Below, piece after piece: positions 1-58,696 of a stretch of DNA of 58,696 bases. This DNA comes from an uncultured Comamonas sp. Its GTDB lineage: Bacteria > Pseudomonadota > Gammaproteobacteria > Burkholderiales > Burkholderiaceae_C. Location of the stretch: assembly GCA_902175065.1 (NCBI GenBank), contig CABIIJ010000073.1, forward strand, positions 1 to 58,696. Reading direction: 5' to 3'. The notes under the pieces were generated by a model. It had not been told where the DNA came from, ran no database searches, and saw only the letters and a program-made list of their open reading frames with translations. A program made the position numbers and the translations under genes. Positions within the stretch are counted from its first letter, which is position 1. Each line of letters begins with the position of its first letter.

Positions 1-94
1 TGCGCGGCGCAGTCTTCCTGCGTGCGCTCTCCAAGAGTGGCTTGATGGTCTCGAATTGTTCGCGACTGATGTCGCTCGGATAGTTCTTTCTCAC
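1..94 (-). CDS. IS5-type transposase, N-terminal fragment cut by the window edge
   Basis: Reading leftward from a GTG at 94, the frame stays open to the window edge. It begins MRKNYPSDISREQF and continues ETIKPLLESARRKTAPR, which resembles the N-terminus of IS5-type (DUF4096-like) transposases that start MRKxYPSDI. Only 31 residues are visible, so the catalytic domain cannot be checked. A short inverted repeat (CCCCGAG at 96-102, CTCGGGG at 114-120) lies just upstream of the start and may belong to the element end. The neighbouring IS481 element inserted 42 bp upstream of this start. Family assignment rests on recall of the N-terminal motif. Confidence 0.6.
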   Translation of the reverse strand, partial: MRKNYPSDISREQFETIKPLLESARRKTAPR

Positions 95-135
95 GCCCCG
101 AGCTTCTCACATCCTCGGGGAGACTTTGAACAGGT

Positions 136-141
136 TCTAAG
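136..141. repeat. Target-site duplication, left copy (TCTAAG)
   Basis: Identical to 1144-1149 on the other side of the IS481 element. Read on the minus strand, this copy supplies the TAG stop codon of the transposase. Confidence 0.85.
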
Positions 142-1087
142 TGTTCAGTCCCGGCATTTGGTGGATCGGATTCATCTTGAATCGCGCGGGCTCAGATGTC
201 CACTGTTTGCAGATGAATTCGTAGGGCGTCAGGCCCTTGAGGGTCTTGAGCCTGCGGCCGAAGTTGTAGGCATCGATGAAGTTGGCAAGGTGCTGCCGCA
301 GCTGCGCGTGATCGTCATAGTGGAAGCGCTTGACTGTGGCCTCCTTAATGGTCCGGTTCATCCGCTCGACCTGCCCGTTGGTCCACGGATGCTTGACTTT
401 GGTCAGGCGATGTTCGATGCCATGTTCCTCGCAGACCCGGCCGAAGATGTGCTGGAAGGCGTACCGGTCTGAACGGCGGTTGGTGAACTGGATGCCGTTG
501 TCGGTAAGCACCGTATGGAGGGTGTACGGCACCGCCTCGATCACATTGCGCAGGAACTGCGCTGCAGTCATCTTGTCAGCGCAGGGATGGAGCTCAGTGA
601 GCGCGAACTTGGACGTCCTGTCGATGGCCACGAAGAGATAGAGCTTGCCCTCGGCTGTCTGCACCTCGGCGATGTCGACATGGAAGTAGCCGATGGGGTA
701 GCTCTTGAACCGCTTCTTGGCCGGCTTGTCGCCTTGCACCTCGGGAAGCCGCGAGATACCGTGGCGCTGTAGGCAGCGGTGCAGCGACGACCGTGTCAGT
801 CGCGGGATAGTCGACTGCAGCGCGTAGAGACAGTCATCCAGCGGCAGCAGGGTATGCCTACGAAAGGCGACGATCGCGGCCTCATCCTCAACGGATAAAA
901 CGGTGGAGCACGGCTGCCTCGGCCCTGTTGGCAGATCGGTGACCGAGGCCCGTTTCTTCCACTTCGCCACCGTTTTTTGATTGATGCCGTAGCGCGTAGA
1001 AAGCGCTCTCAGGCTCTCTTGACTATGTTGTATCGCTCGACGAATCGCCTCTGTCGTTGTGGCGCTCCTGTGCAGAACCTGGCCCAT
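137..1087 (-). CDS. IS481-family transposase
   Basis: A 316-residue DDE transposase. An N-terminal helix-turn-helix (about residues 10-50, including RYGINQKTVAKWKKR) precedes an rve integrase core. The catalytic triad is readable: D138 (FHVDIAE), D196 (LTDNG) and E241 (NGQVERMN). The start at 1087 (MGQVLHRSATTTEAI) is the usual one for this family; an in-frame ATG 15 bp upstream is less likely. The last two codons (ACT TAG) straddle and leave the element end, so the stop lies in the target duplication. The frame is intact and the enzyme is probably functional. Confidence 0.93.
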   Translation of the reverse strand: MGQVLHRSATTTEAIRRAIQHSQESLRALSTRYGINQKTVAKWKKRASVTDLPTGPRQPCSTVLSVEDEAAIVAFRRHTLLPLDDCLYALQSTIPRLTRSSLHRCLQRHGISRLPEVQGDKPAKKRFKSYPIGYFHVDIAEVQTAEGKLYLFVAIDRTSKFALTELHPCADKMTAAQFLRNVIEAVPYTLHTVLTDNGIQFTNRRSDRYAFQHIFGRVCEEHGIEHRLTKVKHPWTNGQVERMNRTIKEATVKRFHYDDHAQLRQHLANFIDAYNFGRRLKTLKGLTPYEFICKQWTSEPARFKMNPIHQMPGLNT

Positions 1088-1143
1088 AGTGCTTCCTTCC
1101 ATTCATGCGAAAAGATTGCACCATCAAAACTTGGGATCAAACA
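142..1143 (-). mobile_element. Complete IS481-family insertion sequence, 1002 bp
   Basis: The ends are imperfect inverted repeats of about 23 bp (142-164 and 1121-1143), both beginning TGTT, with 15 of 23 positions matching. The element is flanked by the direct repeat TCTAAG at 136-141 and 1144-1149, a 6-bp target-site duplication. It carries one transposase gene, intact apart from its stop codon, which lies in the flanking duplication. It landed just downstream of the isochorismatase-like gene (stop at 1153-1155) without breaking that gene. The conserved duplication suggests a fairly recent insertion. Confidence 0.9.
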
Positions 1144-1149
1144 TCTAAG
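1144..1149. repeat. Target-site duplication, right copy (TCTAAG)
   Basis: Matches 136-141 exactly and directly abuts the right inverted repeat of the IS481 element, which ends at 1143. Confidence 0.85.
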
Positions 1150-1152
1150 CCA

Positions 1153-1755
1153 TCACTTGATCAATTGGAGGATCTCGCGAAACTGCGGATGCTCGCAATC
1201 GCGCAGCCATTCGAACAGCACCATTTCCGTTGTCACCAACTCGGCCCCGGCGCCGGCCAGGCGGTCAAATGCGGCATCGCGATTGCGCTCGGTGCGGGAG
1301 CTGCAGGCATCGGTGACCACCCAGACATCCATTTCCTCGGTCAATAAATCCAGCGCCGTCTGCAATAAACACACATGGGTTTCGCAGCCTGCCACTACGA
1401 CCGTCGGGCGCTCAGGTTCCGCCTCCTGGGGCTTGCGCAAATGCTTGGGCAGACTGCGTGCATTGCCCGATGCCACCCGCACCGGGGGGCGCAAAGTGTT
1501 CAACAGCTCCGGCGTTGCCGCGCTGAAACTCATCTTGTGCAGTGTTTTGTCGGCCAGCGCCGCCAGCGCCGGGACGTTGCCGCCAAGCTTTAGCGGATTC
1601 TGCTCCGTGGCCCATACCGGCACCGCCAGCCAACGCGCGGCCTGGGCCAACTTCAAAGCGTTGGCCACGACCTGCTCGCCGTCGAGCATCGCCGGCATCA
1701 ATTTTTCCTGGTAATCGACCAGCACCAACTGGCATTCATCGACATCCAACAGCAT
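1153..1755 (-). CDS. Isochorismatase-like cysteine hydrolase
   Basis: 200 residues, one cysteine-hydrolase (isochorismatase-like) domain. The expected Asp-Lys-Cys triad is present: D14 in LVLVDYQEKLM, K74 in HKMSFSA, and C129 in AGCETHVCLL. The family hydrolyses amides or vinyl ethers such as isochorismate, nicotinamide or N-carbamoyl compounds. The YcaC-like DYQEK motif does not fix the substrate, and there is no isochorismate pathway nearby. A good GAAGGAG ribosome site lies 7 bp before the ATG. The gene runs away from the NlpC/P60 gene and probably has its own promoter in 1756-1893. Cytoplasmic, since no signal peptide is visible. Confidence 0.85.
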   Translation of the reverse strand: MLLDVDECQLVLVDYQEKLMPAMLDGEQVVANALKLAQAARWLAVPVWATEQNPLKLGGNVPALAALADKTLHKMSFSAATPELLNTLRPPVRVASGNARSLPKHLRKPQEAEPERPTVVVAGCETHVCLLQTALDLLTEEMDVWVVTDACSSRTERNRDAAFDRLAGAGAELVTTEMVLFEWLRDCEHPQFREILQLIK

Positions 1756-1893
1756 TGCGCATCTCCTTCAAACACCACATTCACAGCCCGCGCTCAAACC
1801 AGAGCAAAGAGGCACGGGGAAAGCGGGCATTCTTACCGCTTTTCTGGCATTCAAGGCCTGCGATTCGAAAAACAAACGTGGTACCCTTGCCGG

Positions 1894-2589
1894 ATGCCTT
1901 TTTTTCGATGCCTTTTTGCTCTGACGCTGTTTGCCAGCTGCGCCACCCAGGCACAAACCGCCCCGGTCGCTGAGAACGCCCCCCTGGTGCAGTCCTTCTC
2001 CTACGCGCTGGAAGACACCTTCGCCCCCATGACTGCGCCGTTGACGCTGGACCTGGATATCACTGCGGAGTCGTTCGCGGCCATGCCGGCAGGCACCAGC
2101 CCCAACGTGGCCGCCAAACACGACTGGCTGCCGGAAATCACCCATGCAGGCGAAGCCGTTGCCAGCCGCACCGGGCAGCTCATCAGCACGGCCATGGGGC
2201 TGATCGGCGCCCCCTACCGCCGTGGCGGCAGCAATGCCGCATCCGGTTTTGACTGCAGCGGCTTTGTGCGCAACGTCTACGCCCAGGCCCTGGGCCTGGT
2301 GCTGCCCCGCGTGGCCCGCGACCAGGCCAAAGCCACCACCAAGATCGAGAAAAACGAGTTGCGTCCCGGCGACCTGGTGTTCTTCAACACGATGCGCAAA
2401 ACATTCAGCCACGTCGGTATTTACCTCGGAGAAGGCAAGTTCATCCATTCCCCACGTTCTGGCGCCAGCGTGCGCATTGAAAGCATGGACACCCAATACT
2501 GGCGTGCCCGCTTCAATGGCGCCCGCCGTGTGGCTGCCGCCCCTGGCCTGACGGCTTCCGGACAGGCCAACTATTCCTTGGCACCTTGA
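1894..2589 (+). CDS. Secreted NlpC/P60 (C40) peptidoglycan endopeptidase
   Basis: 231 residues. A hydrophobic signal sequence (about 1-21, LFALTLFASCATQAQ) targets it to the periplasm; the Cys at 16 is not a convincing lipobox. After a linker of about 70 residues comes an NlpC/P60 domain (about 93-215) with catalytic C121 (FDCSGFV), H173 (FSHVGIYLG) and a third polar residue H185 (IHSPRSG). Members cut the gamma-D-Glu to meso-DAP bond in cell-wall peptides, so a role in wall turnover or growth is likely. It is followed directly by an intrinsic terminator, so it looks like a single-gene unit. Confidence 0.9.
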   Translation: MPFFRCLFALTLFASCATQAQTAPVAENAPLVQSFSYALEDTFAPMTAPLTLDLDITAESFAAMPAGTSPNVAAKHDWLPEITHAGEAVASRTGQLISTAMGLIGAPYRRGGSNAASGFDCSGFVRNVYAQALGLVLPRVARDQAKATTKIEKNELRPGDLVFFNTMRKTFSHVGIYLGEGKFIHSPRSGASVRIESMDTQYWRARFNGARRVAAAPGLTASGQANYSLAP

Positions 2590-2607
2590 AATAATTTTCC
2601 TCCCCGA

Positions 2608-2634
2608 AGCCTGCTTTGCCGAAGCAGGCTTTTT
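2608..2634 (+). terminator. Intrinsic terminator after the NlpC/P60 gene
   Basis: Perfect 9-bp stem AGCCTGCTT / AAGCAGGCT with a 5-nt loop, followed by a T run. It lies between the peptidase stop (2589) and the next start (2653). Confidence 0.85.
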
Positions 2635-2652
2635 GCATTGGGCTTGATCACC

Positions 2653-2934
2653 ATGACCACTCCTGCCGAAAAAGACTCCTCGAAAATCAATGTCGTACGC
2701 TGGGCCATTGGTCTGCCCGTTGGTTTCTTTGCCCTCCTGATGCTGGTCAGCAAGATTCTGTTTACCGCCTCGCCCGACACCGAAGCGCAGTGGGTGGAGC
2801 GCGAAACCATCCGCCAGTGCTGGAAAGAGTTGAAACGCAAGCCCGATGACGACAAGCCGCTGCACTTCAAGGGCAAGGAAGACTGCGAACGGCTGGAGTT
2901 CGATTTCAAGGCCCGCTGGAACACCAATCCATGA
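2653..2934 (+). CDS. Small single-pass membrane protein of unknown function
   Basis: 93 residues (MTTPAEKDSSKINVV...). One transmembrane helix is clear at about residues 16-38 (WAIGLPVGFFALLMLVSKIL). It is followed by a charged tail rich in Lys, Asp and Glu with two Cys. I chose the ATG at 2653 over an upstream in-frame TTG at 2638 that sits on the terminator hairpin. The stop overlaps the dusA start by 4 bp (ATGA), which indicates translational coupling. I do not recognise the family. Confidence 0.7.
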   Translation: MTTPAEKDSSKINVVRWAIGLPVGFFALLMLVSKILFTASPDTEAQWVERETIRQCWKELKRKPDDDKPLHFKGKEDCERLEFDFKARWNTNP

Positions 2935-3920
2935 CCGCCGCCGCATCGCACTCGCCCTGGCGCATGTCCGTGGCCCCGATGCTCGACTGGACCGATCGCC
3001 ATTGCCGCCATCTGCACCGCCTGCTCTCGCGCCGGGCGCTGCTGTATACCGAGATGGTGACGACCGGGGCGCTGCTGCATGGCGACGTGGCGCGGCATTT
3101 GCGTTTCAACGTGGAGGAGCACCCGGTCGCCTTGCAACTGGGCGGCAGCGAACCGGCCGATCTGGCCCGCGCAGCGCGGCTGGGGCAGGACTGGGGGTAT
3201 GACGAGATCAACCTGAACTGCGGCTGCCCCAGCGAACGCGTGCAGCGCGGCGCTTTCGGTGCCTGCCTGATGCGCGAGCCGGCGCTGGTGGCCGACGGCG
3301 TCAAGGCCATGCGCGATGCGGTGGACATTCCCGTCACCGTCAAGCACCGCATCGGCATCGACCGGGAAGAAAGCTACGCCTTTGTGCGCGACTTCGTCGG
3401 CACGGTGGCCGAGGCGGGCTGCCGCGTGTTCATCGTTCATGCCCGCAATGCCTGGCTCAAGGGCCTGTCGCCCAAGGAGAACCGCGACATTCCACCGCTG
3501 CGCTATGGCGTGGTAGCCCAGCTCAAACAGGATTTTCCGCAGCTGACGATTGCCATCAACGGCGGCATCAGGGACAGCGCTGCCGTGGCCGGGCAGCTGG
3601 CCCAGGTCGATGGCGTCATGGTGGGGCGCGAGGCCTACCACAACCCCTGGTGGCTGACGCAGTGGGATGCGCAGTTCTTCGGCGCGGCGCCGTCGACCCT
3701 GACCCACCAGGAGGTAGAGGCGCAGATGGTCGCCTACATGCAGCGCGAGGCTGCCGAGCACGGCACGCACTGGTACGCCATTGCACGGCACATGCTGGGC
3801 CTGCGCCACGGCCTGCCCGGTGCCCGCCATTGGCGCCAGACCTGGAGCAATCATCGTTTGAAAGACTTTTCTGCGCAGGAAGTTTCGCAAATCGCCAACA
3901 CTCGGCCTGCTGCAAGTTGA
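2931..3920 (+). CDS. dusA: tRNA-dihydrouridine(20/20a) synthase DusA
   Basis: 329 residues, FMN-dependent TIM barrel that reduces uridine in the tRNA D-loop using NADPH. The family signature NLNCGCPSERVQRGAFGACLM is at about residues 94-114, with the catalytic Cys at C99. The N-terminal PMLDWTDRHCR and the GREAYHNPW motif near residue 230 point to DusA rather than DusB or DusC. Length fits the family. It overlaps the upstream small membrane protein by 4 bp. The TGA stop is immediately followed by TAGC and an AT-rich stretch (3915-3960) that resembles a degraded copy of the dispersed AT-rich palindrome. Confidence 0.93.
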   Translation: MTAAASHSPWRMSVAPMLDWTDRHCRHLHRLLSRRALLYTEMVTTGALLHGDVARHLRFNVEEHPVALQLGGSEPADLARAARLGQDWGYDEINLNCGCPSERVQRGAFGACLMREPALVADGVKAMRDAVDIPVTVKHRIGIDREESYAFVRDFVGTVAEAGCRVFIVHARNAWLKGLSPKENRDIPPLRYGVVAQLKQDFPQLTIAINGGIRDSAAVAGQLAQVDGVMVGREAYHNPWWLTQWDAQFFGAAPSTLTHQEVEAQMVAYMQREAAEHGTHWYAIARHMLGLRHGLPGARHWRQTWSNHRLKDFSAQEVSQIANTRPAAS

Positions 3921-3995
3921 TAGCAAAAAATCTTTTGTATACCAGGATTTTTCAAGATTTTCTAAAAAATCAACCGTCAAGAAAAGTGATACCCC

Positions 3996-4025
3996 TTGCC
4001 AGGGAAAAGTCGCTCTTGCTATATT
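3996..4025 (+). promoter_or_regulatory. Candidate sigma70-type promoter of phaZ
   Basis: TTGCCA (3996-4001) and TATATT (4020-4025) are separated by 18 bp and lie 29 bp before the phaZ start. Inferred from sequence only; no transcript data. Confidence 0.4.
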
Positions 4026-4038
4026 TGCTGCACCGCAA
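4025..4038 (+). promoter_or_regulatory. Inverted repeat TTGC-N6-GCAA before phaZ, possible PhaR-type operator
   Basis: TTGCTGCACCGCAA is an interrupted palindrome at the downstream edge of the candidate -10 box. PhaR-type PHB regulators bind TGCA-rich palindromes in granule genes, so this could tie phaZ to PHB status. That link is inferred. Confidence 0.3.
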
Positions 4039-4053
4039 CATTTTTTCAAATTC

Positions 4054-5595
4054 ATGCTGTACCACATCTACGAAGCACAACGCGCCCTCCTTGAGCCGTT
4101 TGCAGATTTTGCGCAAGCCACGGCCAAGCTTTACAGCAACCCCCTGACCCCTCTGTCCAAGTCGGCCATCACGCAGCGCACCGTGGCGGCATTCGACCTG
4201 TTTTACCGCCTGGCCAAGGATTACGAGAAACCCCAGTTCGGCATTACCGCCGTGCAGGTCAACGGCGTGGACGTGACCATCCGCGAGCGCGTGGAAATCG
4301 ACAAGCCGTTCTGCGAACTGCGCCGCTTCAAGCGCTTTTCCGACCACCCCGCCACGCTGGACACCCTGCTGACCCAGCCTGCCGTGCTGATCGTGGCCCC
4401 GCTGTCCGGTCACTACGCCACCTTGCTGCGCGATACCGTGCGCAGCATGTTGGGCGACCACAAGGTCTATATCACCGACTGGAAAAACGCCCGCATGATT
4501 CCCCAGTCCGAAGGGGAATTCCACCTGGACGACTACATCAACTACGTGCAGGAATTCATCCGCCACCTGCAGGCGCGGTATGGCAACTGCCACGTCATCA
4601 GCGTGTGCCAGCCTACCGTGCCGGTACTGGCTGCCGTCTCGCTGATGGCCAGCCGGGGTGAAACCACGCCGCTGACCATGACCATGATGGGCGGGCCGAT
4701 CGACGCCCAACGCTCGCCCACGTCGGTGAACAACCTGGCCATGCAGCGCAGCTTCGAGTGGTTCGAGAACAACGTCATCCACCGCGTGCCGGACAACTAT
4801 CCCGGCGCAGGCCGCAGGGTCTACCCGGGCTTCCTGCAGCACACCGGCTTCGTGGCCATGAACCCGGACCGGCACACCAGCAGCCACTACGACTATTTCA
4901 AGAGCCTGACGCGCGGCGACGAGGCCAGTGCCGAGCAGCACCGCAAGTTCTACGACGAATACAACGCCGTGCTCGACCTGGATGCGCCCTACTACCTGCA
5001 GACCATCCGGGTGGTCTTCCAGGATTTCAGTCTGGTGCGCGGCACCTGGGACATCCGCAGCCCCGAGGGGCAACTGGAGCGCGTGCGCCCGCAGGACATC
5101 CGCACCACCGCCCTGCTCACCATCGAGGGCGAGCTGGACGACATCTCCGGCCTGGGCCAGACCCAGGCCGCCCATGACCTGTGCGCCAACATCGCCCAGG
5201 ACGCCCGCCAGCACCTGGAAATCGCCGGTGCCGGTCACTACGGCATCTTCAGCGGCAGCCGCTGGCGCAACGTGGTCTATCCGCAGGTGCGGGACTTCGT
5301 CCTGCGCCACCACCAGGCCGCCGCTGCGCAGCCCGCAGCGCATGTGGAAACTGCCAAGACGGCCAATGATGAAAATAAAGTAGCACCTTCCACTGGTGAA
5401 CAAAAGGTTTCAGAGAACAATCAAGCTGAAATCAATCTGCAATCTGCGGAACAAGCTACAGAAATTGCAAAATCTGCGGCAGTGCCTGCTGCTCCGGCTA
5501 CGCCAGCGGCAGCGGCTGCGCCCGCCGCCAAGCCCGCACCGGCCCGGCCCGCAGCGCCTTCACGCAAGGACAAAGGGCGCAACGCCAAGCGCTAA
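4054..5595 (+). CDS. phaZ: Intracellular poly(3-hydroxybutyrate) depolymerase PhaZ with an extended tail
   Basis: 513 residues, alpha/beta-hydrolase of the PhaZa1 (Ralstonia) type that degrades amorphous PHB granules in the cytoplasm. The nucleophile is a cysteine, C185 in VCQPTVP, where lipases have Ser. The start [15 protein letters not shown] is typical. The family is usually about 400-420 residues. Here an Ala/Pro-rich tail of about 95 residues follows the catalytic domain, ending in a basic stretch. Within the tail, residues about 442-469 are encoded by DNA (5379-5460) that resembles the AT-rich dispersed palindrome in both arms. A role for the basic Ala/Pro tail in DNA or granule binding is speculation. 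Confidence 0.92.
5379..5460. repeat. AT-rich palindromic repeat, degenerate copy read in frame inside phaZ
   Basis: Left arm GTAGCACCTTCCACTGGTGA followed by ACAAAAGGTTTCAGAG resembles the intergenic repeat at 21435. The right arm, reverse complemented, begins TGTAGCTTGTTCCGCAGAT and ends in GATTTCAGCTTG. Both arms align with the repeat's two halves, yet the phaZ frame is open through it. Confidence 0.55.
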
Positions 5596-5606
5596 ACTAC
5601 GGCGCT

Positions 5607-6248
5607 ATGCCCGAGTCCTCCGCACCAAAGCCAGCCCTGGCCGGGCTGGCTTTTCTCATTGACCAAACGCTGCCGCAAACCCAGTGCACACGCTGCGGCT
5701 ATCCCGATTGCGCCGCCTACGCCCAGGCGATTGCAGCGGGGGAGGCGGCCATCAACCAATGCCCCCCCGGCGGGCAGGAAGGCGTGCAGCGCCTGGCCGC
5801 CCTCACCGGCCAGCCGGTACAGCCGCTCAACCCGCACTTCGGCATCGAAGGGCCGCTGACCGTGGCCCGCATCGACGAGGACTGGTGCATTGGCTGCACG
5901 CTGTGCATCAAGGCCTGTCCGGTCGATGCCATCCTGGGCGCGAACAAATACATGCACACCGTGATGGCCGCGCACTGCACGGGCTGCGAGCTGTGCATTC
6001 CCGTCTGTCCGGTCGATTGCATTCAACTGGACGTGGTCACCCCCGGGGCCAGCGGCTGGCAGGCCTGGAGCGAGGCGCAGGCCATGCAGGCCCGCCAGCG
6101 CTACGCCCGGCACCAGGCGCGGCAGGCACCACCGCCGGCTGCGCCACAGGCAGCCCTGCCCGCGCAGGCCGAACAGGCCAGCGCCAAGGCATCGGCCATT
6201 GCCAGCGCCCTGGCCAAGGCGCGGGCGCTGCGCACGCCGCCGGTGTAG
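5607..6248 (+). CDS. RnfB-like ferredoxin with three [4Fe-4S] sites (orphan)
   Basis: 213 residues. The N-terminal 4Fe-4S domain has C27, C30, C35 and C52 (CTRCGYPDC...QCPPGG). Two bacterial ferredoxin motifs follow: C94-C97-C100-C104 ([12 protein letters not shown]) and C124-C127-C130-C134 ([12 protein letters not shown]). This is the RnfB/RsxB arrangement without its usual N-terminal membrane helix. An Ala/Gln-rich tail of about 60 residues follows. No other rnf/rsx subunits are nearby, so it is probably a soluble electron carrier, as in many Burkholderiales. It starts 11 bp after phaZ and may share its transcript. It converges on the chemoreceptor gene. Confidence 0.85.
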
Positions 6249-6282
6249 CGGCCGGGGCGCCTCTCTCCGGACTTCCCCTCGA

Positions 6283-7782
6283 TCAGCCCGCAAATTGCTT
6301 GTAGACGCCGCAGCCCAGGTAGCCGTCGTCCAGCTTGCGCACGTAGGACATCTTGGCCTGCACCTTGCCAGATGCGGGGTTGGTGAAGTCGTACTCCACC
6401 CAGCCGGGCGCATGCTCCGCCTGGGCCACGATGGCCCGCAGCAGGCCAGGGCCGTCGACGCCGGGCACGTCGTTCACGCTGGTGCCGACTTTGGCCGGAT
6501 TGCCTGCAAAGACCACGTAGTTGCCCAGGGCATCGAGGACAAAAACATACATATCCTTGCTGAACAGCCCTTGCTGCGGGTCGGAAAGCATCTTCCAGAA
6601 CTGCGGCCCGCCCGCATGACTGCGGCGCAGATCCGCCGCCCGCTGCACCAGTTGCATGGCCTCCTGCGGCTTGCCTTGCTGGAGGATGAAGCCATCGACC
6701 GCCTGCCCCAGCGTGCCCGCGCGGGCCTCCAGGCTTTGCGCCTGCTGCACCACGGCACGCACCATGTGCGCGTTGTCCTGGGTGAGCTGGTCGATCTGGT
6801 GGATGGCCTGGCTGATCTGCGTCAGCCCGTGCCCCTGCTCGCTGGTCGATTGGGCGATGGCCTGCACATGCCCGGCCACGTCGTGAATGCCCTGGGCCAC
6901 CTTGCGCATGTCCTGCCCGGCCTGCCGGATGAGCTGGGTGCTGCCGCTGACCTGGCGCACCGATTCCTCGATCAACCCGCGGATTTCCCGGGCAGCGTCG
7001 GAAGAACGCTGGGCCAGGGTGCGCACTTCCGAAGCCACCACGGCAAAACCCCGGCCCTGCTCCCCGGCACGGGCCGCCTCGACCGCAGCGTTGAGCGCCA
7101 GGATGTTGGTCTGAAACGCAATGCCGTCGATCACCCCGATGATCTCGGACATGCGGCTGGCATTGCGCTCGATCGACTCGACGGAGCCAACCGCCTTGTC
7201 CATCACCGCCACCCCGGCATCCATGCTGGTGCGTACCTGCTGCGTCTGCTGCTCGGCCGCAGTCGCGGCCTGGGAATTGTTCTGCACCACCGCCGTGATC
7301 TGCTCGACGCTGGAGACGGTCTGCACCACGTTGCTGGCTTGCTGGTCGGTGCGCTCGGCCAGCAGTTCGTTGTCGCGCAACAGTGACGCGCCGGTGTACG
7401 ACACCAGCGCGGCATTGCTCTGGATATCGGCCACCATGCTGGACAGGGCCACCACCATCCTGTCCAGCAACTGGGCAATCTGGGCCAGTTCATCCCGGCC
7501 CTCAGGCTCGACACGTGCGGTCAGGTCGCCTGCCGTGGTTTTCTCCATCGCCAGGGCCAGCTGGCGCAACTGTCTGGCCAGACTGCATTGCAATGCCCAT
7601 AAAAAGTAAAGAAACACCACCGCAGCCGCCAGCGCAACCAGCATTGCCTGCCCCGCCTCCAAAGCATTGGCTGCCCAGCAAACCGCCGCGATGCTGCCGA
7701 CGCCTAAAACACTGACCAAGGCAAACTTCCCTTTCAACCCCAATCGCTTCAACATCCACATGGCTGGCGCCGTCACAAGCAC
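6283..7782 (-). CDS. Methyl-accepting chemotaxis protein with a C-terminal Cache domain
   Basis: 499 residues from a GTG start (7782) preceded by AAGGAG 8 bp upstream. Two N-terminal membrane helices (about 21-40 and 46-64) are joined by a loop of only a few residues, so there is no periplasmic sensor. A HAMP-like region (about 65-115) precedes the MCP signalling coiled coil, whose hairpin tip is EIIGVIDGIAFQTNILALNA followed by AVEAARAGEQGRGFAVVA. The last 115 residues resemble a single Cache domain (DMYVFVLDALGNYVVFAGNP, then WVEYDFTNPASGK and LGCGVYK). Cache domains are normally periplasmic and N-terminal, so here the ligand is probably sensed in the cytoplasm. No che genes are nearby. Confidence 0.9.
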   Translation of the reverse strand: MLVTAPAMWMLKRLGLKGKFALVSVLGVGSIAAVCWAANALEAGQAMLVALAAAVVFLYFLWALQCSLARQLRQLALAMEKTTAGDLTARVEPEGRDELAQIAQLLDRMVVALSSMVADIQSNAALVSYTGASLLRDNELLAERTDQQASNVVQTVSSVEQITAVVQNNSQAATAAEQQTQQVRTSMDAGVAVMDKAVGSVESIERNASRMSEIIGVIDGIAFQTNILALNAAVEAARAGEQGRGFAVVASEVRTLAQRSSDAAREIRGLIEESVRQVSGSTQLIRQAGQDMRKVAQGIHDVAGHVQAIAQSTSEQGHGLTQISQAIHQIDQLTQDNAHMVRAVVQQAQSLEARAGTLGQAVDGFILQQGKPQEAMQLVQRAADLRRSHAGGPQFWKMLSDPQQGLFSKDMYVFVLDALGNYVVFAGNPAKVGTSVNDVPGVDGPGLLRAIVAQAEHAPGWVEYDFTNPASGKVQAKMSYVRKLDDGYLGCGVYKQFAG

Positions 7783-7983
7783 TGTCTGAACTCCTTCTCA
7801 GGCGAAAAATACCTGAACACTGGCAACACTTTATTACAAGAAGTTCTTTAGGGGCACCTAGTGATTCCAACCATAAAGAAAGCCTGGAAGTGTCAGTGCA
7901 GCGTCAGAAAATTTTGCATACCGCCTCGGAATCCGGATGCAATCCCCAAAAGCCCGCGGACATCCCGCACAATCGCCGCCTTG

Positions 7984-8144
7984 GGATGCTCTGCACGAAT
8001 CGAGCGGTAAGCCTGCGCTGCGGATCGGGATGGGATGCAAGGCGCAAACCGCAGGGATAGCCGCAGCTATCGCGAGGATTTGCAACGCCGCAGACCGCCC
8101 GAGGCCGCAGATGCAGGCGGCGCGGCGATTTGTGCAGAGGATCC
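7984..8144 (+). repeat. MITE-like repeat, copy A (161 bp)
   Basis: Terminal inverted repeats GGATGCTCTGCACGAATCG (7984-8002) and, reverse complemented, GGATCCTCTGCACAAATCG (8126-8144). The interior is nearly identical to copy B at 21275-21423, in inverted orientation, except for a 12-bp tandem duplication near 8055-8078. CTTG flanks both ends (7980-7983, 8145-8148), a possible short target duplication. It sits in the 395-bp gap (7783-8177) between the divergent chemoreceptor and pilU genes. The rest of that gap shows no gene. Confidence 0.8.
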
Positions 8145-8177
8145 CTTGCCCCCTGCTTCAATTCATAAGAGGTATGT

Positions 8178-9344
8178 ATGAGTACGATGGAACGCATCCT
8201 GCGTTTAATGGCCGACAAAAAAGCTTCGGACGTTTATCTGGCCGTGAATTCGCCGGTGCTCATCAAGATCAACGGTGAATGCCTGCCCATCAACAACCAG
8301 TTGCTGCCCCCGGACGGGCCGCGCTCGCTGCTGGCCGAAATCGTCACGCCGCGCGACATGGAAACCCTCAAGGAAACGGGGGAGCTGAACATCGGCGTGC
8401 CCCTGCAGGGCGTGGGGCGCTTTCGTATCAGCGCCATGCGCCAGCGTGGCTCGGTCGCGGTGGTGATCCGCTTCATCTCCCAGCACGTCCCCAAGCTCGA
8501 ATCGCTGCAACTGCCCGCCGTGCTCGGTGAGCTGATTCTGCAAAAGCGCGGGCTGATTCTGGTGGTCGGCTCCACCGGCTCGGGCAAAAGCACCTCGCTG
8601 GCGGCCATGATCGACAGCCGCAACGAGAAGATGAGCGGCCACATCCTGACCATCGAAGACCCGATCGAATTTCAATTCCGCAATAAAAAATCCATCGTCA
8701 ACCAGCGCGAAGTCGGCTCCGACACCCAGTCCATGCAGATCGCGCTGAAAAACGCCCTGCGCCAGGCGCCCGACGTGATCCTGATCGGCGAAATCCGCGA
8801 CCGCGAAACCATGTCCGCCGCCATCGCCTACTCCCAATCGGGTCACCTGTGCCTGGCCACCCTGCACGGCAACAACAGCTACCACGCCCTGAACCGTATC
8901 CTGAGCTTCTACCCCGTCGAAGTACGCCCGACCTTGCTGGGCGACCTGTCCTCCTCGCTCAAGGCCGTGATCACCCAGCGCCTGGTGCGCACCGTCGAAG
9001 GCGGGCGCATTGCCGCTGCGGAAGTGCTGCTCAATACCAAGCTGGTATCCGAGCTGATCGAGAAAGGCGACTTCTCCGGCGTGCGCGACTACATGGAAAA
9101 ATCCATGGCCGAAGGCTCGCAAACCTTTGAAGAAGACCTGTGCCGCATGATTCAAAGCGGCACCATCTCCCGCGAAGAAGGGCTGGCCAACGCCGACTCG
9201 CCCACCAACCTGACCTGGCGCCTGCAAAATGCCGCCCTGGCGCCCAAAAAACCTGCGGAACCGAAACGGCAGGCCGAGGCCATCCCGGACCTCTCCAGCG
9301 CCTCGTTCAACGACTTTTTACTGGACACCGAAAGCAAGCCTTAG
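8178..9344 (+). CDS. pilU: Type IV pilus retraction ATPase PilU
   Basis: 388 residues, PilT/PilU family. Walker A GSTGSGKST at 131-139, Walker B VILIGEIRDRE at 200-210, and a His box HLCLATLHGN at 223-232. The N-terminus MSTMERILRLMADKKASDVY is typical of PilU, as is the length, which exceeds PilT (about 345). PilU assists PilT in pilus retraction for twitching and DNA uptake. PilT usually lies next to pilU but is not here; the upstream gap is occupied by a repeat (7984-8144) and then the chemoreceptor gene. The stop codon TAG falls in a CTTAG duplication created by the repeat at 9345-9471. Confidence 0.93.
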   Translation: MSTMERILRLMADKKASDVYLAVNSPVLIKINGECLPINNQLLPPDGPRSLLAEIVTPRDMETLKETGELNIGVPLQGVGRFRISAMRQRGSVAVVIRFISQHVPKLESLQLPAVLGELILQKRGLILVVGSTGSGKSTSLAAMIDSRNEKMSGHILTIEDPIEFQFRNKKSIVNQREVGSDTQSMQIALKNALRQAPDVILIGEIRDRETMSAAIAYSQSGHLCLATLHGNNSYHALNRILSFYPVEVRPTLLGDLSSSLKAVITQRLVRTVEGGRIAAAEVLLNTKLVSELIEKGDFSGVRDYMEKSMAEGSQTFEEDLCRMIQSGTISREEGLANADSPTNLTWRLQNAALAPKKPAEPKRQAEAIPDLSSASFNDFLLDTESKP

Positions 9345-9471
9345 AACGTGTTTGCGATCTCTGCGCGAAGGGGTGCGGGCACAGCAATAGCCCAGCTATT
9401 GCGAGGATTTGCAACGCTGCAGAGCGCCCGAGGCCGCGACTGCACACCCGCGAGGAGATCGTAAACACGTT
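9345..9471 (+). repeat. MITE-like repeat, copy C (127 bp) with 5-bp target duplication
   Basis: Terminal inverted repeats AACGTGTTTGCGATCTC (9345-9361) and, reverse complemented, AACGTGTTTACGATCTC (9455-9471): 16 of 17 match. It is flanked by CTTAG at 9340-9344 and 9472-9476. The core (AGCTATTGCGAGGATTTGCA, then a GCCCGAGGCCGC stretch) is shared with copies A and B, but the ends differ. It fills most of the gap between pilU and prmB. Confidence 0.8.
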
Positions 9472-9503
9472 CTTAGCCTGCCCCGGCTTCCCCACTTCAG
9501 CGC

Positions 9504-10421
9504 ATGACACACCACTACACCCTGCCCCACGGCACCACCGTGGGGCAACTTATTCATACCGCCACCCACTGCCTGCAAGATGCCGGTGTCGGCTTTGGCC
9601 ACGGCACCCTGGATGCGGCACAGGAAGCGGCCTGGCTGGTGCTGTGGCGCCTGGGCCTGCCGCTGGACAGTGCCCTGGGGGACGATGAAAATTCCATAGA
9701 AAATCGGCCTGTAACGCCCGACCAGCAAGCGCAGGTAGCTACGCTTGTTGAAGAACGCATTACCACCCGCAAACCCGCCGCCTACCTGACGCGCGAAGCC
9801 TGGCTGGTGGGCGTGCCCTTCTACGTGGACGAACGCGCCATCGTGCCGCGCAGCTTCATTGCCGAGCTGCTGGCCGACGGCGGCATCGACGGCTGGCTCT
9901 CCGACACCACGCGCAACGTGCTGGATTTGTGCACCGGCAACGGCAGTCTGGCGTGCATCGCCGCCCTGGCCTACCCGGACATCCACGTCACCGGTGCCGA
10001 CATCAGCCCCGACGCCCTGGCCGTGGCCCGCATCAACGTGGACCAGCACGGCCTGCAGGAGCGCATCACCCTGGTGCAGTCCGACGGCCTGGCGCAAACG
10101 CCCGGCCCCTGGGACCTGATCCTGTGCAACCCGCCCTACGTGAACAGCGCCAGCATGGCCGCGCTGCCCGCCGAATACCGCGCCGAACCCGAACTGGCCC
10201 TGGCCGGGGGCACCGACGGCATGGACTTCATCCGCCAGTTGCTGGCCGACGCCCCCGCCCGCATGACGGAAAACGCCGTGCTGGTACTGGAAATCGGCAA
10301 CGAACGGCCCTTTTTTGAAGCCGCCTTTCCCACCCTGCCGGTGTTCTGGCTGGACACCAGCGTGGGCGAAGATGCCGTGCTACTGGTGACCCGGCAGGCA
10401 CTGCTGGAGCTGCAACCGTGA
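9504..10421 (+). CDS. prmB: 50S ribosomal protein L3 N5-glutamine methyltransferase PrmB
   Basis: 305 residues, HemK-family class I SAM methyltransferase. Motif I DLCTGNGS is at 141-148, and the catalytic NPPY is at 209-212, followed by the PrmB-type tail VNSASMAALPAEYRAEPELAL. It modifies a glutamine of L3 during 50S assembly. PrmC is less likely because of this extended NPPY context. Residues about 62-81 (NSIENRPVTPDQQAQVATLV) are encoded by DNA that resembles a dispersed repeat on the opposite strand, so the N-terminal helical domain carries an insertion-like loop there. It follows repeat copy C. Confidence 0.9.
   Translation: MTHHYTLPHGTTVGQLIHTATHCLQDAGVGFGHGTLDAAQEAAWLVLWRLGLPLDSALGDDENSIENRPVTPDQQAQVATLVEERITTRKPAAYLTREAWLVGVPFYVDERAIVPRSFIAELLADGGIDGWLSDTTRNVLDLCTGNGSLACIAALAYPDIHVTGADISPDALAVARINVDQHGLQERITLVQSDGLAQTPGPWDLILCNPPYVNSASMAALPAEYRAEPELALAGGTDGMDFIRQLLADAPARMTENAVLVLEIGNERPFFEAAFPTLPVFWLDTSVGEDAVLLVTRQALLELQP
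9688..9746 (-). repeat. Dispersed AT-rich repeat half, in frame inside prmB
   Basis: On the minus strand this reads GTAGCTACCTGCGCTTG, then GGCGTTACAGGCCGATTTTC. The first part fits the ATAGCTNCTAGCGCTTG motif seen at 43367 and 52580. The prmB frame stays open through it. Confidence 0.45.
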
Positions 10422-10462
10422 CGCATTGCGTCACGCATTGATTTTTCTGCCCCTGTGGCGCC

Positions 10463-11476
10463 TCAAAACCCCTCCAGCACCGTCTTGCCGATGCTGGCGC
10501 CGCTTTCCTGCAGCACATGGGCCTGGCGCAGGTTTTCGGCAGTGATGCGGCCCAGGTGCTGGCGCTGGGTGCTGCGGATGCGGCCCTCGTCCACCAGCCT
10601 GGCCACCGTGGCCAGGATTTGCCCTTGCGCAGGCATGTCGGCGGTCTGGAACAGGGAGCGGGTGAACATCGACTCCCAGTGCAGGGCGATGGATTTCTGC
10701 TTCAGCGCCCGGATGTCGATGGACTGCGGATCGTCGATCAGGGCCAGCCGCCCCTGGGGGGCCAGCAGTTCGGCGATCTGGGTGAAGTGCTGGTCGGTCT
10801 GCGTCAGGCTGGCGGCCAGTTCCACCTGGGCCAGCCCGGTCTGGTCGCGCAGCGCCTGGGCCAGCGGCTGGCGGTGGTCGATCACATCGTGCGCCCCCAG
10901 CTCCCGGCACCACTGCACGGTCTCAAGGCGCGAGGCGGTGGCAACCACGCGCAGTTGCGTCAATTGCCGGGCCAGTTGAATCAGCATGGAGCCGACGCCG
11001 CCTGCGCCGCCGACGATCAGCAGGGTCTGCCCGGCCCCGCCGCCCTGGGGCACGCCCAGGCGGTCGAACAGCAGCTCCCAGGCGGTGATGGTGGTCAGCG
11101 GCAGGGCGGCAGCCTGGGCATCGCCCAGGCTGCGCGGGGCGTGGGCGGCGATGCGGGCATCGACCACCTGCCACTCGCTATTGCTGCCGGGGCGGTTGAT
11201 GGCGCCGGCGTAGTACACGCGGTCACCCACGGCAAAGCCGCTGGCCCGGGGACCGAGGGCTTGCACAATGCCCACGGCATCCCAGCCGAGCACGCGCGGC
11301 TGGCCTGCGGGCGGCGGGGCGGTGCGGCGCACCTTGGTGTCGATGGGATTGACCGATACGGCATGGACGCGCACCAGCAGGTCGTGCGGGCCGGGCTGCG
11401 GCTGGGGCAGCTCGATGTCCTGCAAGGCAGCGGTATCGGTGGCAGGCAGGCATTGGGCGAAGGCGATGGCTTTCAT
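10463..11476 (-). CDS. Zinc-type alcohol dehydrogenase family / NADPH:quinone oxidoreductase-like protein
   Basis: 337 residues, medium-chain dehydrogenase/reductase. GroES-like N-terminal domain (about 1-125, with VHAVSVNPIDTKVR) and a Rossmann domain with GGAGGVGS at 156-163. No structural-zinc Cys cluster is visible, so it is probably zinc-independent and uses NADPH to reduce quinones or enones. It resembles the subfamily often annotated as zinc-binding alcohol dehydrogenase family protein. Divergently transcribed from a LysR gene across an 89-bp gap, which is a common layout for a regulator and its target. Confidence 0.85.
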   Translation of the reverse strand: MKAIAFAQCLPATDTAALQDIELPQPQPGPHDLLVRVHAVSVNPIDTKVRRTAPPPAGQPRVLGWDAVGIVQALGPRASGFAVGDRVYYAGAINRPGSNSEWQVVDARIAAHAPRSLGDAQAAALPLTTITAWELLFDRLGVPQGGGAGQTLLIVGGAGGVGSMLIQLARQLTQLRVVATASRLETVQWCRELGAHDVIDHRQPLAQALRDQTGLAQVELAASLTQTDQHFTQIAELLAPQGRLALIDDPQSIDIRALKQKSIALHWESMFTRSLFQTADMPAQGQILATVARLVDEGRIRSTQRQHLGRITAENLRQAHVLQESGASIGKTVLEGF

Positions 11477-11565
11477 GGTTTCAGGGGTCGGAGTGGAACG
11501 GATGGCCGTACTCTAGGCCATCCAGCAAGGATTGATAATCCACCGATTCAAAGAATCACTTTCAA

Positions 11566-12480
11566 ATGAAAATTGAAAATCTGCACGACGTGCAACTGGC
11601 GCTGCACATTGCCCGGCACGGCTCGATCACGGCGGCGGCCCATGCCCTGGAACTGAGTCCCCAGACCGCCAGCGCCGCACTGAAGCGGCTGGAGGGGCAA
11701 TTGGGCACGCGCTTGTTCGAGCGTTCCACCCGCAACGTGCGCCCCACCCCTGCCGGGCAGGGCTGGCTGGGCCAGATGCAGCGCGTGCTGGAGCTGATGG
11801 AGGATGCCGAAGCCCAGCTCGACAGCGAACATGCCGCGCTGCACGGCCCCGTTCGGCTGGCAGCACCGTCCGATCTGGCGCGGCAGGTTCTGCTGCCGCT
11901 GCTGGACGATTTTTTGGCCCAGCACCCCGGCGTACAACTGTCGCTGGCCGTGGGCGACCAGCCGCGCAACGTACTGCACGATGCGGTGGACGTGGCCATC
12001 CGCTATGGCGTGCTGGCCGACTCGCGCCTGGTGGCCCGGCACCTGGCCGATGCCCGGCCGCTGGCCTGCGCCGCGCCCGACTACCTGGCCCGCCACGGCA
12101 CGCCCCGGCATCCGCAGGATCTGCTGCAGCACAACTGCCTGACCTCCCAGCGCAGCGGGCGGCTGCACGCCGTCTGGCGCTTTGAGCGCAATGGCCAGTG
12201 GCAAGAGGTGCGCGTGCAGGGCAACCGCAGTACGGACGATGCCTCCCTGGCCCGCCAATGGGCGGTGGCCGGACATGGCATCGCCCTCAAATCCCACATC
12301 GACCTGCAGGCCGACCTGCGGGCAGGCCGCCTCGTGCCGCTGCTGCCCGGCTGGCGCACGGCCCCCTACCCGCTACACGCCTTGCTGCCCAGCAGCCGCT
12401 TCGTCCCCCGCCGGGTGCGGGCGCTGGTGGAGCATCTGGCCCAGGCGTTGCAGGGGATGGATGGAGTGGCGCTGCCTTGA
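11566..12480 (+). CDS. LysR-family transcriptional regulator
   Basis: 304 residues. A winged helix-turn-helix (about 5-62) contains HGSITAAAHALELSPQTASAALKRLE, and an effector-binding domain (about 90-295) follows. It probably controls the divergent dehydrogenase from the shared gap 11477-11565. The recognition helix and start (MKIENLHDVQLAL) are clear. The inducer cannot be inferred. Confidence 0.88.
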   Translation: MKIENLHDVQLALHIARHGSITAAAHALELSPQTASAALKRLEGQLGTRLFERSTRNVRPTPAGQGWLGQMQRVLELMEDAEAQLDSEHAALHGPVRLAAPSDLARQVLLPLLDDFLAQHPGVQLSLAVGDQPRNVLHDAVDVAIRYGVLADSRLVARHLADARPLACAAPDYLARHGTPRHPQDLLQHNCLTSQRSGRLHAVWRFERNGQWQEVRVQGNRSTDDASLARQWAVAGHGIALKSHIDLQADLRAGRLVPLLPGWRTAPYPLHALLPSSRFVPRRVRALVEHLAQALQGMDGVALP

Positions 12481-12502
12481 ATCTTGATCAGATAAAAATA
12501 AG

Positions 12503-12578
12503 AGCTTCCACCGCTCTTATTTAAATGGTTTCAAATAACTATGTTTATGAAAACCTTTATTTATATACGGTGGCAGCT
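12503..12578. repeat. AT-rich palindromic repeat between the LysR and WYL genes
   Basis: Left arm AGCTTCCACCGCTCTTATTT, then AAATGGTTTCAAATAA. Right arm (reverse complement) AGCTGCCACCGTATATAAAT, then AAAGGTTTTCATAAA. Same family as 21435-21510. Its right edge contributes the TAG stop of the WYL gene. The foldback could also act as a terminator between the converging genes. Confidence 0.75.
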
Positions 12579-13548
12579 ATGCTTTCAATGTGACCGGCTC
12601 TCTGCGCACCTCGCATACTTCATCCCCAAACCCTAGCAGCCAGCGCGTCAGCAGGATGCTGTCCACCACGGTGGCGGAAATCTCCAGCCAATCCTCATCC
12701 AGCTCCCGCACCTGCTGGTCGGTGGACAAAGGCGTTTCCCGCAGGTGCAGCCCCGCCCCCTGGGTAATACAGAAGGTCAGGCGCACGCGTTCGCCGTCAC
12801 CGAAAGCAAAGCGGCCATCGTGGTCGTACTTCGCCAAATCGAATTCGGGGGGGCGCTGGAAAGTCCGCATGGACACCTCGGCCTTGTGGATGCGATGCAG
12901 GGCCAGGCTGCGCTCGTTGTCAAAGCCCTCGTAACGGCACGCCAGGTACAGGCGCGTACCCTGCTGCGCCAGGCCCAGGGGCATGACCTGCGCCTCGCTG
13001 CATTTGCCCTGGGCATTCTGGTAATCGATGTGCAGCCAGCAGTTGGCGTACAACGCCTCGCTGACGGCATCCAGCACCCCCGGCGCGATTTTGGGCGGCA
13101 GCAGCGGCTGGCTGGTGGCCACCACGCGCACCTTGCGTGGCCATTGGCGCTCCAGGGCTGCGGTGGTGTTGGCATCCAGATTGCGCCGCGCCTGGACGAA
13201 GAAGCCGCGCATGGACTGCATCAGCCGCGCAGGCAGCAGGTTGCGCAAGTGTTCCTCGGCCAGTTGCAGCAGCAGCGATTCCTGCGGGGTAAGGTGGGCC
13301 AGAGTCATGCCCTGGGCACGCTCCAGCCACCGGTAGCCATAGGGTTTGCTGCGCTCGTCACGCTCGATGTCGAAATGCTCGCTGAGGGTTTCAAGCTGGC
13401 GCTGGATGGTGCGCAGGTCACGGTCAAATCCTGCGTCCCGAAGCTGCTGGTGCAGCTCGCCGGCAGTGACTTTGCGCCCGCGTGGAATGCGGCGCAGCAG
13501 TTCGACCATAAGCAGGGCGGTGTCCAGGGTATCGGGGCGTTTGGCCAT
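12577..13548 (-). CDS. WYL-domain transcriptional regulator
   Basis: 323 residues. N-terminal winged HTH (about 1-75: TAGELHQQLRDAGFDRDLRT, then IQRQLETL). A WYL domain (about 145-225) has the core HIDYQNAQGK, then MPLGLAQQGTRLYLACRYEG, and a C-terminal WCX-like region follows. WYL proteins usually bind nucleotide or nucleic-acid ligands and often regulate defence or DNA-damage genes. It starts 42 bp after the tandem-AAA gene on the same strand, so the two probably form an operon in the order AAA then WYL. Its stop (TAG) falls inside the dispersed repeat at 12503-12578. Likely ligand of the CGACA-N5-TGTCG sites; that is inference. Confidence 0.88.
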   Translation of the reverse strand: MAKRPDTLDTALLMVELLRRIPRGRKVTAGELHQQLRDAGFDRDLRTIQRQLETLSEHFDIERDERSKPYGYRWLERAQGMTLAHLTPQESLLLQLAEEHLRNLLPARLMQSMRGFFVQARRNLDANTTAALERQWPRKVRVVATSQPLLPPKIAPGVLDAVSEALYANCWLHIDYQNAQGKCSEAQVMPLGLAQQGTRLYLACRYEGFDNERSLALHRIHKAEVSMRTFQRPPEFDLAKYDHDGRFAFGDGERVRLTFCITQGAGLHLRETPLSTDQQVRELDEDWLEISATVVDSILLTRWLLGFGDEVCEVRREPVTLKA

Positions 13549-13590
13549 ATGCAGCTTCTGTGGTTGGGACAGATGGCGGCAAATTATGGG

Positions 13591-15702
13591 TCAGACAAAA
13601 CCGATGGCGTTTTTGGCCCCTTGCTTGAGCGCACATTCGGCCTCCAGCGCCATCACCAGTGCATCCGTACTCGGCAGAGGGCGAAAACGCTGCTGACGCA
13701 CCACGGCGGCAAAGTCGCCAGGGGTGAGCTGGCGCAGCCGTGCCAGACGGGCTTGCACTGCTGCGCCAGGGGCGCTCAGGCCAAGCTGGGCGCAGTGGCG
13801 TTGCAACAGCGCCCAGGCCTGCTCGGCACGCAAGTAATCCAGCTTCACCTTCAGATCAAAGCGGCGCAGCGCAGCAGCATCCAGCCCATCCATCAGGTTG
13901 GTGCTGGCAATAAGCACGCCCGCAAAGCCCTCCATCTGGGTGAGCATTTCGTTCACCTGGGTCACTTCCCAGCCGTGTTGAGCGCCTCGGCGGTCTTGCA
14001 AGAAACTGTCCACCTCGTCGATCAGCAGCACCGCACCATCGTCCTGCGCTTCGCCGAAGGCGCGGGCGATATTCTTTTCAGCCTGGCCCACGTACATGAA
14101 CAGCAGGTCGGACGCACGGCGTACCAGAAGCGGCTTGTCCAGTTGCTGCGCCAGCCAGCGAGCAAACGCCGTCTTGCCCGTACCGGGCGGGCCGTACAGG
14201 CACAGCCTGGCCCCGCTGCCCATACCCTCCATCTGCTGGGCAATGGCCAGGTTGTCAGCCAGTTGCAGCAAATCGGTATCAGCATGGATAAAGGCGGGGT
14301 CGTACACCTCGGGCAGCCGGTTGGGGTCATGACGCAGCAGCGGACGGTGGCCTTGCGCTTGCAGCGTATGGCTGACCAGTTGCTCAAAGGCGTTGGCGCT
14401 GGCCGTGCAGCCCACTTCGGCCTCAATCACCTGGGCCACGGTGCTGGCACGGGCCACGACGGCAGGGGCCAGGTGCTCGGCCTCGGCCATGTGGGCCAGG
14501 CGGGCAGCATCCAGCAGATTGCCGCAGTGCGCCTGCACGATGCGCTGGCGCTGCTGGCGCGGCGGCACAGGCAGCTCGAACACGATGTCGAAGCGGCGGA
14601 TGAAGGCTGCATCCAGGTCATGCACGCTGTTGGACAGCCACAGCGTGGGAATGGGGTTGCTCTCCAGCGTCCGGTTGATCCAGGCCTTGTGCGACTGGGC
14701 CGGGCTGCGTTTGACGGGGCTTTCGTTGAACACATCCTCCACCTCGTCGAACAGCAGCAAGGCCTTGCGCTGGGCCAGAAAGCTCTGCGCAGCACGCAGG
14801 GCACGCAGGCGGCGTTCGCCGCCGATGGGATCACCCTCCTCGTCTTCACTGACCACCTCGAACAGCTCGCAACCCAGGTCACGCGCCAGCGTGCGGGCCA
14901 GCTCGGTCTTGCCCGTTCCGGGCGCACCATGCACCAGAATGTTCACACCGCTGCGCTGTCCGGCCAGGGCATGGCGCAACCAGGGGCGCATGATGTCCAG
15001 CATGGACTGGATGTGGGCGTAGTCGCTCAGTTGCAGGTGCCCCGGTGCGGCAGGGGCGATCTTGCCGCGCAGCAGGGCAATGGGGTCGGTAATCTCGGAT
15101 GTCAAGCGAGCGGCAAAGGTGTCTGAAAGCAGATCGATTTTTTGTACAAGGTAATCCCTGCCGCTCCTGCCAAGCACCACCAGACCGCTGCGTGCCAGCG
15201 GCCCTTCGTGGTTCAGCGCCTGGCGCATCTGTTCATCAGGCACATCCAGCACCAGCGCCAGGGTCTGCACCACCTGGATAGAGCTGAGCACCTCCAGCAT
15301 ATTTGCCGTCTTTTCAAGCAAAGGCTCGGTGTGCAGGCAAGCGGCAAAGGCCAGAATGCGCACCTCCAACGCATCCAGCCCCACCAGTGCGGCCAGCCGC
15401 TGTACGTTGTCTTGCAACATGGCGGGCAGGGGCGCATCGGCACAGGCCTGTTGCGCCTGCTCCAGCAAATCGAACAACTCGGCCCGCACTGCCCTGGGGG
15501 AGAAAGCCTGTTCTTCTGGGTGAATCCAATGCCCCAGCCCCAGGGCAACGGCCAGGCCATCATGTGCAAGCTCGTCTTTACGCACAAATCTATGCAATCC
15601 CTCCGGCGAGGTAAGCAGGCGCAACATCCACAGGGCAATATGCGGCTCGGGCTTACGGGAGCGACGAGATAGCCCTGATTGACGAGAGTGACGGCGGCTC
15701 AT
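13591..15702 (-). CDS. Tandem AAA+ ATPase of unknown function
   Basis: 703 residues from the ATG at 15702, which has AAGGA 5 bp upstream; in-frame ATGs at 15741 and 15732 lack this. An N-terminal helical region (about 1-235) has no recognised domain. AAA domain 1 has Walker A GAPGTGKT 259-266, Walker B ALLLFDEVED 314-323, sensor N358 and an FIRRFD Arg finger near 369. AAA domain 2 has Walker A GPPGTGKT 504-511, Walker B VLLIDEVD 558-565, STN at 600-602 and ALRRFD at 611-616. Both ATP sites look intact. The layout is CDC48/SpoVK-like but lacks the CDC48 N-domain. Co-directional with the WYL gene; a 15-bp inverted repeat lies 45-59 bp upstream of the start. Confidence 0.85.
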   Translation of the reverse strand: MSRRHSRQSGLSRRSRKPEPHIALWMLRLLTSPEGLHRFVRKDELAHDGLAVALGLGHWIHPEEQAFSPRAVRAELFDLLEQAQQACADAPLPAMLQDNVQRLAALVGLDALEVRILAFAACLHTEPLLEKTANMLEVLSSIQVVQTLALVLDVPDEQMRQALNHEGPLARSGLVVLGRSGRDYLVQKIDLLSDTFAARLTSEITDPIALLRGKIAPAAPGHLQLSDYAHIQSMLDIMRPWLRHALAGQRSGVNILVHGAPGTGKTELARTLARDLGCELFEVVSEDEEGDPIGGERRLRALRAAQSFLAQRKALLLFDEVEDVFNESPVKRSPAQSHKAWINRTLESNPIPTLWLSNSVHDLDAAFIRRFDIVFELPVPPRQQRQRIVQAHCGNLLDAARLAHMAEAEHLAPAVVARASTVAQVIEAEVGCTASANAFEQLVSHTLQAQGHRPLLRHDPNRLPEVYDPAFIHADTDLLQLADNLAIAQQMEGMGSGARLCLYGPPGTGKTAFARWLAQQLDKPLLVRRASDLLFMYVGQAEKNIARAFGEAQDDGAVLLIDEVDSFLQDRRGAQHGWEVTQVNEMLTQMEGFAGVLIASTNLMDGLDAAALRRFDLKVKLDYLRAEQAWALLQRHCAQLGLSAPGAAVQARLARLRQLTPGDFAAVVRQQRFRPLPSTDALVMALEAECALKQGAKNAIGFV

Positions 15703-15746
15703 GCAAATCCTTCTTTTTGAGTAGAAGTTCATTATCTGCATGAGTG

Positions 15747-15761
15747 CGACAGGATGTGTCG
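15747..15761. promoter_or_regulatory. Candidate operator CGACA-N5-TGTCG upstream of the AAA-WYL operon
   Basis: CGACAGGATGTGTCG, perfect 5-bp arms. 12 of 15 positions match the site at 17900-17914 upstream of the FtsZ-like gene. It lies between the AAA gene start (15702) and the HNH gene start (15895). Confidence 0.6.
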
Positions 15762-15894
15762 TTTGAGAGATGGATGCCTAAGGTTTGATACCGAGAGCCA
15801 TTTAAATTATGTTAGGCTGTGCAACTTGTGTGGATGCTGTGAAAATCAGCATCCTTATGTTTTACTGAACCAATATGTATAAGGAGTTAATTTT

Positions 15895-16782
15895 ATGAGC
15901 AAGATTTACGATTCCGGGGATGATCTTATCGGAGCTTGCCCCGAATTGAGCCGTGGATTTCTGGCTATCAATATAACGAATAATACACCTGGGGCTCTTG
16001 AATTTAATAAGAAGCTTATTGATAATAATGAGACCGGCAATTGGTTAATTGAGGAAAAGGTGATTTCAAAAGGCTTGCCTGGAAAATATTGCCTAATATT
16101 CTTTGACACCAAAAATAAAAATTTAAAAGAACTACTCTTGGGAAAAATAAATAGTGTAAGGGAAGCGGAGGATAGGCAGAGGTTTGTTATTTCTGTTGAA
16201 GAAAAATGGGATTTAATTGGTCAAACTGAAAAATCTTTTAGCAATTTCTTTAAATCAGATACTTTTTCCAATTTTAGTTCTAATCCTGTATGCGTCTGGC
16301 TGAATATCCTTGACGGATTAAAAAATGATACTGATGCTTTAGAAGATGACTTGTTTAATATTCTCGATGGACAGGAGCATGATAAAAATACAACAGAAAA
16401 ATCGCAGCTTATCATGGGGCGCCTTGGTCAAGGTGATTTTAGAGAAAAAGTTTTGGAGGTATGGGGCGGAAAATGCGCTGTAACTGGCTCAGACCTAAAA
16501 GAAGTCCTTCGTGCATCGCATATCAAACCATGGAAAGACTCGAACGACGAAGAGAGACTGAATCCGTATAATGGAATTCCTCTGGCCGCGACTTTTGATG
16601 CCCTTTTTGATAGAGGCCTTATTTCATTTAATGACAATGGTGACATTAAGATATCCAGATATTTATCCAAGAAAAACCAAAAATCACTTGGAATAAACAA
16701 AGAGGATAAAGTTGAAGGAGGATTTTCTGAAAAATATATACCTTTTCTCAAATACCATCGAAACAATATTTTTAAAAAATAA
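15895..16782 (+). CDS. HNH endonuclease (HNH_2-like), low-GC
   Basis: 295 residues, preceded by a strong AAGGAG. The C-terminal HNH domain (about 178-250) contains CAVTG at 194-198, SHIKPW at 208-213 with the catalytic H209, LNPYNG at 222-227, and DALFDRGLISF at 235-245. This is the HNH_2 pattern of restriction-like nucleases. The N-terminal 170 residues are not recognised; they may be a target-recognition or sensor domain. The gene is visibly AT-rich, far below its GC-rich neighbours, and is flanked by its own terminator, so horizontal acquisition is likely. No methyltransferase partner is nearby, which argues against a classical restriction-modification pair. Confidence 0.82.
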   Translation: MSKIYDSGDDLIGACPELSRGFLAINITNNTPGALEFNKKLIDNNETGNWLIEEKVISKGLPGKYCLIFFDTKNKNLKELLLGKINSVREAEDRQRFVISVEEKWDLIGQTEKSFSNFFKSDTFSNFSSNPVCVWLNILDGLKNDTDALEDDLFNILDGQEHDKNTTEKSQLIMGRLGQGDFREKVLEVWGGKCAVTGSDLKEVLRASHIKPWKDSNDEERLNPYNGIPLAATFDALFDRGLISFNDNGDIKISRYLSKKNQKSLGINKEDKVEGGFSEKYIPFLKYHRNNIFKK

Positions 16783-16812
16783 TTTCTCATAGCAAAGAGT
16801 GTAAGATAGAAA

Positions 16813-16850
16813 AAACGTAGCGACCTTAAAAAAGCCGCTACGTTTATTTT
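16813..16850 (+). terminator. Intrinsic terminator after the HNH gene
   Basis: Stem AAACGTAGCG / CGCTACGTTT (16813-16822, 16836-16845) with a 13-nt loop, followed by ATTTTT. Confidence 0.7.
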
Positions 16851-16973
16851 TGTTCTGTATTATGAAAAACCAGATATTTTCACAAAACCCACTTTACGCG
16901 GTCCTCCAAAAATATTCCTGAACTTTCTCCAGGTTCTGACTCCATCAACGCAACTAAAAGTCGAATTTTAACT

Positions 16974-17876
16974 TTATCGCTCAGCGAGACTATCCAGCGA
17001 ACCGGTCAGTAGCATATTGACTCGCAGGGTATCGCCTAAACTTGCGTAGTTTTGCGCTATAAAAATTACCGACGCATCGATGGATATGTTTTTAAGCAAG
17101 CTGTCTAGAACCATCCGCGTTTCGCGTAACGATGGGAACTTGGGCGCACTGTGGACTGATATTAAGACGTTGCGCACCATGCTCAGGTCTCTACCAGCCA
17201 GATAGGGGTGGGCCATCATTTTTGCCCCGATTTTTTCGGCTTTATCCAGACCACTGGTTTGCACACTAACCCAGATGGCATTGCCTGCATCGCGTAGCGA
17301 GCTGGTGATATCTTCGATATTGAAACCCGACGTAGTGTTTTCTCTCAGCAAGAGCGCCATATCCTCCAGCACCTGCTGCAACCAATCGACTGCTTCGGCA
17401 GTTCCTTCAGGAGTATTGGGGACGCGCATCACGGCATCCAGATGCGTTCTTAATGCTTGCAAGGCATTTTCACTGCGCCGTTGCTGAACGCTGTCAGCAC
17501 CAGCCACAGGTGAAAGACTTACGCATAGCGTGTGCATGCCAAAACCGGTTTCCCGCACCTGCTCTGCCAGGGCCAGGACAGCATCGGTGTCTTCTTCGCA
17601 CTCTTGCTGGACAAGCAAGATCAAGAGTCCACGTTTGTTCCATGCCTGCTCCCATAGCGGGGCTTCATTGACCAGCAGGTGGATATTGTTCTCACGCAAC
17701 TGCGTCAAGAACGCAAGGGCACTGGGGCCGATAGGGAGCAGGGCGACGGGCAAGGAGGATGAGGGAAAAGAGCGCCCTGCCAGCCAGGCACAAAGGCTTT
17801 CATGCGACAGCACAGGCTGGCGGGCACACGGATACAGCGGATCGGTACGGTCAGGGGAAATGGTCGAGGTGGTCAT
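16974..17876 (-). CDS. Divergent FtsZ/tubulin-superfamily-like protein without the GTPase signature
   Basis: 300 residues from the ATG at 17876 (MTTSTISPDR); an upstream in-frame start at 18017 runs into the next promoter region. Residues about 185-292 follow the FtsZ C-terminal domain: FNIEDITSSLRDAGNAIW, then GLDKAEKIGAKMMAHPYL, DLSMVRNVLISV, and GDTLRVNMLLTG, matching FtsZ D.LRVTVVATG. RRSENALQALRTHLDAVMRV, then PN, matches the FtsZ RRM...GI.EL...VD..I.IPN segment. The tubulin signature GGGTGTG is absent: the equivalent loop after LLILLV (about 84-89) reads QQECEEDTDA. The T7 loop NxDFAD is shortened to NIED. It probably cannot hydrolyse GTP. A palindromic site lies 24-38 bp upstream. Homology by motif reading only. 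Confidence 0.6.
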   Translation of the reverse strand: MTTSTISPDRTDPLYPCARQPVLSHESLCAWLAGRSFPSSSLPVALLPIGPSALAFLTQLRENNIHLLVNEAPLWEQAWNKRGLLILLVQQECEEDTDAVLALAEQVRETGFGMHTLCVSLSPVAGADSVQQRRSENALQALRTHLDAVMRVPNTPEGTAEAVDWLQQVLEDMALLLRENTTSGFNIEDITSSLRDAGNAIWVSVQTSGLDKAEKIGAKMMAHPYLAGRDLSMVRNVLISVHSAPKFPSLRETRMVLDSLLKNISIDASVIFIAQNYASLGDTLRVNMLLTGSLDSLAER

Positions 17877-17899
17877 GCCTGGGATTATTCGCAGAGGTA

Positions 17900-17914
17900 C
17901 GACACACTGTGTCG
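17900..17914. promoter_or_regulatory. Candidate operator CGACA-N5-TGTCG upstream of the FtsZ-like gene
   Basis: CGACACACTGTGTCG, a perfect 7-1-7 palindrome. It shares arms and spacing with 15747-15761 upstream of the AAA gene. Confidence 0.6.
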
Positions 17915-18077
17915 CTAGCTGCATACCCGACCGTGTCTTGCAGAAGCGGGGCCTGGGATGGACCTCAGCGCTTGCATGAGAGAATCGCAGCCTCGCGCAC
18001 GTCAAAAAACAAAACATAGCAGCTTGCGCTGGTTCTATAAGGCTTCAAGGCCGATTTCTCTCATTTTTCCGTTTTCC

Positions 18078-20045
18078 ATGATTTCCCTGAAAAACATCTC
18101 CCTGCGCCGGGGCACCAAGCTGGTGCTGGACGGTATCTCCACCACCATCCATCCCGGCGAGCATGTCGGCCTGATCGGGCGCAATGGCGCGGGCAAATCT
18201 TCGCTGTTTGCGCTGCTGGCCGGCCGTCTGCACGAGGATGGCGGGGATTTCTTCATCCCGCCGCAATGGCGCATGGCCGAAGTGGCCCAGCACCTGCCCG
18301 ATACCGAAGACAGCGCCACCGCCTTCGTGCTGCAAGGCGATACGCGCCTGCAGGAGCTGCAAACGCGGCTGGCGGCGGCAGAAGTGACGGGCGACGGGAT
18401 GCAGATCGCCCAGTTGCACGCCGACCTGCAAGACGCCGGGGCGCACGACGCCACGGCCCGCGCCCAGGCGCTGATCCTGGGGCTGGGCTTCAAGGCCAGC
18501 GAGCTGGAGCGCCCGGTGGGCAGTTTTTCCGGTGGCTGGCAGATGCGCCTGCAACTGGCGCGGGCGCTGATGTGCCCGTCCGACCTGCTGCTGCTGGACG
18601 AACCGACCAACCACCTGGACCTGGACGCGCTGGTCTGGCTGGAAGCCTGGCTCAAGCGCTACAGCGGCACCCTGATCATCATCAGCCACGACCGCGAGTT
18701 CCTGGATGCCACCACCAACGTCACCTTACACATTGAAAACGGGCGGCTGACGCGCTACGGCGGCAACTACAGCCAGTTCGAGGAGCTGCACGCTCAGCAA
18801 CTGGTGCTGCAACAGGCGGCATTCGAGCGCCAGCAGGAAAAAATCGCCCACCTGCAAAGCTTCATCGACCGTTTCAAGGCCAAGGCCACCAAGGCCAAGC
18901 AGGCGCAAAGCCGCGTCAAGCAGATCGAGCGGATGGAAAAAGTCGCCCCCGTGCTGGCCAGCGCCGATTTCACCTTTGCGTTTCAGGAACCGAAAAATCT
19001 GCCCAACCCCATGCTGGCGATTACCGATGCGGCCTTTGGCTACACCAGCGAAGCCGGCGACATCACCACCATCCTGCAAGGCGTCAGCCGCACCGTGCTG
19101 GCCGGGCAGCGCATCGGCATCCTGGGGGCGAACGGCCAGGGCAAATCCACCCTGGTCAAAACCATTGCCCGCGAAATACAGGCGCTGGCGGGCAAGGTGA
19201 CGGAGGGCAAGGGCCTGACCATCGGCTACTTTGCCCAGCAGGAACTGGACGTGCTGCGCCCGGACGAAAACCCGCTGCAGCACATGGTGCGCCTGGCGCG
19301 GGACCTGGGCGCCGATGCGCCGTCAGCCAGCCGCGAGCAGGACTTGCGCAACTGGCTGGGCAGCTTCAACTTCACCGGCGACATGGTTGCGCAAAGCGTG
19401 GGCAGCATGAGCGGCGGCGAAAAAGCCCGGCTGGTGCTGGCCATGATCGTCTGGCAGCGCCCCAACCTGCTGCTGCTCGATGAACCCACCAACCACCTGG
19501 ACCTGCCCACGCGCGAGGCCCTGGCGATGGCGCTGAACGACTTCGACGGCACCGTGCTGCTGGTCAGCCACGACCGGCACCTGCTGCGGGCCGTGGCCGA
19601 CGATTTCTGGCTGGTCGGGCGCGGGCAGGTGAACACCTTCGACGGCGACCTGGACGACTACCAGCGCTACCTGCTGGAAGAATCACGCCGCCTGCGCGAA
19701 GCGGCCAAGGCCGCCGATGCGGCGGCCCAGCCTGCCGCCATCGCCACCGCGCCGGCCATCGACCCACGCGAAGCCCGCCGCCTGGCCGCCCAGGCCCGCC
19801 AGGCCCTGGCCGACAAGACCAAACCGTTGCGAAAAGAGCTGGAAAAAATCGATGCCCGCATGGCGCAACTGGGCGAGGAAAAAGCCGCCCTGGAAGAAAA
19901 GCTGGCCACCCCCCTGCCCCCGGCAGAGATTGCCGAAGCGGGCAAACGCCTGAAAACCGTGGGCGATGCACTGGAAGAGTGCGAGGAGCGCTGGCTGGAG
20001 TTGAGCGAGGAGATCGAGCAGATCACCCTGGCGGCAGAGGCATAG
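18078..20045 (+). CDS. ABC-F family ATPase, YheS-like
   Basis: 655 residues, two ABC domains with no membrane part. Domain 1: Walker A GRNGAGKSS 34-42, signature SFSGGWQMRL, Walker B LLLLDEPTNHLD. Domain 2: Walker A GANGQGKST, signature SMSGGEKAR, and the same LLLLDEPTNHLD. A P-site tRNA interaction linker (QSFIDRFKAKATKAKQAQSR) joins them, and a charged coiled coil forms the C-terminus. Overall similarity and the opening MISLKNISLRRGTKLVLDG match E. coli YheS. These proteins bind the ribosomal E site and help stalled translation. I chose the ATG at 18078; upstream in-frame codons are not YheS-like. Converges on the diguanylate cyclase gene, 31 bp apart. Confidence 0.92.
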   Translation: MISLKNISLRRGTKLVLDGISTTIHPGEHVGLIGRNGAGKSSLFALLAGRLHEDGGDFFIPPQWRMAEVAQHLPDTEDSATAFVLQGDTRLQELQTRLAAAEVTGDGMQIAQLHADLQDAGAHDATARAQALILGLGFKASELERPVGSFSGGWQMRLQLARALMCPSDLLLLDEPTNHLDLDALVWLEAWLKRYSGTLIIISHDREFLDATTNVTLHIENGRLTRYGGNYSQFEELHAQQLVLQQAAFERQQEKIAHLQSFIDRFKAKATKAKQAQSRVKQIERMEKVAPVLASADFTFAFQEPKNLPNPMLAITDAAFGYTSEAGDITTILQGVSRTVLAGQRIGILGANGQGKSTLVKTIAREIQALAGKVTEGKGLTIGYFAQQELDVLRPDENPLQHMVRLARDLGADAPSASREQDLRNWLGSFNFTGDMVAQSVGSMSGGEKARLVLAMIVWQRPNLLLLDEPTNHLDLPTREALAMALNDFDGTVLLVSHDRHLLRAVADDFWLVGRGQVNTFDGDLDDYQRYLLEESRRLREAAKAADAAAQPAAIATAPAIDPREARRLAAQARQALADKTKPLRKELEKIDARMAQLGEEKAALEEKLATPLPPAEIAEAGKRLKTVGDALEECEERWLELSEEIEQITLAAEA

Positions 20046-20076
20046 GGCGGCCAGAGAAAGAGCCACTTCCAGGTCA

Positions 20077-21177
20077 TTACCCCCAGACGACCCGGTTGCG
20101 GCCCTGGCGCTTGGCCTCGTACAGCGCCGCATCAGCCCGCTCCAGCAGGGCTTCGGCGGTCTCGCCGGGCTGCCACTGCGTGGCACCGATGGAGACGGAA
20201 AAGCCGATGCGTCCACCCTCGGGCAGCGCCACCGGGGTGTTGGCCACCGCGGCCCGAACCCGCTCCAGCACCCGGTCGCCGTCGCTGACCGTGGTCTCGC
20301 TCATCAGCAGAATGAATTCCTCGCCGCCCCAGCGGGCCAGGATGTCCGGAGCACGCACCTGGGCCGTGACGATCTGCGCAAACGCCTGCAAGGCCACGTC
20401 CCCGGCGGCATGGCCGTAGGTGTCGTTGATCACCTTGAACCAGTCCAGATCCAGTTGCGCCAGCAGCAGCGGGTGGCCGGTGCGCTGGGCATTCAGGCAG
20501 CGCAGGCGCATGGCCTCGGCCAGATAGCGGCGGTTGGGCAGGCCGGTCAGTTCATCGCGGGTGGCCAGCGCCCGCACCTGCTCCACGGCCTGGGCCAGTT
20601 CGCGGCGCTGGGTTTTGAGCTGAGTGCGCAGCGCCTCCATGCGCAGCGCCAGCATGGTGCTGAACACCAGCACCAGCACCACCATGAGCAGGTACAGCGC
20701 CGCCAGGGCCGGCGGCGGTGCATCTTCAGGGCGCCCCCACTGCACCACGGCCCCGGCAATGGCAAAAGCCACCAGCCCCAGCACCAGCAGCTTCTTGATC
20801 TGCGCAGCGGTCAGGCCGAAGACACCGAACATCATCACCACCGCCAGCACCGGCGGCTCGATGCCACGGGCCTCCCCGGCAATGGCGTAAGCCACGGCGT
20901 TGCTGACCAGGGCGCAGCCGATCTGCACCGTGGTAAAGGCCGGGTCGCGCCAGCGGCGGGTCAGGCCGCTGCGGATGAGCATGAAACTCAGCAGCACACA
21001 GCCGACGCTGGCAATGGACCACCAATGCACCGGCTGCGGCTGCGTCAGCCCGGCGACGACCACCAGTTGCATGGCCAGCACGCAAAACGCCATGAACAGG
21101 CAGGCGAACCCGGTCGTGATCAGGCTGCGGCGCAAGCGCGGGTCGGTGGTGAGCAAGGCATTCAAGAGGCGGGTCAT
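20077..21177 (-). CDS. Membrane-bound diguanylate cyclase (GGDEF domain)
   Basis: 366 residues. About six hydrophobic helices span residues 18-175 with no recognisable periplasmic sensor. After a short coiled coil comes a GGDEF domain (about 205-362) with active site GGEEF at 284-288 and the inhibitory I-site RAPD at 275-278, five residues upstream. Substrate-binding N and D (DLDWFKVINDTYGH) are also present. It should make c-di-GMP and be subject to product inhibition. No effector or EAL gene is adjacent. The upstream gap (21178-21533) holds only repeats. Confidence 0.92.
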   Translation of the reverse strand: MTRLLNALLTTDPRLRRSLITTGFACLFMAFCVLAMQLVVVAGLTQPQPVHWWSIASVGCVLLSFMLIRSGLTRRWRDPAFTTVQIGCALVSNAVAYAIAGEARGIEPPVLAVVMMFGVFGLTAAQIKKLLVLGLVAFAIAGAVVQWGRPEDAPPPALAALYLLMVVLVLVFSTMLALRMEALRTQLKTQRRELAQAVEQVRALATRDELTGLPNRRYLAEAMRLRCLNAQRTGHPLLLAQLDLDWFKVINDTYGHAAGDVALQAFAQIVTAQVRAPDILARWGGEEFILLMSETTVSDGDRVLERVRAAVANTPVALPEGGRIGFSVSIGATQWQPGETAEALLERADAALYEAKRQGRNRVVWG

Positions 21178-21274
21178 TCAGAGAATTGTGCACGTCCGTT
21201 CGCAAAAAATGTAACACAATGATTCTCCAGAACATACCCGTATTGCTCAGTGCTTTCCCTTGAATGACTATCAA

Positions 21275-21423
21275 GGATCCTCTGCACCAATCGCCGCGCC
21301 GCCCGCATCTGCGGTCTCGGGCGGTCTGCGGCGTTGCAAATCCTCGCGATAGCTGCGGTTTGCGCCTTGCATCCCATCCCGATCCGCAGCGCAGGCTTAC
21401 CGCTCGATTCGTGCAGAGCATCC
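21275..21423 (-). repeat. MITE-like repeat, copy B (149 bp)
   Basis: Reverse complement is nearly identical to copy A (7984-8144), with matching terminal inverted repeats, but lacks copy A's 12-bp internal duplication. It lies 12 bp before the AT-rich palindrome at 21435. No clear target duplication is visible. Confidence 0.8.
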
Positions 21424-21434
21424 TTAAAAAAGAA

Positions 21435-21510
21435 AGCTTCTACCGCTTTATACAAAAGGGTTTCAGATAAAAAATCATCTGAAACCCTTTATTCATAAGC
21501 GGAAGAAGCT
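21435..21510. repeat. AT-rich palindromic repeat, best-preserved copy
   Basis: Arms AGCTTCTACCGCTTTATACA, then AAAGGGTTTCAGAT, and (reverse complement) AGCTTCTTCCGCTTATGAAT, then AAAGGGTTTCAGAT. Ends in a T run, so it may terminate transcription toward the TonB receptor gene. It is the clearest reference copy for the family. Confidence 0.85.
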
Positions 21511-21533
21511 ATTTTTTTAACCAGATACCAGGT

Positions 21534-23648
21534 TTAGAAACTGGCCCGCAGCCCCACCGTCAGGTTGCGGCCCTTGAGCGGGGCGGCCTGCTTGATGAAG
21601 GAGGTGTGCGCCAGCCCCAGGCGGTTGGTCAGGTTTTCGCCCTTCAGGTAGACCTGCCACGGCGTGCCGTCGATAGCCTTGTACACGCTCAGGTTCAACA
21701 TGCCGTAGCCGCCGGTGCGGGTTTCGTAGGCAGCGGTGCGCGTCTGGCGGGCCACCTGTACCCATTCGGCCTGCCCTTCCCACCCCTGCCAGTTGGTATC
21801 CAGCCGCACGCCGACCCGGGCCGCCGGAATGCGCGGCAGGTGGCCGCCGTGCGCCAGCCTGGCCCGCACCACATCCCCCCACAGGCCAATGCCCAGGTGC
21901 CGACCCAGCGCCTGGCGCACCGAAGCTTCCAGGCCGGTGAAACGCGCGTCGCTCTGGCTGTATTGCAGCAGTTGCAGGCCGGTGTCGGCATCCACGTCCA
22001 GCGTCTGGCCGTAGATGTAGCCCTGGATGCGGTAGTGGTAGGCATTCAGGTTCCACGTCGTGCGGCCGGCGGTCTTGCCCAGGCCCGCTTCCAGCGCCTG
22101 GCTGGTTTCTTTCTTCAGGCTGCGGTTGCCCAGTTCCCAGGTGCCGGTGGCCATGTGCAGGCCGTCGGCGTACAGCTCTTCCGCCGTCGGCATCCGCTGG
22201 GCGCGGCTGACCGAGGCGCTGGCCTGATAGCCGGGCGTGAAGCGCCACACGGCACCGAGCGAGGCAGAAGTGCCGTGGTGCTTGCGCTCGTCGCCCAGCT
22301 CCTGCGCCTGCACGCGCTGGCGGTCGTGGCGCAGCGCGGCCTGGAAGCGCCAGTCGCCCAGCGTGTATTCCTCCAGCAGGAACAGGCCCAGGCGGCGGGT
22401 GTCGGTGGGCAGCACGTAGGCCTCCTCGCCATCGGCGCTGAACTGGCGCTGCCCGGTGCTCAGGCCCCACACGCCACGCCAGCCGGCCAGGGGCGCGTGC
22501 TGCACCTCGACCCGCACGTCATGGGCACGGTTGCGGAAGCTGGTGGCAACTTCATCGCCCTCGATCTCATCGTGCCCATAACGGGTGTGGCTGGCCCGCA
22601 GGCGCACGGCCTCGATGCCGTCGGTGGGCGCACGCCATTCGCCGCGCACGTCCCAGCGGCGGCTGGTCATGTCCACGACCGGATCCTCCGCCTCGTCGTG
22701 GTGATGGACGTGCCCGTGCCCGCCGTGGTGGCCGCAATGCAGGTGCAGGCCATGCAGGTGGCAGCCTTCAAAATCATGCGAATGGCCGGGCAGGCCGTAT
22801 TGCGCCTGCTGGTGGGTATAGGCCACGCCCAGGTAGCCCGCGTTGCCGATCCACGACAGGCCGATGCTGCCGGTGTCCGTCTCGTTGAAGCTGCCGTCCA
22901 CCTTGCGCCCGCCCGCCCAGCCGGAACCCACGCGGTAGTCCCCGGCGCGGCGGCTGGCGCCCTCCACGCGCACGGCCAGCGGCCCCTGGCCGGCGGTCAG
23001 GCCAAAAACGCCCGCCCGCTCGTTGGCGGCGCTGCCCCAGCGCAGTTCGGCCGCACCCGCCACGCCGTTTTCCGGCACGGCGGTGGGGATTTTCTGATCG
23101 ACCACGTTCACCACGCCGCCCACTGCGCCGCCATGCACCAGGGCGGCAGGGCCGCGCAGCACCTCGACCTGCTCGGCCAGCAGCGGCTCGGCCACGACGG
23201 CGTGGTCGGGGCTGATGGTGGAGGCATCGTGCAGCTCCATGCCGTTGGCCAGCACGCCCACGCGCGGGCCGTCCATGCCGCGAATCACCGGGCGCGACGC
23301 CCCGGCGCCAAAGTGGGTGGCCTGGATGCCCGGCTCGCCCGCCAGGCTCTCGCCCAGGGTGGCGCCACGGCGCAACTGCCACGTTTCACCGTCCAGCACG
23401 CTCACGGGCGCGGCCATGTCGCCAGCGGCCATGGGCAGGCCGGTGACGGTCACTTCCGCCAGGGTGGGGGCCGGCGCGGCCTCCTGCGCCTGGGCGCTGA
23501 CCGTTGCGCACAGCCCCGCCGCCAGGGCCATCGGTGTCAGCACAGGACGCAGCAATGGGCGGGTAAACCGGCGGGAAAACTGACGGGAGAAAGGCGCAGC
23601 GCCAGAAGCGGCCGCTTGGGCCGCCATTTTTTCAGCAATGAATGTCAT
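21534..23648 (-). CDS. TonB-dependent outer-membrane receptor, ZnuD-like, with His-rich loop
   Basis: 704 residues from the ATG at 23648 (MTFIAEK). A signal-like segment runs to about residue 55 (ALAAGLCATVSAQAQ). The TonB box region and plug domain (about 60-185) include VLRGPAALVHGGAVGGVVNV; a 22-strand-type barrel follows, ending in LKGRNLTVGLRASF with the terminal aromatic Phe expected for outer-membrane insertion. Residues 289-317 hold 13 His and 2 Cys (HSHDFEGCHLHGLHLHCGHH and onward). Neisserial ZnuD has a comparable His-rich loop for zinc capture, so zinc is the likely substrate. A Zur box was not recognised upstream. The start is uncertain: MAAQAAASG at 23627 is an alternative. Confidence 0.85.
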   Translation of the reverse strand: MTFIAEKMAAQAAASGAAPFSRQFSRRFTRPLLRPVLTPMALAAGLCATVSAQAQEAAPAPTLAEVTVTGLPMAAGDMAAPVSVLDGETWQLRRGATLGESLAGEPGIQATHFGAGASRPVIRGMDGPRVGVLANGMELHDASTISPDHAVVAEPLLAEQVEVLRGPAALVHGGAVGGVVNVVDQKIPTAVPENGVAGAAELRWGSAANERAGVFGLTAGQGPLAVRVEGASRRAGDYRVGSGWAGGRKVDGSFNETDTGSIGLSWIGNAGYLGVAYTHQQAQYGLPGHSHDFEGCHLHGLHLHCGHHGGHGHVHHHDEAEDPVVDMTSRRWDVRGEWRAPTDGIEAVRLRASHTRYGHDEIEGDEVATSFRNRAHDVRVEVQHAPLAGWRGVWGLSTGQRQFSADGEEAYVLPTDTRRLGLFLLEEYTLGDWRFQAALRHDRQRVQAQELGDERKHHGTSASLGAVWRFTPGYQASASVSRAQRMPTAEELYADGLHMATGTWELGNRSLKKETSQALEAGLGKTAGRTTWNLNAYHYRIQGYIYGQTLDVDADTGLQLLQYSQSDARFTGLEASVRQALGRHLGIGLWGDVVRARLAHGGHLPRIPAARVGVRLDTNWQGWEGQAEWVQVARQTRTAAYETRTGGYGMLNLSVYKAIDGTPWQVYLKGENLTNRLGLAHTSFIKQAAPLKGRNLTVGLRASF

Positions 23649-23772
23649 TTCAAAAGTCGCAATCAAAACGCACTGCCCGTCCCGGCACGCAGCAGGTGCC
23701 TGGGGCATACGGGCAATGTCAATTCAAGAGCCTGTCCATGATCCCGACAGCTATCGCCGTCCTGCGCCACTT

Positions 23773-23862
23773 CGTCACACCCGCACAGGCGGGCGTCCAG
23801 GACGGCGCGAACGACGGCAAAGTCAGGGCCGCCGCCGGATTCCCGCCTGCGCGGGAATGGCG
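23773..23862. repeat. REP-like hairpin pair
   Basis: Two related foldbacks: CACCCGCACAGGCGGGCG (within 23773-23800) and ATTCCCGCCTGCGCGGGAAT (within 23835-23862), the latter a perfect 8-bp stem. They resemble the CGTCATTCCCGCNNNNGCGGGAAT-type repeats common in betaproteobacteria. They lie in the 343-bp gap between the TonB receptor gene and the small His/Cys gene. Nothing else recognisable is in that gap. Confidence 0.6.
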
Positions 23863-23991
23863 ATGGTCAAAAGATCGTGAACAGGGTCCAAGGAAAACAC
23901 ACGACGATGACGCATGAACGCATATTCAGCGCCCACCATCAGCTATGTTTCCAGGAGTATCGAGAGGGGAGGATGGCCGTTGCGCAGGCGC

Positions 23992-24402
23992 TCAGGCCAT
24001 GCGGTGCGCAGGCGGCGCACGGGCCTCGAACAGCCGCAGCGGTGCGGCCGTTGGCATGGCACCCGGATGCCATGCGGGAATCGCGGCAGGGCAAGGGGCG
24101 GCTCCTTGCCAAAGGAACAGGGGCAGGTCATGGCCGTCGTGGCCGAGTTGCTCGAACTCCCAGCAATCGAGCACCGCATGGTGCTGGAACAGCGCAGCCA
24201 GGGTGCCGGTGGGCTGCGGCCCGGCCTCCACCGCCGTCTGCGGGGCCTGGGCCAGCGCCACCACCGGCGGCAAGTGCAGCACGCCGTGCATCCGCCCCAG
24301 CGTAGGGGCCAGCACCACCAGCAAGGCCAGCCAGAACGCCAGCACGCGCGAACGCCAGCCCGAACGGGCAGGGCTGCTGAAGCGCTGGGAGAAGGAATAC
24401 AT
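23992..24402 (-). CDS. Small membrane-anchored His/Cys-containing protein (DUF2946-like)
   Basis: 136 residues from the ATG at 24402. One N-terminal hydrophobic helix (about 20-36, RVLAFWLALLVVLAPTLG) is followed by MHGVLHLPP and then a region with HHAVLDCWEFEQLGHDGHDL. The HxxxH and DCxxxxQLGHDGHD features recall DUF2946-like proteins that sit beside metal-related transport genes. It lies directly upstream of the zinc-receptor-like gene on the same strand, so a metal-linked role is plausible but unproven. An upstream start at 24468 would add 22 basic residues. Confidence 0.55.
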   Translation of the reverse strand: MYSFSQRFSSPARSGWRSRVLAFWLALLVVLAPTLGRMHGVLHLPPVVALAQAPQTAVEAGPQPTGTLAALFQHHAVLDCWEFEQLGHDGHDLPLFLWQGAAPCPAAIPAWHPGAMPTAAPLRLFEARAPPAHRMA

Positions 24403-24534
24403 GCCGCTGGAAAGACTTTTTTGCGAAAGCCGGAAATTATGCCTGACGCGGTGCACGCGCATGGCCAATGGCGGCCCGGGCGACGGCTCGGCATACGGCG
24501 GTGACAGCGCCCATGCCGCTGTGCTGCATGGGCG

Positions 24535-25986
24535 TCATGCCTCGGGCATCACCATGTCCAGCCAGTCGTACAGGGCGCCGAGAATGTCCTCGCCCGCCTC
24601 ATCCACGGATTCGGACAGGGCGTCGATCTCTTCGGACAACTGCTCGGCCGTGCGGGCACCGCCCAGGCCGTGCAGCAGCACCTGGGCGCAGTGCTCGCGC
24701 CAGCGGGCCTGTTCCTCGGGGCGCAGGCTGTCGGGCCAGTTGCGTGCCCGCCAGCGAAAGACCAGCTCGGCCAGGCGCGGGTCGTCGAAACCGGTGTTGT
24801 CCACGGCCAGCTCCTGCGGCAGCAAATCACGCAACTGCTGCAAGCGGCGGCGATCCTGGGGGCCGACGAAGCCGCCGTACAGGTTCTGCTCCGCCAGCAC
24901 CGCTGCGCCCGCCGCCGCCGGTGCCGGGGCGTAGACCTGCCGCCACAGGGCGCTCATGTCCGGCAGGTCGCGGGCGATCAGGGCGTGTTGCAGGCAGGCC
25001 TGCACATCCAGGCCCCAGCGTTGCGCCATGTCGGGGGTGAGCGTTTTCAGGTTGCGCACCACCATGGGCGATTTGTTGATGTGGATGGTCTTCATGGGCA
25101 GGCGCGTGACGCCTTCGGGCAGGTCGCTGCTGCGGGTGAACAGGCGCAGGCGCAGCGCTTCGGCATCCAGCGTGCGCAGTTCGCCGGGGTCGGCCCGCAA
25201 GTCCCAGGCGATGATTTCGTTCCTGTTCACCGGATGCTGGGCCAGGGGCCACATCAGGGTGATGCAGCCACGCTCGGCCGGGATCATCCCGCTGACGTGC
25301 AGGAAGGGCCGGGCCTGGGCCGCCACGGCGGGCAGGCCCAGCTCGGCCAGCACGCGGTCTTTCTTGTGCAGGCCCAGGGCAAATTCAAACAGCTTGGGCT
25401 GCGCCTGCTGGACGAGGCGGGCCAGGGCAATGGTGGCTTGCACGTCGCTCAGGGCATCGTGGGCCTTTTCGTGCCACAGGCCGTTGATGCGGGCCAGGTC
25501 TTCGAGCTTGAAGGAGGCGCTGCCGTCCTCTTTTTTCGGCCACTGGATGCCTTGCGGGCGCAGGGCGTAGACCATGCGCACCACGTCCAGGATGTCCCAG
25601 CGGCCACAGCCGTTCTGCCATTCGCGGGCGTAGGGGTCGATCAGGTTGCGCCAGAACAGGTGGCGGGTCACCTCGTCGTCGAAGCGGATGGTGTTGTAGC
25701 CCACGCCGATGGTGCCCGGCTGGCTGAAGGCCGCCTCGATCTGGCGGGCAAAGGCGTCTTCGCTGACGCCCTGGGCCAGGCATTGCTGGGGCGTGATGCC
25801 GGTGATCAGGCACGCCTCGGGGCTGGGCAGGTAGTCCGGCGCGGGCTTGCAGAACAGCACCAGCGGCTCGCCGATCTGGCGCAGCTGCATATCGGTGCGG
25901 ATGGCGGCAAACTGCGCCGGGCGGTCGCTGCGCGGGTTGACACCGAAGGTTTCGTAGTCGTGCCACAGGAAGGTGGGTTCAGGCAT
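24535..25986 (-). CDS. sbcB: Exodeoxyribonuclease I SbcB
   Basis: 483 residues from the ATG at 25986 (MPEPTFLWHDYETFGVNP). A DnaQ-like DEDDh exonuclease: DYETFG (first Asp/Glu), VGYNTIRFDDEV, and HDALSDVQATIALA (final acidic). SH3-like and helical C-terminal domains follow. Length matches E. coli ExoI (475). It degrades single-stranded DNA 3' to 5' and acts in recombination and mismatch repair. It lies 40 bp downstream of the cardiolipin synthase gene on the same strand. Confidence 0.95.
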   Translation of the reverse strand: MPEPTFLWHDYETFGVNPRSDRPAQFAAIRTDMQLRQIGEPLVLFCKPAPDYLPSPEACLITGITPQQCLAQGVSEDAFARQIEAAFSQPGTIGVGYNTIRFDDEVTRHLFWRNLIDPYAREWQNGCGRWDILDVVRMVYALRPQGIQWPKKEDGSASFKLEDLARINGLWHEKAHDALSDVQATIALARLVQQAQPKLFEFALGLHKKDRVLAELGLPAVAAQARPFLHVSGMIPAERGCITLMWPLAQHPVNRNEIIAWDLRADPGELRTLDAEALRLRLFTRSSDLPEGVTRLPMKTIHINKSPMVVRNLKTLTPDMAQRWGLDVQACLQHALIARDLPDMSALWRQVYAPAPAAAGAAVLAEQNLYGGFVGPQDRRRLQQLRDLLPQELAVDNTGFDDPRLAELVFRWRARNWPDSLRPEEQARWREHCAQVLLHGLGGARTAEQLSEEIDALSESVDEAGEDILGALYDWLDMVMPEA

Positions 25987-26026
25987 AGGCGGGGAAAGTC
26001 GATGGAGGAAACAGGGGCCGCGCGGT

Positions 26027-27505
26027 TCACAGCAGTGGCGAGAATAACCGCGCCACGGCATCGCCCAGGCGCTGGGGCAGGCTTTGGCCGCGCAGCTCGA
26101 ACACCCGTTCGGCCTGGGCCAGGTCCTGGCTGAACTGCGCGGCCAGTTGCCGGGCAAACAGCGGGGTGTAGACCAGGGCGCAGACTTCGTAATTCAGGCG
26201 GAAGCTGCGGTTGTCGAAATTGGCGGTGCCGACCATGCCCAGCATATCGTCCACCACCATGGTCTTGGCGTGCAGCATCCGGCCCTGGTAGAGGTAGATT
26301 TTCACGCCGCACTCCAGCAATTCATCAAAATAGGAGCGGGCAGCGGCTGTCACCAGGCGGGAATCACTACGTTTCGGCACCAGAACCCGCACGTCCACAC
26401 CGCGAAGCGCTGCACTTGTGAGAGCAAGAATGGCCGCCTCCGTCGGCACGAAGTACGGGGTGGCCAGCCACAGGCGCTCGTGCGCGGCATACGAGGCATC
26501 GACCAGCACGCGGTGAATCGCTTCCAGCGGGCTGTCCGGGCCGGAGGCCATGATCTGCGCCACATAGGGGCCGTCGTCCTGCTCGGGCAGCAAGGCGGCC
26601 AGGTCCTGCGGCATGTGGGGATGCCGGTAATCCAGCGCGTAGGCCCAGTCTTCCAGAAAAACATGCTGCAGCCAGCTCACCACGCGGCCCTGCAGGCGCA
26701 GGTGCACATCGTGGTAGGCGTTGGCCTGCAGGCGCTTGTCCTCGGTGTCGGTGATGTTGACCCCGCCGGTAAAGCCGTGGATGCCGTCGATGACGACGAT
26801 CTTGCGGTGCGTGCGGAAGTTGATCACCGGCCGCAGGCGCCGCCCGATTCTGGGCGGGTGGAACAGCGCCACCTCCCCTCCCGCATCCAGCAATGCCTGG
26901 TAATGCCGCCGCGCCAGCCGCTTGGAACCCAGGGCATCGACCAGCAGGCGCACCTGCACCCCGGCCTGCGCCTGCGCCGTCAGCGCCTGCAGCACGCGCT
27001 GGCCGGTGATGTCCGGCTCGAAGATGTAGTACTCCAGGTGAACGTGGTGCCGGGCCTGGGCAATGGCCTGGACGATGGTGTCGAAGGTGCAGGCACCGCC
27101 CACCAGCAATTCCACCCGCTGGGCCGTGGACAGGGGCAACTGGGTCGCCGTGCTGGCCAGCTTGACCAGTTGCTGCAGGCGGGGCGGCGCCTGGGCGGCC
27201 TTGTCGCGCAAGTGCCCCAGGCTGTTGCGGCGCATCCGGGCCTTGCGGCGGCTGCGCAGGCGCTTGAGCCGCTGGCGCCGAAAACGCCGGGGGCCAAAGA
27301 CGAAATACACCAACAGCCCGACCACCGGCAGCACCGCCATGGCCAGCAGCCAGCCAATCGTCGCCACCGGCGCCCGGCGCTGCAGCAGGATCCAGACCCC
27401 CACCAGCACCAGGTAGACCGGCCAGATGATCGACAACGCCAGGGCAAAGTGGCCGCTGGCCAGCCACTGCTGCCCAAGGTGCCAAAGTGCCTGGATGGAG
27501 AACAT
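26027..27505 (-). CDS. cls: Cardiolipin synthase (phospholipase D family)
   Basis: 492 residues. Two N-terminal membrane helices (about 22-41 and 47-70) anchor it in the inner membrane. Two PLD repeats carry HKD motifs: HRKIVVID at 233-240 and HAKTMVVDD in the C-terminal half, with GTANFDNRSF following. It condenses two phosphatidylglycerols into cardiolipin plus glycerol. The layout is ClsA-like. It precedes sbcB and follows the broken hydrolase gene on the same strand. Confidence 0.93.
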   Translation of the reverse strand: MFSIQALWHLGQQWLASGHFALALSIIWPVYLVLVGVWILLQRRAPVATIGWLLAMAVLPVVGLLVYFVFGPRRFRRQRLKRLRSRRKARMRRNSLGHLRDKAAQAPPRLQQLVKLASTATQLPLSTAQRVELLVGGACTFDTIVQAIAQARHHVHLEYYIFEPDITGQRVLQALTAQAQAGVQVRLLVDALGSKRLARRHYQALLDAGGEVALFHPPRIGRRLRPVINFRTHRKIVVIDGIHGFTGGVNITDTEDKRLQANAYHDVHLRLQGRVVSWLQHVFLEDWAYALDYRHPHMPQDLAALLPEQDDGPYVAQIMASGPDSPLEAIHRVLVDASYAAHERLWLATPYFVPTEAAILALTSAALRGVDVRVLVPKRSDSRLVTAAARSYFDELLECGVKIYLYQGRMLHAKTMVVDDMLGMVGTANFDNRSFRLNYEVCALVYTPLFARQLAAQFSQDLAQAERVFELRGQSLPQRLGDAVARLFSPLL

Positions 27506-27522
27506 GCGTGCCGGGCGCCGTA

Positions 27523-28319
27523 TCAGTCCAGGGGATGCGCCAAGGCCGGGCAGCGCAGGAAGTCCCGGGCCGCTGCCAGCACCTGATCTGCCTGCTGCCG
27601 GTGCGGATGGTGCGCACAGTCCAGCAGCAGCACCTGCCCATTGGCGACGCCGGCGGCAATGCGCCGGGCAAACTCCGGGCTGCCGTACTCATCGTTTCGA
27701 CCATGAATGGCCAGCACCGGGCACGCCACCTGCGGCAGGACGGGGTCGAGCGACCAATCGGCAAAGTCGGGGTGCAGCCACACGTCCGTCCAGGCGCGAA
27801 ACACCCAGTCCAGGCGCGGGCCGTGCCACTTGGCCAGGCGTGCCCACTGCTGGGGGTCGGCAAAAAAACGCTGTGCCTCGCGGATGCCCTCCAGGGTGCG
27901 CGGCTGCACATAGGCCTGCGCGGACAGGGACAGCACCGCCTGGCACTGCAAGGGGTGGGCGGCCGCAATGTGCAGCGCCATCACCGCGCCCACGCTGTGG
28001 CCCAGCAGGACGTAGCGCTGCAGCCCCAGCGCCGCCATCAGGGCCGAAAATCCTGCTGCGCCTCGTGCGTGATGAACTGCAGGCTGGGCGCATCGCTGCG
28101 CGGGCTGGATTGGCCGAAGCCCAGGCGGTCGTAAGCCAGCACCTCCCGCCCGGTGGCCTGGGCCAGTTGAGCGGGAAAATCACGCCACTGCCCCACCGAC
28201 CCCAGGGATTCGTGCAGCAGCACGATCGGGCAGGCGTCGCCGGGGGCGGACGCAGGCTGCCAGCGTTGCACAAAGACCTGCCCGCCGGGCAGCGTCACCA
28301 TGTCCGATTGCGTACGCAC
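27523..28319 (-). pseudogene. Alpha/beta-fold hydrolase split by a one-base frameshift
   Basis: Two frames together make one hydrolase of about 265 residues. The N-terminal part (28319-28038, GTG start with AAGGAG 8 bp upstream) contains VLLHESLGSVGQW and AYDRLGFGQSS and stops at DFRP. The C-terminal part (from 28038) holds the nucleophile elbow GHSVGAV, the acid in HGRNDEYGS, and the C-terminal DCAHHPHRQ. At the junction GATTTTCGGCCCTGATG, adding one C would give DFPALMAALG in one frame, so a single-base deletion is likely. The stop and the internal ATG overlap (TGATG), but neither half alone is a complete enzyme. A sequencing error is possible. Confidence 0.75.
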
Positions 28320-28361
28320 AGGGCCAACTCCTTCTTTTCTTGAAACATCTCTGGAACGTGT

Positions 28362-28814
28362 TTATGCCGCTTGGAGCGGCACCTGCGCCCACACCCGCTG
28401 CTGCAAGTCCAGCGGCAGCTCCTGCGCCAGGGCGGTGTGCTCGCGCTCGTGGTGGTGCTCGATCACATGGCGCAGGGCGTGAATGGCATCCAGCAGATAC
28501 AGGCTGGCGCGGCGCCGGGCCAGGGCATCGACGGGCGGCTTGTCCAGCACCAGTTGCAGGCGCTGGACGTATTCGTCGGCCAGCAGGGCAATGCGGTCAT
28601 GCTCCAGCAGATACACCTTGGCCGCCCAGCGGGCGCCCTCGGGGACGTGGGGCAACAGTTCTTCGTTTTCGATGCGGATGTGTTCATCCAGGGCATTGCG
28701 CCACTCGGTAAAGCGTTGCTTGGCCTGGGCGAAATCGCCCCCCACCACATCCAGCAAATGGGCGGTGAGTATGGCTTCGATATGCGTGTGCTGTTCTTCG
28801 AAAAGTTGGGCCAT
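28362..28814 (-). CDS. Hemerythrin-like (HHE) domain protein
   Basis: 150 residues forming one four-helix hemerythrin-type domain. Metal-ligand candidates are H9 or H11 (EEQHTHIEA), the DEHIRIENEELLPHV segment, LEHDRIA, and HVIEHHHEREH. Members bind a di-iron centre and sense or carry oxygen or nitric oxide, or protect iron centres. The family tie is by spacing of His/Glu motifs; no partner domain is fused. It is transcribed toward the broken hydrolase gene (42-bp gap) and is preceded by the palindromic repeat at 28827. Confidence 0.8.
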   Translation of the reverse strand: MAQLFEEQHTHIEAILTAHLLDVVGGDFAQAKQRFTEWRNALDEHIRIENEELLPHVPEGARWAAKVYLLEHDRIALLADEYVQRLQLVLDKPPVDALARRRASLYLLDAIHALRHVIEHHHEREHTALAQELPLDLQQRVWAQVPLQAA

Positions 28815-28826
28815 GATTTAAAGTCA

Positions 28827-28927
28827 ATAGCTGTTACCGCTTTATAAATAACGATTTCAGCATTGTTTATCCTTAAAACTGTTTAAAAACATGCGGTAGA
28901 AGCACCTTTATTGATAGCTTCCACCGC
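28827..28927. repeat. AT-rich palindromic repeat plus an extra half copy
   Basis: Left arm ATAGCTGTTACCGCTTTATA, then AATAACGATTTCAG. The right arm ends in GCGGTAGAAGC (28894-28904). A further half, TGATAGCTTCCACCGCC, follows at 28912-28927. Same family as 21435-21510. Confidence 0.7.
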
Positions 28928-28965
28928 CTTCCCGGACAGGCTGACGCCCATTTTCACGTAGAAAA

Positions 28966-28992
28966 AAAGCCGGTTCCTGAAGAACCGGCTTT
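28966..28992 (-). terminator. Intrinsic terminator after clpA
   Basis: Perfect 11-bp stem AAAGCCGGTTC / GAACCGGCTTT with a 5-nt loop. On the minus strand it is followed by a T run, as expected downstream of clpA. Confidence 0.88.
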
Positions 28993-29009
28993 TCTCTCCC
29001 AGCCAGGCT

Positions 29010-31337
29010 TTAATCCGTGGCGGTGGCCGCAGGCGATGGCGTCTCTCCCTGCCCTTCGGTTGCCATGCTCTGGATGTCCAGCAGCACGTCGCCTGCGCCG
29101 TCCTTGGCGGCGGCATCCCAGTCCACCGTCAGGCGTCCGCCCTGCACCAGAGCACCAAAGAGCAGCTCGTCGGCCAGCGCCTTGCGGATGGTGTCCTGGA
29201 TCAGGCGCTGCATGGGCCGCGCCCCCATGAGCGGATCGAAGCCCTTGGCCGCCAGATGCTTGCGCAGGGTGTCGGTGAAGGTGACTTCCACCTTTTTCTC
29301 GGCCAGTTGCTGCTCCAGTTGCAGCAGGAACTTGTCGACCACGCGCAGGATGATCTGCTCGTCCAGCGGCTTGAAGCTGACGATGGCATCCAGCCGGTTG
29401 CGGAACTCGGGGGTGAACAGGCGCTTGATGTCGGCCATCTCGTCGCCGGGCTGGCGCTGGGTGGTGAAGCCGATCACCGCCTTGTTCATCGTCTCCGCCC
29501 CGGCATTGGTGGTCATGATGATGATGACGTTGCGGAAATCGGCCTTGCGCCCGTTGTTGTCGGTCAGCGCCCCGTGGTCCATCACCTGCAGCAGCACGTT
29601 GAAGATGTCCGGGTGGGCCTTCTCGATTTCATCGAGCAGCAGCACGCAATGCGGCTTCTTGGTGATGGCCTCGGTCAGCAGTCCGCCCTGGTCGTAGCCC
29701 ACGTAGCCGGGGGGCGCACCGATCAGGCGGCTGACGGCGTGGCGCTCCATGTATTCCGACATGTCGAAACGCACCAGATCCACGCCCAGGATGTAGGCCA
29801 GCTGCTTGGCCGCCTCGGTCTTGCCCACGCCCGTCGGGCCGCTGAAGAGGAAGCTGCCAATCGGCTTTTCCGGCTTGCCCAGGCCCGAGCGGGCCATTTT
29901 CACGGCACTGGCCAGCACTTCCAGCGCCTTGTCCTGGCCGAAGACGACGCTCTTCAAGTCGCGCTCCAGCGTCTGCAGCTTGCTGCGGTCGTCCTGCGAG
30001 ACGTTGGCCGGGGGAATGCGGGCAATCTTGGCGACGATGTTCTCGATGTCCACGCGCTCGATGCACGCCTTGCGCTCTTCGGCGGTGCGGATGCGCTGGG
30101 CGGCACCGGCTTCGTCGATCACGTCGATGGCCTTGTCGGGCAGCTGGCGGTCGTTGATGTATTTGGCCGACAGCTCGGCGGCCGCCTGCAGCGCCTCGGG
30201 GGCGTAGGCAATGCCGTGGTGCTCTTCGAACCGGGTTTTCAGGCCCTTCAGAATTTCAATGGTTTCAGCCACGCTAGGCTCGACCACATCGACTTTCTGG
30301 AAGCGCCGCGACAGGGCGGAATCCTTTTCAAAAATCCCCCGGTACTCGGTGAACGTGGTGGCACCGATGCACTTGAGCTGGCCACTGGACAGCGCCGGCT
30401 TGAGCAGGTTGCTGGCATCCAGCGTCCCGCCCGAAGCCGCACCGGCCCCGATCAGGGTGTGGATTTCGTCGATGAACAAAATCGCGTTGGGTTTGTCCCT
30501 GAGGGTTTTGATCACGCCTTTCAGGCGCTGCTCGAAATCCCCCCGGTATTTGGTACCGGCCAGCAAGGCGCCCATGTCCAGCGAATACACCGTGGCCTCC
30601 TCCAGCACTTCGGGGACTTTGCCTTCGGTGATGCGCCAAGCCAGCCCCTCGGCAATCGCGGTTTTGCCGACCCCGGCCTCGCCCACCAGCAGCGGGTTGT
30701 TCTTGCGGCGGCGGCACAGGATCTGGATGGTGCGCTCGACCTCGTAATCGCGGCCGATCAGCGGGTCGATCTTGCCCTCGCGGGCGGCCTGGTTGAGGTT
30801 CAAGGTGTACTGCTCCAGCGGCGAGGCCTTTTCGTTACGCTCGCTGCCGCCTTCCTCGTTCTCTGCCGGGTTTTCGGCCTTGGCCGGTTCGCTCTGGTCG
30901 CTCTTGCGGATGCCGTGGGCGATGAAGTTCACCACGTCCAGCCGCGTGACGCCCTGCTGGTGCAGGTAGTAGACGGCGTGCGAGTCCTTCTCGCCAAAAA
31001 TGGCCACCAGCACGTTCGCGCCGGTGACTTCCTTCTTGCCGTTGCCGGTGGACTGCACATGCATGATGGCGCGTTGGATGACGCGCTGGAAACCCAGCGT
31101 GGGCTGGGTGTCCACCTCGTCACTGCCGCCGATCTGCGGCGTGTTGTCCTTGATGAAGTTGATCAGCGAGGCCCGCAGATCGTCCAGGTTGGCCGAGCAG
31201 GCACGCAGCACTTCGGCAGCGCTGGGGTTGTCCAGAAGCGCCAGGAGCAGGTGTTCGACCGTAATAAATTCGTGGCGTTGCTGCCTGGCTTCCACGAATG
31301 CCATGTGCAAGCTCACTTCCAGTTCTTGTGCAATCAT
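29010..31337 (-). CDS. clpA: ATP-dependent Clp protease ATP-binding subunit ClpA
   Basis: 775 residues, AAA+ unfoldase that feeds substrates to ClpP. An N-terminal repeat domain (MIAQELEVSLHMAFVEARQQ) binds ClpS. Two ATPase domains follow: GEAGVGKTA near residue 213 and GPTGVGKTE near residue 490, each with Walker B acidic residues (AILFIDEIH, CVLLLDEIEKAHPD). The ClpP-contacting IGF-type loop appears as VIGFTTQ. AAAGGAG precedes the ATG. clpS lies 83 bp upstream on the same strand, the usual clpS-clpA pair. An intrinsic terminator follows. Confidence 0.96.
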   Translation of the reverse strand: MIAQELEVSLHMAFVEARQQRHEFITVEHLLLALLDNPSAAEVLRACSANLDDLRASLINFIKDNTPQIGGSDEVDTQPTLGFQRVIQRAIMHVQSTGNGKKEVTGANVLVAIFGEKDSHAVYYLHQQGVTRLDVVNFIAHGIRKSDQSEPAKAENPAENEEGGSERNEKASPLEQYTLNLNQAAREGKIDPLIGRDYEVERTIQILCRRRKNNPLLVGEAGVGKTAIAEGLAWRITEGKVPEVLEEATVYSLDMGALLAGTKYRGDFEQRLKGVIKTLRDKPNAILFIDEIHTLIGAGAASGGTLDASNLLKPALSSGQLKCIGATTFTEYRGIFEKDSALSRRFQKVDVVEPSVAETIEILKGLKTRFEEHHGIAYAPEALQAAAELSAKYINDRQLPDKAIDVIDEAGAAQRIRTAEERKACIERVDIENIVAKIARIPPANVSQDDRSKLQTLERDLKSVVFGQDKALEVLASAVKMARSGLGKPEKPIGSFLFSGPTGVGKTEAAKQLAYILGVDLVRFDMSEYMERHAVSRLIGAPPGYVGYDQGGLLTEAITKKPHCVLLLDEIEKAHPDIFNVLLQVMDHGALTDNNGRKADFRNVIIIMTTNAGAETMNKAVIGFTTQRQPGDEMADIKRLFTPEFRNRLDAIVSFKPLDEQIILRVVDKFLLQLEQQLAEKKVEVTFTDTLRKHLAAKGFDPLMGARPMQRLIQDTIRKALADELLFGALVQGGRLTVDWDAAAKDGAGDVLLDIQSMATEGQGETPSPAATATD

Positions 31338-31420
31338 TTTGCGTACTCCTTTGCGCTTGCGGATGGAATCAAAGCCTTGATGGGCTCAGTGGTTGAGAAC
31401 CATATAGGGCCGGTGAAGTT

Positions 31421-31780
31421 TCATTCAACAGGTTCACTCACCGCCTGTAGCGGATGCCCTGCGTGCTGGGCGGCGGCCAGCACCTGCTCGACCTTGGTCG
31501 TTGCGACGTCACGGGAATACACGCCGCAGATACCACGGCCGTCGAGATGAATTTTCAGCATGATGCGGGTTGCCTCCTCTCGGTCCTTGCCGAACAGCTC
31601 CTGCAAAACGATGATGACGAACTCCATGGGCGTGAAATCATCGTTGAGCATGACCACCTGGTACATGGGCGGTGGCAGCAGTTTGTGCGTCAAGCGCTCC
31701 AGCACCACCGAATCGCCATCTTCCCGGGCGGGGAAGAATTCCGGCTTCTTCGGGGTAAAGGGGGGGTTATGGGTTGCCAT
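31421..31780 (-). CDS. clpS: ATP-dependent Clp protease adaptor ClpS
   Basis: 119 residues. The core is [20 protein letters not shown], then a [13 protein letters not shown] segment. The NDD and the hydrophobic pocket residues (M, V, L) that bind N-degron side chains are present. The longer N-terminal leader ([20 protein letters not shown]) is typical of betaproteobacteria. It delivers N-end-rule substrates to ClpA, its downstream neighbour. Confidence 0.95.
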
Positions 31781-31873
31781 GGGAATTCATTCTAGCCAGC
31801 GGCCCACAGGGGCAAGCCAGCGGTAAGAGGGAAAAAATCAGGTTTAACCAGCAAAAACATTGAAAAATCCGGC

Positions 31874-34800
31874 TTACTGCCGCCACACCAGTTCGCACCC
31901 CTGGCTCCCCACGCTTGCCCGCCAATCCGCCAGAGCAGCATCGCTGGGGTAGAACATATGCCGGACACCCAAATCCAGCTCCACTTCGGCAGCTTCGTCC
32001 TCGGCCCGGCAGCACAAGGTCAGGCGCAGGCGCAGGCCATGCGCGGTTTCCATGCCGTCGTCGCCCGGCACGGCTTGCGCCGGGTAGGTTCGCAGCAGAC
32101 GGGCCAGATCCGGCAGCGTTGTACCGGCCTGCACTTGCAAATGGCGGGCAAAACGGCAGCGGGCGTCGGCCAGGCTCCAGACCTGGGTGGCCTTGATGCG
32201 CAGCCCGCCGCTGAAATGGTCGTGCTGCACCCGGCCTTGCAGGATGACGAACTCGTCGTCCTTCAATAAATCCCGGGCACCCGTCCACGTCGCCTCATCG
32301 ACCGAAGCTTCCAGCGTTGCGCTTTTATCGTCCAGCCGGAACAGGCACAGCTTGCCGCGCTGGCCGTTGATGACGCGCAAGTCGCTGACGATACCGGCCA
32401 GCAATTGCGGCTCCCGGCTGTCGGCCAGCGCGTCCAGCGGCGTGCGGATGAAGCGGCGCACCTCGCCTTCGACCTCATCGAACAAATGGCCGGAAAGGTA
32501 GAAGCCGACGGCGGTTTTCTCCTGGAGCAAACGCTCCTTCACGCCCCAGGGCACAGTATTGGGCAAGTCCGGCGCCTGGCTGCTGGCACCTTGGGCATCG
32601 TCGCCCATCATGTCGAACAGGCCGCCCTGGTTGGCATTGCTCCACTGCGCGTTGGCAAACTCAAAAGCCCCGTCCACAGCGGCCATCAACGCGGCCCGGT
32701 TGCGTTCGATACCGTCAAAGGCACCGGCCTTGATCAGGGCCTCCAGCGTGCGCTTGTTCAGCTTGCTGCGATCTACACGGGTACAAAAGTCCCACAGGCT
32801 TTTGAACGGCCCCTGCACATGGCCTTGCGGCCCGACACCCTGGCCCTGGCGGGCGGCAACGATGGCTTCGATCGCCGCCTGTCCGGTGCCCTTGATGGCC
32901 CCCAGGCCGTAGCGGATGACCTTGTCCGTCACCGGCTCGAAGCGGTAATGGCCCCGGTTCACGTCCGGCGGCTCGAAGCTCAGCCCCATCTTCAGCGCAT
33001 CCTCATGCAGCACCTTGAGCTTGTCGGTGTTGTCCATTTCCACGGTCATGTTGCCGCAGAAGAACTCCGCCGTGTAATGCACCTTCAGCCAGGCCGTGTG
33101 GTAGGCCAGCAGGGAATATGCGGCCGCGTGCGATTTGTTGAAGCCATAGCCGGCGAACTTCTCCATCAGGTCGAACACCTCGTCGGCCTTCTCCTGGCTG
33201 ATGCCCTGCTTGCCCGCGCCTTCGCGGAACAACAGGCGGTGCTGGGCCATTTCCTCGGGCTTTTTCTTGCCCATGGCGCGGCGCAGCAAGTCCGCACCGC
33301 CCAGGCTGTAGCCGCCCAGCACCTGGGCGGTCTGCATCACCTGCTCCTGGTAGACCATGATGCCGTAGGTCTCGGCCAGCACTTTTTCCACCAGGGGGTG
33401 GGGGTACTCGATGACTTCGGTGCCGTGCTTGCGGGCCACGAACGAGGGGATCAGGTCCATCGGCCCGGGACGGTACAAGGCGTTCAGGGCGATCAGGTCT
33501 TCCAGGCGGCTGGGTTTGGCCTCCTTGAGCATCCCCTGCATACCGCGCGATTCAAACTGGAAGACGGCTTCGGTCTTGCCCTCCTGGAACAGCTGGTAGG
33601 TCGGCCAATCGTCCAGCGGAATATTCTCAAACTTGAAGTGCTCCTGGCCTTTGTGGCGTTTCTGGATGAACTCGCGGGCGATCTCCAGAATCGTCAACGT
33701 GGCCAGCCCCAGAAAGTCGAACTTCACCAGCCCGATCTGCTCCACGTCGTCTTTGTCGAACATGGACACCGCCGATTCGCTGCCCGGCTGCTGGTACAGC
33801 GGGCAAAAGTCGGTGAGCTTGCCCGGCGCAATCACCACGCCGCCGGCGTGCATACCGATGTTGCGCGTCATGCCCTCCAGCTTCTGCGCCATTTCGATAA
33901 GGTTTTTCACATCCTCTTCTTTGGCCAGGCGTTCGGCCAGAATCGGCTCGGCCTCCAGGGCGTAGGTGTATTTGTCGCCTTCCTTGGGCGGATTGGGCGG
34001 ATAGCGCAGTGTGACGTGCAACCCCGGCTTGTTCGGGATGAGCTTGGAGATGCCGTCGCAAAAGCCATAGCTCATGTCCATCACCCGCCCCACGTCACGA
34101 ATCACCGCCCGCGCCGCCATCGTGCCAAAGGTGGCGATCTGGCTGACGGCATTGCGGCCATAGCGTTCCTTGACGTACTCGATCACCCGGTCGCGATTGG
34201 CCTGGCAGAAGTCCACGTCAAAGTCGGGCATGGAGACGCGTTCCGGATTCAGGAAGCGCTCGAACAGCAGGTTGTAGTGAATCGGGTCGAGATCGGTAAT
34301 CTTCAACACGTAGGCCACCAGCGAACCAGCGCCCGAGCCGCGCCCCGGCCCCACCGGACAGCCATTGTTCTTGGCCCAGTTGATGAAGTCCGCCACGATC
34401 AGGAAGTAGCCGGGAAAGCCCATCTTCAAAATGATGCCCAGCTCGAACTCCAGGCGCTCCAGGTACTTGGGGCGCTGCGCATCGCGCATGGCGGCGTCGG
34501 GGTAGATCTGCGCCAGACGCTGTTCCAGCCCTTGCAAAGACTCGTGCCGGAAGAATTCCTCTGTCGTCATCCCGTCAGGAACGGGAAAATCAGGCAGGAA
34601 ATTTTCCCCCAGCACCAGACTGACGCTACAGCGGCGGGCAATTTCCACGGTATTGGCCAAGGCCGACGGGACATCGGCAAACAACGCCTGCATTTGCGCC
34701 GCCGTTTTGAAGTATTGCTCAGGCGTGAAACGGCGCTGACGCTTGCGGCTGGCCAGCACCTCACCTTCAGCAATGCACACACGGGCTTCATGGGCCTGAA

Positions 34801-35419
34801 AATCATCGGGCTGCAAAAACTGAATGGGCTGGGTCGCCACCACCGGCAATTGCAAACGCGCCGCCAATTCCACCGTTTGGGTCACCAGGCTCTCATCTTC
34901 GTTGCGCCCGGCACGTTGCAACTCCAGGTAAAAACGGTGCGGAAAAATCTGCGCCAGCTGCAACGCCTGCTGCGCTGCAGCATCTTCGTCTCCCCGGAGC
35001 AAGGCCTGCCCAATCCCCCCGGCATTGGCCCCGGACAAGACGATCAATCCATCGTTGAGTTCTTCCAGCCAAGCCCAATCGACCTGTGCCTGAGTCTGGG
35101 TCTTGCCCAAGGGCTGGGTCCAGGCACGGGCCAATATCTCGGAAAGATTCAAATACCCTTGGCGGTTTTGCACCAGGACCAGCAGTCGGGTTTCCTCTTC
35201 TTCCCCCCGACCTTGCATCAACAATTCGGCGCCCAGCAAAGGTTTGACGCCTTTGCTCCGGGCACTCTTATAAAATTTCAAGCCACCAAAAAGATTGTTG
35301 AGGTCGGAAATCGCCAACGCAGGCTGACCATCAGCACTGGCAGCTTTTAAGACATCGTCAATACGGCAGGTTCCGTCCACGACGGAAAACTCAGTGTGCA
35401 AGCGCAGATGAACAAACAT
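31874..35419 (-). CDS. dnaE: DNA polymerase III subunit alpha DnaE
   Basis: 1181 residues from the ATG at 35419 (MFVHLRLHTEFSVVDG), close to the usual 1160. Domains in order: PHP domain (about 1-200, LRLHTEFSVVDG), C-family polymerase palm with catalytic acids in MPDFDVDFCQANRDRVIEYV and GPGRGSGAGSLVAY, fingers (PGPMDLIPSFVARKHG), tandem HhH (GFNKSHAAAYSLLAYHT), and a C-terminal OB domain. It is the replicative polymerase. An upstream start at 35500 is out of family. Divergent from bamD across 165 bp. Confidence 0.97.
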   Translation of the reverse strand: MFVHLRLHTEFSVVDGTCRIDDVLKAASADGQPALAISDLNNLFGGLKFYKSARSKGVKPLLGAELLMQGRGEEEETRLLVLVQNRQGYLNLSEILARAWTQPLGKTQTQAQVDWAWLEELNDGLIVLSGANAGGIGQALLRGDEDAAAQQALQLAQIFPHRFYLELQRAGRNEDESLVTQTVELAARLQLPVVATQPIQFLQPDDFQAHEARVCIAEGEVLASRKRQRRFTPEQYFKTAAQMQALFADVPSALANTVEIARRCSVSLVLGENFLPDFPVPDGMTTEEFFRHESLQGLEQRLAQIYPDAAMRDAQRPKYLERLEFELGIILKMGFPGYFLIVADFINWAKNNGCPVGPGRGSGAGSLVAYVLKITDLDPIHYNLLFERFLNPERVSMPDFDVDFCQANRDRVIEYVKERYGRNAVSQIATFGTMAARAVIRDVGRVMDMSYGFCDGISKLIPNKPGLHVTLRYPPNPPKEGDKYTYALEAEPILAERLAKEEDVKNLIEMAQKLEGMTRNIGMHAGGVVIAPGKLTDFCPLYQQPGSESAVSMFDKDDVEQIGLVKFDFLGLATLTILEIAREFIQKRHKGQEHFKFENIPLDDWPTYQLFQEGKTEAVFQFESRGMQGMLKEAKPSRLEDLIALNALYRPGPMDLIPSFVARKHGTEVIEYPHPLVEKVLAETYGIMVYQEQVMQTAQVLGGYSLGGADLLRRAMGKKKPEEMAQHRLLFREGAGKQGISQEKADEVFDLMEKFAGYGFNKSHAAAYSLLAYHTAWLKVHYTAEFFCGNMTVEMDNTDKLKVLHEDALKMGLSFEPPDVNRGHYRFEPVTDKVIRYGLGAIKGTGQAAIEAIVAARQGQGVGPQGHVQGPFKSLWDFCTRVDRSKLNKRTLEALIKAGAFDGIERNRAALMAAVDGAFEFANAQWSNANQGGLFDMMGDDAQGASSQAPDLPNTVPWGVKERLLQEKTAVGFYLSGHLFDEVEGEVRRFIRTPLDALADSREPQLLAGIVSDLRVINGQRGKLCLFRLDDKSATLEASVDEATWTGARDLLKDDEFVILQGRVQHDHFSGGLRIKATQVWSLADARCRFARHLQVQAGTTLPDLARLLRTYPAQAVPGDDGMETAHGLRLRLTLCCRAEDEAAEVELDLGVRHMFYPSDAALADWRASVGSQGCELVWRQ

Positions 35420-35584
35420 AGGGCAGCGATTGTAGAAAGTCTGGTCAAAGCCAACCGGCCAGCCGCGCGAAAGCACCCGAAATCTCTGGCCAGCACCCAA
35501 CTGATAGGCCGCTACAATGCGGGGCGCCTGTCCGTCCTGTCTGACTGCGCGTGTCTTCCCGATTGACTTGAAAGCTGCGACACC

Positions 35585-36379
35585 ATGCTGCGTTTTTCAC
35601 GCCCCGCCCTTCTTATGACATTGGCTGCTGGTCTGCTGACTGGCTGCTCCACCGTAGAGGAGGATAAAACCGCCAACTGGACGCCAGAGCGCATTTATGC
35701 CGAAGCACGCGATGAAGCCAACGGTGGTGGCTACGAAAAAGCGGTTCCCTTGTTTGAAAAACTCGAAGGCCGTGCAGCAGGCACGCCCCTGGCCCAGCAA
35801 GCCCAACTGGAAAAAGCCTACGCCCAGTACAAATCAGGGGAAAAGGCACAAGCCGTTGCAACCCTTGACCGCTTCATGAAGCTGCACCCCAGCAGCCCGG
35901 CCTACGACTACGCGCTATACCTCAAGGGCATCACCAATTTCAACGATAACCTGGGCCTGTTCGCCTGGCTCTCGCGCCAGGATCTATCGGAACGCGATCA
36001 AAAAGCTGCCAAGGAATCCTACGAATCCTTCTACGAGCTCACTCAGCGCTTTCCCGGCTCGCGCTACGCACCTGATGCCCTGCAGCGCATGACCTACATC
36101 ATCAACTCTCTGGCGCAATACGAAGTTCATGTAGCCCGTTACTACTATCAGCGCGGCGCCTACGTTGCTGCCGTAGCCCGCGCTCAAACCGCATTGTCCG
36201 AGTACCAAGGCGTCCCGGCGAGCCAGGAAGCTCTACAGATTCTGGTCAAGTCCTATGACAAACTGGGCATGACCGACCTGCGTGACGACACCCTGCGCGT
36301 ACTGGAAGCCAACTTTCCTGGCGATAGCACGGACACTCCACGAGCCCAAGTCAAGAACCCTTGGTGGAAACTCTGGTAA
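35585..36379 (+). CDS. bamD: Outer membrane protein assembly factor BamD
   Basis: 264 residues, lipoprotein of the BAM complex. The signal peptide ends in the lipobox LLTGC, with Cys21 the lipidated residue. Five TPR-type repeats follow (YEKAVPLFEKLEGRA, AQAVATLDRFMKLHP, and so on), with the family motif FPGSRYAPDALQRM. It is essential for barrel-protein insertion in the outer membrane. The ATG at 35585 begins MLRFSRPALLM. Confidence 0.95.
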   Translation: MLRFSRPALLMTLAAGLLTGCSTVEEDKTANWTPERIYAEARDEANGGGYEKAVPLFEKLEGRAAGTPLAQQAQLEKAYAQYKSGEKAQAVATLDRFMKLHPSSPAYDYALYLKGITNFNDNLGLFAWLSRQDLSERDQKAAKESYESFYELTQRFPGSRYAPDALQRMTYIINSLAQYEVHVARYYYQRGAYVAAVARAQTALSEYQGVPASQEALQILVKSYDKLGMTDLRDDTLRVLEANFPGDSTDTPRAQVKNPWWKLW

Positions 36380-36427
36380 GCGCCCGGCACGTTCGTAACG
36401 TGCCCTCCCCACACCAAAGATAAAAAC

Positions 36428-36459
36428 AACGCCACGCAATAACAACATTGCGTGGCGTT
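36428..36459 (-). terminator. Intrinsic terminator, strongest on the minus strand (after infA)
   Basis: Perfect 13-bp stem AACGCCACGCAAT / ATTGCGTGGCGTT with loop AACAAC. On the minus strand it is followed by GTTTTTATC. It separates the converging bamD and infA genes and may serve both. Confidence 0.8.
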
Positions 36460-36523
36460 GTGCTCTAAAGCGAATATCAATTGCGCCTTTGCCCGCAGAT
36501 TAGCTTGTCAAAGCGGAGAAAAT

Positions 36524-36787
36524 TTAATGAGGACGGCGCCTTGGAATGCCCCCGCTGCTTGAACGTGTCTCAAGGTGACGGAATGTCACCCGACCCTTGT
36601 TCAAATCGTAGGGCGACATCTCAACCGTAACCTTGTCTCCAGCCAGAACACGAATGCGGTGCTTGCGCATTTTGCCGCCCGAATAAGCAATCAACTGGTG
36701 CCCATTCTCGAGAACAACGCGAAAGCGGGTATCAGGCAAAATTTCCTCGACACGGCCTTGCATTTCAATGAGTTCTTCTTTTGACAT
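36524..36787 (-). CDS. infA: Translation initiation factor IF-1, extended variant
   Basis: 87 residues from the ATG at 36787 with AGGAG upstream. OB-fold core: [19 protein letters not shown], then [20 protein letters not shown], then [20 protein letters not shown]. The basic C-terminal extension ([15 protein letters not shown]) goes beyond the usual 72 residues and recalls the second, non-ribosomal-operon infA of Burkholderiales. It stands alone here, without ribosomal protein genes. Confidence 0.93.
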
Positions 36788-36821
36788 GGATCTCCTATAA
36801 AAGTTGGGTTCAAACGAATGC

Positions 36822-36837
36822 TGAGTGTATACACTCA
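36822..36837. promoter_or_regulatory. Perfect 16-bp palindrome upstream of infA
   Basis: TGAGTGTATACACTCA, 35 bp before the infA start and overlapping the stop codon of the upstream small gene. It has the size and symmetry of an operator and lacks a loop for a terminator. No regulator is identified. Confidence 0.4.
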
Positions 36838-37053
36838 ATTAAGTTGGTTCGACAGCACCATGGTGCGTGCCTGAGCAAGCGCATAGCTGTTAGCCAGCGC
36901 TTCACTGGTGAACTGAGGAATAAAGCGAAAGATGCGGTCATAAACGCCGCGACGGATAGAAACCGAGGAGGCGAACTGGCCTGACTCGTCAATGTGACTC
37001 AATGGTGTAACAACGTAGTTGCCCACCTGCTCTTTGATTTTTTGTTGCAGCAT
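36835..37053 (-). CDS. Small conserved-looking hypothetical protein
   Basis: 72 residues ([20 protein letters not shown]...), soluble and without membrane segments. The pattern [20 protein letters not shown], then FRFIPQF and [15 protein letters not shown] resembles short betaproteobacterial proteins of unknown function. The ribosome site is weak and the function is unknown. Its stop overlaps the 16-bp palindrome before infA. Confidence 0.5.
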
Positions 37054-37560
37054 GGAAATATGGACGAGCTAGGCCTGCAGTAAGGCACTATCGTCAAGGT
37101 AAAAAAAGGAAATCCCTGAGGGGGAAGGAACGGCGCAGGCCAAAAACGTGAAACCTGCAAAAATTTGCCAATAGTGTGCGACAGCACACCCTTCAAACTG
37201 AAGGTGACTACCCGAAGCCAGGGGACTATAACGGGGTCAGACATGCACTAGAGTGGGCAAACAACAAAACTAGTGCTGCGGGGCATTGTATACGTGAAAT
37301 CTAAATTAGGCACTCAACCAACTCAATGCCCGTACAGCCCTTGCATCAAGATGCTGCTGTATGTTTACAGGTGCCGGGGTGAGGAACTAGATCCGCAATC
37401 GACTGTTTGTGCAGACCCGAAGACGTTACAGCGAGATGCTCGGGCTACTGGGAAGCACCGTGCCACACTCCAAGTCAGCGCCGTCAGATACATGATCGCA
37501 AGTGGCGTCATCAAAGGGCCAAAGCCAGCAGCAGGCAATCAGCGGGCCTTGGCACTAAGC
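37054..37560. other. Gene-poor stretch between the small hypothetical gene and the integrase relic
   Basis: I see no convincing gene here. A GTGTGC-GACA-GCACAC inverted repeat (37174-37189) and an adjacent CTTCA-AAC-TGAAG (about 37191-37203) are the only structures. An open frame covering 37273-37560 has no recognisable content and is probably the decayed N-terminal part of the integrase. Confidence 0.4.
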
Positions 37561-37831
37561 CAGAACGCTGGCGCCTGGAGCACTGACACCCAGGTGCGCA
37601 AAACGGCCTGGCTATCAATCATGGCCAGGGCCTGCGTACCGTACCGGAACCCATACCAAATCCGGCACACCTATGCTTCCACCCTACTCACTGCCGGGGC
37701 CACCCCCCGGTACATGGCCTCAGCAACTGAGGCATGAGGACGTGGAGATGGTGTTTCGCACATATGGCAAGTTCATTCGCGAGGACTACCAGAAACCAAA
37801 GGTCGAACTGCGTCCTGTCGACGGGAAATGA
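37561..37831 (+). pseudogene. Decayed tyrosine-type phage integrase, C-terminal remnant
   Basis: The frame from 37561 gives WSTDTQVRKTAWLSIMARA and RNPYQIRHTYASTLLTAG, the box II His-x-x-Arg region of tyrosine recombinases, and stops at 37737. A different frame continues from about 37712 with QQLRHEDVEMVFRTYGKFIR, then EDYQKPKVELRPV, ending at 37831. This includes the nucleophile Tyr (RTYGKF). A frameshift near 37710 separates the two. It ends 112 bp from the ssrA 3' end, a classic integrase attachment site, so it is probably the remains of an element integrated there. Confidence 0.75.
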
Positions 37832-37894
37832 TCCGCGCGATTCCCGTGTGAAATCGGTACGAATTTGGCGACACCACACAGCCCTAGGCGGCAA

Positions 37895-37934
37895 GAAAAA
37901 ACCGCCGCACACTAAGCTTTTCAGTGTGTGGCGG
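37895..37934 (-). terminator. Intrinsic terminator of ssrA
   Basis: 12-bp stem CCGCCGCACACT / AGTGTGTGGCGG (one G-T pair) at 37902-37913 and 37923-37934, followed on the minus strand by a run of six T. Confidence 0.85.
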
Positions 37935-37943
37935 TGTCTTGGA

Positions 37944-38321
37944 TGGTGGAGCTGGCGGGAATTGAACCCGCGTCCGCAAGCCTTTGCCGGGCAGATCTAC
38001 ATGTTTAGTGCTCTGTTTTGACTCTTACCGCTTACACCACGCAGGCACACGTTACATAAGCAGCCAGCTTCCTTGGATCTCGCCAACTACCAAGAAGCCC
38101 GGTAGCCAGCCAGCTGATGTGAATTCCCTTGCAGCCTGGAGGTATTGCTACCCCCTTGCCCAGCCCATCAGCGTGCTGTTGCAAGGCTCACCGGATTTAA
38201 GCGGCGAGTGCGAAACGTTCGTCGTTTGCAGTTACTTTTTTGAATGGAGATTTACGAGCGTCACTCAAGCTCGACATGCACCACTCCGATCCCGAACCCA
38301 CGTCGAAACCAGGGCAGCCCC
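37944..38321 (-). ncRNA. ssrA: Transfer-messenger RNA (tmRNA)
   Basis: 378 nt on the minus strand. The 5' end GGGGCTGCCCTGGTTTCGAC pairs with the 3' end, which reads GGTTCAATTCCCGCCAGCTC, then CACCA, giving the tRNA-Ala-like half with CCA. The tag frame (38229-38197) reads GCA AAC GAC GAA CGT TTC, then GCA CTC GCC GCT TAA: ANDERFALAA. tmRNA rescues stalled ribosomes with SmpB. gph ends only 13 bp upstream, so the ssrA promoter must lie within gph. The integrase relic lies downstream. Confidence 0.97.
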
Positions 38322-38334
38322 TTGGTCGGCGATT

Positions 38335-39009
38335 CTACTCCAAAGCCAATACTTTTATCAACTCTTGGGGAAAACAAATCACTGCATCTGGTTGCCAATG
38401 ACGGACGTCTTCCGTCTCCCCCACATAGCCGTAGCTGGCGGCAATTGCGCCCATCCCAGCGGCCCGGGCAGCTTGAATGTCCCGCTCATCGTCTCCGACG
38501 TAGACACAATGCTCCGGAGCAACCCCTAACTGCTGCGCTGCCGCCAATAGTGGGGCCGGGTGGGGCTTGGTGTAAGCCGTGCTGTCACCGCAGACCAAGG
38601 CCTGCGCTCCAGACAGCACTGGACAGGTACGAACGATAGGATTGGCAAACCGTTTGATTTTATTAGTGACAATTCCCCAGGAGCAATTTTTCTGCCCCAG
38701 AGCCTGCAAAAGCGCTGGAATTTGAGGGAATACTGCAGAATATTGTCCCATGCACGCTTCATAGGCCCGGAAAAACTCCTCCTTCAAGAGTTCAAAATCT
38801 GGCTGTGTTTCACCAACGCCCAAAGCCAAACGCAGCATACCGCGTGCGCCTGTGCCAACAAAGGGACGATAGTGCGCCAACGGCAAACTGCGTAAGCCAC
38901 GCTGCGTTCGCAAGAAATTGGCAGCTGCCGCCAAATCCGGAGCACTGTCAAGCAGCGTTCCATCCAGATCAAAAAGTACGGTGGTAATACCAGAAGAGAG
39001 CTGACTCAT
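38335..39009 (-). CDS. gph: Phosphoglycolate phosphatase
   Basis: 224 residues from the ATG at 39009 (MSQLSSGITTVLFDLDGT). HAD-family motifs: nucleophile D14 and D16 in FDLDGT, motif II T in GIVTNK, Lys in TKPHPAP, and DD in YVGDDERDIQAA. It dephosphorylates 2-phosphoglycolate. Its start overlaps the ubiG stop by 4 bp (ATGA), the usual ubiG-gph pair. A longer reading from 39051 would lie inside ubiG. Confidence 0.92.
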   Translation of the reverse strand: MSQLSSGITTVLFDLDGTLLDSAPDLAAAANFLRTQRGLRSLPLAHYRPFVGTGARGMLRLALGVGETQPDFELLKEEFFRAYEACMGQYSAVFPQIPALLQALGQKNCSWGIVTNKIKRFANPIVRTCPVLSGAQALVCGDSTAYTKPHPAPLLAAAQQLGVAPEHCVYVGDDERDIQAARAAGMGAIAASYGYVGETEDVRHWQPDAVICFPQELIKVLALE

Positions 39010-39725
39010 GCCATTGGGCGGCGTGCAGCCAATAGATAATTCACACTGCAATCATTGCTCAGCCAATAACGCCCCGTTGCGGGATTGTGCTGCAAACCCG
39101 AGCTAGCCTGCACACTCAGACCAGCCTCCCTACAAAATCTGGATAATTCACTCGGGCGTAAGAATTTCTCATATTCATGCGTACCAGCAGGCAACATTTT
39201 TAAAATATATTCTGCAGCCACAATCGCCAAGCCAAAAGCTTTGAAATTGCGATTCAATGTGGAGAAAAATACCCAGCCACCGGGCTTGACCAAGTCCGCA
39301 CACGCCTGAACAATGGATGCAGGATCAGGCACGTGCTCCAGCATTTCCATACAGGTTACAACATCAAAACTGGCCGACTGTTCTTTCGCCAAAGCTTCAG
39401 CGGCAATCTCCCGATAGGTGATATTAGGAGTTGCCGACTCCAAGGCATGCAGTTGTGCAACCCGCAAGGATTTGCTGGCAAGGTCAATTCCCAGAACCTC
39501 AGCGGCACCTTGTCGCGCCATGGCATCGGCCAAAATACCACCACCGCAACCGACATCCAGAATTTTTTTGTTTTGCAATCCTCCTGCGATACGCTCAATC
39601 CAGCCAAGGCGTAAAGGATTCATCTGATGCAACGGCTTAAATTCGCTATCAGGATCCCACCAGTGGTGGGCCAACGCGGAGAACTTCTCCAATTCGGAGG
39701 GATCAACATTGACAGGCACATGCAT
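39006..39725 (-). CDS. ubiG: Ubiquinone biosynthesis O-methyltransferase UbiG
   Basis: 239 residues from the ATG at 39725 (MHVPVNVDPSELEKFSALAH). Class I SAM methyltransferase: motif I ILDVGCGGG at 55-63; HHWWDPDSEFKPLHQMNPLR is the UbiG family signature. It performs both O-methylations of ubiquinone synthesis at the membrane face. Overlaps gph by 4 bp. Confidence 0.95.
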   Translation of the reverse strand: MHVPVNVDPSELEKFSALAHHWWDPDSEFKPLHQMNPLRLGWIERIAGGLQNKKILDVGCGGGILADAMARQGAAEVLGIDLASKSLRVAQLHALESATPNITYREIAAEALAKEQSASFDVVTCMEMLEHVPDPASIVQACADLVKPGGWVFFSTLNRNFKAFGLAIVAAEYILKMLPAGTHEYEKFLRPSELSRFCREAGLSVQASSGLQHNPATGRYWLSNDCSVNYLLAARRPMA

Positions 39726-39761
39726 GGCTGAACTTCTCAAAGAATAATTGAAACACGATAA

Positions 39762-39787
39762 AAAAAGCCCCGTCACCGGGGCTTTTT
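39762..39787 (-). terminator. Intrinsic terminator after the ompA-like gene
   Basis: 11-bp stem AAAAAGCCCCG / CGGGGCTTTTT with loop TCAC, between ompA (stop 39805) and ubiG. T-rich on both strands. Confidence 0.88.
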
Positions 39788-39804
39788 CGCTGTGAAACCA
39801 AGAA

Positions 39805-40410
39805 TTACTTGGCAGTGCCAACCACTTCGATTTCCACGCGGCGGTTCTTCGCACGACCTTCTTTGGTCTTGTTGTCGGCCACAGGCTGGGCCTCGCCCTT
39901 ACCTTCGGTGTAGACGCGGCTCTTGTCAATGCCCTTGTTCACCAAGTACGCCTTGACCGCTTCAGCGCGGCGTACCGACAGCTTCTGGTTGTAAGCGTCA
40001 GAGCCAACGGAGTCGGTGTGGCCGACGGCGATGATGACTTCCAGGTTGATGCCACCAACTTTACTGGCAACGTCGTCCAGCTTGGCTTTGCCTTCGGGCT
40101 TCAGAACAGCCTTGTCGAAGTCAAAGAAAGCATCGGCAGCGAACGTCACTTTGGACGCAGCAGCCACGGGGGCAACGGCCTTGGCAGGCTCTGCAGCTTT
40201 GGCAGGTGCAGCAGCCTGCAGGGCGCCGTCGCAATTGGCGGCTGCAGTAGCAGGCGTCCAGTTGGCATCACGCCAGCACAGTTCGTTGGTGCCGTTTTTC
40301 CACACCAGTTCGTTGGTGCCATTCTTCCAGTTGTCGACAGACTGAGCGCCAGCAGCCGTAGCCAGGGCAGCACCAGCAAACAAAATCGCCACTTTGTTGA
40401 GTTTCTTCAT
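39805..40410 (-). CDS. OmpA-family outer membrane protein
   Basis: 201 residues. Signal peptide about 1-22 (MKKLNKVAILFAGAALATAA). The mature N-terminus carries a tandem octapeptide, WKNGTNEL at 28-35 and 37-44, then a Cys pair (C45, C60) and an Ala/Pro linker. The C-terminal OmpA-like domain (about 90-198) has GHTDSVGSDAYNQKLSVRRA, with the Asp and Arg that bind diaminopimelate. It should tether the outer membrane to peptidoglycan. It lacks a transmembrane barrel. It has its own terminator and is divergent from gyrA. Confidence 0.9.
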   Translation of the reverse strand: MKKLNKVAILFAGAALATAAGAQSVDNWKNGTNELVWKNGTNELCWRDANWTPATAAANCDGALQAAAPAKAAEPAKAVAPVAAASKVTFAADAFFDFDKAVLKPEGKAKLDDVASKVGGINLEVIIAVGHTDSVGSDAYNQKLSVRRAEAVKAYLVNKGIDKSRVYTEGKGEAQPVADNKTKEGRAKNRRVEIEVVGTAK

Positions 40411-40643
40411 GATTCTCCTCTTTGGGATAAAGCCGCTATTCGCGAAATTCGTGAACGTTATCAGTGACCACCACTGATGAACGCTGGTTGGAATTGTGCC
40501 ACACCAAGCCGGAAAATACAGGCGCCAATGGACGGCAGATCGTCAGCACCTGAACATTCTTATCAATGTGTGGCCGCACAGCAACAGTCCATTCCCTCTA
40601 GAATTAACCGTTTCGCTGTCACAGCATAACTAGAAGCCGCCCC

Positions 40644-43355
<2,712 letters not shown>

Positions 43356-43366
43356 TTCAGAATTCG

Positions 43367-43402
43367 ATAGCTGCTAGCGCTTTCCAGCACAAGGTTTTAA
43401 CC
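43367..43402 (+). repeat. Half copy of the AT-rich repeat between gyrA and serC
   Basis: GATAGCTGCTAGCGCTTTCC, then AGCACAAGGTTTTAA, matches one arm of the family. It fills most of the 63-bp gap before serC. Confidence 0.55.
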
Positions 43403-43418
43403 ACTTTTGGATGAAAAA

Positions 43419-44525
43419 ATGAACCGCCCTTTTAATTTTTCTGCCGGCCCGGCCGCCATTCCCGAGGAAGTCCTGCGACAGGCCGCCGCCGAAATGCTGG
43501 ACTGGCACGGCTGCGGCATGGGGGTGATGGAGATGAGCCACCGGGGCAAGGAGTTCATCAGCATCTACGAAGCGGCCGAGGCCGATATCCGGGAGCTGCT
43601 GGCGATCCCCGCCCATTTCAAGATCCTGTTCATGCAGGGCGGCGGCATTGCCGAAAACGCCATCGTGCCGATGAACCTCTCGCGCGGCGGTGTGGTGGAC
43701 TTTGTCGTCACCGGCAGCTGGAGCCAGAAATCCTTCAAGGAAGCGGCCAAGTACGCCCAGCCGCATCTGGCCGCCAGCGGCAAGGACAGCGGCTTTACCC
43801 GCCCCGTTGCACCCCAGGACTGGCAACTGTCCAAGAACCCGGCCTACGTTCATGTTTGCAGCAACGAAACCATCGACGGCGTGGAATTCCACGAACTGCC
43901 CGACCTGCAGGCCCTGGGCTGCGATGCGCCGCTGGTGATCGATTTTTCCTCGCACGTCGCCTCCCGCCCGGTGGACTGGAGCCGCGTGGGCCTGGCATTT
44001 GGCGGGGCGCAGAAAAACATCGGCCCGGCCGGCGTCACCCTGGTGGTGGTGCGCGAGGACCTGCTGGGCCACGCCCTGCCGATCACGCCCAGCGCCTTCG
44101 ACTTCAAGACCGTGGCCGAGAACAATTCCATGTTCAACACCCCGCCGACCTGGGGCATCTACATGGCGGGCCTGACCTTCCAGTGGCTCAAGCGCCAGCG
44201 CGAGGGCGAGCTGACCGGCATCGCCGCCATGGAGCAGCGCAACATCGCCAAGGCCAAGCTGTTCTACGACTACGTGGACGGCTCGCAGCTCTACGTCAAC
44301 GCCATCGATCCGGCCTGGCGCTCGCGCATGAACATCCCCTTCCAATTACGCGATGCCAGCCGCAACGATGCCTTCCTGGCCGGGGCCAAGGCTGCCGGTC
44401 TGCTCCAGCTCAAGGGCCACAAGTCCGTGGGCGGGATGCGGGCCAGCATCTACAACGCCATGCCCATCGCCGGCGTGCAGGCGCTGATTGCCTATATGCA
44501 GGAGTTCGAGCGCACCAGCGCCTGA
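43419..44525 (+). CDS. serC: Phosphoserine aminotransferase SerC
   Basis: 368 residues from the ATG at 43419 ([18 protein letters not shown]). A fold type I PLP enzyme with the PLP-binding Lys at 199 in [12 protein letters not shown]. It transaminates 3-phosphohydroxypyruvate in serine synthesis and also serves PLP synthesis. A nearby out-of-frame ATGAAAAAATG at 43411 is not the start. Part of the gyrA-rpsA block. Confidence 0.95.
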
Positions 44526-44549
44526 GGCACTGCATTCATCAAATAAAAG

Positions 44550-44626
44550 AGCTGCTTCCGTAACATATACAAAGATTTCAGCATCATTCATATCTGAAAA
44601 ATTTATATAACCTGTGGAAAAAGCTA
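44550..44626. repeat. AT-rich palindromic repeat between serC and pheA
   Basis: Left arm AGCTGCTTCCGTAACATATA, then CAAAGATTTCAGCAT. Right arm (reverse complement) AGCTTTTTCCACAGGTTATA, then TAAATTTTTCAGATATGA. It ends 20 bp before the pheA start, so it lies in the pheA leader. Confidence 0.7.
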
Positions 44627-44645
44627 TCAAAAAAGCAAAGAGACT

Positions 44646-45746
44646 ATGACCACCACCCCGCAAGCCAGCCCCGAATTGGCGCAACTGCGTGACCAGATCG
44701 ACAGCCTGGACCACCAACTGCTGCACCTGCTCAACCAACGCGCCCGCGTGGCCGAGCAGGTCGGCGAGGTGAAGAAGCGCGAAGGCTCCACCTTCTTCCG
44801 CCCCGACCGCGTGGCCCAGGTGATCGAGAAGATCAAAACCGCCAACCCCGGCCCGCTCAAGGGGGCGCACGTGGCCGCCATCTGGCGCGAGATCATGTCC
44901 GCCTGCCTGGCGCTGGAAGCGCCCCAGCGCGTGGCCGTGCTCGGGCCGGAAGGCACCTTCTGCGAGCAAGCCGCCATCGAATACTTCGGCGGCGCGGCCA
45001 ACTTCATGTACTGCAACAGCTTCGAGGAAGTGTTCCACGCCACCGCTGCGGGCAGCGCCCAGTACGGCGTGGTCGGCATCGAAAACTCGACCGAGGGCGT
45101 GGTCACCCGCTCGCTGGACATGCTGCTGCACACGCCCTGCCACATCGTCGGAGAAGTCAGCCTGCTGGTGCGCCACAACCTGATGCGCAGCACCAACAGC
45201 CTGCAGGACATCGACGTCGTCGTCGCCCACCCGCAGGCGCTGGCGCAGTGCCAGGCCTGGCTGTCCAAGCACCTGCCCGATGCGGAGCGCCGCCCGGTGG
45301 AAAGCAATGCCGAAGGCGCCCGCCTGGCCGCACTCAACCCCGGCTGGGCCGCGATTGCGGGCGAGCGGGCCGCGCAGCAGTTCGGCCTGCACATCGTCAG
45401 CCACGCCATCCAGGACCAGGCCTACAACCGCACGCGCTTTGCCATCATCTGCCTGCCGCACACCCTGGCCACGCCGGAGCCGTCGGGCAAGGACTACACC
45501 AGCCTGATCATCTCCGTGCCCAACCGCCCCGGCGCGGTGCATGACCTGCTGGTACCGCTGAAAAAGCACGGCGTCTCCATGACGCGCTTCGAGTCGCGTC
45601 CGGCCCGCACCGGGCAGTGGGAGTATTACTTCTACATCGACATCGAAGGCCACCCCGCCCAGCCCCACGTGGCCCAGGCGCTGGCCGAGCTGCAGCAGTT
45701 GAGCGCCTTCTACAAGCAGCTGGGCACCTACCCGGCAGCGGCATAA
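44646..45746 (+). CDS. pheA: Bifunctional chorismate mutase / prephenate dehydratase
   Basis: 366 residues. An AroQ chorismate mutase domain (about 10-95: LRDQIDSLDHQLLHLLNQRA) is followed by the prephenate dehydratase domain (about 98-275: GPEGTFCEQAA, GIENSTEGVV) and an ACT regulatory domain (about 285-360: NRPGAVHDLLVPL, then ESRPARTGQWEYYFYIDIEGH). It makes phenylpyruvate and is feedback-inhibited by phenylalanine through ACT. tyrA follows 22 bp later. Confidence 0.95.
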   Translation: MTTTPQASPELAQLRDQIDSLDHQLLHLLNQRARVAEQVGEVKKREGSTFFRPDRVAQVIEKIKTANPGPLKGAHVAAIWREIMSACLALEAPQRVAVLGPEGTFCEQAAIEYFGGAANFMYCNSFEEVFHATAAGSAQYGVVGIENSTEGVVTRSLDMLLHTPCHIVGEVSLLVRHNLMRSTNSLQDIDVVVAHPQALAQCQAWLSKHLPDAERRPVESNAEGARLAALNPGWAAIAGERAAQQFGLHIVSHAIQDQAYNRTRFAIICLPHTLATPEPSGKDYTSLIISVPNRPGAVHDLLVPLKKHGVSMTRFESRPARTGQWEYYFYIDIEGHPAQPHVAQALAELQQLSAFYKQLGTYPAAA

Positions 45747-45768
45747 AAAAGAAGGAAAAGGACACGCG

Positions 45769-46677
45769 ATGTTTGAACAACTGGGGCTGATCGGCTGCGG
45801 CCTGATGGGCGGATCGTTTGCGCTGGCGCTGAAAAAGGCGGGGCTGGTCAAGCGCGTCGTCGGCTACAGCAAATCGCCCACCACCACCGAACGCGCCCGG
45901 CAGATGGGCGTCATCGACGTGGAAGCGCCCTCCGCCCTGCTGGCCGTCGCCGGGGCCGACATCGTGTTGCTGGCCGTGCCGGTGGCCGCCACGGAAGCAA
46001 CGCTCAAATCCATCAAGCACCTGATCACACCGCAGATGCTGGTCATGGACGTCGGCTCCACCAAGGCCGACGTGGTGCAGGCCGCCCGCACCGCGCTGGG
46101 CCAGCAACTGGGCAGCTTCGTGCCCGCCCACCCGATCACCGGCAAGGAGCTGGCCGGGGTGGAGCACGCCGACGCCAACCTCTACCGAGGCGCCAAAGTG
46201 GTGCTGACCCCCAACGAACGCACCCTGACCGCCCAGCTGCACAGTGCCCAGTTGCTCTGGCTGGCCCTGGGCTGCGAAGTGACCACCATGAGTCCGCAGG
46301 CGCACGATGCAGCCTTTGCCGCCGTCAGCCACCTGCCGCACCTGCTGGCCTTTGCCATGATGCACAGCATCACCGGCCAGTTGCACGGCGAGGACTACCT
46401 GCAACTGGCCGGACCGGGGTTCAAGGACTTCACCCGCATTGCCGCCGCCGATGCCCGGATCTGGCGCGACATCCTGCACGCCAACCGCAGCGACGTGCTC
46501 GACCAGCTCCAGCACTACCGCCAGGCACTGCTGGCCTTTGAAAACGCCCTGCAAGCCGGCGATGCCAGCGCCCTGGAAACCATGATCGAGCACGCCAGCG
46601 CGGCCCGCGCCCAGTGCTTTACCGCCCCGGCAGCCCCCGGCTTCCCCACGCCTGCCGGGCAGCCCCCCCACGATTGA
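45769..46677 (+). CDS. tyrA: Prephenate dehydrogenase TyrA
   Basis: 302 residues. NAD-binding Rossmann motif GCGLMGG at 9-15, [12 protein letters not shown], and the dehydrogenase motifs [14 protein letters not shown]. It converts prephenate to 4-hydroxyphenylpyruvate for tyrosine. A GAAGGAAAAGGA leader precedes the ATG. aroA-cmk starts 5 bp after its stop. Confidence 0.94.
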
Positions 46678-46681
46678 CGGC

Positions 46682-48736
46682 ATGTTCACCACCGAATTCC
46701 TCGACCTTCCCCATCTGGCCAGCGCCGGCGGCAGCGTGCAGTTGCCCGGCTCCAAGAGCATTTCCAACCGCGTGCTGCTGCTGGCCGCATTGAGCGCAGG
46801 CACCACCACCATCCACGACCTGCTCGATTCGGACGACACCCGCGTCATGCTGGACGCCCTGCACGCCCTGGGCTGCACCGTCACGCCGCGCCAGGTCACG
46901 CCCGGCCAGCCGGTGCAGATCACCGGCATCGACGGCGCCTTGCCCAACAACGCCCGCGCCCAGTTGTTCCTGGGCAATGCGGGCACCGCGATGCGCCCGC
47001 TCACTGCCGCCCTGGCCGTGCTGGGCGGCAGCTTCGAGATGACCGGCGTGCCGCGCATGTACGAGCGCCCCATCGGCGACCTGGTGGACGCGCTGCGTCA
47101 ACTGGGCTGCCAGATCGACTACCTGCGTGACGAAGGCTTCCCCCCCCTGCGCATCGGCCAGCCCGATTTCCGCCAACTGGGCAATGCCGGCGATGCGCCC
47201 ATCCAGGTGCGCGGCGATGTCTCCAGCCAGTTCCTGACTTCGCTGCTCATGGCCCTGCCCCTGCTGGCAGGCACGCAGGCCATCACCATCAAGGTGGTGG
47301 GCGAGCTGATCTCCAAACCCTACATCCACATCACGCTGGCGCTGCTGGCGCGTTTCGGCATCCGTGTGGAAAACCATGGCTGGCAGCACTTTGTCATCCC
47401 GGCGGGCAGCCGCTACCAATCGCCGGGCAGCATCCATGTGGAGGCGGACGCATCGTCCGCCAGTTATTTCATAGCGCTTGGCGCAATTGCAGCCAGCGCT
47501 GAGGGCCAAAAAGGCATCAAGATCGAAGGCGTGGGACTGGACTCCATCCAGGGCGACATTCGCTTCGTCGAAGCCGCCCGCGCCATGGGTGCCGAGATCA
47601 CCGGCGGCCCCAACTGGCTGCACGTGGCGCGGGGCCGCTGGCCGCTGCAAGCCATCGACCTGGACTGCAACCATATCCCGGACGCCGCCATGACCCTGGC
47701 CGCCATGGCGCTGTACGCCGACGGCACCACCACACTGCGCAATATCGCCAGCTGGCGCGTCAAGGAAACCGACCGCATCGCCGCCATCACTGCCGAAGCC
47801 CGCAAGCTGGGCGCCCTGGTGGAAGAAGGGGCGGACTTCATCCGCATCACCCCGCCTGCCGCCCCCGAAGACTGGCGTGCCGCCAGCATCCACACCTACG
47901 ACGACCACCGGATCGCCATGTGCTTTTCGCTGGCTGCGTTCAACCCGGCAGGGTTGCCGGTGCGCATCCAGGATCCGAAATGCGTCGCCAAAACCTTCCC
48001 GGACTATTTCGAGGCCTTGTTCGCCCTGGTGCAGCCCAGCGCCCCTGCACCGGTGATCTGCATCGACGGCCCCACGGCGTCGGGCAAGGGCACCGTGGCG
48101 ACTTTGGTGGCGCAGCGCCTGGGCTTTGCCCTGCTCGATTCCGGGGCGCTGTACCGCATCAGCGGCCTGGCCGCCAGCCGCGCCAGCATCCCGCTGGAGG
48201 CCGGTCAGGCCGACCGTATCGCCGCCCTGATCGCCACGCTGGAGATTGTGTTCACCCCCGACCAGCGCGTGCTGCTGAACGGCGAAGACATCAGCCTGGC
48301 CATCCGCACCGAGGAAGCGGGCATGAACGCCTCGCGCGTCTCCGCCTTCCCGGCAGTGCGCCAGGCACTGCTGCAATGCCAGCGCGATTTCCGCCGCCTG
48401 CCCGGCCTCGTGGCCGACGGGCGCGACATGGGCACCACCATCTTTCCCGATGCGCCCCTGAAGGTTTTTTTGAGCGCCAGCGCCGAGTGCCGCGCCCAGC
48501 GGCGCTTTAAACAATTGATAGATAAAGGTCTTTCTGCTAACATGCACGACCTTTTGGCCGACTTGCAGGCCCGGGATGCCCGCGACATACAGCGCAGCGC
48601 CTCCCCCCTGCAGCCCGCCGAAGATGCTTTGCACTGGGACAACCACGCCGAGCGCACGGTCGAACAGGCCGTGCAGCAGGTGCTCTCCTGGTGGCAGCAG
48701 CGCCAACCTTTTGCAGCAGAACCCTCTGCCGCTTAA
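46682..48736 (+). CDS. aroA-cmk: EPSP synthase - cytidylate kinase fusion (AroA-Cmk)
   Basis: 684 residues in a single frame. The EPSP synthase half (about 1-450) has [15 protein letters not shown] and [17 protein letters not shown]. It makes 5-enolpyruvylshikimate-3-phosphate. The cytidylate kinase half (about 455-684) has the P-loop GPTASGKGT at 463-471, DSGALYR and [18 protein letters not shown]. It phosphorylates CMP and dCMP. The two activities belong to different pathways but are neighbours or fused in many Burkholderiales. rpsA follows. Confidence 0.94.
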
Positions 48737-48901
48737 GTCCAGCCCGCAGAGTGTTTGCCAGGTGTCAGAACCTCGGCAGGCGCTTGCGGTTTTTCACTTT
48801 TAACCCGCAGAAATCCTTCTGCAACCCGATCGCTGGCAGTCTTAGAAACGTGCAGCAATGGTGCTGCCGGAAACCTGCTTCCCAAGCGAACAAGGAAACA
48901 C

Positions 48902-50584
48902 ATGTCCGAATCTTTTGCCGCCCTGTTTGAAGAATCCCTGCAACGCACCGAAATGCGTCCTGGCGAAGTAATCACTGCCGAAGTGGTTGCCGTCGATCAA
49001 AACTTTGTGATCGTGGACGCTGGCCTCAAGTCCGAAGCCTACGTGCCAATCGAAGAATTCAAGAACGACCAGGGCGAAATCGAAGTCCAAGTGGGCGACT
49101 TCGTATCCGTTGCCGTCGGCGTCATCGAAAACGGCTACGGCGACACCGTGCTGTCGCGCGACACCGCCAAGCGTCTGGCCTCCTGGCTGTCGCTGGAACA
49201 GGCGCTGGAATCCGGCGAATTCGTCACCGGCACCACCAGCGGCCGCGTCAAGGGCGGTCTGACCGTGCTGGTCAACGGCATCCGCGCCTTCCTGCCCGGC
49301 TCGCTGATCGACACCCGTCCGGTCAAGGACCTGACCCCCTACGAAAACAAGACCCTGGAATTCAAGGTCATCAAGCTGGATCGCAAGCGCAACAACGTGG
49401 TGCTGTCGCGCCGCGCCGTGGTGGAAGCCTCCATGGGCGAAGAACGCGCCAAGCTGATGGAAACGCTGAAGGAAGGCGCCATCGTCCAAGGCGTGGTGAA
49501 GAACATCACCGAATACGGTGCCTTCGTGGATCTGGGCGGCATCGACGGCCTGCTGCACATCACCGACATGGCATGGCGCCGCGTGCGTCACCCGTCCGAA
49601 GTGGTGACCGCCGGCCAGGAAATCACCGCCAAGATCCTGAAGTTCGACACCGACAAGAACCGTGTCTCGCTGGGTCTGAAACAAATGGGCGACGATCCCT
49701 GGATGGGCGTGGCACGCCGCTACCCCTCCAGCACCCGCCTGTTCGGCAAGGTCACCAACATTGCCGACTACGGTGCCTTCGTGGAACTGGAACCCGGCAT
49801 CGAAGGCTTGGTGCACGTCTCCGAAATGGACTGGACGAACAAGAACGTGGCCCCCAACAAGCTGGTCAGCCTGGGCGACGAGGTCGAAGTCATGGTGCTG
49901 GAGATCGACGAAGACAAGCGCCGCATCTCCCTGGGCATGAAGCAGTGCCGCGCCAACCCCTGGCAGGAATTTGCCCAGAACACCAAGCGCGGCGACCGCG
50001 TGAAGGGTCCGATCAAGTCGATCACCGACTTCGGCGTGTTCGTGGGTCTGGCTGCCGGCATCGACGGCCTGGTGCACCTGTCCGACCTGTCGTGGAACGA
50101 AACCGGCGAAGCTGCCGTGCGCAACTACAAGAAGGGCCAGGAAGTCGAAGCCATCGTGCTGGCCGTGGACGTGGAGCGCGAGCGCATCTCCCTGGGCATC
50201 AAGCAGCTCGACCAGGACCCCTTCACCACCTTCGTGACGGTGAACGACAAAGGCTCCATCGTGACCGGCAAGGTCAAGACCGTGGACGCCAAGGGCGCTG
50301 AAATCGAGCTGGGCGAAGACATCCTGGGCTACCTGCGCGTCTCCGAAATCTCGCAAGACCGCGTGGAAGATGCCCGCTCCGTCCTGAAAGAAGGCGACGA
50401 AGTGACCGCCGTGGTGACCAACGTGGACCGCAAGAGCCGCAACATCCAGCTGTCGATCAAGCAGAAGGATCACGTGGAACAGCAAGAAGCCATGGCCAGC
50501 CTGTCGGCCCAGGCTTCCAAGGAAAACGCTGGTACCACCAGCCTGGGCGCCCTGCTGCGTGCCAAGCTGGATGCCGACAAGTAA
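48902..50584 (+). CDS. rpsA: 30S ribosomal protein S1
   Basis: 560 residues from the ATG at 48902 ([20 protein letters not shown]), after AAGGAAACAC. Six S1 RNA-binding repeats, for example [20 protein letters not shown], then [20 protein letters not shown] and [20 protein letters not shown]. It unfolds mRNA for initiation. The longer open frame from 48755 is not used. Confidence 0.96.
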
Positions 50585-50598
50585 TCCAGGAACGAAAA

Positions 50599-50664
50599 GG
50601 CAAGCGCTGCATTTCCCTGCAGCCTTGCCCTGACAACAACGGGCGCCTTCACCAGCGCCCGTTG
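50599..50664. terminator. Two hairpins after rpsA, possible terminators
   Basis: GGCAAGCGCTGCA / TGCAGCCTTGCC (50599-50629, one bulge) and a perfect 10-bp CAACGGGCGC / GCGCCCGTTG (50637-50664). Neither has a clear T run, so termination strength is uncertain. Confidence 0.45.
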
Positions 50665-50756
50665 CCTATTGCGGCACCGCGTTACACGATGTTCACGCGG
50701 TATCCACGCTGCCTTTGTGCAGTCTCTCATTCGTTCCTTTCCGTCCGTCTCCTGCC

Positions 50757-51047
50757 ATGACCCGCTCTGACCTTGTTGAAGAACTTGCCGCCCTCCTGCC
50801 GTTTTTGATGCAACGCGATGCCGAGCAAGCCGTCAAAGCCTTGCAAGACGCCATCACCGATGCCCTGGTACGCGGCCAACGCATTGAAATCCGGGGTTTT
50901 GGCAGCTTTACCGTCCACCACCGTCCGGAACGTACCGGCCGCAACCCCCGCAGTGGCGAATCGGTGCAAGTGCCGGCCAAACGCCTGCCCCATTTCAAAC
51001 CGGGCAAGGCGCTGCGCGAAGCCGTGGACTTTCATCACGCAGCCTAA
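50757..51047 (+). CDS. ihfB: Integration host factor subunit beta
   Basis: 96 residues, HU/IHF family ([20 protein letters not shown]). The DNA-bending arm [20 protein letters not shown], then [18 protein letters not shown], is intact. It pairs with IhfA. It follows rpsA, as in many proteobacteria, and precedes lapA and lapB. Confidence 0.94.
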
Positions 51048-51078
51048 AATACCGCCTTGTTCCAAGGAAGGGCTTGCG

Positions 51079-51375
51079 ATGAAATACCTCGTATGGCTGC
51101 TCAAGGCAGCCATTTTTTTTACCCTGTTCGCCTTCGCCCTGAATAACCAGCACATCGCCGTCGTGCACTGGTTTTTCGGCCAGCAGTGGAGCGCACCGCT
51201 GGTGCTGATCGTGCTGGCCGCCTTCTGCCTGGGACTGGCCACGGGCATTCTGGTCATGCTGCCGCGCTGGTGGCAGGCCCGCCAGCAGGCCAACGCAGCA
51301 GCGGCGGCCGCCCCCGCTGCAACCGCAAACGAGGCCGCCGCCTCTCCTTTACCCGTGCCCCTCCATGAACTTTGA
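51079..51375 (+). CDS. lapA: LapA-family inner membrane protein
   Basis: 98 residues, two transmembrane helices (about 3-22 and 37-60: LLKAAIFFTLFAFALNNQHI, APLVLIVLAAFCLGLATGIL) joined by a short loop, and an Ala-rich tail. This is the LapA (YciS, DUF1049) pattern. It helps LapB control lipopolysaccharide levels. Its 3' end overlaps lapB by 11 bp. Confidence 0.88.
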   Translation: MKYLVWLLKAAIFFTLFAFALNNQHIAVVHWFFGQQWSAPLVLIVLAAFCLGLATGILVMLPRWWQARQQANAAAAAAPAATANEAAASPLPVPLHEL

Positions 51376-52543
51376 TCTGAGCTGGATTTTGCTGGGCCTG
51401 CCCCTGGCCTTTGCGCTGGGCTGGCTGGCTTCGCGCATGGACATGCGCCAGATGCGCCTGGAGAACCAGCAGGCGCCCAAAGCCTACTTCAAGGGTCTGA
51501 ATTACCTGCTCAACGAACAGCAGGACAAGGCCATTGACGCTTTCATCGAGGCCATGCAGAACGACCCCGATACCGCCGAACTGCACTTTGCCCTGGGCAA
51601 CCTGTTTCGCCGCCGGGGCGAATACAGCCGCGCCGTGCGTGTGCACGAACACCTGCTGCAACGCGCCGACCTGAGCGATGCCGACCGCCAGCGGGCCCAA
51701 AACGGCCTGGCCCAGGACTACCTGAAAGCCGGCCTGCTCGACCGCGCCGAAGAAGCCCTGCGCCGCCTGGAAGCCACCCCCTACGAGGCCGATGCCCGCC
51801 TGGCGCTGCTCAGCATCTACGAACGCGCCCGCGACTGGCCCCAGGCAGCGGCCATCGTGCGCAAGCTCCAGCACAGCGGCCAGGGGGACTTCAGCCAGCG
51901 CCTGTCGCACTACCTGTGCGAAGAAGCCGCCGCCCTGGCCCAGCAGGCGCAACTGGAACCGGCCCTGCAACTGCTGGAGCAAGCCTGTACCACCGCCCCC
52001 ACGGCGCCGCGTCCATGGCTGGACAAGGCACGAGTGCAGTTTCGCAATGGCGCCGCCGATGCGGCCTGGACCAGCCTGACGACCCTGGCCACGCAAGCCC
52101 CCCAGGGATTGGTGCTGGCGCTGCCCCTGTTGCTGGAGATTGCCAGCGCCACGGGCCGTGAAGGCCCGGCCATTGCGCTGCTGCGCCAACGCTACGCCCA
52201 GGCACCCGCACTGGATCTGGTTCTGGCCCTGGTGCAACTGGGGGCCGACCCCGATGGTCAGCAAGGGCAGCGCTGCACCGCAGAAGACTGCACTTGCAGC
52301 CAGGGCTGGTTGCTGCGCCACCTGGAAAAGGAACCGTCCCTGACCATTGCCCACCAATGGCTGGCCGCCCAGGGGGACAAGACCCCGCCCGCCGCCGTGC
52401 TGCACGCGCTGGAACACGCCAGCCGCCCCCTGATGCGCTACCGCTGCGCGGCCTGCGGCTTCGAAGCCCGCCAGCATTTCTGGCACTGCCCCGGCTGCCA
52501 AAGCTGGGACAGCTACCCGGCACGGCACGTAGAAGAACTCTGA
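51365..52543 (+). CDS. lapB: Lipopolysaccharide assembly protein LapB (YciM)
   Basis: 392 residues. An N-terminal membrane anchor (about 5-20, WILLGLPLAFALGWLA) is followed by TPR repeats (FIEAMQNDPDTAELHFALGN onward) and a C-terminal rubredoxin-type zinc site, CAACGF...CPGC, near residues 360-380. LapB couples lipopolysaccharide output to LpxC degradation by FtsH. Overlaps lapA by 11 bp, so they are co-translated. Confidence 0.93.
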   Translation: MNFDLSWILLGLPLAFALGWLASRMDMRQMRLENQQAPKAYFKGLNYLLNEQQDKAIDAFIEAMQNDPDTAELHFALGNLFRRRGEYSRAVRVHEHLLQRADLSDADRQRAQNGLAQDYLKAGLLDRAEEALRRLEATPYEADARLALLSIYERARDWPQAAAIVRKLQHSGQGDFSQRLSHYLCEEAAALAQQAQLEPALQLLEQACTTAPTAPRPWLDKARVQFRNGAADAAWTSLTTLATQAPQGLVLALPLLLEIASATGREGPAIALLRQRYAQAPALDLVLALVQLGADPDGQQGQRCTAEDCTCSQGWLLRHLEKEPSLTIAHQWLAAQGDKTPPAAVLHALEHASRPLMRYRCAACGFEARQHFWHCPGCQSWDSYPARHVEEL

Positions 52544-52553
52544 TTGAAAAGAA

Positions 52554-52600
52554 AAGCGCTTCAATCCCTTATACAGAAAGCGCTTGCAGCTATTATTCTT
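52554..52600 (+). repeat. Palindromic AT-rich repeat between lapB and prfB
   Basis: AGCGCTTCAATCCCTTATAC then AGAAAGCGCTTGCAGCTATT. The right part reverse-complements to AATAGCTGCAAGCGCTTTCT, the ATAGCTNCNAGCGCTT motif. Short member of the family. Confidence 0.55.
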
Positions 52601-52711
52601 GAGCAATTAGTAGAACCCAGCCGGGCGTGCGAAAATCGCCGCCCAAATAGCTTATTCGGGCTGCACTGCGCAGCCCTTGTTTTTCCCAGTAAAAAAACAC
52701 AGGACACCATC

Positions 52712-53816
52712 ATGGAAGCAGAACGCATCAACCTCATCGGCAACACCCTCGAAGACCTGAGTGAGCGCACCCAGGACTTACGGAGGTATCTTTGACTACG
52801 ATGCCAAGTTTGAACGCCTGCGCACCGTCAATGCCGCGCTAGAAGACCCCGGCATCTGGAACGACCCGAAAAAAGCCCAGGAACTGGGCAAGGAAAAGAA
52901 ATCGCTCGATGCCGTCGTCCTGACGCTGGAGAAGCTCACCACCGAACTGGCCGACAACAGCGAGCTGTTCGAGATGAGCCGCGAGGAAGACGACGAGGCC
53001 GGCCTGCTCACGATCGAGACGGAAACCACCAAGCTCCAGCCCCTGATCGAAGAGCTGGAGTTCCGCCGCATGTTCAGCCAGGAAGCCGACCCGCTCAACT
53101 GCTACGTGGACATCCAGGCGGGTGCCGGCGGCACGGAGGCCTGCGACTGGGCCAGCATCCTGCTGCGCCAGTACCTGAAGTACGCCGAGCGCAAGGGCTT
53201 CAAGACCACCGTGGATGACGAAACCCCGGGCGATGTGGCCGGCATCAAAAGCGCCACCATCCACATCGAAGGCGAATACGCCTACGGCCTGCTGCGCACC
53301 GAAACCGGCGTGCACCGCTTGGTGCGCAAGTCGCCGTTCGACAGCTCGGGCGGGCGCCATACCTCGTTCGCCTCGCTGTTCGTCTACCCGGAAATCGACG
53401 ATTCGATCGAGATCAACATCAACCCCGCCGACGTGCGCACCGACACCTACCGCGCCAGCGGCGCGGGCGGCCAGCACATCAACAAGACCGACTCGGCCGT
53501 GCGCCTGACGCACATCCCCACCGGCATCGTCGTGCAGTGCCAGGATGGCCGCAGCCAGCACAGCAACCGCGACGTGGCCTGGCAGCGCCTGCGCTCGCGC
53601 CTGTACGACTTCGAGATGCGCAAGCGCATGGAAGAGCAGCAGAAGCTGGAGGACACCAAGACCGATGTGGGCTGGGGCCACCAGATCCGCAGCTATGTGC
53701 TGGACAACAGCCGCATCAAGGATTTGCGCACCAACGTCGAAGTCTCGGCCACGCAGAAAGTGCTGGACGGCGACCTGGACATCTTCATTGAAGCCTCGCT
53801 CAAGCAAGGCGTTTGA
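52712..53816 (+). CDS. prfB: Peptide chain release factor 2, with programmed +1 frameshift
   Basis: 367 residues made by joining 52712-52792 and 52794-53816. The first frame reads [20 protein letters not shown], then QDLRRYL, and meets UGA at 52793. Skipping one base continues DYDAKFERL. The GGQ motif is at residues 252-254 and the tripeptide anticodon SPF is in [11 protein letters not shown]2 ends translation at UGA and UAA, and low RF2 promotes the shift, so the gene regulates itself. pepN starts 14 bp after its stop. Confidence 0.97.
52781..52796 (+). other. Programmed +1 frameshift site of prfB
   Basis: CGGAGGTATCTTTGAC: an internal Shine-Dalgarno-like GGAGG, then TAT CTT TGA C. CTT slips forward one base over the in-frame UGA. 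This is the classic RF2 arrangement. Confidence 0.95.
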
Positions 53817-53830
53817 CAGAAGAACGAGAC

Positions 53831-56542
53831 ATGAAAACAGAACACACTCCCACCGTGGTGCAGCGCCTGGACTACACCGCCCCGGCCTTCTGGATCGAGA
53901 CGGTGGAGCTGACCTTCGACCTCGACCCGGCCAAAACCCGCGTCCTGAACAAAATGCAGGTGCGCCGCAACCCGGACGTGCCTGCCCAGCCCCTGCGCCT
54001 GGACGGCGAGGAACTGAACCTGGCCCGCGTGCTGGTCAACGGCAACGGCACCAGCTTCAAGATGGACGGCGGCCAGCTCGTGCTGGAGAACCTGCCCGAA
54101 GGGCCGGAACCGTTTGCCCTGGAGATCTTCACCACCTGCGCCCCGGTCAAGAACACCCAGTTGTCGGGCCTGTACGTCAGCCAGGACACGTTTTTCACCC
54201 AGTGCGAAGCCCAGGGCTTTCGCCGCATCACCTACTTCCTGGACCGCCCCGATGTGATGTCCAGCTACAGCGTGCTGCTGCGGGCCGACAAGGCGCTGTA
54301 CCCCGTGCTGCTGTCCAACGGCAACCTGGTGGAAAGCGGCGCCCTGGAAGATGGCCGCCACTTCGCCCGCTGGCACGATCCGCACAAAAAGCCCAGCTAT
54401 CTGTTCGCCCTGGTCGCAGGCAAACTCGTGGCCCGCGAGCAAAAAATCACCAGCCGCGCCGGTAAGGAGCATCTGCTGCAGGTGTGGGTGCGCCCCGGCG
54501 ACCTGGAGAAGACCGAGCACGCCATGCGCTCGCTCATGCACGCCGTCGCCTGGGACGAGGCCCGCTTTGGCCTGAGCCTGGATCTGGAACGCTTCATGAT
54601 CGTCGCCACCAGCGACTTCAACATGGGCGCGATGGAAAACAAGGGCCTGAACATCTTCAACACCAAGTACGTGCTGGCCAACCAGGCCACGGCCACCGAC
54701 ACCGACTTTGCCAACATCGAAAGCGTGGTCGGGCACGAATACTTCCACAACTGGACGGGCAACCGCATCACCTGCCGCGACTGGTTCCAGCTCTCGCTCA
54801 AAGAGGGGCTGACCGTGTTCCGCGACCAGGAATTCTCCATGGACATGGCGGGCAGCGCCTCGGCCCGCGCCGTCAAGCGCATCGAGGACGTGCGCGTGCT
54901 GCGCACCGTGCAGTTTGCCGAAGATGCCGGCCCCATGGCCCACCCGGTGCGCCCGGACAGCTACGTCGAAATCAACAACTTCTACACCGTCACCATCTAC
55001 GAAAAAGGTGCCGAAGTGGTGCGGATGCAGCACAACCTGGTCGGCCAGGACGGCTTCGCCCAGGGCATGAAGCTGTATTTCGAGCGCTTTGACGGTCAGG
55101 CCGTGACCTGCGACGACTTTGTCCAGGCCATGGCCGATGCCAACCCCGCCAGCCCCCTGGCCCGGCACCTGGGCGCCTTCAAACGCTGGTACAGCCAGGC
55201 CGGCACGCCCACCGTGCATGCCAGCGGCGTGTTCGATGCTGCCGCGCAAACCTACACCCTGACCCTGCGCCAAAGCTGCCCCGCCACCCCGGGCCAGAGC
55301 GACAAACAGCCCTTCGTCATCCCCGTCGCCCTGGGGCTGCTCGACGCCGAAGGCCGCGCCCTGCCCCTGCAGCTGGACGGCGCCAACCTTGGCACCGCGC
55401 ACACCCTGGTGCTGCACCAGGCCGAGCAATCGTGGACGTTCACCGGCATCGCCAGCCAGCCCACCCCATCGCTGCTGCGTGGTCTGAGCGCCCCCGTCCT
55501 CCTCGACTACCCGTTTACCGAGGCCGAACTGCTCACCCTGCTGGCGCACGACAGCGACGCCTTCAACCGCTGGGAAGCCGCCCAGCGCCTGGCCTTGCGC
55601 ATTGCTACGAATGCAATAGCTGCTGCCGCTGACACAACAACACAATCCGATCAAAACCCTGCCAATCTCCTGCCGCAGAGCGTGGTGGATGCTCTCCGTT
55701 TGGTATTGGAACACCCCCAACTGGATGCCGCTTTCAAGGAACTGGTGCTGACCCTGCCGTCCGAGAGCTACATCGCCGAGCAACTGGACAGCGTCGAGCC
55801 CCAGCGCATCCACGCCGTGCGCGAGGCCATGCGCCGGCAGCTGGCCCAGGCACTGCAACCGCAATGGCAGGCCGCGTACGAAGCCAACGCCCACACCGGC
55901 GCCTACCAGCCCGAACCCGTGGCCGCCGGCCGCCGTGCCCTGGCCGGCCTGGCGCTGAACATGCTGTGCCTAGCCGCCCAGGGCGACGGCAATAGCAGCA
56001 ACATCTGGGCCGGCAAGGCCTACCAGCGCGTCAAGGATGCCGGCAACATGACCGACAAGGCCAATGCCCTGCAGGCACTCATCCACAGCGCCAGCCCCCT
56101 GGCCGCCAACGCGCTGGACTACTTCTACCGCCAGATGCGCCACGAGCCGCTGGTACTGGACAAGTGGTTTGCCCTGCAAGCCGCCGCCCCGGATACCCAG
56201 GGCAGCGTCCTGCCCGCTGTCAAAGCCCTGCTCAGGCATCCTGACTTCGTGCTGAAAAACCCCAACCGCGCCCGCAGCCTGGTCTTTACCTACTGCAACG
56301 CCAACCCCGGGGGCTTTCACCGCCAGGACGCCGCAGGCTACATCTTCTGGGCCGACCACGTGCTGGCGCTGGATGCCATCAACCCGCAGGTGGCCGCCCG
56401 CCTGGCCCGCGCCCTGGACCGCTGGAAAAAGCTCGCGCCCCCCTACCGCGAAGCTGCCCGCGAAGCCATTGCCCGCGTTGCCGCCAAGGCCGACCTGTCC
56501 AACGACGTGCGTGAAGTCGTGGCACGGGCATTGGGCGAGTGA
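53831..56542 (+). CDS. pepN: Aminopeptidase N
   Basis: 903 residues, M1 zinc metallopeptidase. Exopeptidase motif GAMEN at 266-270; zinc site HEYFH at 302-306 with a third ligand E325 in KEGLTVF. It removes N-terminal residues from peptides in the cytoplasm. Length fits E. coli PepN (870) plus a short insertion. Residues about 596-611 (IAAAADTTTQSDQNPA) are encoded by DNA resembling the dispersed repeat (55616-55663), in the loop between the Ig-like and C-terminal helical domains. Confidence 0.95.
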   Translation: MKTEHTPTVVQRLDYTAPAFWIETVELTFDLDPAKTRVLNKMQVRRNPDVPAQPLRLDGEELNLARVLVNGNGTSFKMDGGQLVLENLPEGPEPFALEIFTTCAPVKNTQLSGLYVSQDTFFTQCEAQGFRRITYFLDRPDVMSSYSVLLRADKALYPVLLSNGNLVESGALEDGRHFARWHDPHKKPSYLFALVAGKLVAREQKITSRAGKEHLLQVWVRPGDLEKTEHAMRSLMHAVAWDEARFGLSLDLERFMIVATSDFNMGAMENKGLNIFNTKYVLANQATATDTDFANIESVVGHEYFHNWTGNRITCRDWFQLSLKEGLTVFRDQEFSMDMAGSASARAVKRIEDVRVLRTVQFAEDAGPMAHPVRPDSYVEINNFYTVTIYEKGAEVVRMQHNLVGQDGFAQGMKLYFERFDGQAVTCDDFVQAMADANPASPLARHLGAFKRWYSQAGTPTVHASGVFDAAAQTYTLTLRQSCPATPGQSDKQPFVIPVALGLLDAEGRALPLQLDGANLGTAHTLVLHQAEQSWTFTGIASQPTPSLLRGLSAPVLLDYPFTEAELLTLLAHDSDAFNRWEAAQRLALRIATNAIAAAADTTTQSDQNPANLLPQSVVDALRLVLEHPQLDAAFKELVLTLPSESYIAEQLDSVEPQRIHAVREAMRRQLAQALQPQWQAAYEANAHTGAYQPEPVAAGRRALAGLALNMLCLAAQGDGNSSNIWAGKAYQRVKDAGNMTDKANALQALIHSASPLAANALDYFYRQMRHEPLVLDKWFALQAAAPDTQGSVLPAVKALLRHPDFVLKNPNRARSLVFTYCNANPGGFHRQDAAGYIFWADHVLALDAINPQVAARLARALDRWKKLAPPYREAAREAIARVAAKADLSNDVREVVARALGE
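55616..55663 (+). repeat. Dispersed repeat half, in frame inside pepN
   Basis: ATAGCTGCTGCCGCTGACAC then AACAACACAATCCGATCAAA. The first part matches the ATAGCTNCTNCCGCT arm; the rest is decayed. The frame is open. Confidence 0.45.
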
Positions 56543-56564
56543 AACAGGATTGCTTTAAAAAAAT

Positions 56565-56643
56565 AGCTTCTACCGCTTACCCACCAACGAATTCATCCAT
56601 AAACAAGCGTCAAACCCTTGCCATGCAAGCGGGAGACGCTTCT
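56565..56643. repeat. AT-rich palindromic repeat in the pepN-fbp gap
   Basis: Left arm AGCTTCTACCGCTTAC. Right arm (reverse complement) AGAAGCGTCTCCCGCTTGCA, then TGGCAAGGGTTTGACGCTT. It ends about 20 bp before the fbp start, next to its AGGAG, so it forms the fbp leader. Confidence 0.6.
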
Positions 56644-56662
56644 CTTTTACAGGAGTCCCCCT

Positions 56663-57685
56663 ATGCCGCGCCGCGATAGCTTTACCCGTTATCTGGTAGA
56701 AAAACAACGGATCGATGGCCGCATCCCCCCACAACTGCGCCTGCTGCTGGAAGTGGTCGCCCGCGCCTGCAAGCGCATCAGCTTTGCCGTGAACAAGGGC
56801 GAGCTGGGCGACGTCATGGGTACCGCCGGCAGCGAAAACGTGCAGGGCGAAGTGCAGAAGAAGCTGGACATCATCGCCAACGAAACCCTGATCGAAGCCA
56901 ACGAATGGGGCGGCCACCTCGCGGCCATGGCCTCCGAGGAAATGGAGGGCATCTACGTCGTCCCGAACCGCTACCCCCAGGGCGAATACCTGCTTATGTT
57001 CGACCCGCTGGACGGCTCCAGCAACATCGACATCAACATGTCCATCGGCACCATCTTCAGCGTGCTGAAAAAGCCCGAAGGCCACCCCGGCGTGACCGAG
57101 CAGGACTTCATGCAGCCCGGCACCCAGCAAGTGGCCGCCGGCTACTGCATCTACGGCCCGCAAACCACCCTGGTGCTTACCGTGGGCGACGGCGTCTCCA
57201 TGTTCACGCTGGACCGCGAGCAAGGCTCCTTCATCCTCACCCAGGAAAACGTGCGCATCCCCGAGGACACCAAGGAATTTGCCATCAACATGTCCAACAT
57301 GCGCCACTGGGACGCCCCCGTGAAACGCTATATCGACGAATGCCTGGCCGGTGAAGACGGCCCGCGCGGCAAGAACTTCAACATGCGCTGGGTGGCCGCC
57401 ATGGTCGCCGACGTCCACCGCATCCTGTGCCGTGGCGGCGTCTTCATGTACCCCTGGGACAAGCGCGAACCGGGCAAGCCCGGCAAGCTGCGCCTGATGT
57501 ACGAGGCCAACCCCATGTCCTGGCTGGTCGAGCAGGCCGGCGGCATGGCCACCAACGGCCGCCAGCGCATCATGGAAGTGCAGCCCACCCAGCTGCACCA
57601 GCGCGTCAGCGTCGTCCTCGGCTCGAAAAACGAGGTCCAGCGCCTCACCCAGTACCACCTGGAAGCTGATAAAAACCCGTTATAA
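56663..57685 (+). CDS. fbp: Fructose-1,6-bisphosphatase class I
   Basis: 340 residues from the ATG at 56663 with AGGAG upstream. Motifs: metal site [20 protein letters not shown]; substrate site near [20 protein letters not shown], then MYPWDKR, then [17 protein letters not shown]. It performs the gluconeogenic hydrolysis of fructose-1,6-bisphosphate. tRNA-Thr follows 11 bp later. Confidence 0.96.
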
Positions 57686-57696
57686 TTCCGGTTTTC

Positions 57697-57772
57697 GCCG
57701 GTGTAGCTCAGTTGGTAGAGCAGCTCATTCGTAATGAGAAGGTCGAGGGTTCGATTCCTTTCTCCGGCACCA
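57697..57772 (+). tRNA. tRNA-Thr(CGT)
   Basis: 76 nt: 5' GCCGGTG, D arm AGCTCAGTTGGTAGAGCA, anticodon loop TTCGTAA with anticodon CGT at 57730-57732, T loop GGTTCGATTCC, and the encoded 3' CCA. An intrinsic terminator and an integrase gene follow, so it is a likely attachment site. Confidence 0.96.
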
Positions 57773-57776
57773 ACAT

Positions 57777-57811
57777 AAGCCCTTGATTTTTAACGAATCA
57801 AGGGCTTTTTT
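57777..57811 (+). terminator. Intrinsic terminator after tRNA-Thr
   Basis: Perfect 12-bp stem AAGCCCTTGATT / AATCAAGGGCTT with a 7-nt loop and a T run. It may end transcripts from both directions. Confidence 0.88.
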
Positions 57812-57828
57812 CCTTCCCAGGGCTGTAG

Positions 57829-58602
57829 CTAATTCGTAACCGCCAGAAGATTATCAAGCCTGGACGCGGCAAGCTGCAAGCCCTCCGGGGCGACATGCGC
57901 ATAGCGTTCAACCATTTCCAGGGTCTTCCAGCCACCCAGGCGTTGCAGTTCATGGGTCGGCGTTCCCGCCTGTCGGTGCCATGTGGCAAAGGTGTGCCGC
58001 AGGTCATGCCATCGAAAATTTTCAATCTCCGCACGCTTGAGCGCAGCCCGCCAAGCCTTCGTATTGACCTGAACAATGGGCTTGCCTTCATAGGTAAAAA
58101 CATGGGTTGGATGGTCACCTTTGCGTTTTTTCAGGACCTGCATGGCCGGTTCATTGAGCGGGACAGAATGCGGCTTGCCGTTCTTGTGCTCATCAGCTGA
58201 CACCCACAAATGGCGGCGCTCCATGCTGATCTGGCGCCATTGCAGCCGGGTCACGTTGCCCTGGCGCAATCCAGTCGCCACTGAAAAAATCGCCATGTCC
58301 CGCAAGTGCTCAGGCAGCTCATCAAGCAGCCGCGCAAACTCCTCTCGCGTCAAAGAACGAATACGCCCGCCCTTATCACGCAACATACCCACCTTCGGGA
58401 CGCGATCAATCCATTCCCAATCAAAGCAGGCTTTGCGCAGAATGGCCCGCACCAAGGCCATGTACCGGTTCACCGTTGCCGATGCCACCCCCTTGGCCCG
58501 CTTCATCTTGATCTCATCGAGCAAGGCCCTGTTGATTTCGTCCAGGCCTTTCCCCCCTAGGGAAGGTCTGCACAACACCCGGCGCTGCGTGAGTTGATGC
58601 AT
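57829..58602 (-). CDS. Tyrosine-type integrase, probably 5'-truncated
   Basis: 257 residues ending 57 bp from tRNA-Thr. Catalytic residues are intact: Arg in ATGLRQGNV, Lys in HKNGKPHSV, H-x-x-R in WHDLRHTFATW, and nucleophile Tyr in MVERYAHVAPE. A core-binding domain is only partly present (GLDEINRALLDEIKMKRAKG), and the first residues do not match an integrase N-terminus. About 70-100 residues are missing compared with typical integrases. Upstream (58603-58696) I see no continuation. Orientation toward the tRNA fits integration at its 3' end. Confidence 0.75.
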   Translation of the reverse strand: MHQLTQRRVLCRPSLGGKGLDEINRALLDEIKMKRAKGVASATVNRYMALVRAILRKACFDWEWIDRVPKVGMLRDKGGRIRSLTREEFARLLDELPEHLRDMAIFSVATGLRQGNVTRLQWRQISMERRHLWVSADEHKNGKPHSVPLNEPAMQVLKKRKGDHPTHVFTYEGKPIVQVNTKAWRAALKRAEIENFRWHDLRHTFATWHRQAGTPTHELQRLGGWKTLEMVERYAHVAPEGLQLAASRLDNLLAVTN

Positions 58603-58696
58603 CCGATTTCAGATGATGGCGATTTCTGGCTCACGAGGTCCGCTTTCAGGCCGATTTCGCCCTGATTCACGGCCCTCTGGCCGCATTTGGACGCAA

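Follow-up and report, generated by a model that had tools for sequence, protein, structure and literature searches.

The window, by which we mean the whole 58,696-nt stretch of DNA analysed, carries a WYL regulator gene and an adjoining tandem AAA ATPase gene on one strand, followed by genes for an HNH nuclease and an FtsZ-like protein (Table 1). A preliminary description of this DNA had placed these genes together; Pfam and NCBIfam matches confirm the observation, which we judge to have been understated. The ATPase has two Walker A/B sets, recognised by eye; its nearest solved relatives in a PDB comparison are VCP-like/Cdc48 ATPases, and its close homologues in the family share ~50-70% identity. 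The window protein has two AAA modules, one of which matches IetA, a defence ATPase that NCBIfam spells IteA (NCBIfam 2e-36, PADLOC 3e-40); the score of 125.9 bits falls far short of the 510 bits that NCBIfam sets as the cut-off for the IetA equivalog. The HNH gene is probably a separate insertion, as the preliminary description also proposed, because its DNA has a GC content of ~35-41% compared with ~64% in the AAA gene. Since a single 50-aa match was found in the 102 loci searched, window aside, we rejected the HNH protein as a part of the system (locus counts for HNH, like the operator/ORF counts below, are slightly redundant, because L072 and L092 seem to be one contig counted twice, as do L079 and L162, and G496 carries a single locus in duplicate as L201/L202).

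Table 1. Genes and putative promoters at the locus (window coordinates)
Feature	Position	Strand	Description
LysR gene	11566-12480	+	
WYL regulator	12577-13548	-	323 aa; WYL + WCX, HTH-like N-terminal part; Pfam WYL 4e-10
Tandem AAA ATPase	13591-15702	-	703 aa; PF00004 1.1e-42, two stretches
Putative AAA-WYL operon promoter	15731-15761	-	operator CGACACATCCTGTCG (15747-15761), 10 nt, GATAAT
HNH_2 nuclease	15895-16782	+	8e-12; AT-rich DNA
FtsZ-like protein	16974-17876	-	300 aa; PF12327 FtsZ_C 2e-6, NCBIfam ftsZ 8e-6
Putative FtsZ-like gene promoter	17884-17914	-	operator CGACACAGTGTGTCG (17900-17914), 10 nt, AATAAT, 7 nt, start codon
ABC-F-type gene	start ~18078	+	

The same operator, CGACAN5TGTCG, precedes a -10 box at both putative promoters, which bears out the shared operator described earlier, and makes it plausible on sequence grounds that, as also suggested, the WYL protein controls the AAA-WYL operon and the FtsZ-like gene. 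The window has no further exact match; allowing one mismatch raises the number to four, against 1.8 expected, and 12 of 100 shuffles reach that number. Taken by itself, the palindrome stands out only slightly, because five exact sites occur genome-wide against two for the reversed control, and it was not enriched over the reversed control in most of 34 genomes tested, so that a site tells us something only if it shows the -10 spacing or lies at the system. By comparison, the composite of operator, 10 or 11 nt and DAYRAT occurs just twice in the 3.2-Mb genome, once at the AAA-WYL promoter and once at the FtsZ-like promoter, and its control not at all. Across the 80 named WYL loci, DAYRAT follows the strict operator at 10 nt 19 times and at 11 nt twice, the remaining 26 spacings in the 3-30 nt range together yielding 10, and a loose operator lies at -300 to +150 of 16 of 31 FtsZ-like ORFs against a background of 3.8%. 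The composite gives scattered background matches in 8 of 19 genomes picked as non-carriers (15 without a WYL match, 4 chosen for lack of AAA) and, of 15 genomes picked as carriers, four (G118, G728, G675 and G529) show no match at the system locus; in G233 the WYL gene is unseen because the contig ends there. The 31-bp promoter signature could serve to locate the regulon in other genomes.

The window WYL protein was compared with solved structures through profile A1, in which it is 63-71% identical to five of six other-genus copies, 45% to the sixth, and 70% to the copy of G037. Against the PDB, the profile's top five hits are all WYL proteins (E 1.5e-6 to 5.7e-6), including 8tp8/8tpk, which we take to be DriD, and the entries matched bear the titles 'WYL domain-containing protein' or 'DeoR-family transcriptional regulator'; PafBC was matched at 3e-4 and 7qfz at 0.018. 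Unlike the profile, a search with the single window sequence found no solved WYL protein. At a profile E of ~1e-6, the window protein appears distantly related to DriD. As described in the accessible part of a preprint (PMC12340889), DriD is a 327-aa WYL activator of Caulobacter crescentus that responds to ssDNA and whose sites (consensus ATACGAC(X)7GTCGTAT) overlap the -35 region at a constant distance from the -10. The putative sites of the window have this layout, with CGAC-N7-GTCG replacing the -35 at a fixed distance from the -10, and share their core with the SOS-independent DriD/DidA DNA-damage checkpoint (PMC12340889, PMC4211646). By the same partial account, the targets of DriD include a division inhibitor and nucleases, with a site also upstream of its own gene, as in the window (PMC12340889). 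The two would differ in their effectors: DidA acts through FtsN and is not presented as an FtsZ paralogue in the accessible description, whereas the putative window effector is FtsZ-like, nor does that text mention the tandem AAA and DUF2779 proteins of the window and related loci (PMC12340889).

Matches to the -35 are not below background (mean 2.5 versus 2.37), so only the -10 spacing argues for activation, and the WYL protein may be a repressor instead. BrxR and CapW are repressors. Both are described, in the portions available of the two reports, as WYL proteins beside defence-type genes (PMC9122601, PMC9122588), as here; the window differs in a promoter layout that suggests activation and in a cargo that includes FtsZ paralogues.

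The FtsZ-like protein of the window combines an FtsZ C-terminal domain and a recognisable T7 region with destroyed T1 and T4 GTP-binding loops. Its T4 reads ECEEDTD, with six of seven letters changed from GGGTGTG, and it lacks the GGGTGTG T4 and T1 glycines of a functional FtsZ GTPase; the first T7 aspartate is N, and E in its nearest relative. A profile of the window pair aligns with housekeeping FtsZ over residues 113-293 (hhalign probability 98.5%, E 3.6e-15), all 46 PDB matches are FtsZ, and the window copy is 27-28% identical to the best housekeeping FtsZ compared. It has neither the FtsZ C-terminal peptide nor a Pfam Tubulin match, and its N-terminal third is placed by alignment only. 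Used alone as a query of the genome collection, it found no relative, and it took the WYL profile to reach them. What had looked like a third FtsZ match in G000 turned out to be the N-terminal half of the window gene.

Co-occurrence of AAA, WYL and FtsZ-like genes, which the preliminary description had proposed as a check, is repeated elsewhere: 19 of 80 WYL loci, where 0.32 are expected, have FtsZ-like ORFs no more than 7.6 kb from core genes, and 17 do once two without Pfam support are removed (L140 and L146, which remain within the counts 19/80, 22, 31 and 32). Another copy without Pfam support, that of L198, is assigned by a custom HMM, the T7 loop and an FtsZ-type C-terminal peptide; L153 had entered the iterated HMM and was dropped as a 5'-nucleotidase. 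Among 399 genomes of the order, at least seven divergent FtsZ-like genes were found with at most five candidate places scored per genome, a procedure that may miss extra copies, and six of these lie near WYL or AAA, so that the FtsZ-like genes do not occur mostly apart from AAA-WYL, as would have spoken against the preliminary description. Such genes are present in 4 of 32 genomes with WYL and 2 of 367 without (Fisher p 4.6e-4), or, minus the window's own genome, in 3 of 31 (p 0.004). The counter-example is a G705 gene that has FtsZ_C alone; the 14 kb examined there contain neither WYL nor AAA. Matches dropped from the divergent set were ordinary FtsZ (second matches in G411 and G659), a piece of ordinary FtsZ (G595) and pieces at contig ends, judged by coordinates (G456 and G481).

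By homology over the FtsZ core, the FtsZ-like proteins are members of the FtsZ/tubulin superfamily; among A2 members, Pfam finds FtsZ_C in 14 of 14 and the Tubulin GTPase domain in 12 of 14. Of 21 full-length copies, 18 have a changed T4 GTP loop, 12 of them by at least three letters; GGGTGxG is kept in the other three, and six more differ from it by one or two letters. The last T7 aspartate is kept in 19 of 21. Three lineages have an FtsZ-like copy whose closest match is the FtsZ of the same genome or genus: the L199 and L198 copies match FtsZ of their own genomes best, and that of L061 (genome G037) falls within the FtsZ sequences of the window's family, to which it is 52% identical.

We posit, with a probability of about 40%, that the locus belongs to a WYL-activated stress or defence island with an FtsZ mimic among its effectors, which caps or poisons FtsZ filaments and thereby halts division. 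When DNA is damaged or a phage attacks, the WYL protein would activate both promoters; the mimic would dock on a host FtsZ subunit, at its GTP face, but could not properly accept the next, and division would halt, an outcome that SulA and DidA achieve by other means, while protein complexes or nucleic acids would be the targets of the AAA and DUF2779 proteins. In FtsZ the site of GTP hydrolysis arises when subunits associate, according to the part of the source available (PMC8936486), and we count this, together with the altered T4 and the kept T7 aspartate, in favour of poisoning. The composite promoter, the DriD-like operator, the clustering with WYL and the likeness to host FtsZ also speak for the proposed island. 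The copies that keep the GTP loop (three full-length and some with a GTPase domain only), and the six full-length ones that depart from it by one or two letters, argue against poisoning, as does the loss of the first T7 aspartate in the window copy and its nearest relative. More broadly, altered FtsZ copies, many with a damaged GTP pocket, were taken up several times by the WYL island, a pattern hinting at an unstudied stop or guard of division under stress or phage attack.

The FtsZ-like genes could instead be decaying copies of host genes dragged along by WYL islands that are merely hot spots. The altered GTP site and the partial ORFs of L105 and L116 would suit such passengers, yet we regard this as highly improbable in view of the operator with its fixed -10 spacing at the FtsZ-like promoter, the retention of T7 aspartates while T4 changes, and the L070 member of the same family, which at 33% identity lies between AAA and WYL in another genus. 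Alternatively, the FtsZ fold could serve as a nucleotide-gated platform for effector assembly, unrelated to division. GTPase-domain-only copies with an intact GGGTG loop, such as those of L117 and L150, paired FtsZ-like ORFs (L061, L116, L117 and L124) and fusions to a 5'-nucleotidase (L133) and an FtsK gamma domain (L199) point this way, and the fusions, which suit a scaffold or sensor, count against FtsZ poisoning. This role is nonetheless unlikely: the GTP loop is altered in most full-length copies, and best matches to FtsZ of the same genome or genus are unexpected for a generic scaffold.

Of the 80 WYL loci, 46 have AAA, 46 have DUF2779 and 24 have both. The DUF2779 nuclease, the -10 spacing and the altered GTP loop with its retained T7 aspartate were all absent from the preliminary description. 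That description had the ATPase remodel the FtsZ-like protein, an idea left unsupported by the presence of AAA in little more than half of these loci and by seven in which FtsZ-like genes have no AAA in the 20.9 kb examined (L117, L132, L133, L146, L149, L150 and L152). Other neighbours are of defence type, namely the SIR2 family (4 of the 80), PLD plus helicase (6), three GmrSD families (3 loci each) and 5'-nucleotidase (4); the L142 member matches PADLOC PDC-S08, and G448 has WYL, FtsZ-like and SIR2 genes in a row. These neighbours, and the resemblance of the L061, L198 and L199 copies to host FtsZ, would fit a decoy that absorbs phage inhibitors of FtsZ, or is guarded and triggers an effector, while the real FtsZ keeps working during infection. 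We think this quite unlikely, since a decoy should keep the inhibitor-binding surface, whereas many copies, including that of the window, are far diverged, and Tat-like copies would be beyond reach. Nor was any phage involvement found in the viral contigs and phage records searched: no WYL match came from viral contigs, and the phage records gave 12 weak FtsZ-like matches, 11 of them unannotated and one annotated FtsZ.

Among known proteins that act on FtsZ, SulA and MciZ are stress-induced or of toxin type. To our knowledge, none of SulA, MciZ and CbtA is an FtsZ paralogue. CbtA acts on FtsZ, in the available part of its description (PMC5624674), as proposed for the mimic. Second FtsZ-superfamily proteins beside housekeeping FtsZ have been described as FtsZl1 and FtsZl2 (Makarova and Koonin 2010, PMC2875224). 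Going by the accessible descriptions, these have a GGGTG(S/T)G signature loop and coiled-coil or ~300-aa C-terminal parts, FtsZl1 mostly accompanying vWA genes and FtsZl2 having no conserved neighbours (PMC2875224); the present proteins, with a usually altered loop and WYL, AAA and DUF2779 as neighbours, differ in loop, C-terminal part and surroundings, and are set apart by those descriptions. A literature search over titles and abstract openings, mostly outside subscription papers, revealed no such system among the matches listed. In many Proteobacteria, and on one plasmid or more, gene content and a shared promoter tie the tubulin of cytokinesis to a stress switch of the WYL type. Should the mimics poison FtsZ, they would be genetically encoded, host-matched division inhibitors, and a DriD-like checkpoint would have arisen with another effector.

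Tat-like N-termini, in which M(D/N/K)RRx(F/L) precedes a long stretch with few charged residues, are present in 14 of 32 otherwise diverse FtsZ-like ORFs, an internal start codon being assumed in some; these and the likeness to host FtsZ are further features that the preliminary description did not hold. Such copies might be exported folded and then work in the periplasm or at the membrane, for instance by opposing phage entry or targeting the septal wall, and a plasmid copy in Rhodoferax antarcticus is in keeping with this. WP_162274854.1 is a Tat-like copy from this non-pathogenic carrier. As an account of the family it is very unlikely, given that Pfam TAT_signal matches 1 of the 14 and NCBIfam none, and that the window copy has no Tat-like N-terminus. 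Export would also remove copies from cytosolic FtsZ and so counts against poisoning, although the Pfam and NCBIfam support for it is scarce. We know of no earlier report of exported tubulin-superfamily proteins; if exported, these would be the first, in a new compartment for the superfamily. A fuller scenario, doubtful as a whole, unites poisoning and export: duplicates of a cell's own FtsZ would repeatedly have been made into a one-sided pseudo-GTPase, the dominant-negative effector, produced on demand, of a WYL-activated island on chromosomes and plasmids that answers DNA damage or phage, with one branch exported by Tat. On plasmids, the window copy as query found no FtsZ-like gene and a Tat-like query found one record; the R. 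antarcticus copy is annotated as a hypothetical protein, and WYL matches occur in 10 plasmid records at E up to 1e-40.

The WYL regulator, tandem AAA ATPase and FtsZ-like protein proposed for the window form a real three-gene module accompanied by an HNH nuclease gene; the module, its promoter signature and the association between WYL and FtsZ-like genes are all well supported. We treat the HNH gene as an insertion, because it lies in AT-rich DNA and its product has, the window excepted, a single 50-aa match in the 102 loci searched. The HNH product has a PADLOC HNH match (2e-30). Because its gene points away from the AAA promoter, the operator between the two genes could act on it as well.

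Positions of the window genes and of features in other loci
Locus	Position	Strand	Feature	Remark
Window	12577-13548	minus	WYL
Window	13591-15702	minus	AAA	42 bp from WYL
Window	15895-16782	plus	HNH_2 nuclease	between AAA and FtsZ-like
Window	16974-17876	minus	FtsZ-like	upstream of AAA
L069	5201-9160		palindrome, MoxR and vWA genes	window's genome, contig 88
L068	2936-9570		operon with second WYL	window's genome, contig 60
L199	543-1805		FtsK gamma-FtsZ fusion
L133	12885-14420		5'-nucleotidase-FtsZ fusion
L117	18500-19180		FtsZ GTPase domain only	GGGTG present
L150	7633-8214		FtsZ GTPase domain only	GGGTG present
L061	13033-13605		FtsZ GTPase domain only	GGGTG absent
L208	6121-9102		FtsZ_C-only gene	genome G705

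The shared operator suggested in the preliminary description is borne out. The exact palindrome CGACAN5TGTCG, present twice in the window (with one mismatch allowed, four times where 1.8 would be expected) and at five places in its genome (two for the reversed control), stands at both the AAA-WYL and the FtsZ-like promoters, with -10 boxes (GATAAT, AATAAT) at the same 10-nt spacing. Outside the window, one site precedes a small gene for a zinc-ribbon-like membrane protein (identified by eye; no Pfam match) and another a second WYL gene (Pfam WYL 5e-11), both on contig 60; the third precedes a MoxR-vWA pair on contig 88. All three have a spacing of 11 nt and poorer -10 boxes (TACAGT, TACAGT, TACGTT), and may therefore be controlled by the second WYL protein. 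In a slightly redundant set of 73 sites preceding core and cargo genes of the examined loci, 38 have a -10-like hexamer 10 nt away and 14 have one 11 nt away; each remaining offset from 4 to 23 accounts for 0-4 sites. For strict operators in the 80 named loci, the hexamer stands at the 10-nt spacing 19 times and at the 11-nt spacing twice; the remaining 26 spacings together yield 10. In the window's genome, the composite of operator, 10 or 11 nt and DAYRAT is confined to the AAA-WYL and FtsZ-like promoters, with one copy at each (control, 0). It is present at the system locus in 11 of 15 genomes picked as carriers, and gives scattered background matches in 8 of 19 picked as non-carriers. On contig 88 the palindrome lies 17 bp upstream of the MoxR ATPase ORF (bpMoxR 6e-59); the next gene encodes a vWA protein that has a weak match of LRAT type, and the two together resemble a ternary system. 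The contig 60 operon has two operators and further unannotated genes, one of which (f23) has relatives adjoining the main WYL gene in L123 and L139.

The five top PDB matches of the WYL profile were WYL proteins, one of them 8tp8/8tpk, which we take to be DriD. A preprint (PMC12340889) gives the DriD consensus as ATACGAC(X)7GTCGTAT, describes its sites as overlapping the -35 element with the distance to -10 held constant, and names didA, bapE, recJ and dnaG as activated by DriD. The -35 matches of the promoters studied here equal background and are not demonstrably worse than chance, which counts against DriD-like activation and leaves room for the alternative that the WYL protein may be a repressor sitting at a fixed place. 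DriD-like activation is moderately supported.

A WYL profile search of 84,980 species genomes found 207 relatives, of which the best 80 were kept. By presence counts that are lower bounds, because only 40 of these 80 loci reach 19 kb, AAA genes occur in 46, DUF2779 nuclease genes in 46, either in 68 and both in 24, and an iterated HMM found 22 FtsZ-like ORFs in 19 loci (17 once L140 and L146 are set aside for want of Pfam support; L105, weak in Pfam, resembles L110 and was retained). Chance would place 0.32 FtsZ genes in the 1.28 Mb covered, assuming one per 4 Mb; the predicted co-occurrence of AAA, WYL and FtsZ-like genes holds. All 22 ORFs lie within 7.6 kb of a WYL, AAA or DUF2779 gene, some of them directly downstream of WYL (at 44-50 bp in L105, L110 and L113) and others behind their own operator. 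The strict operator is present in 40 of the 80 loci, and a loose operator at -300..+150 in 16 of 31 FtsZ-like ORFs versus a 3.8% background. Gene order varies, from AAA, FtsZ-like, WYL in L070 (genome G212) to DUF2779, WYL, PD-(D/E)XK, an unknown gene, FtsZ-like and two GmrSD genes behind one operator in L061 (G037). Other cargo in the 80 loci comprises SIR2 family (4), PLD with helicase (6), 5'-nucleotidase (4) and three GmrSD families (3 each). Ten plasmid records carry the WYL gene at E up to 1e-40, seven at 50-65% identity. In genome G496, an AAA, FtsZ-like, DUF2779, WYL locus occurs twice, inverted, with identical FtsZ-like proteins (L201, L202). A second tandem AAA class, 36-40% identical, is widespread in the family (L047-L060 and other loci), and 175 of 299 genomes match either class at 1e-20.

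The association recurs among 399 genomes (order taken as Burkholderiales; requested completeness at least 90%), 32 of which carry WYL (E up to 1e-40). A general FtsZ profile, with up to five candidate places scored per genome, matched 396 genomes and gave extra matches in 11; inspection left seven divergent extra genes in six genomes (G000, the window's own; G496, with two; G727; G458; G448; G705). Six of the seven lie within about 3 kb of WYL or AAA, which speaks against independent occurrence. In G458 the gene adjoins AAA and an operator; the G448 WYL protein is distant (27%; Pfam WYL 8e-10) and, falling below the cut-off, went uncounted; the G705 gene lies between HipA_C and PLD-like genes, with no WYL or AAA gene in the 14 kb examined. 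Divergent copies occur in 4 of 32 WYL genomes versus 2 of 367 others (Fisher p = 4.6e-4; 3 of 31, p = 0.004, without the window's genome), by a profile that was built from WYL-locus copies and may favor them, yet found ordinary FtsZ in nearly all genomes.

The window FtsZ-like protein is recognizable (Pfam FtsZ_C 2e-6; NCBIfam ftsZ 8e-6), with the L070 copy as its nearest relative at 33% identity; a profile of the two matches housekeeping FtsZ with 98.5% probability over residues 113 to 293, and all 46 PDB matches of the FtsZ-like search are FtsZ. Its T1 glycines are mostly lost, its T4 loop reads ECEEDTD versus GGGTGTG, and its T7 loop reads GFNIED versus NxDxxD, the last aspartate alone being kept. 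Of the 21 full-length copies, 3 have T4 intact, 2 differ from it by one letter, 4 by two and 12 by three or more; 18 keep the first T7 aspartate (D209 in E. coli numbering) and 19 the last (D212). T7 is contributed by the FtsZ subunit stacked on top. PMC8936486 describes the site of GTP hydrolysis as formed on subunit association. With T7 mostly kept, T4 mostly altered and the site formed between subunits, most copies could still offer T7 though their own pocket has changed. We posit, tentatively and at a probability of roughly 0.4, that the FtsZ-like protein poisons FtsZ; a decoy, a scaffold or an envelope role are the rival readings.

Origins bear on the scaffold. The L061 copy is 52% identical to same-genus FtsZ and nests in that family's FtsZ clade; L199 (43% versus 41% next; grouping 92/76) and L198 (29%; 6e-20 versus 3e-14 next) best match their own genomes' FtsZ; and L114 and L119 are 57-58% identical to, and grouped 94/89 with, the FtsZ of G727, which is not their host. 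Other tree placements are unsure, with long branches. These sequence comparisons point to separate capture of host-like FtsZ in three lineages, perhaps four, which favors FtsZ mimicry over a generic scaffold.

We file the whole as a variant of WYL-controlled stress/defense regulons; the FtsZ-derived effector and a Tat-like branch lie furthest from anything known to us. Fourteen of 32 ORFs, some from internal start codons, begin M(D/N/K)RRx(F/L) followed by a hydrophobic, mostly uncharged stretch of Tat-type look, which curated models recognize in 1 of 14 (Pfam) and 0 of 14 (NCBIfam). L124 contains a pair of these ORFs, one of them near-canonical at T1, T4 and T7; a Rhodoferax antarcticus plasmid encodes another such protein (WP_162274854.1, annotated as hypothetical), whose gene is oriented divergently to AAA, DUF2779, WYL, hypothetical-protein, PLD and helicase genes. 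An FtsZ-type C-terminal peptide is retained in L198, L199 fuses an FtsK gamma domain to both FtsZ domains, and L133 fuses a 5'-nucleotidase to the GTPase domain; this nucleotidase belongs to the same family as an L142 protein matching PADLOC PDC-S08. Three proteins consist of the FtsZ GTPase domain only. Those of L061 and L117 have a further FtsZ-like gene close by whose GTP loop is changed, as though the subunit interface had been divided between the two.
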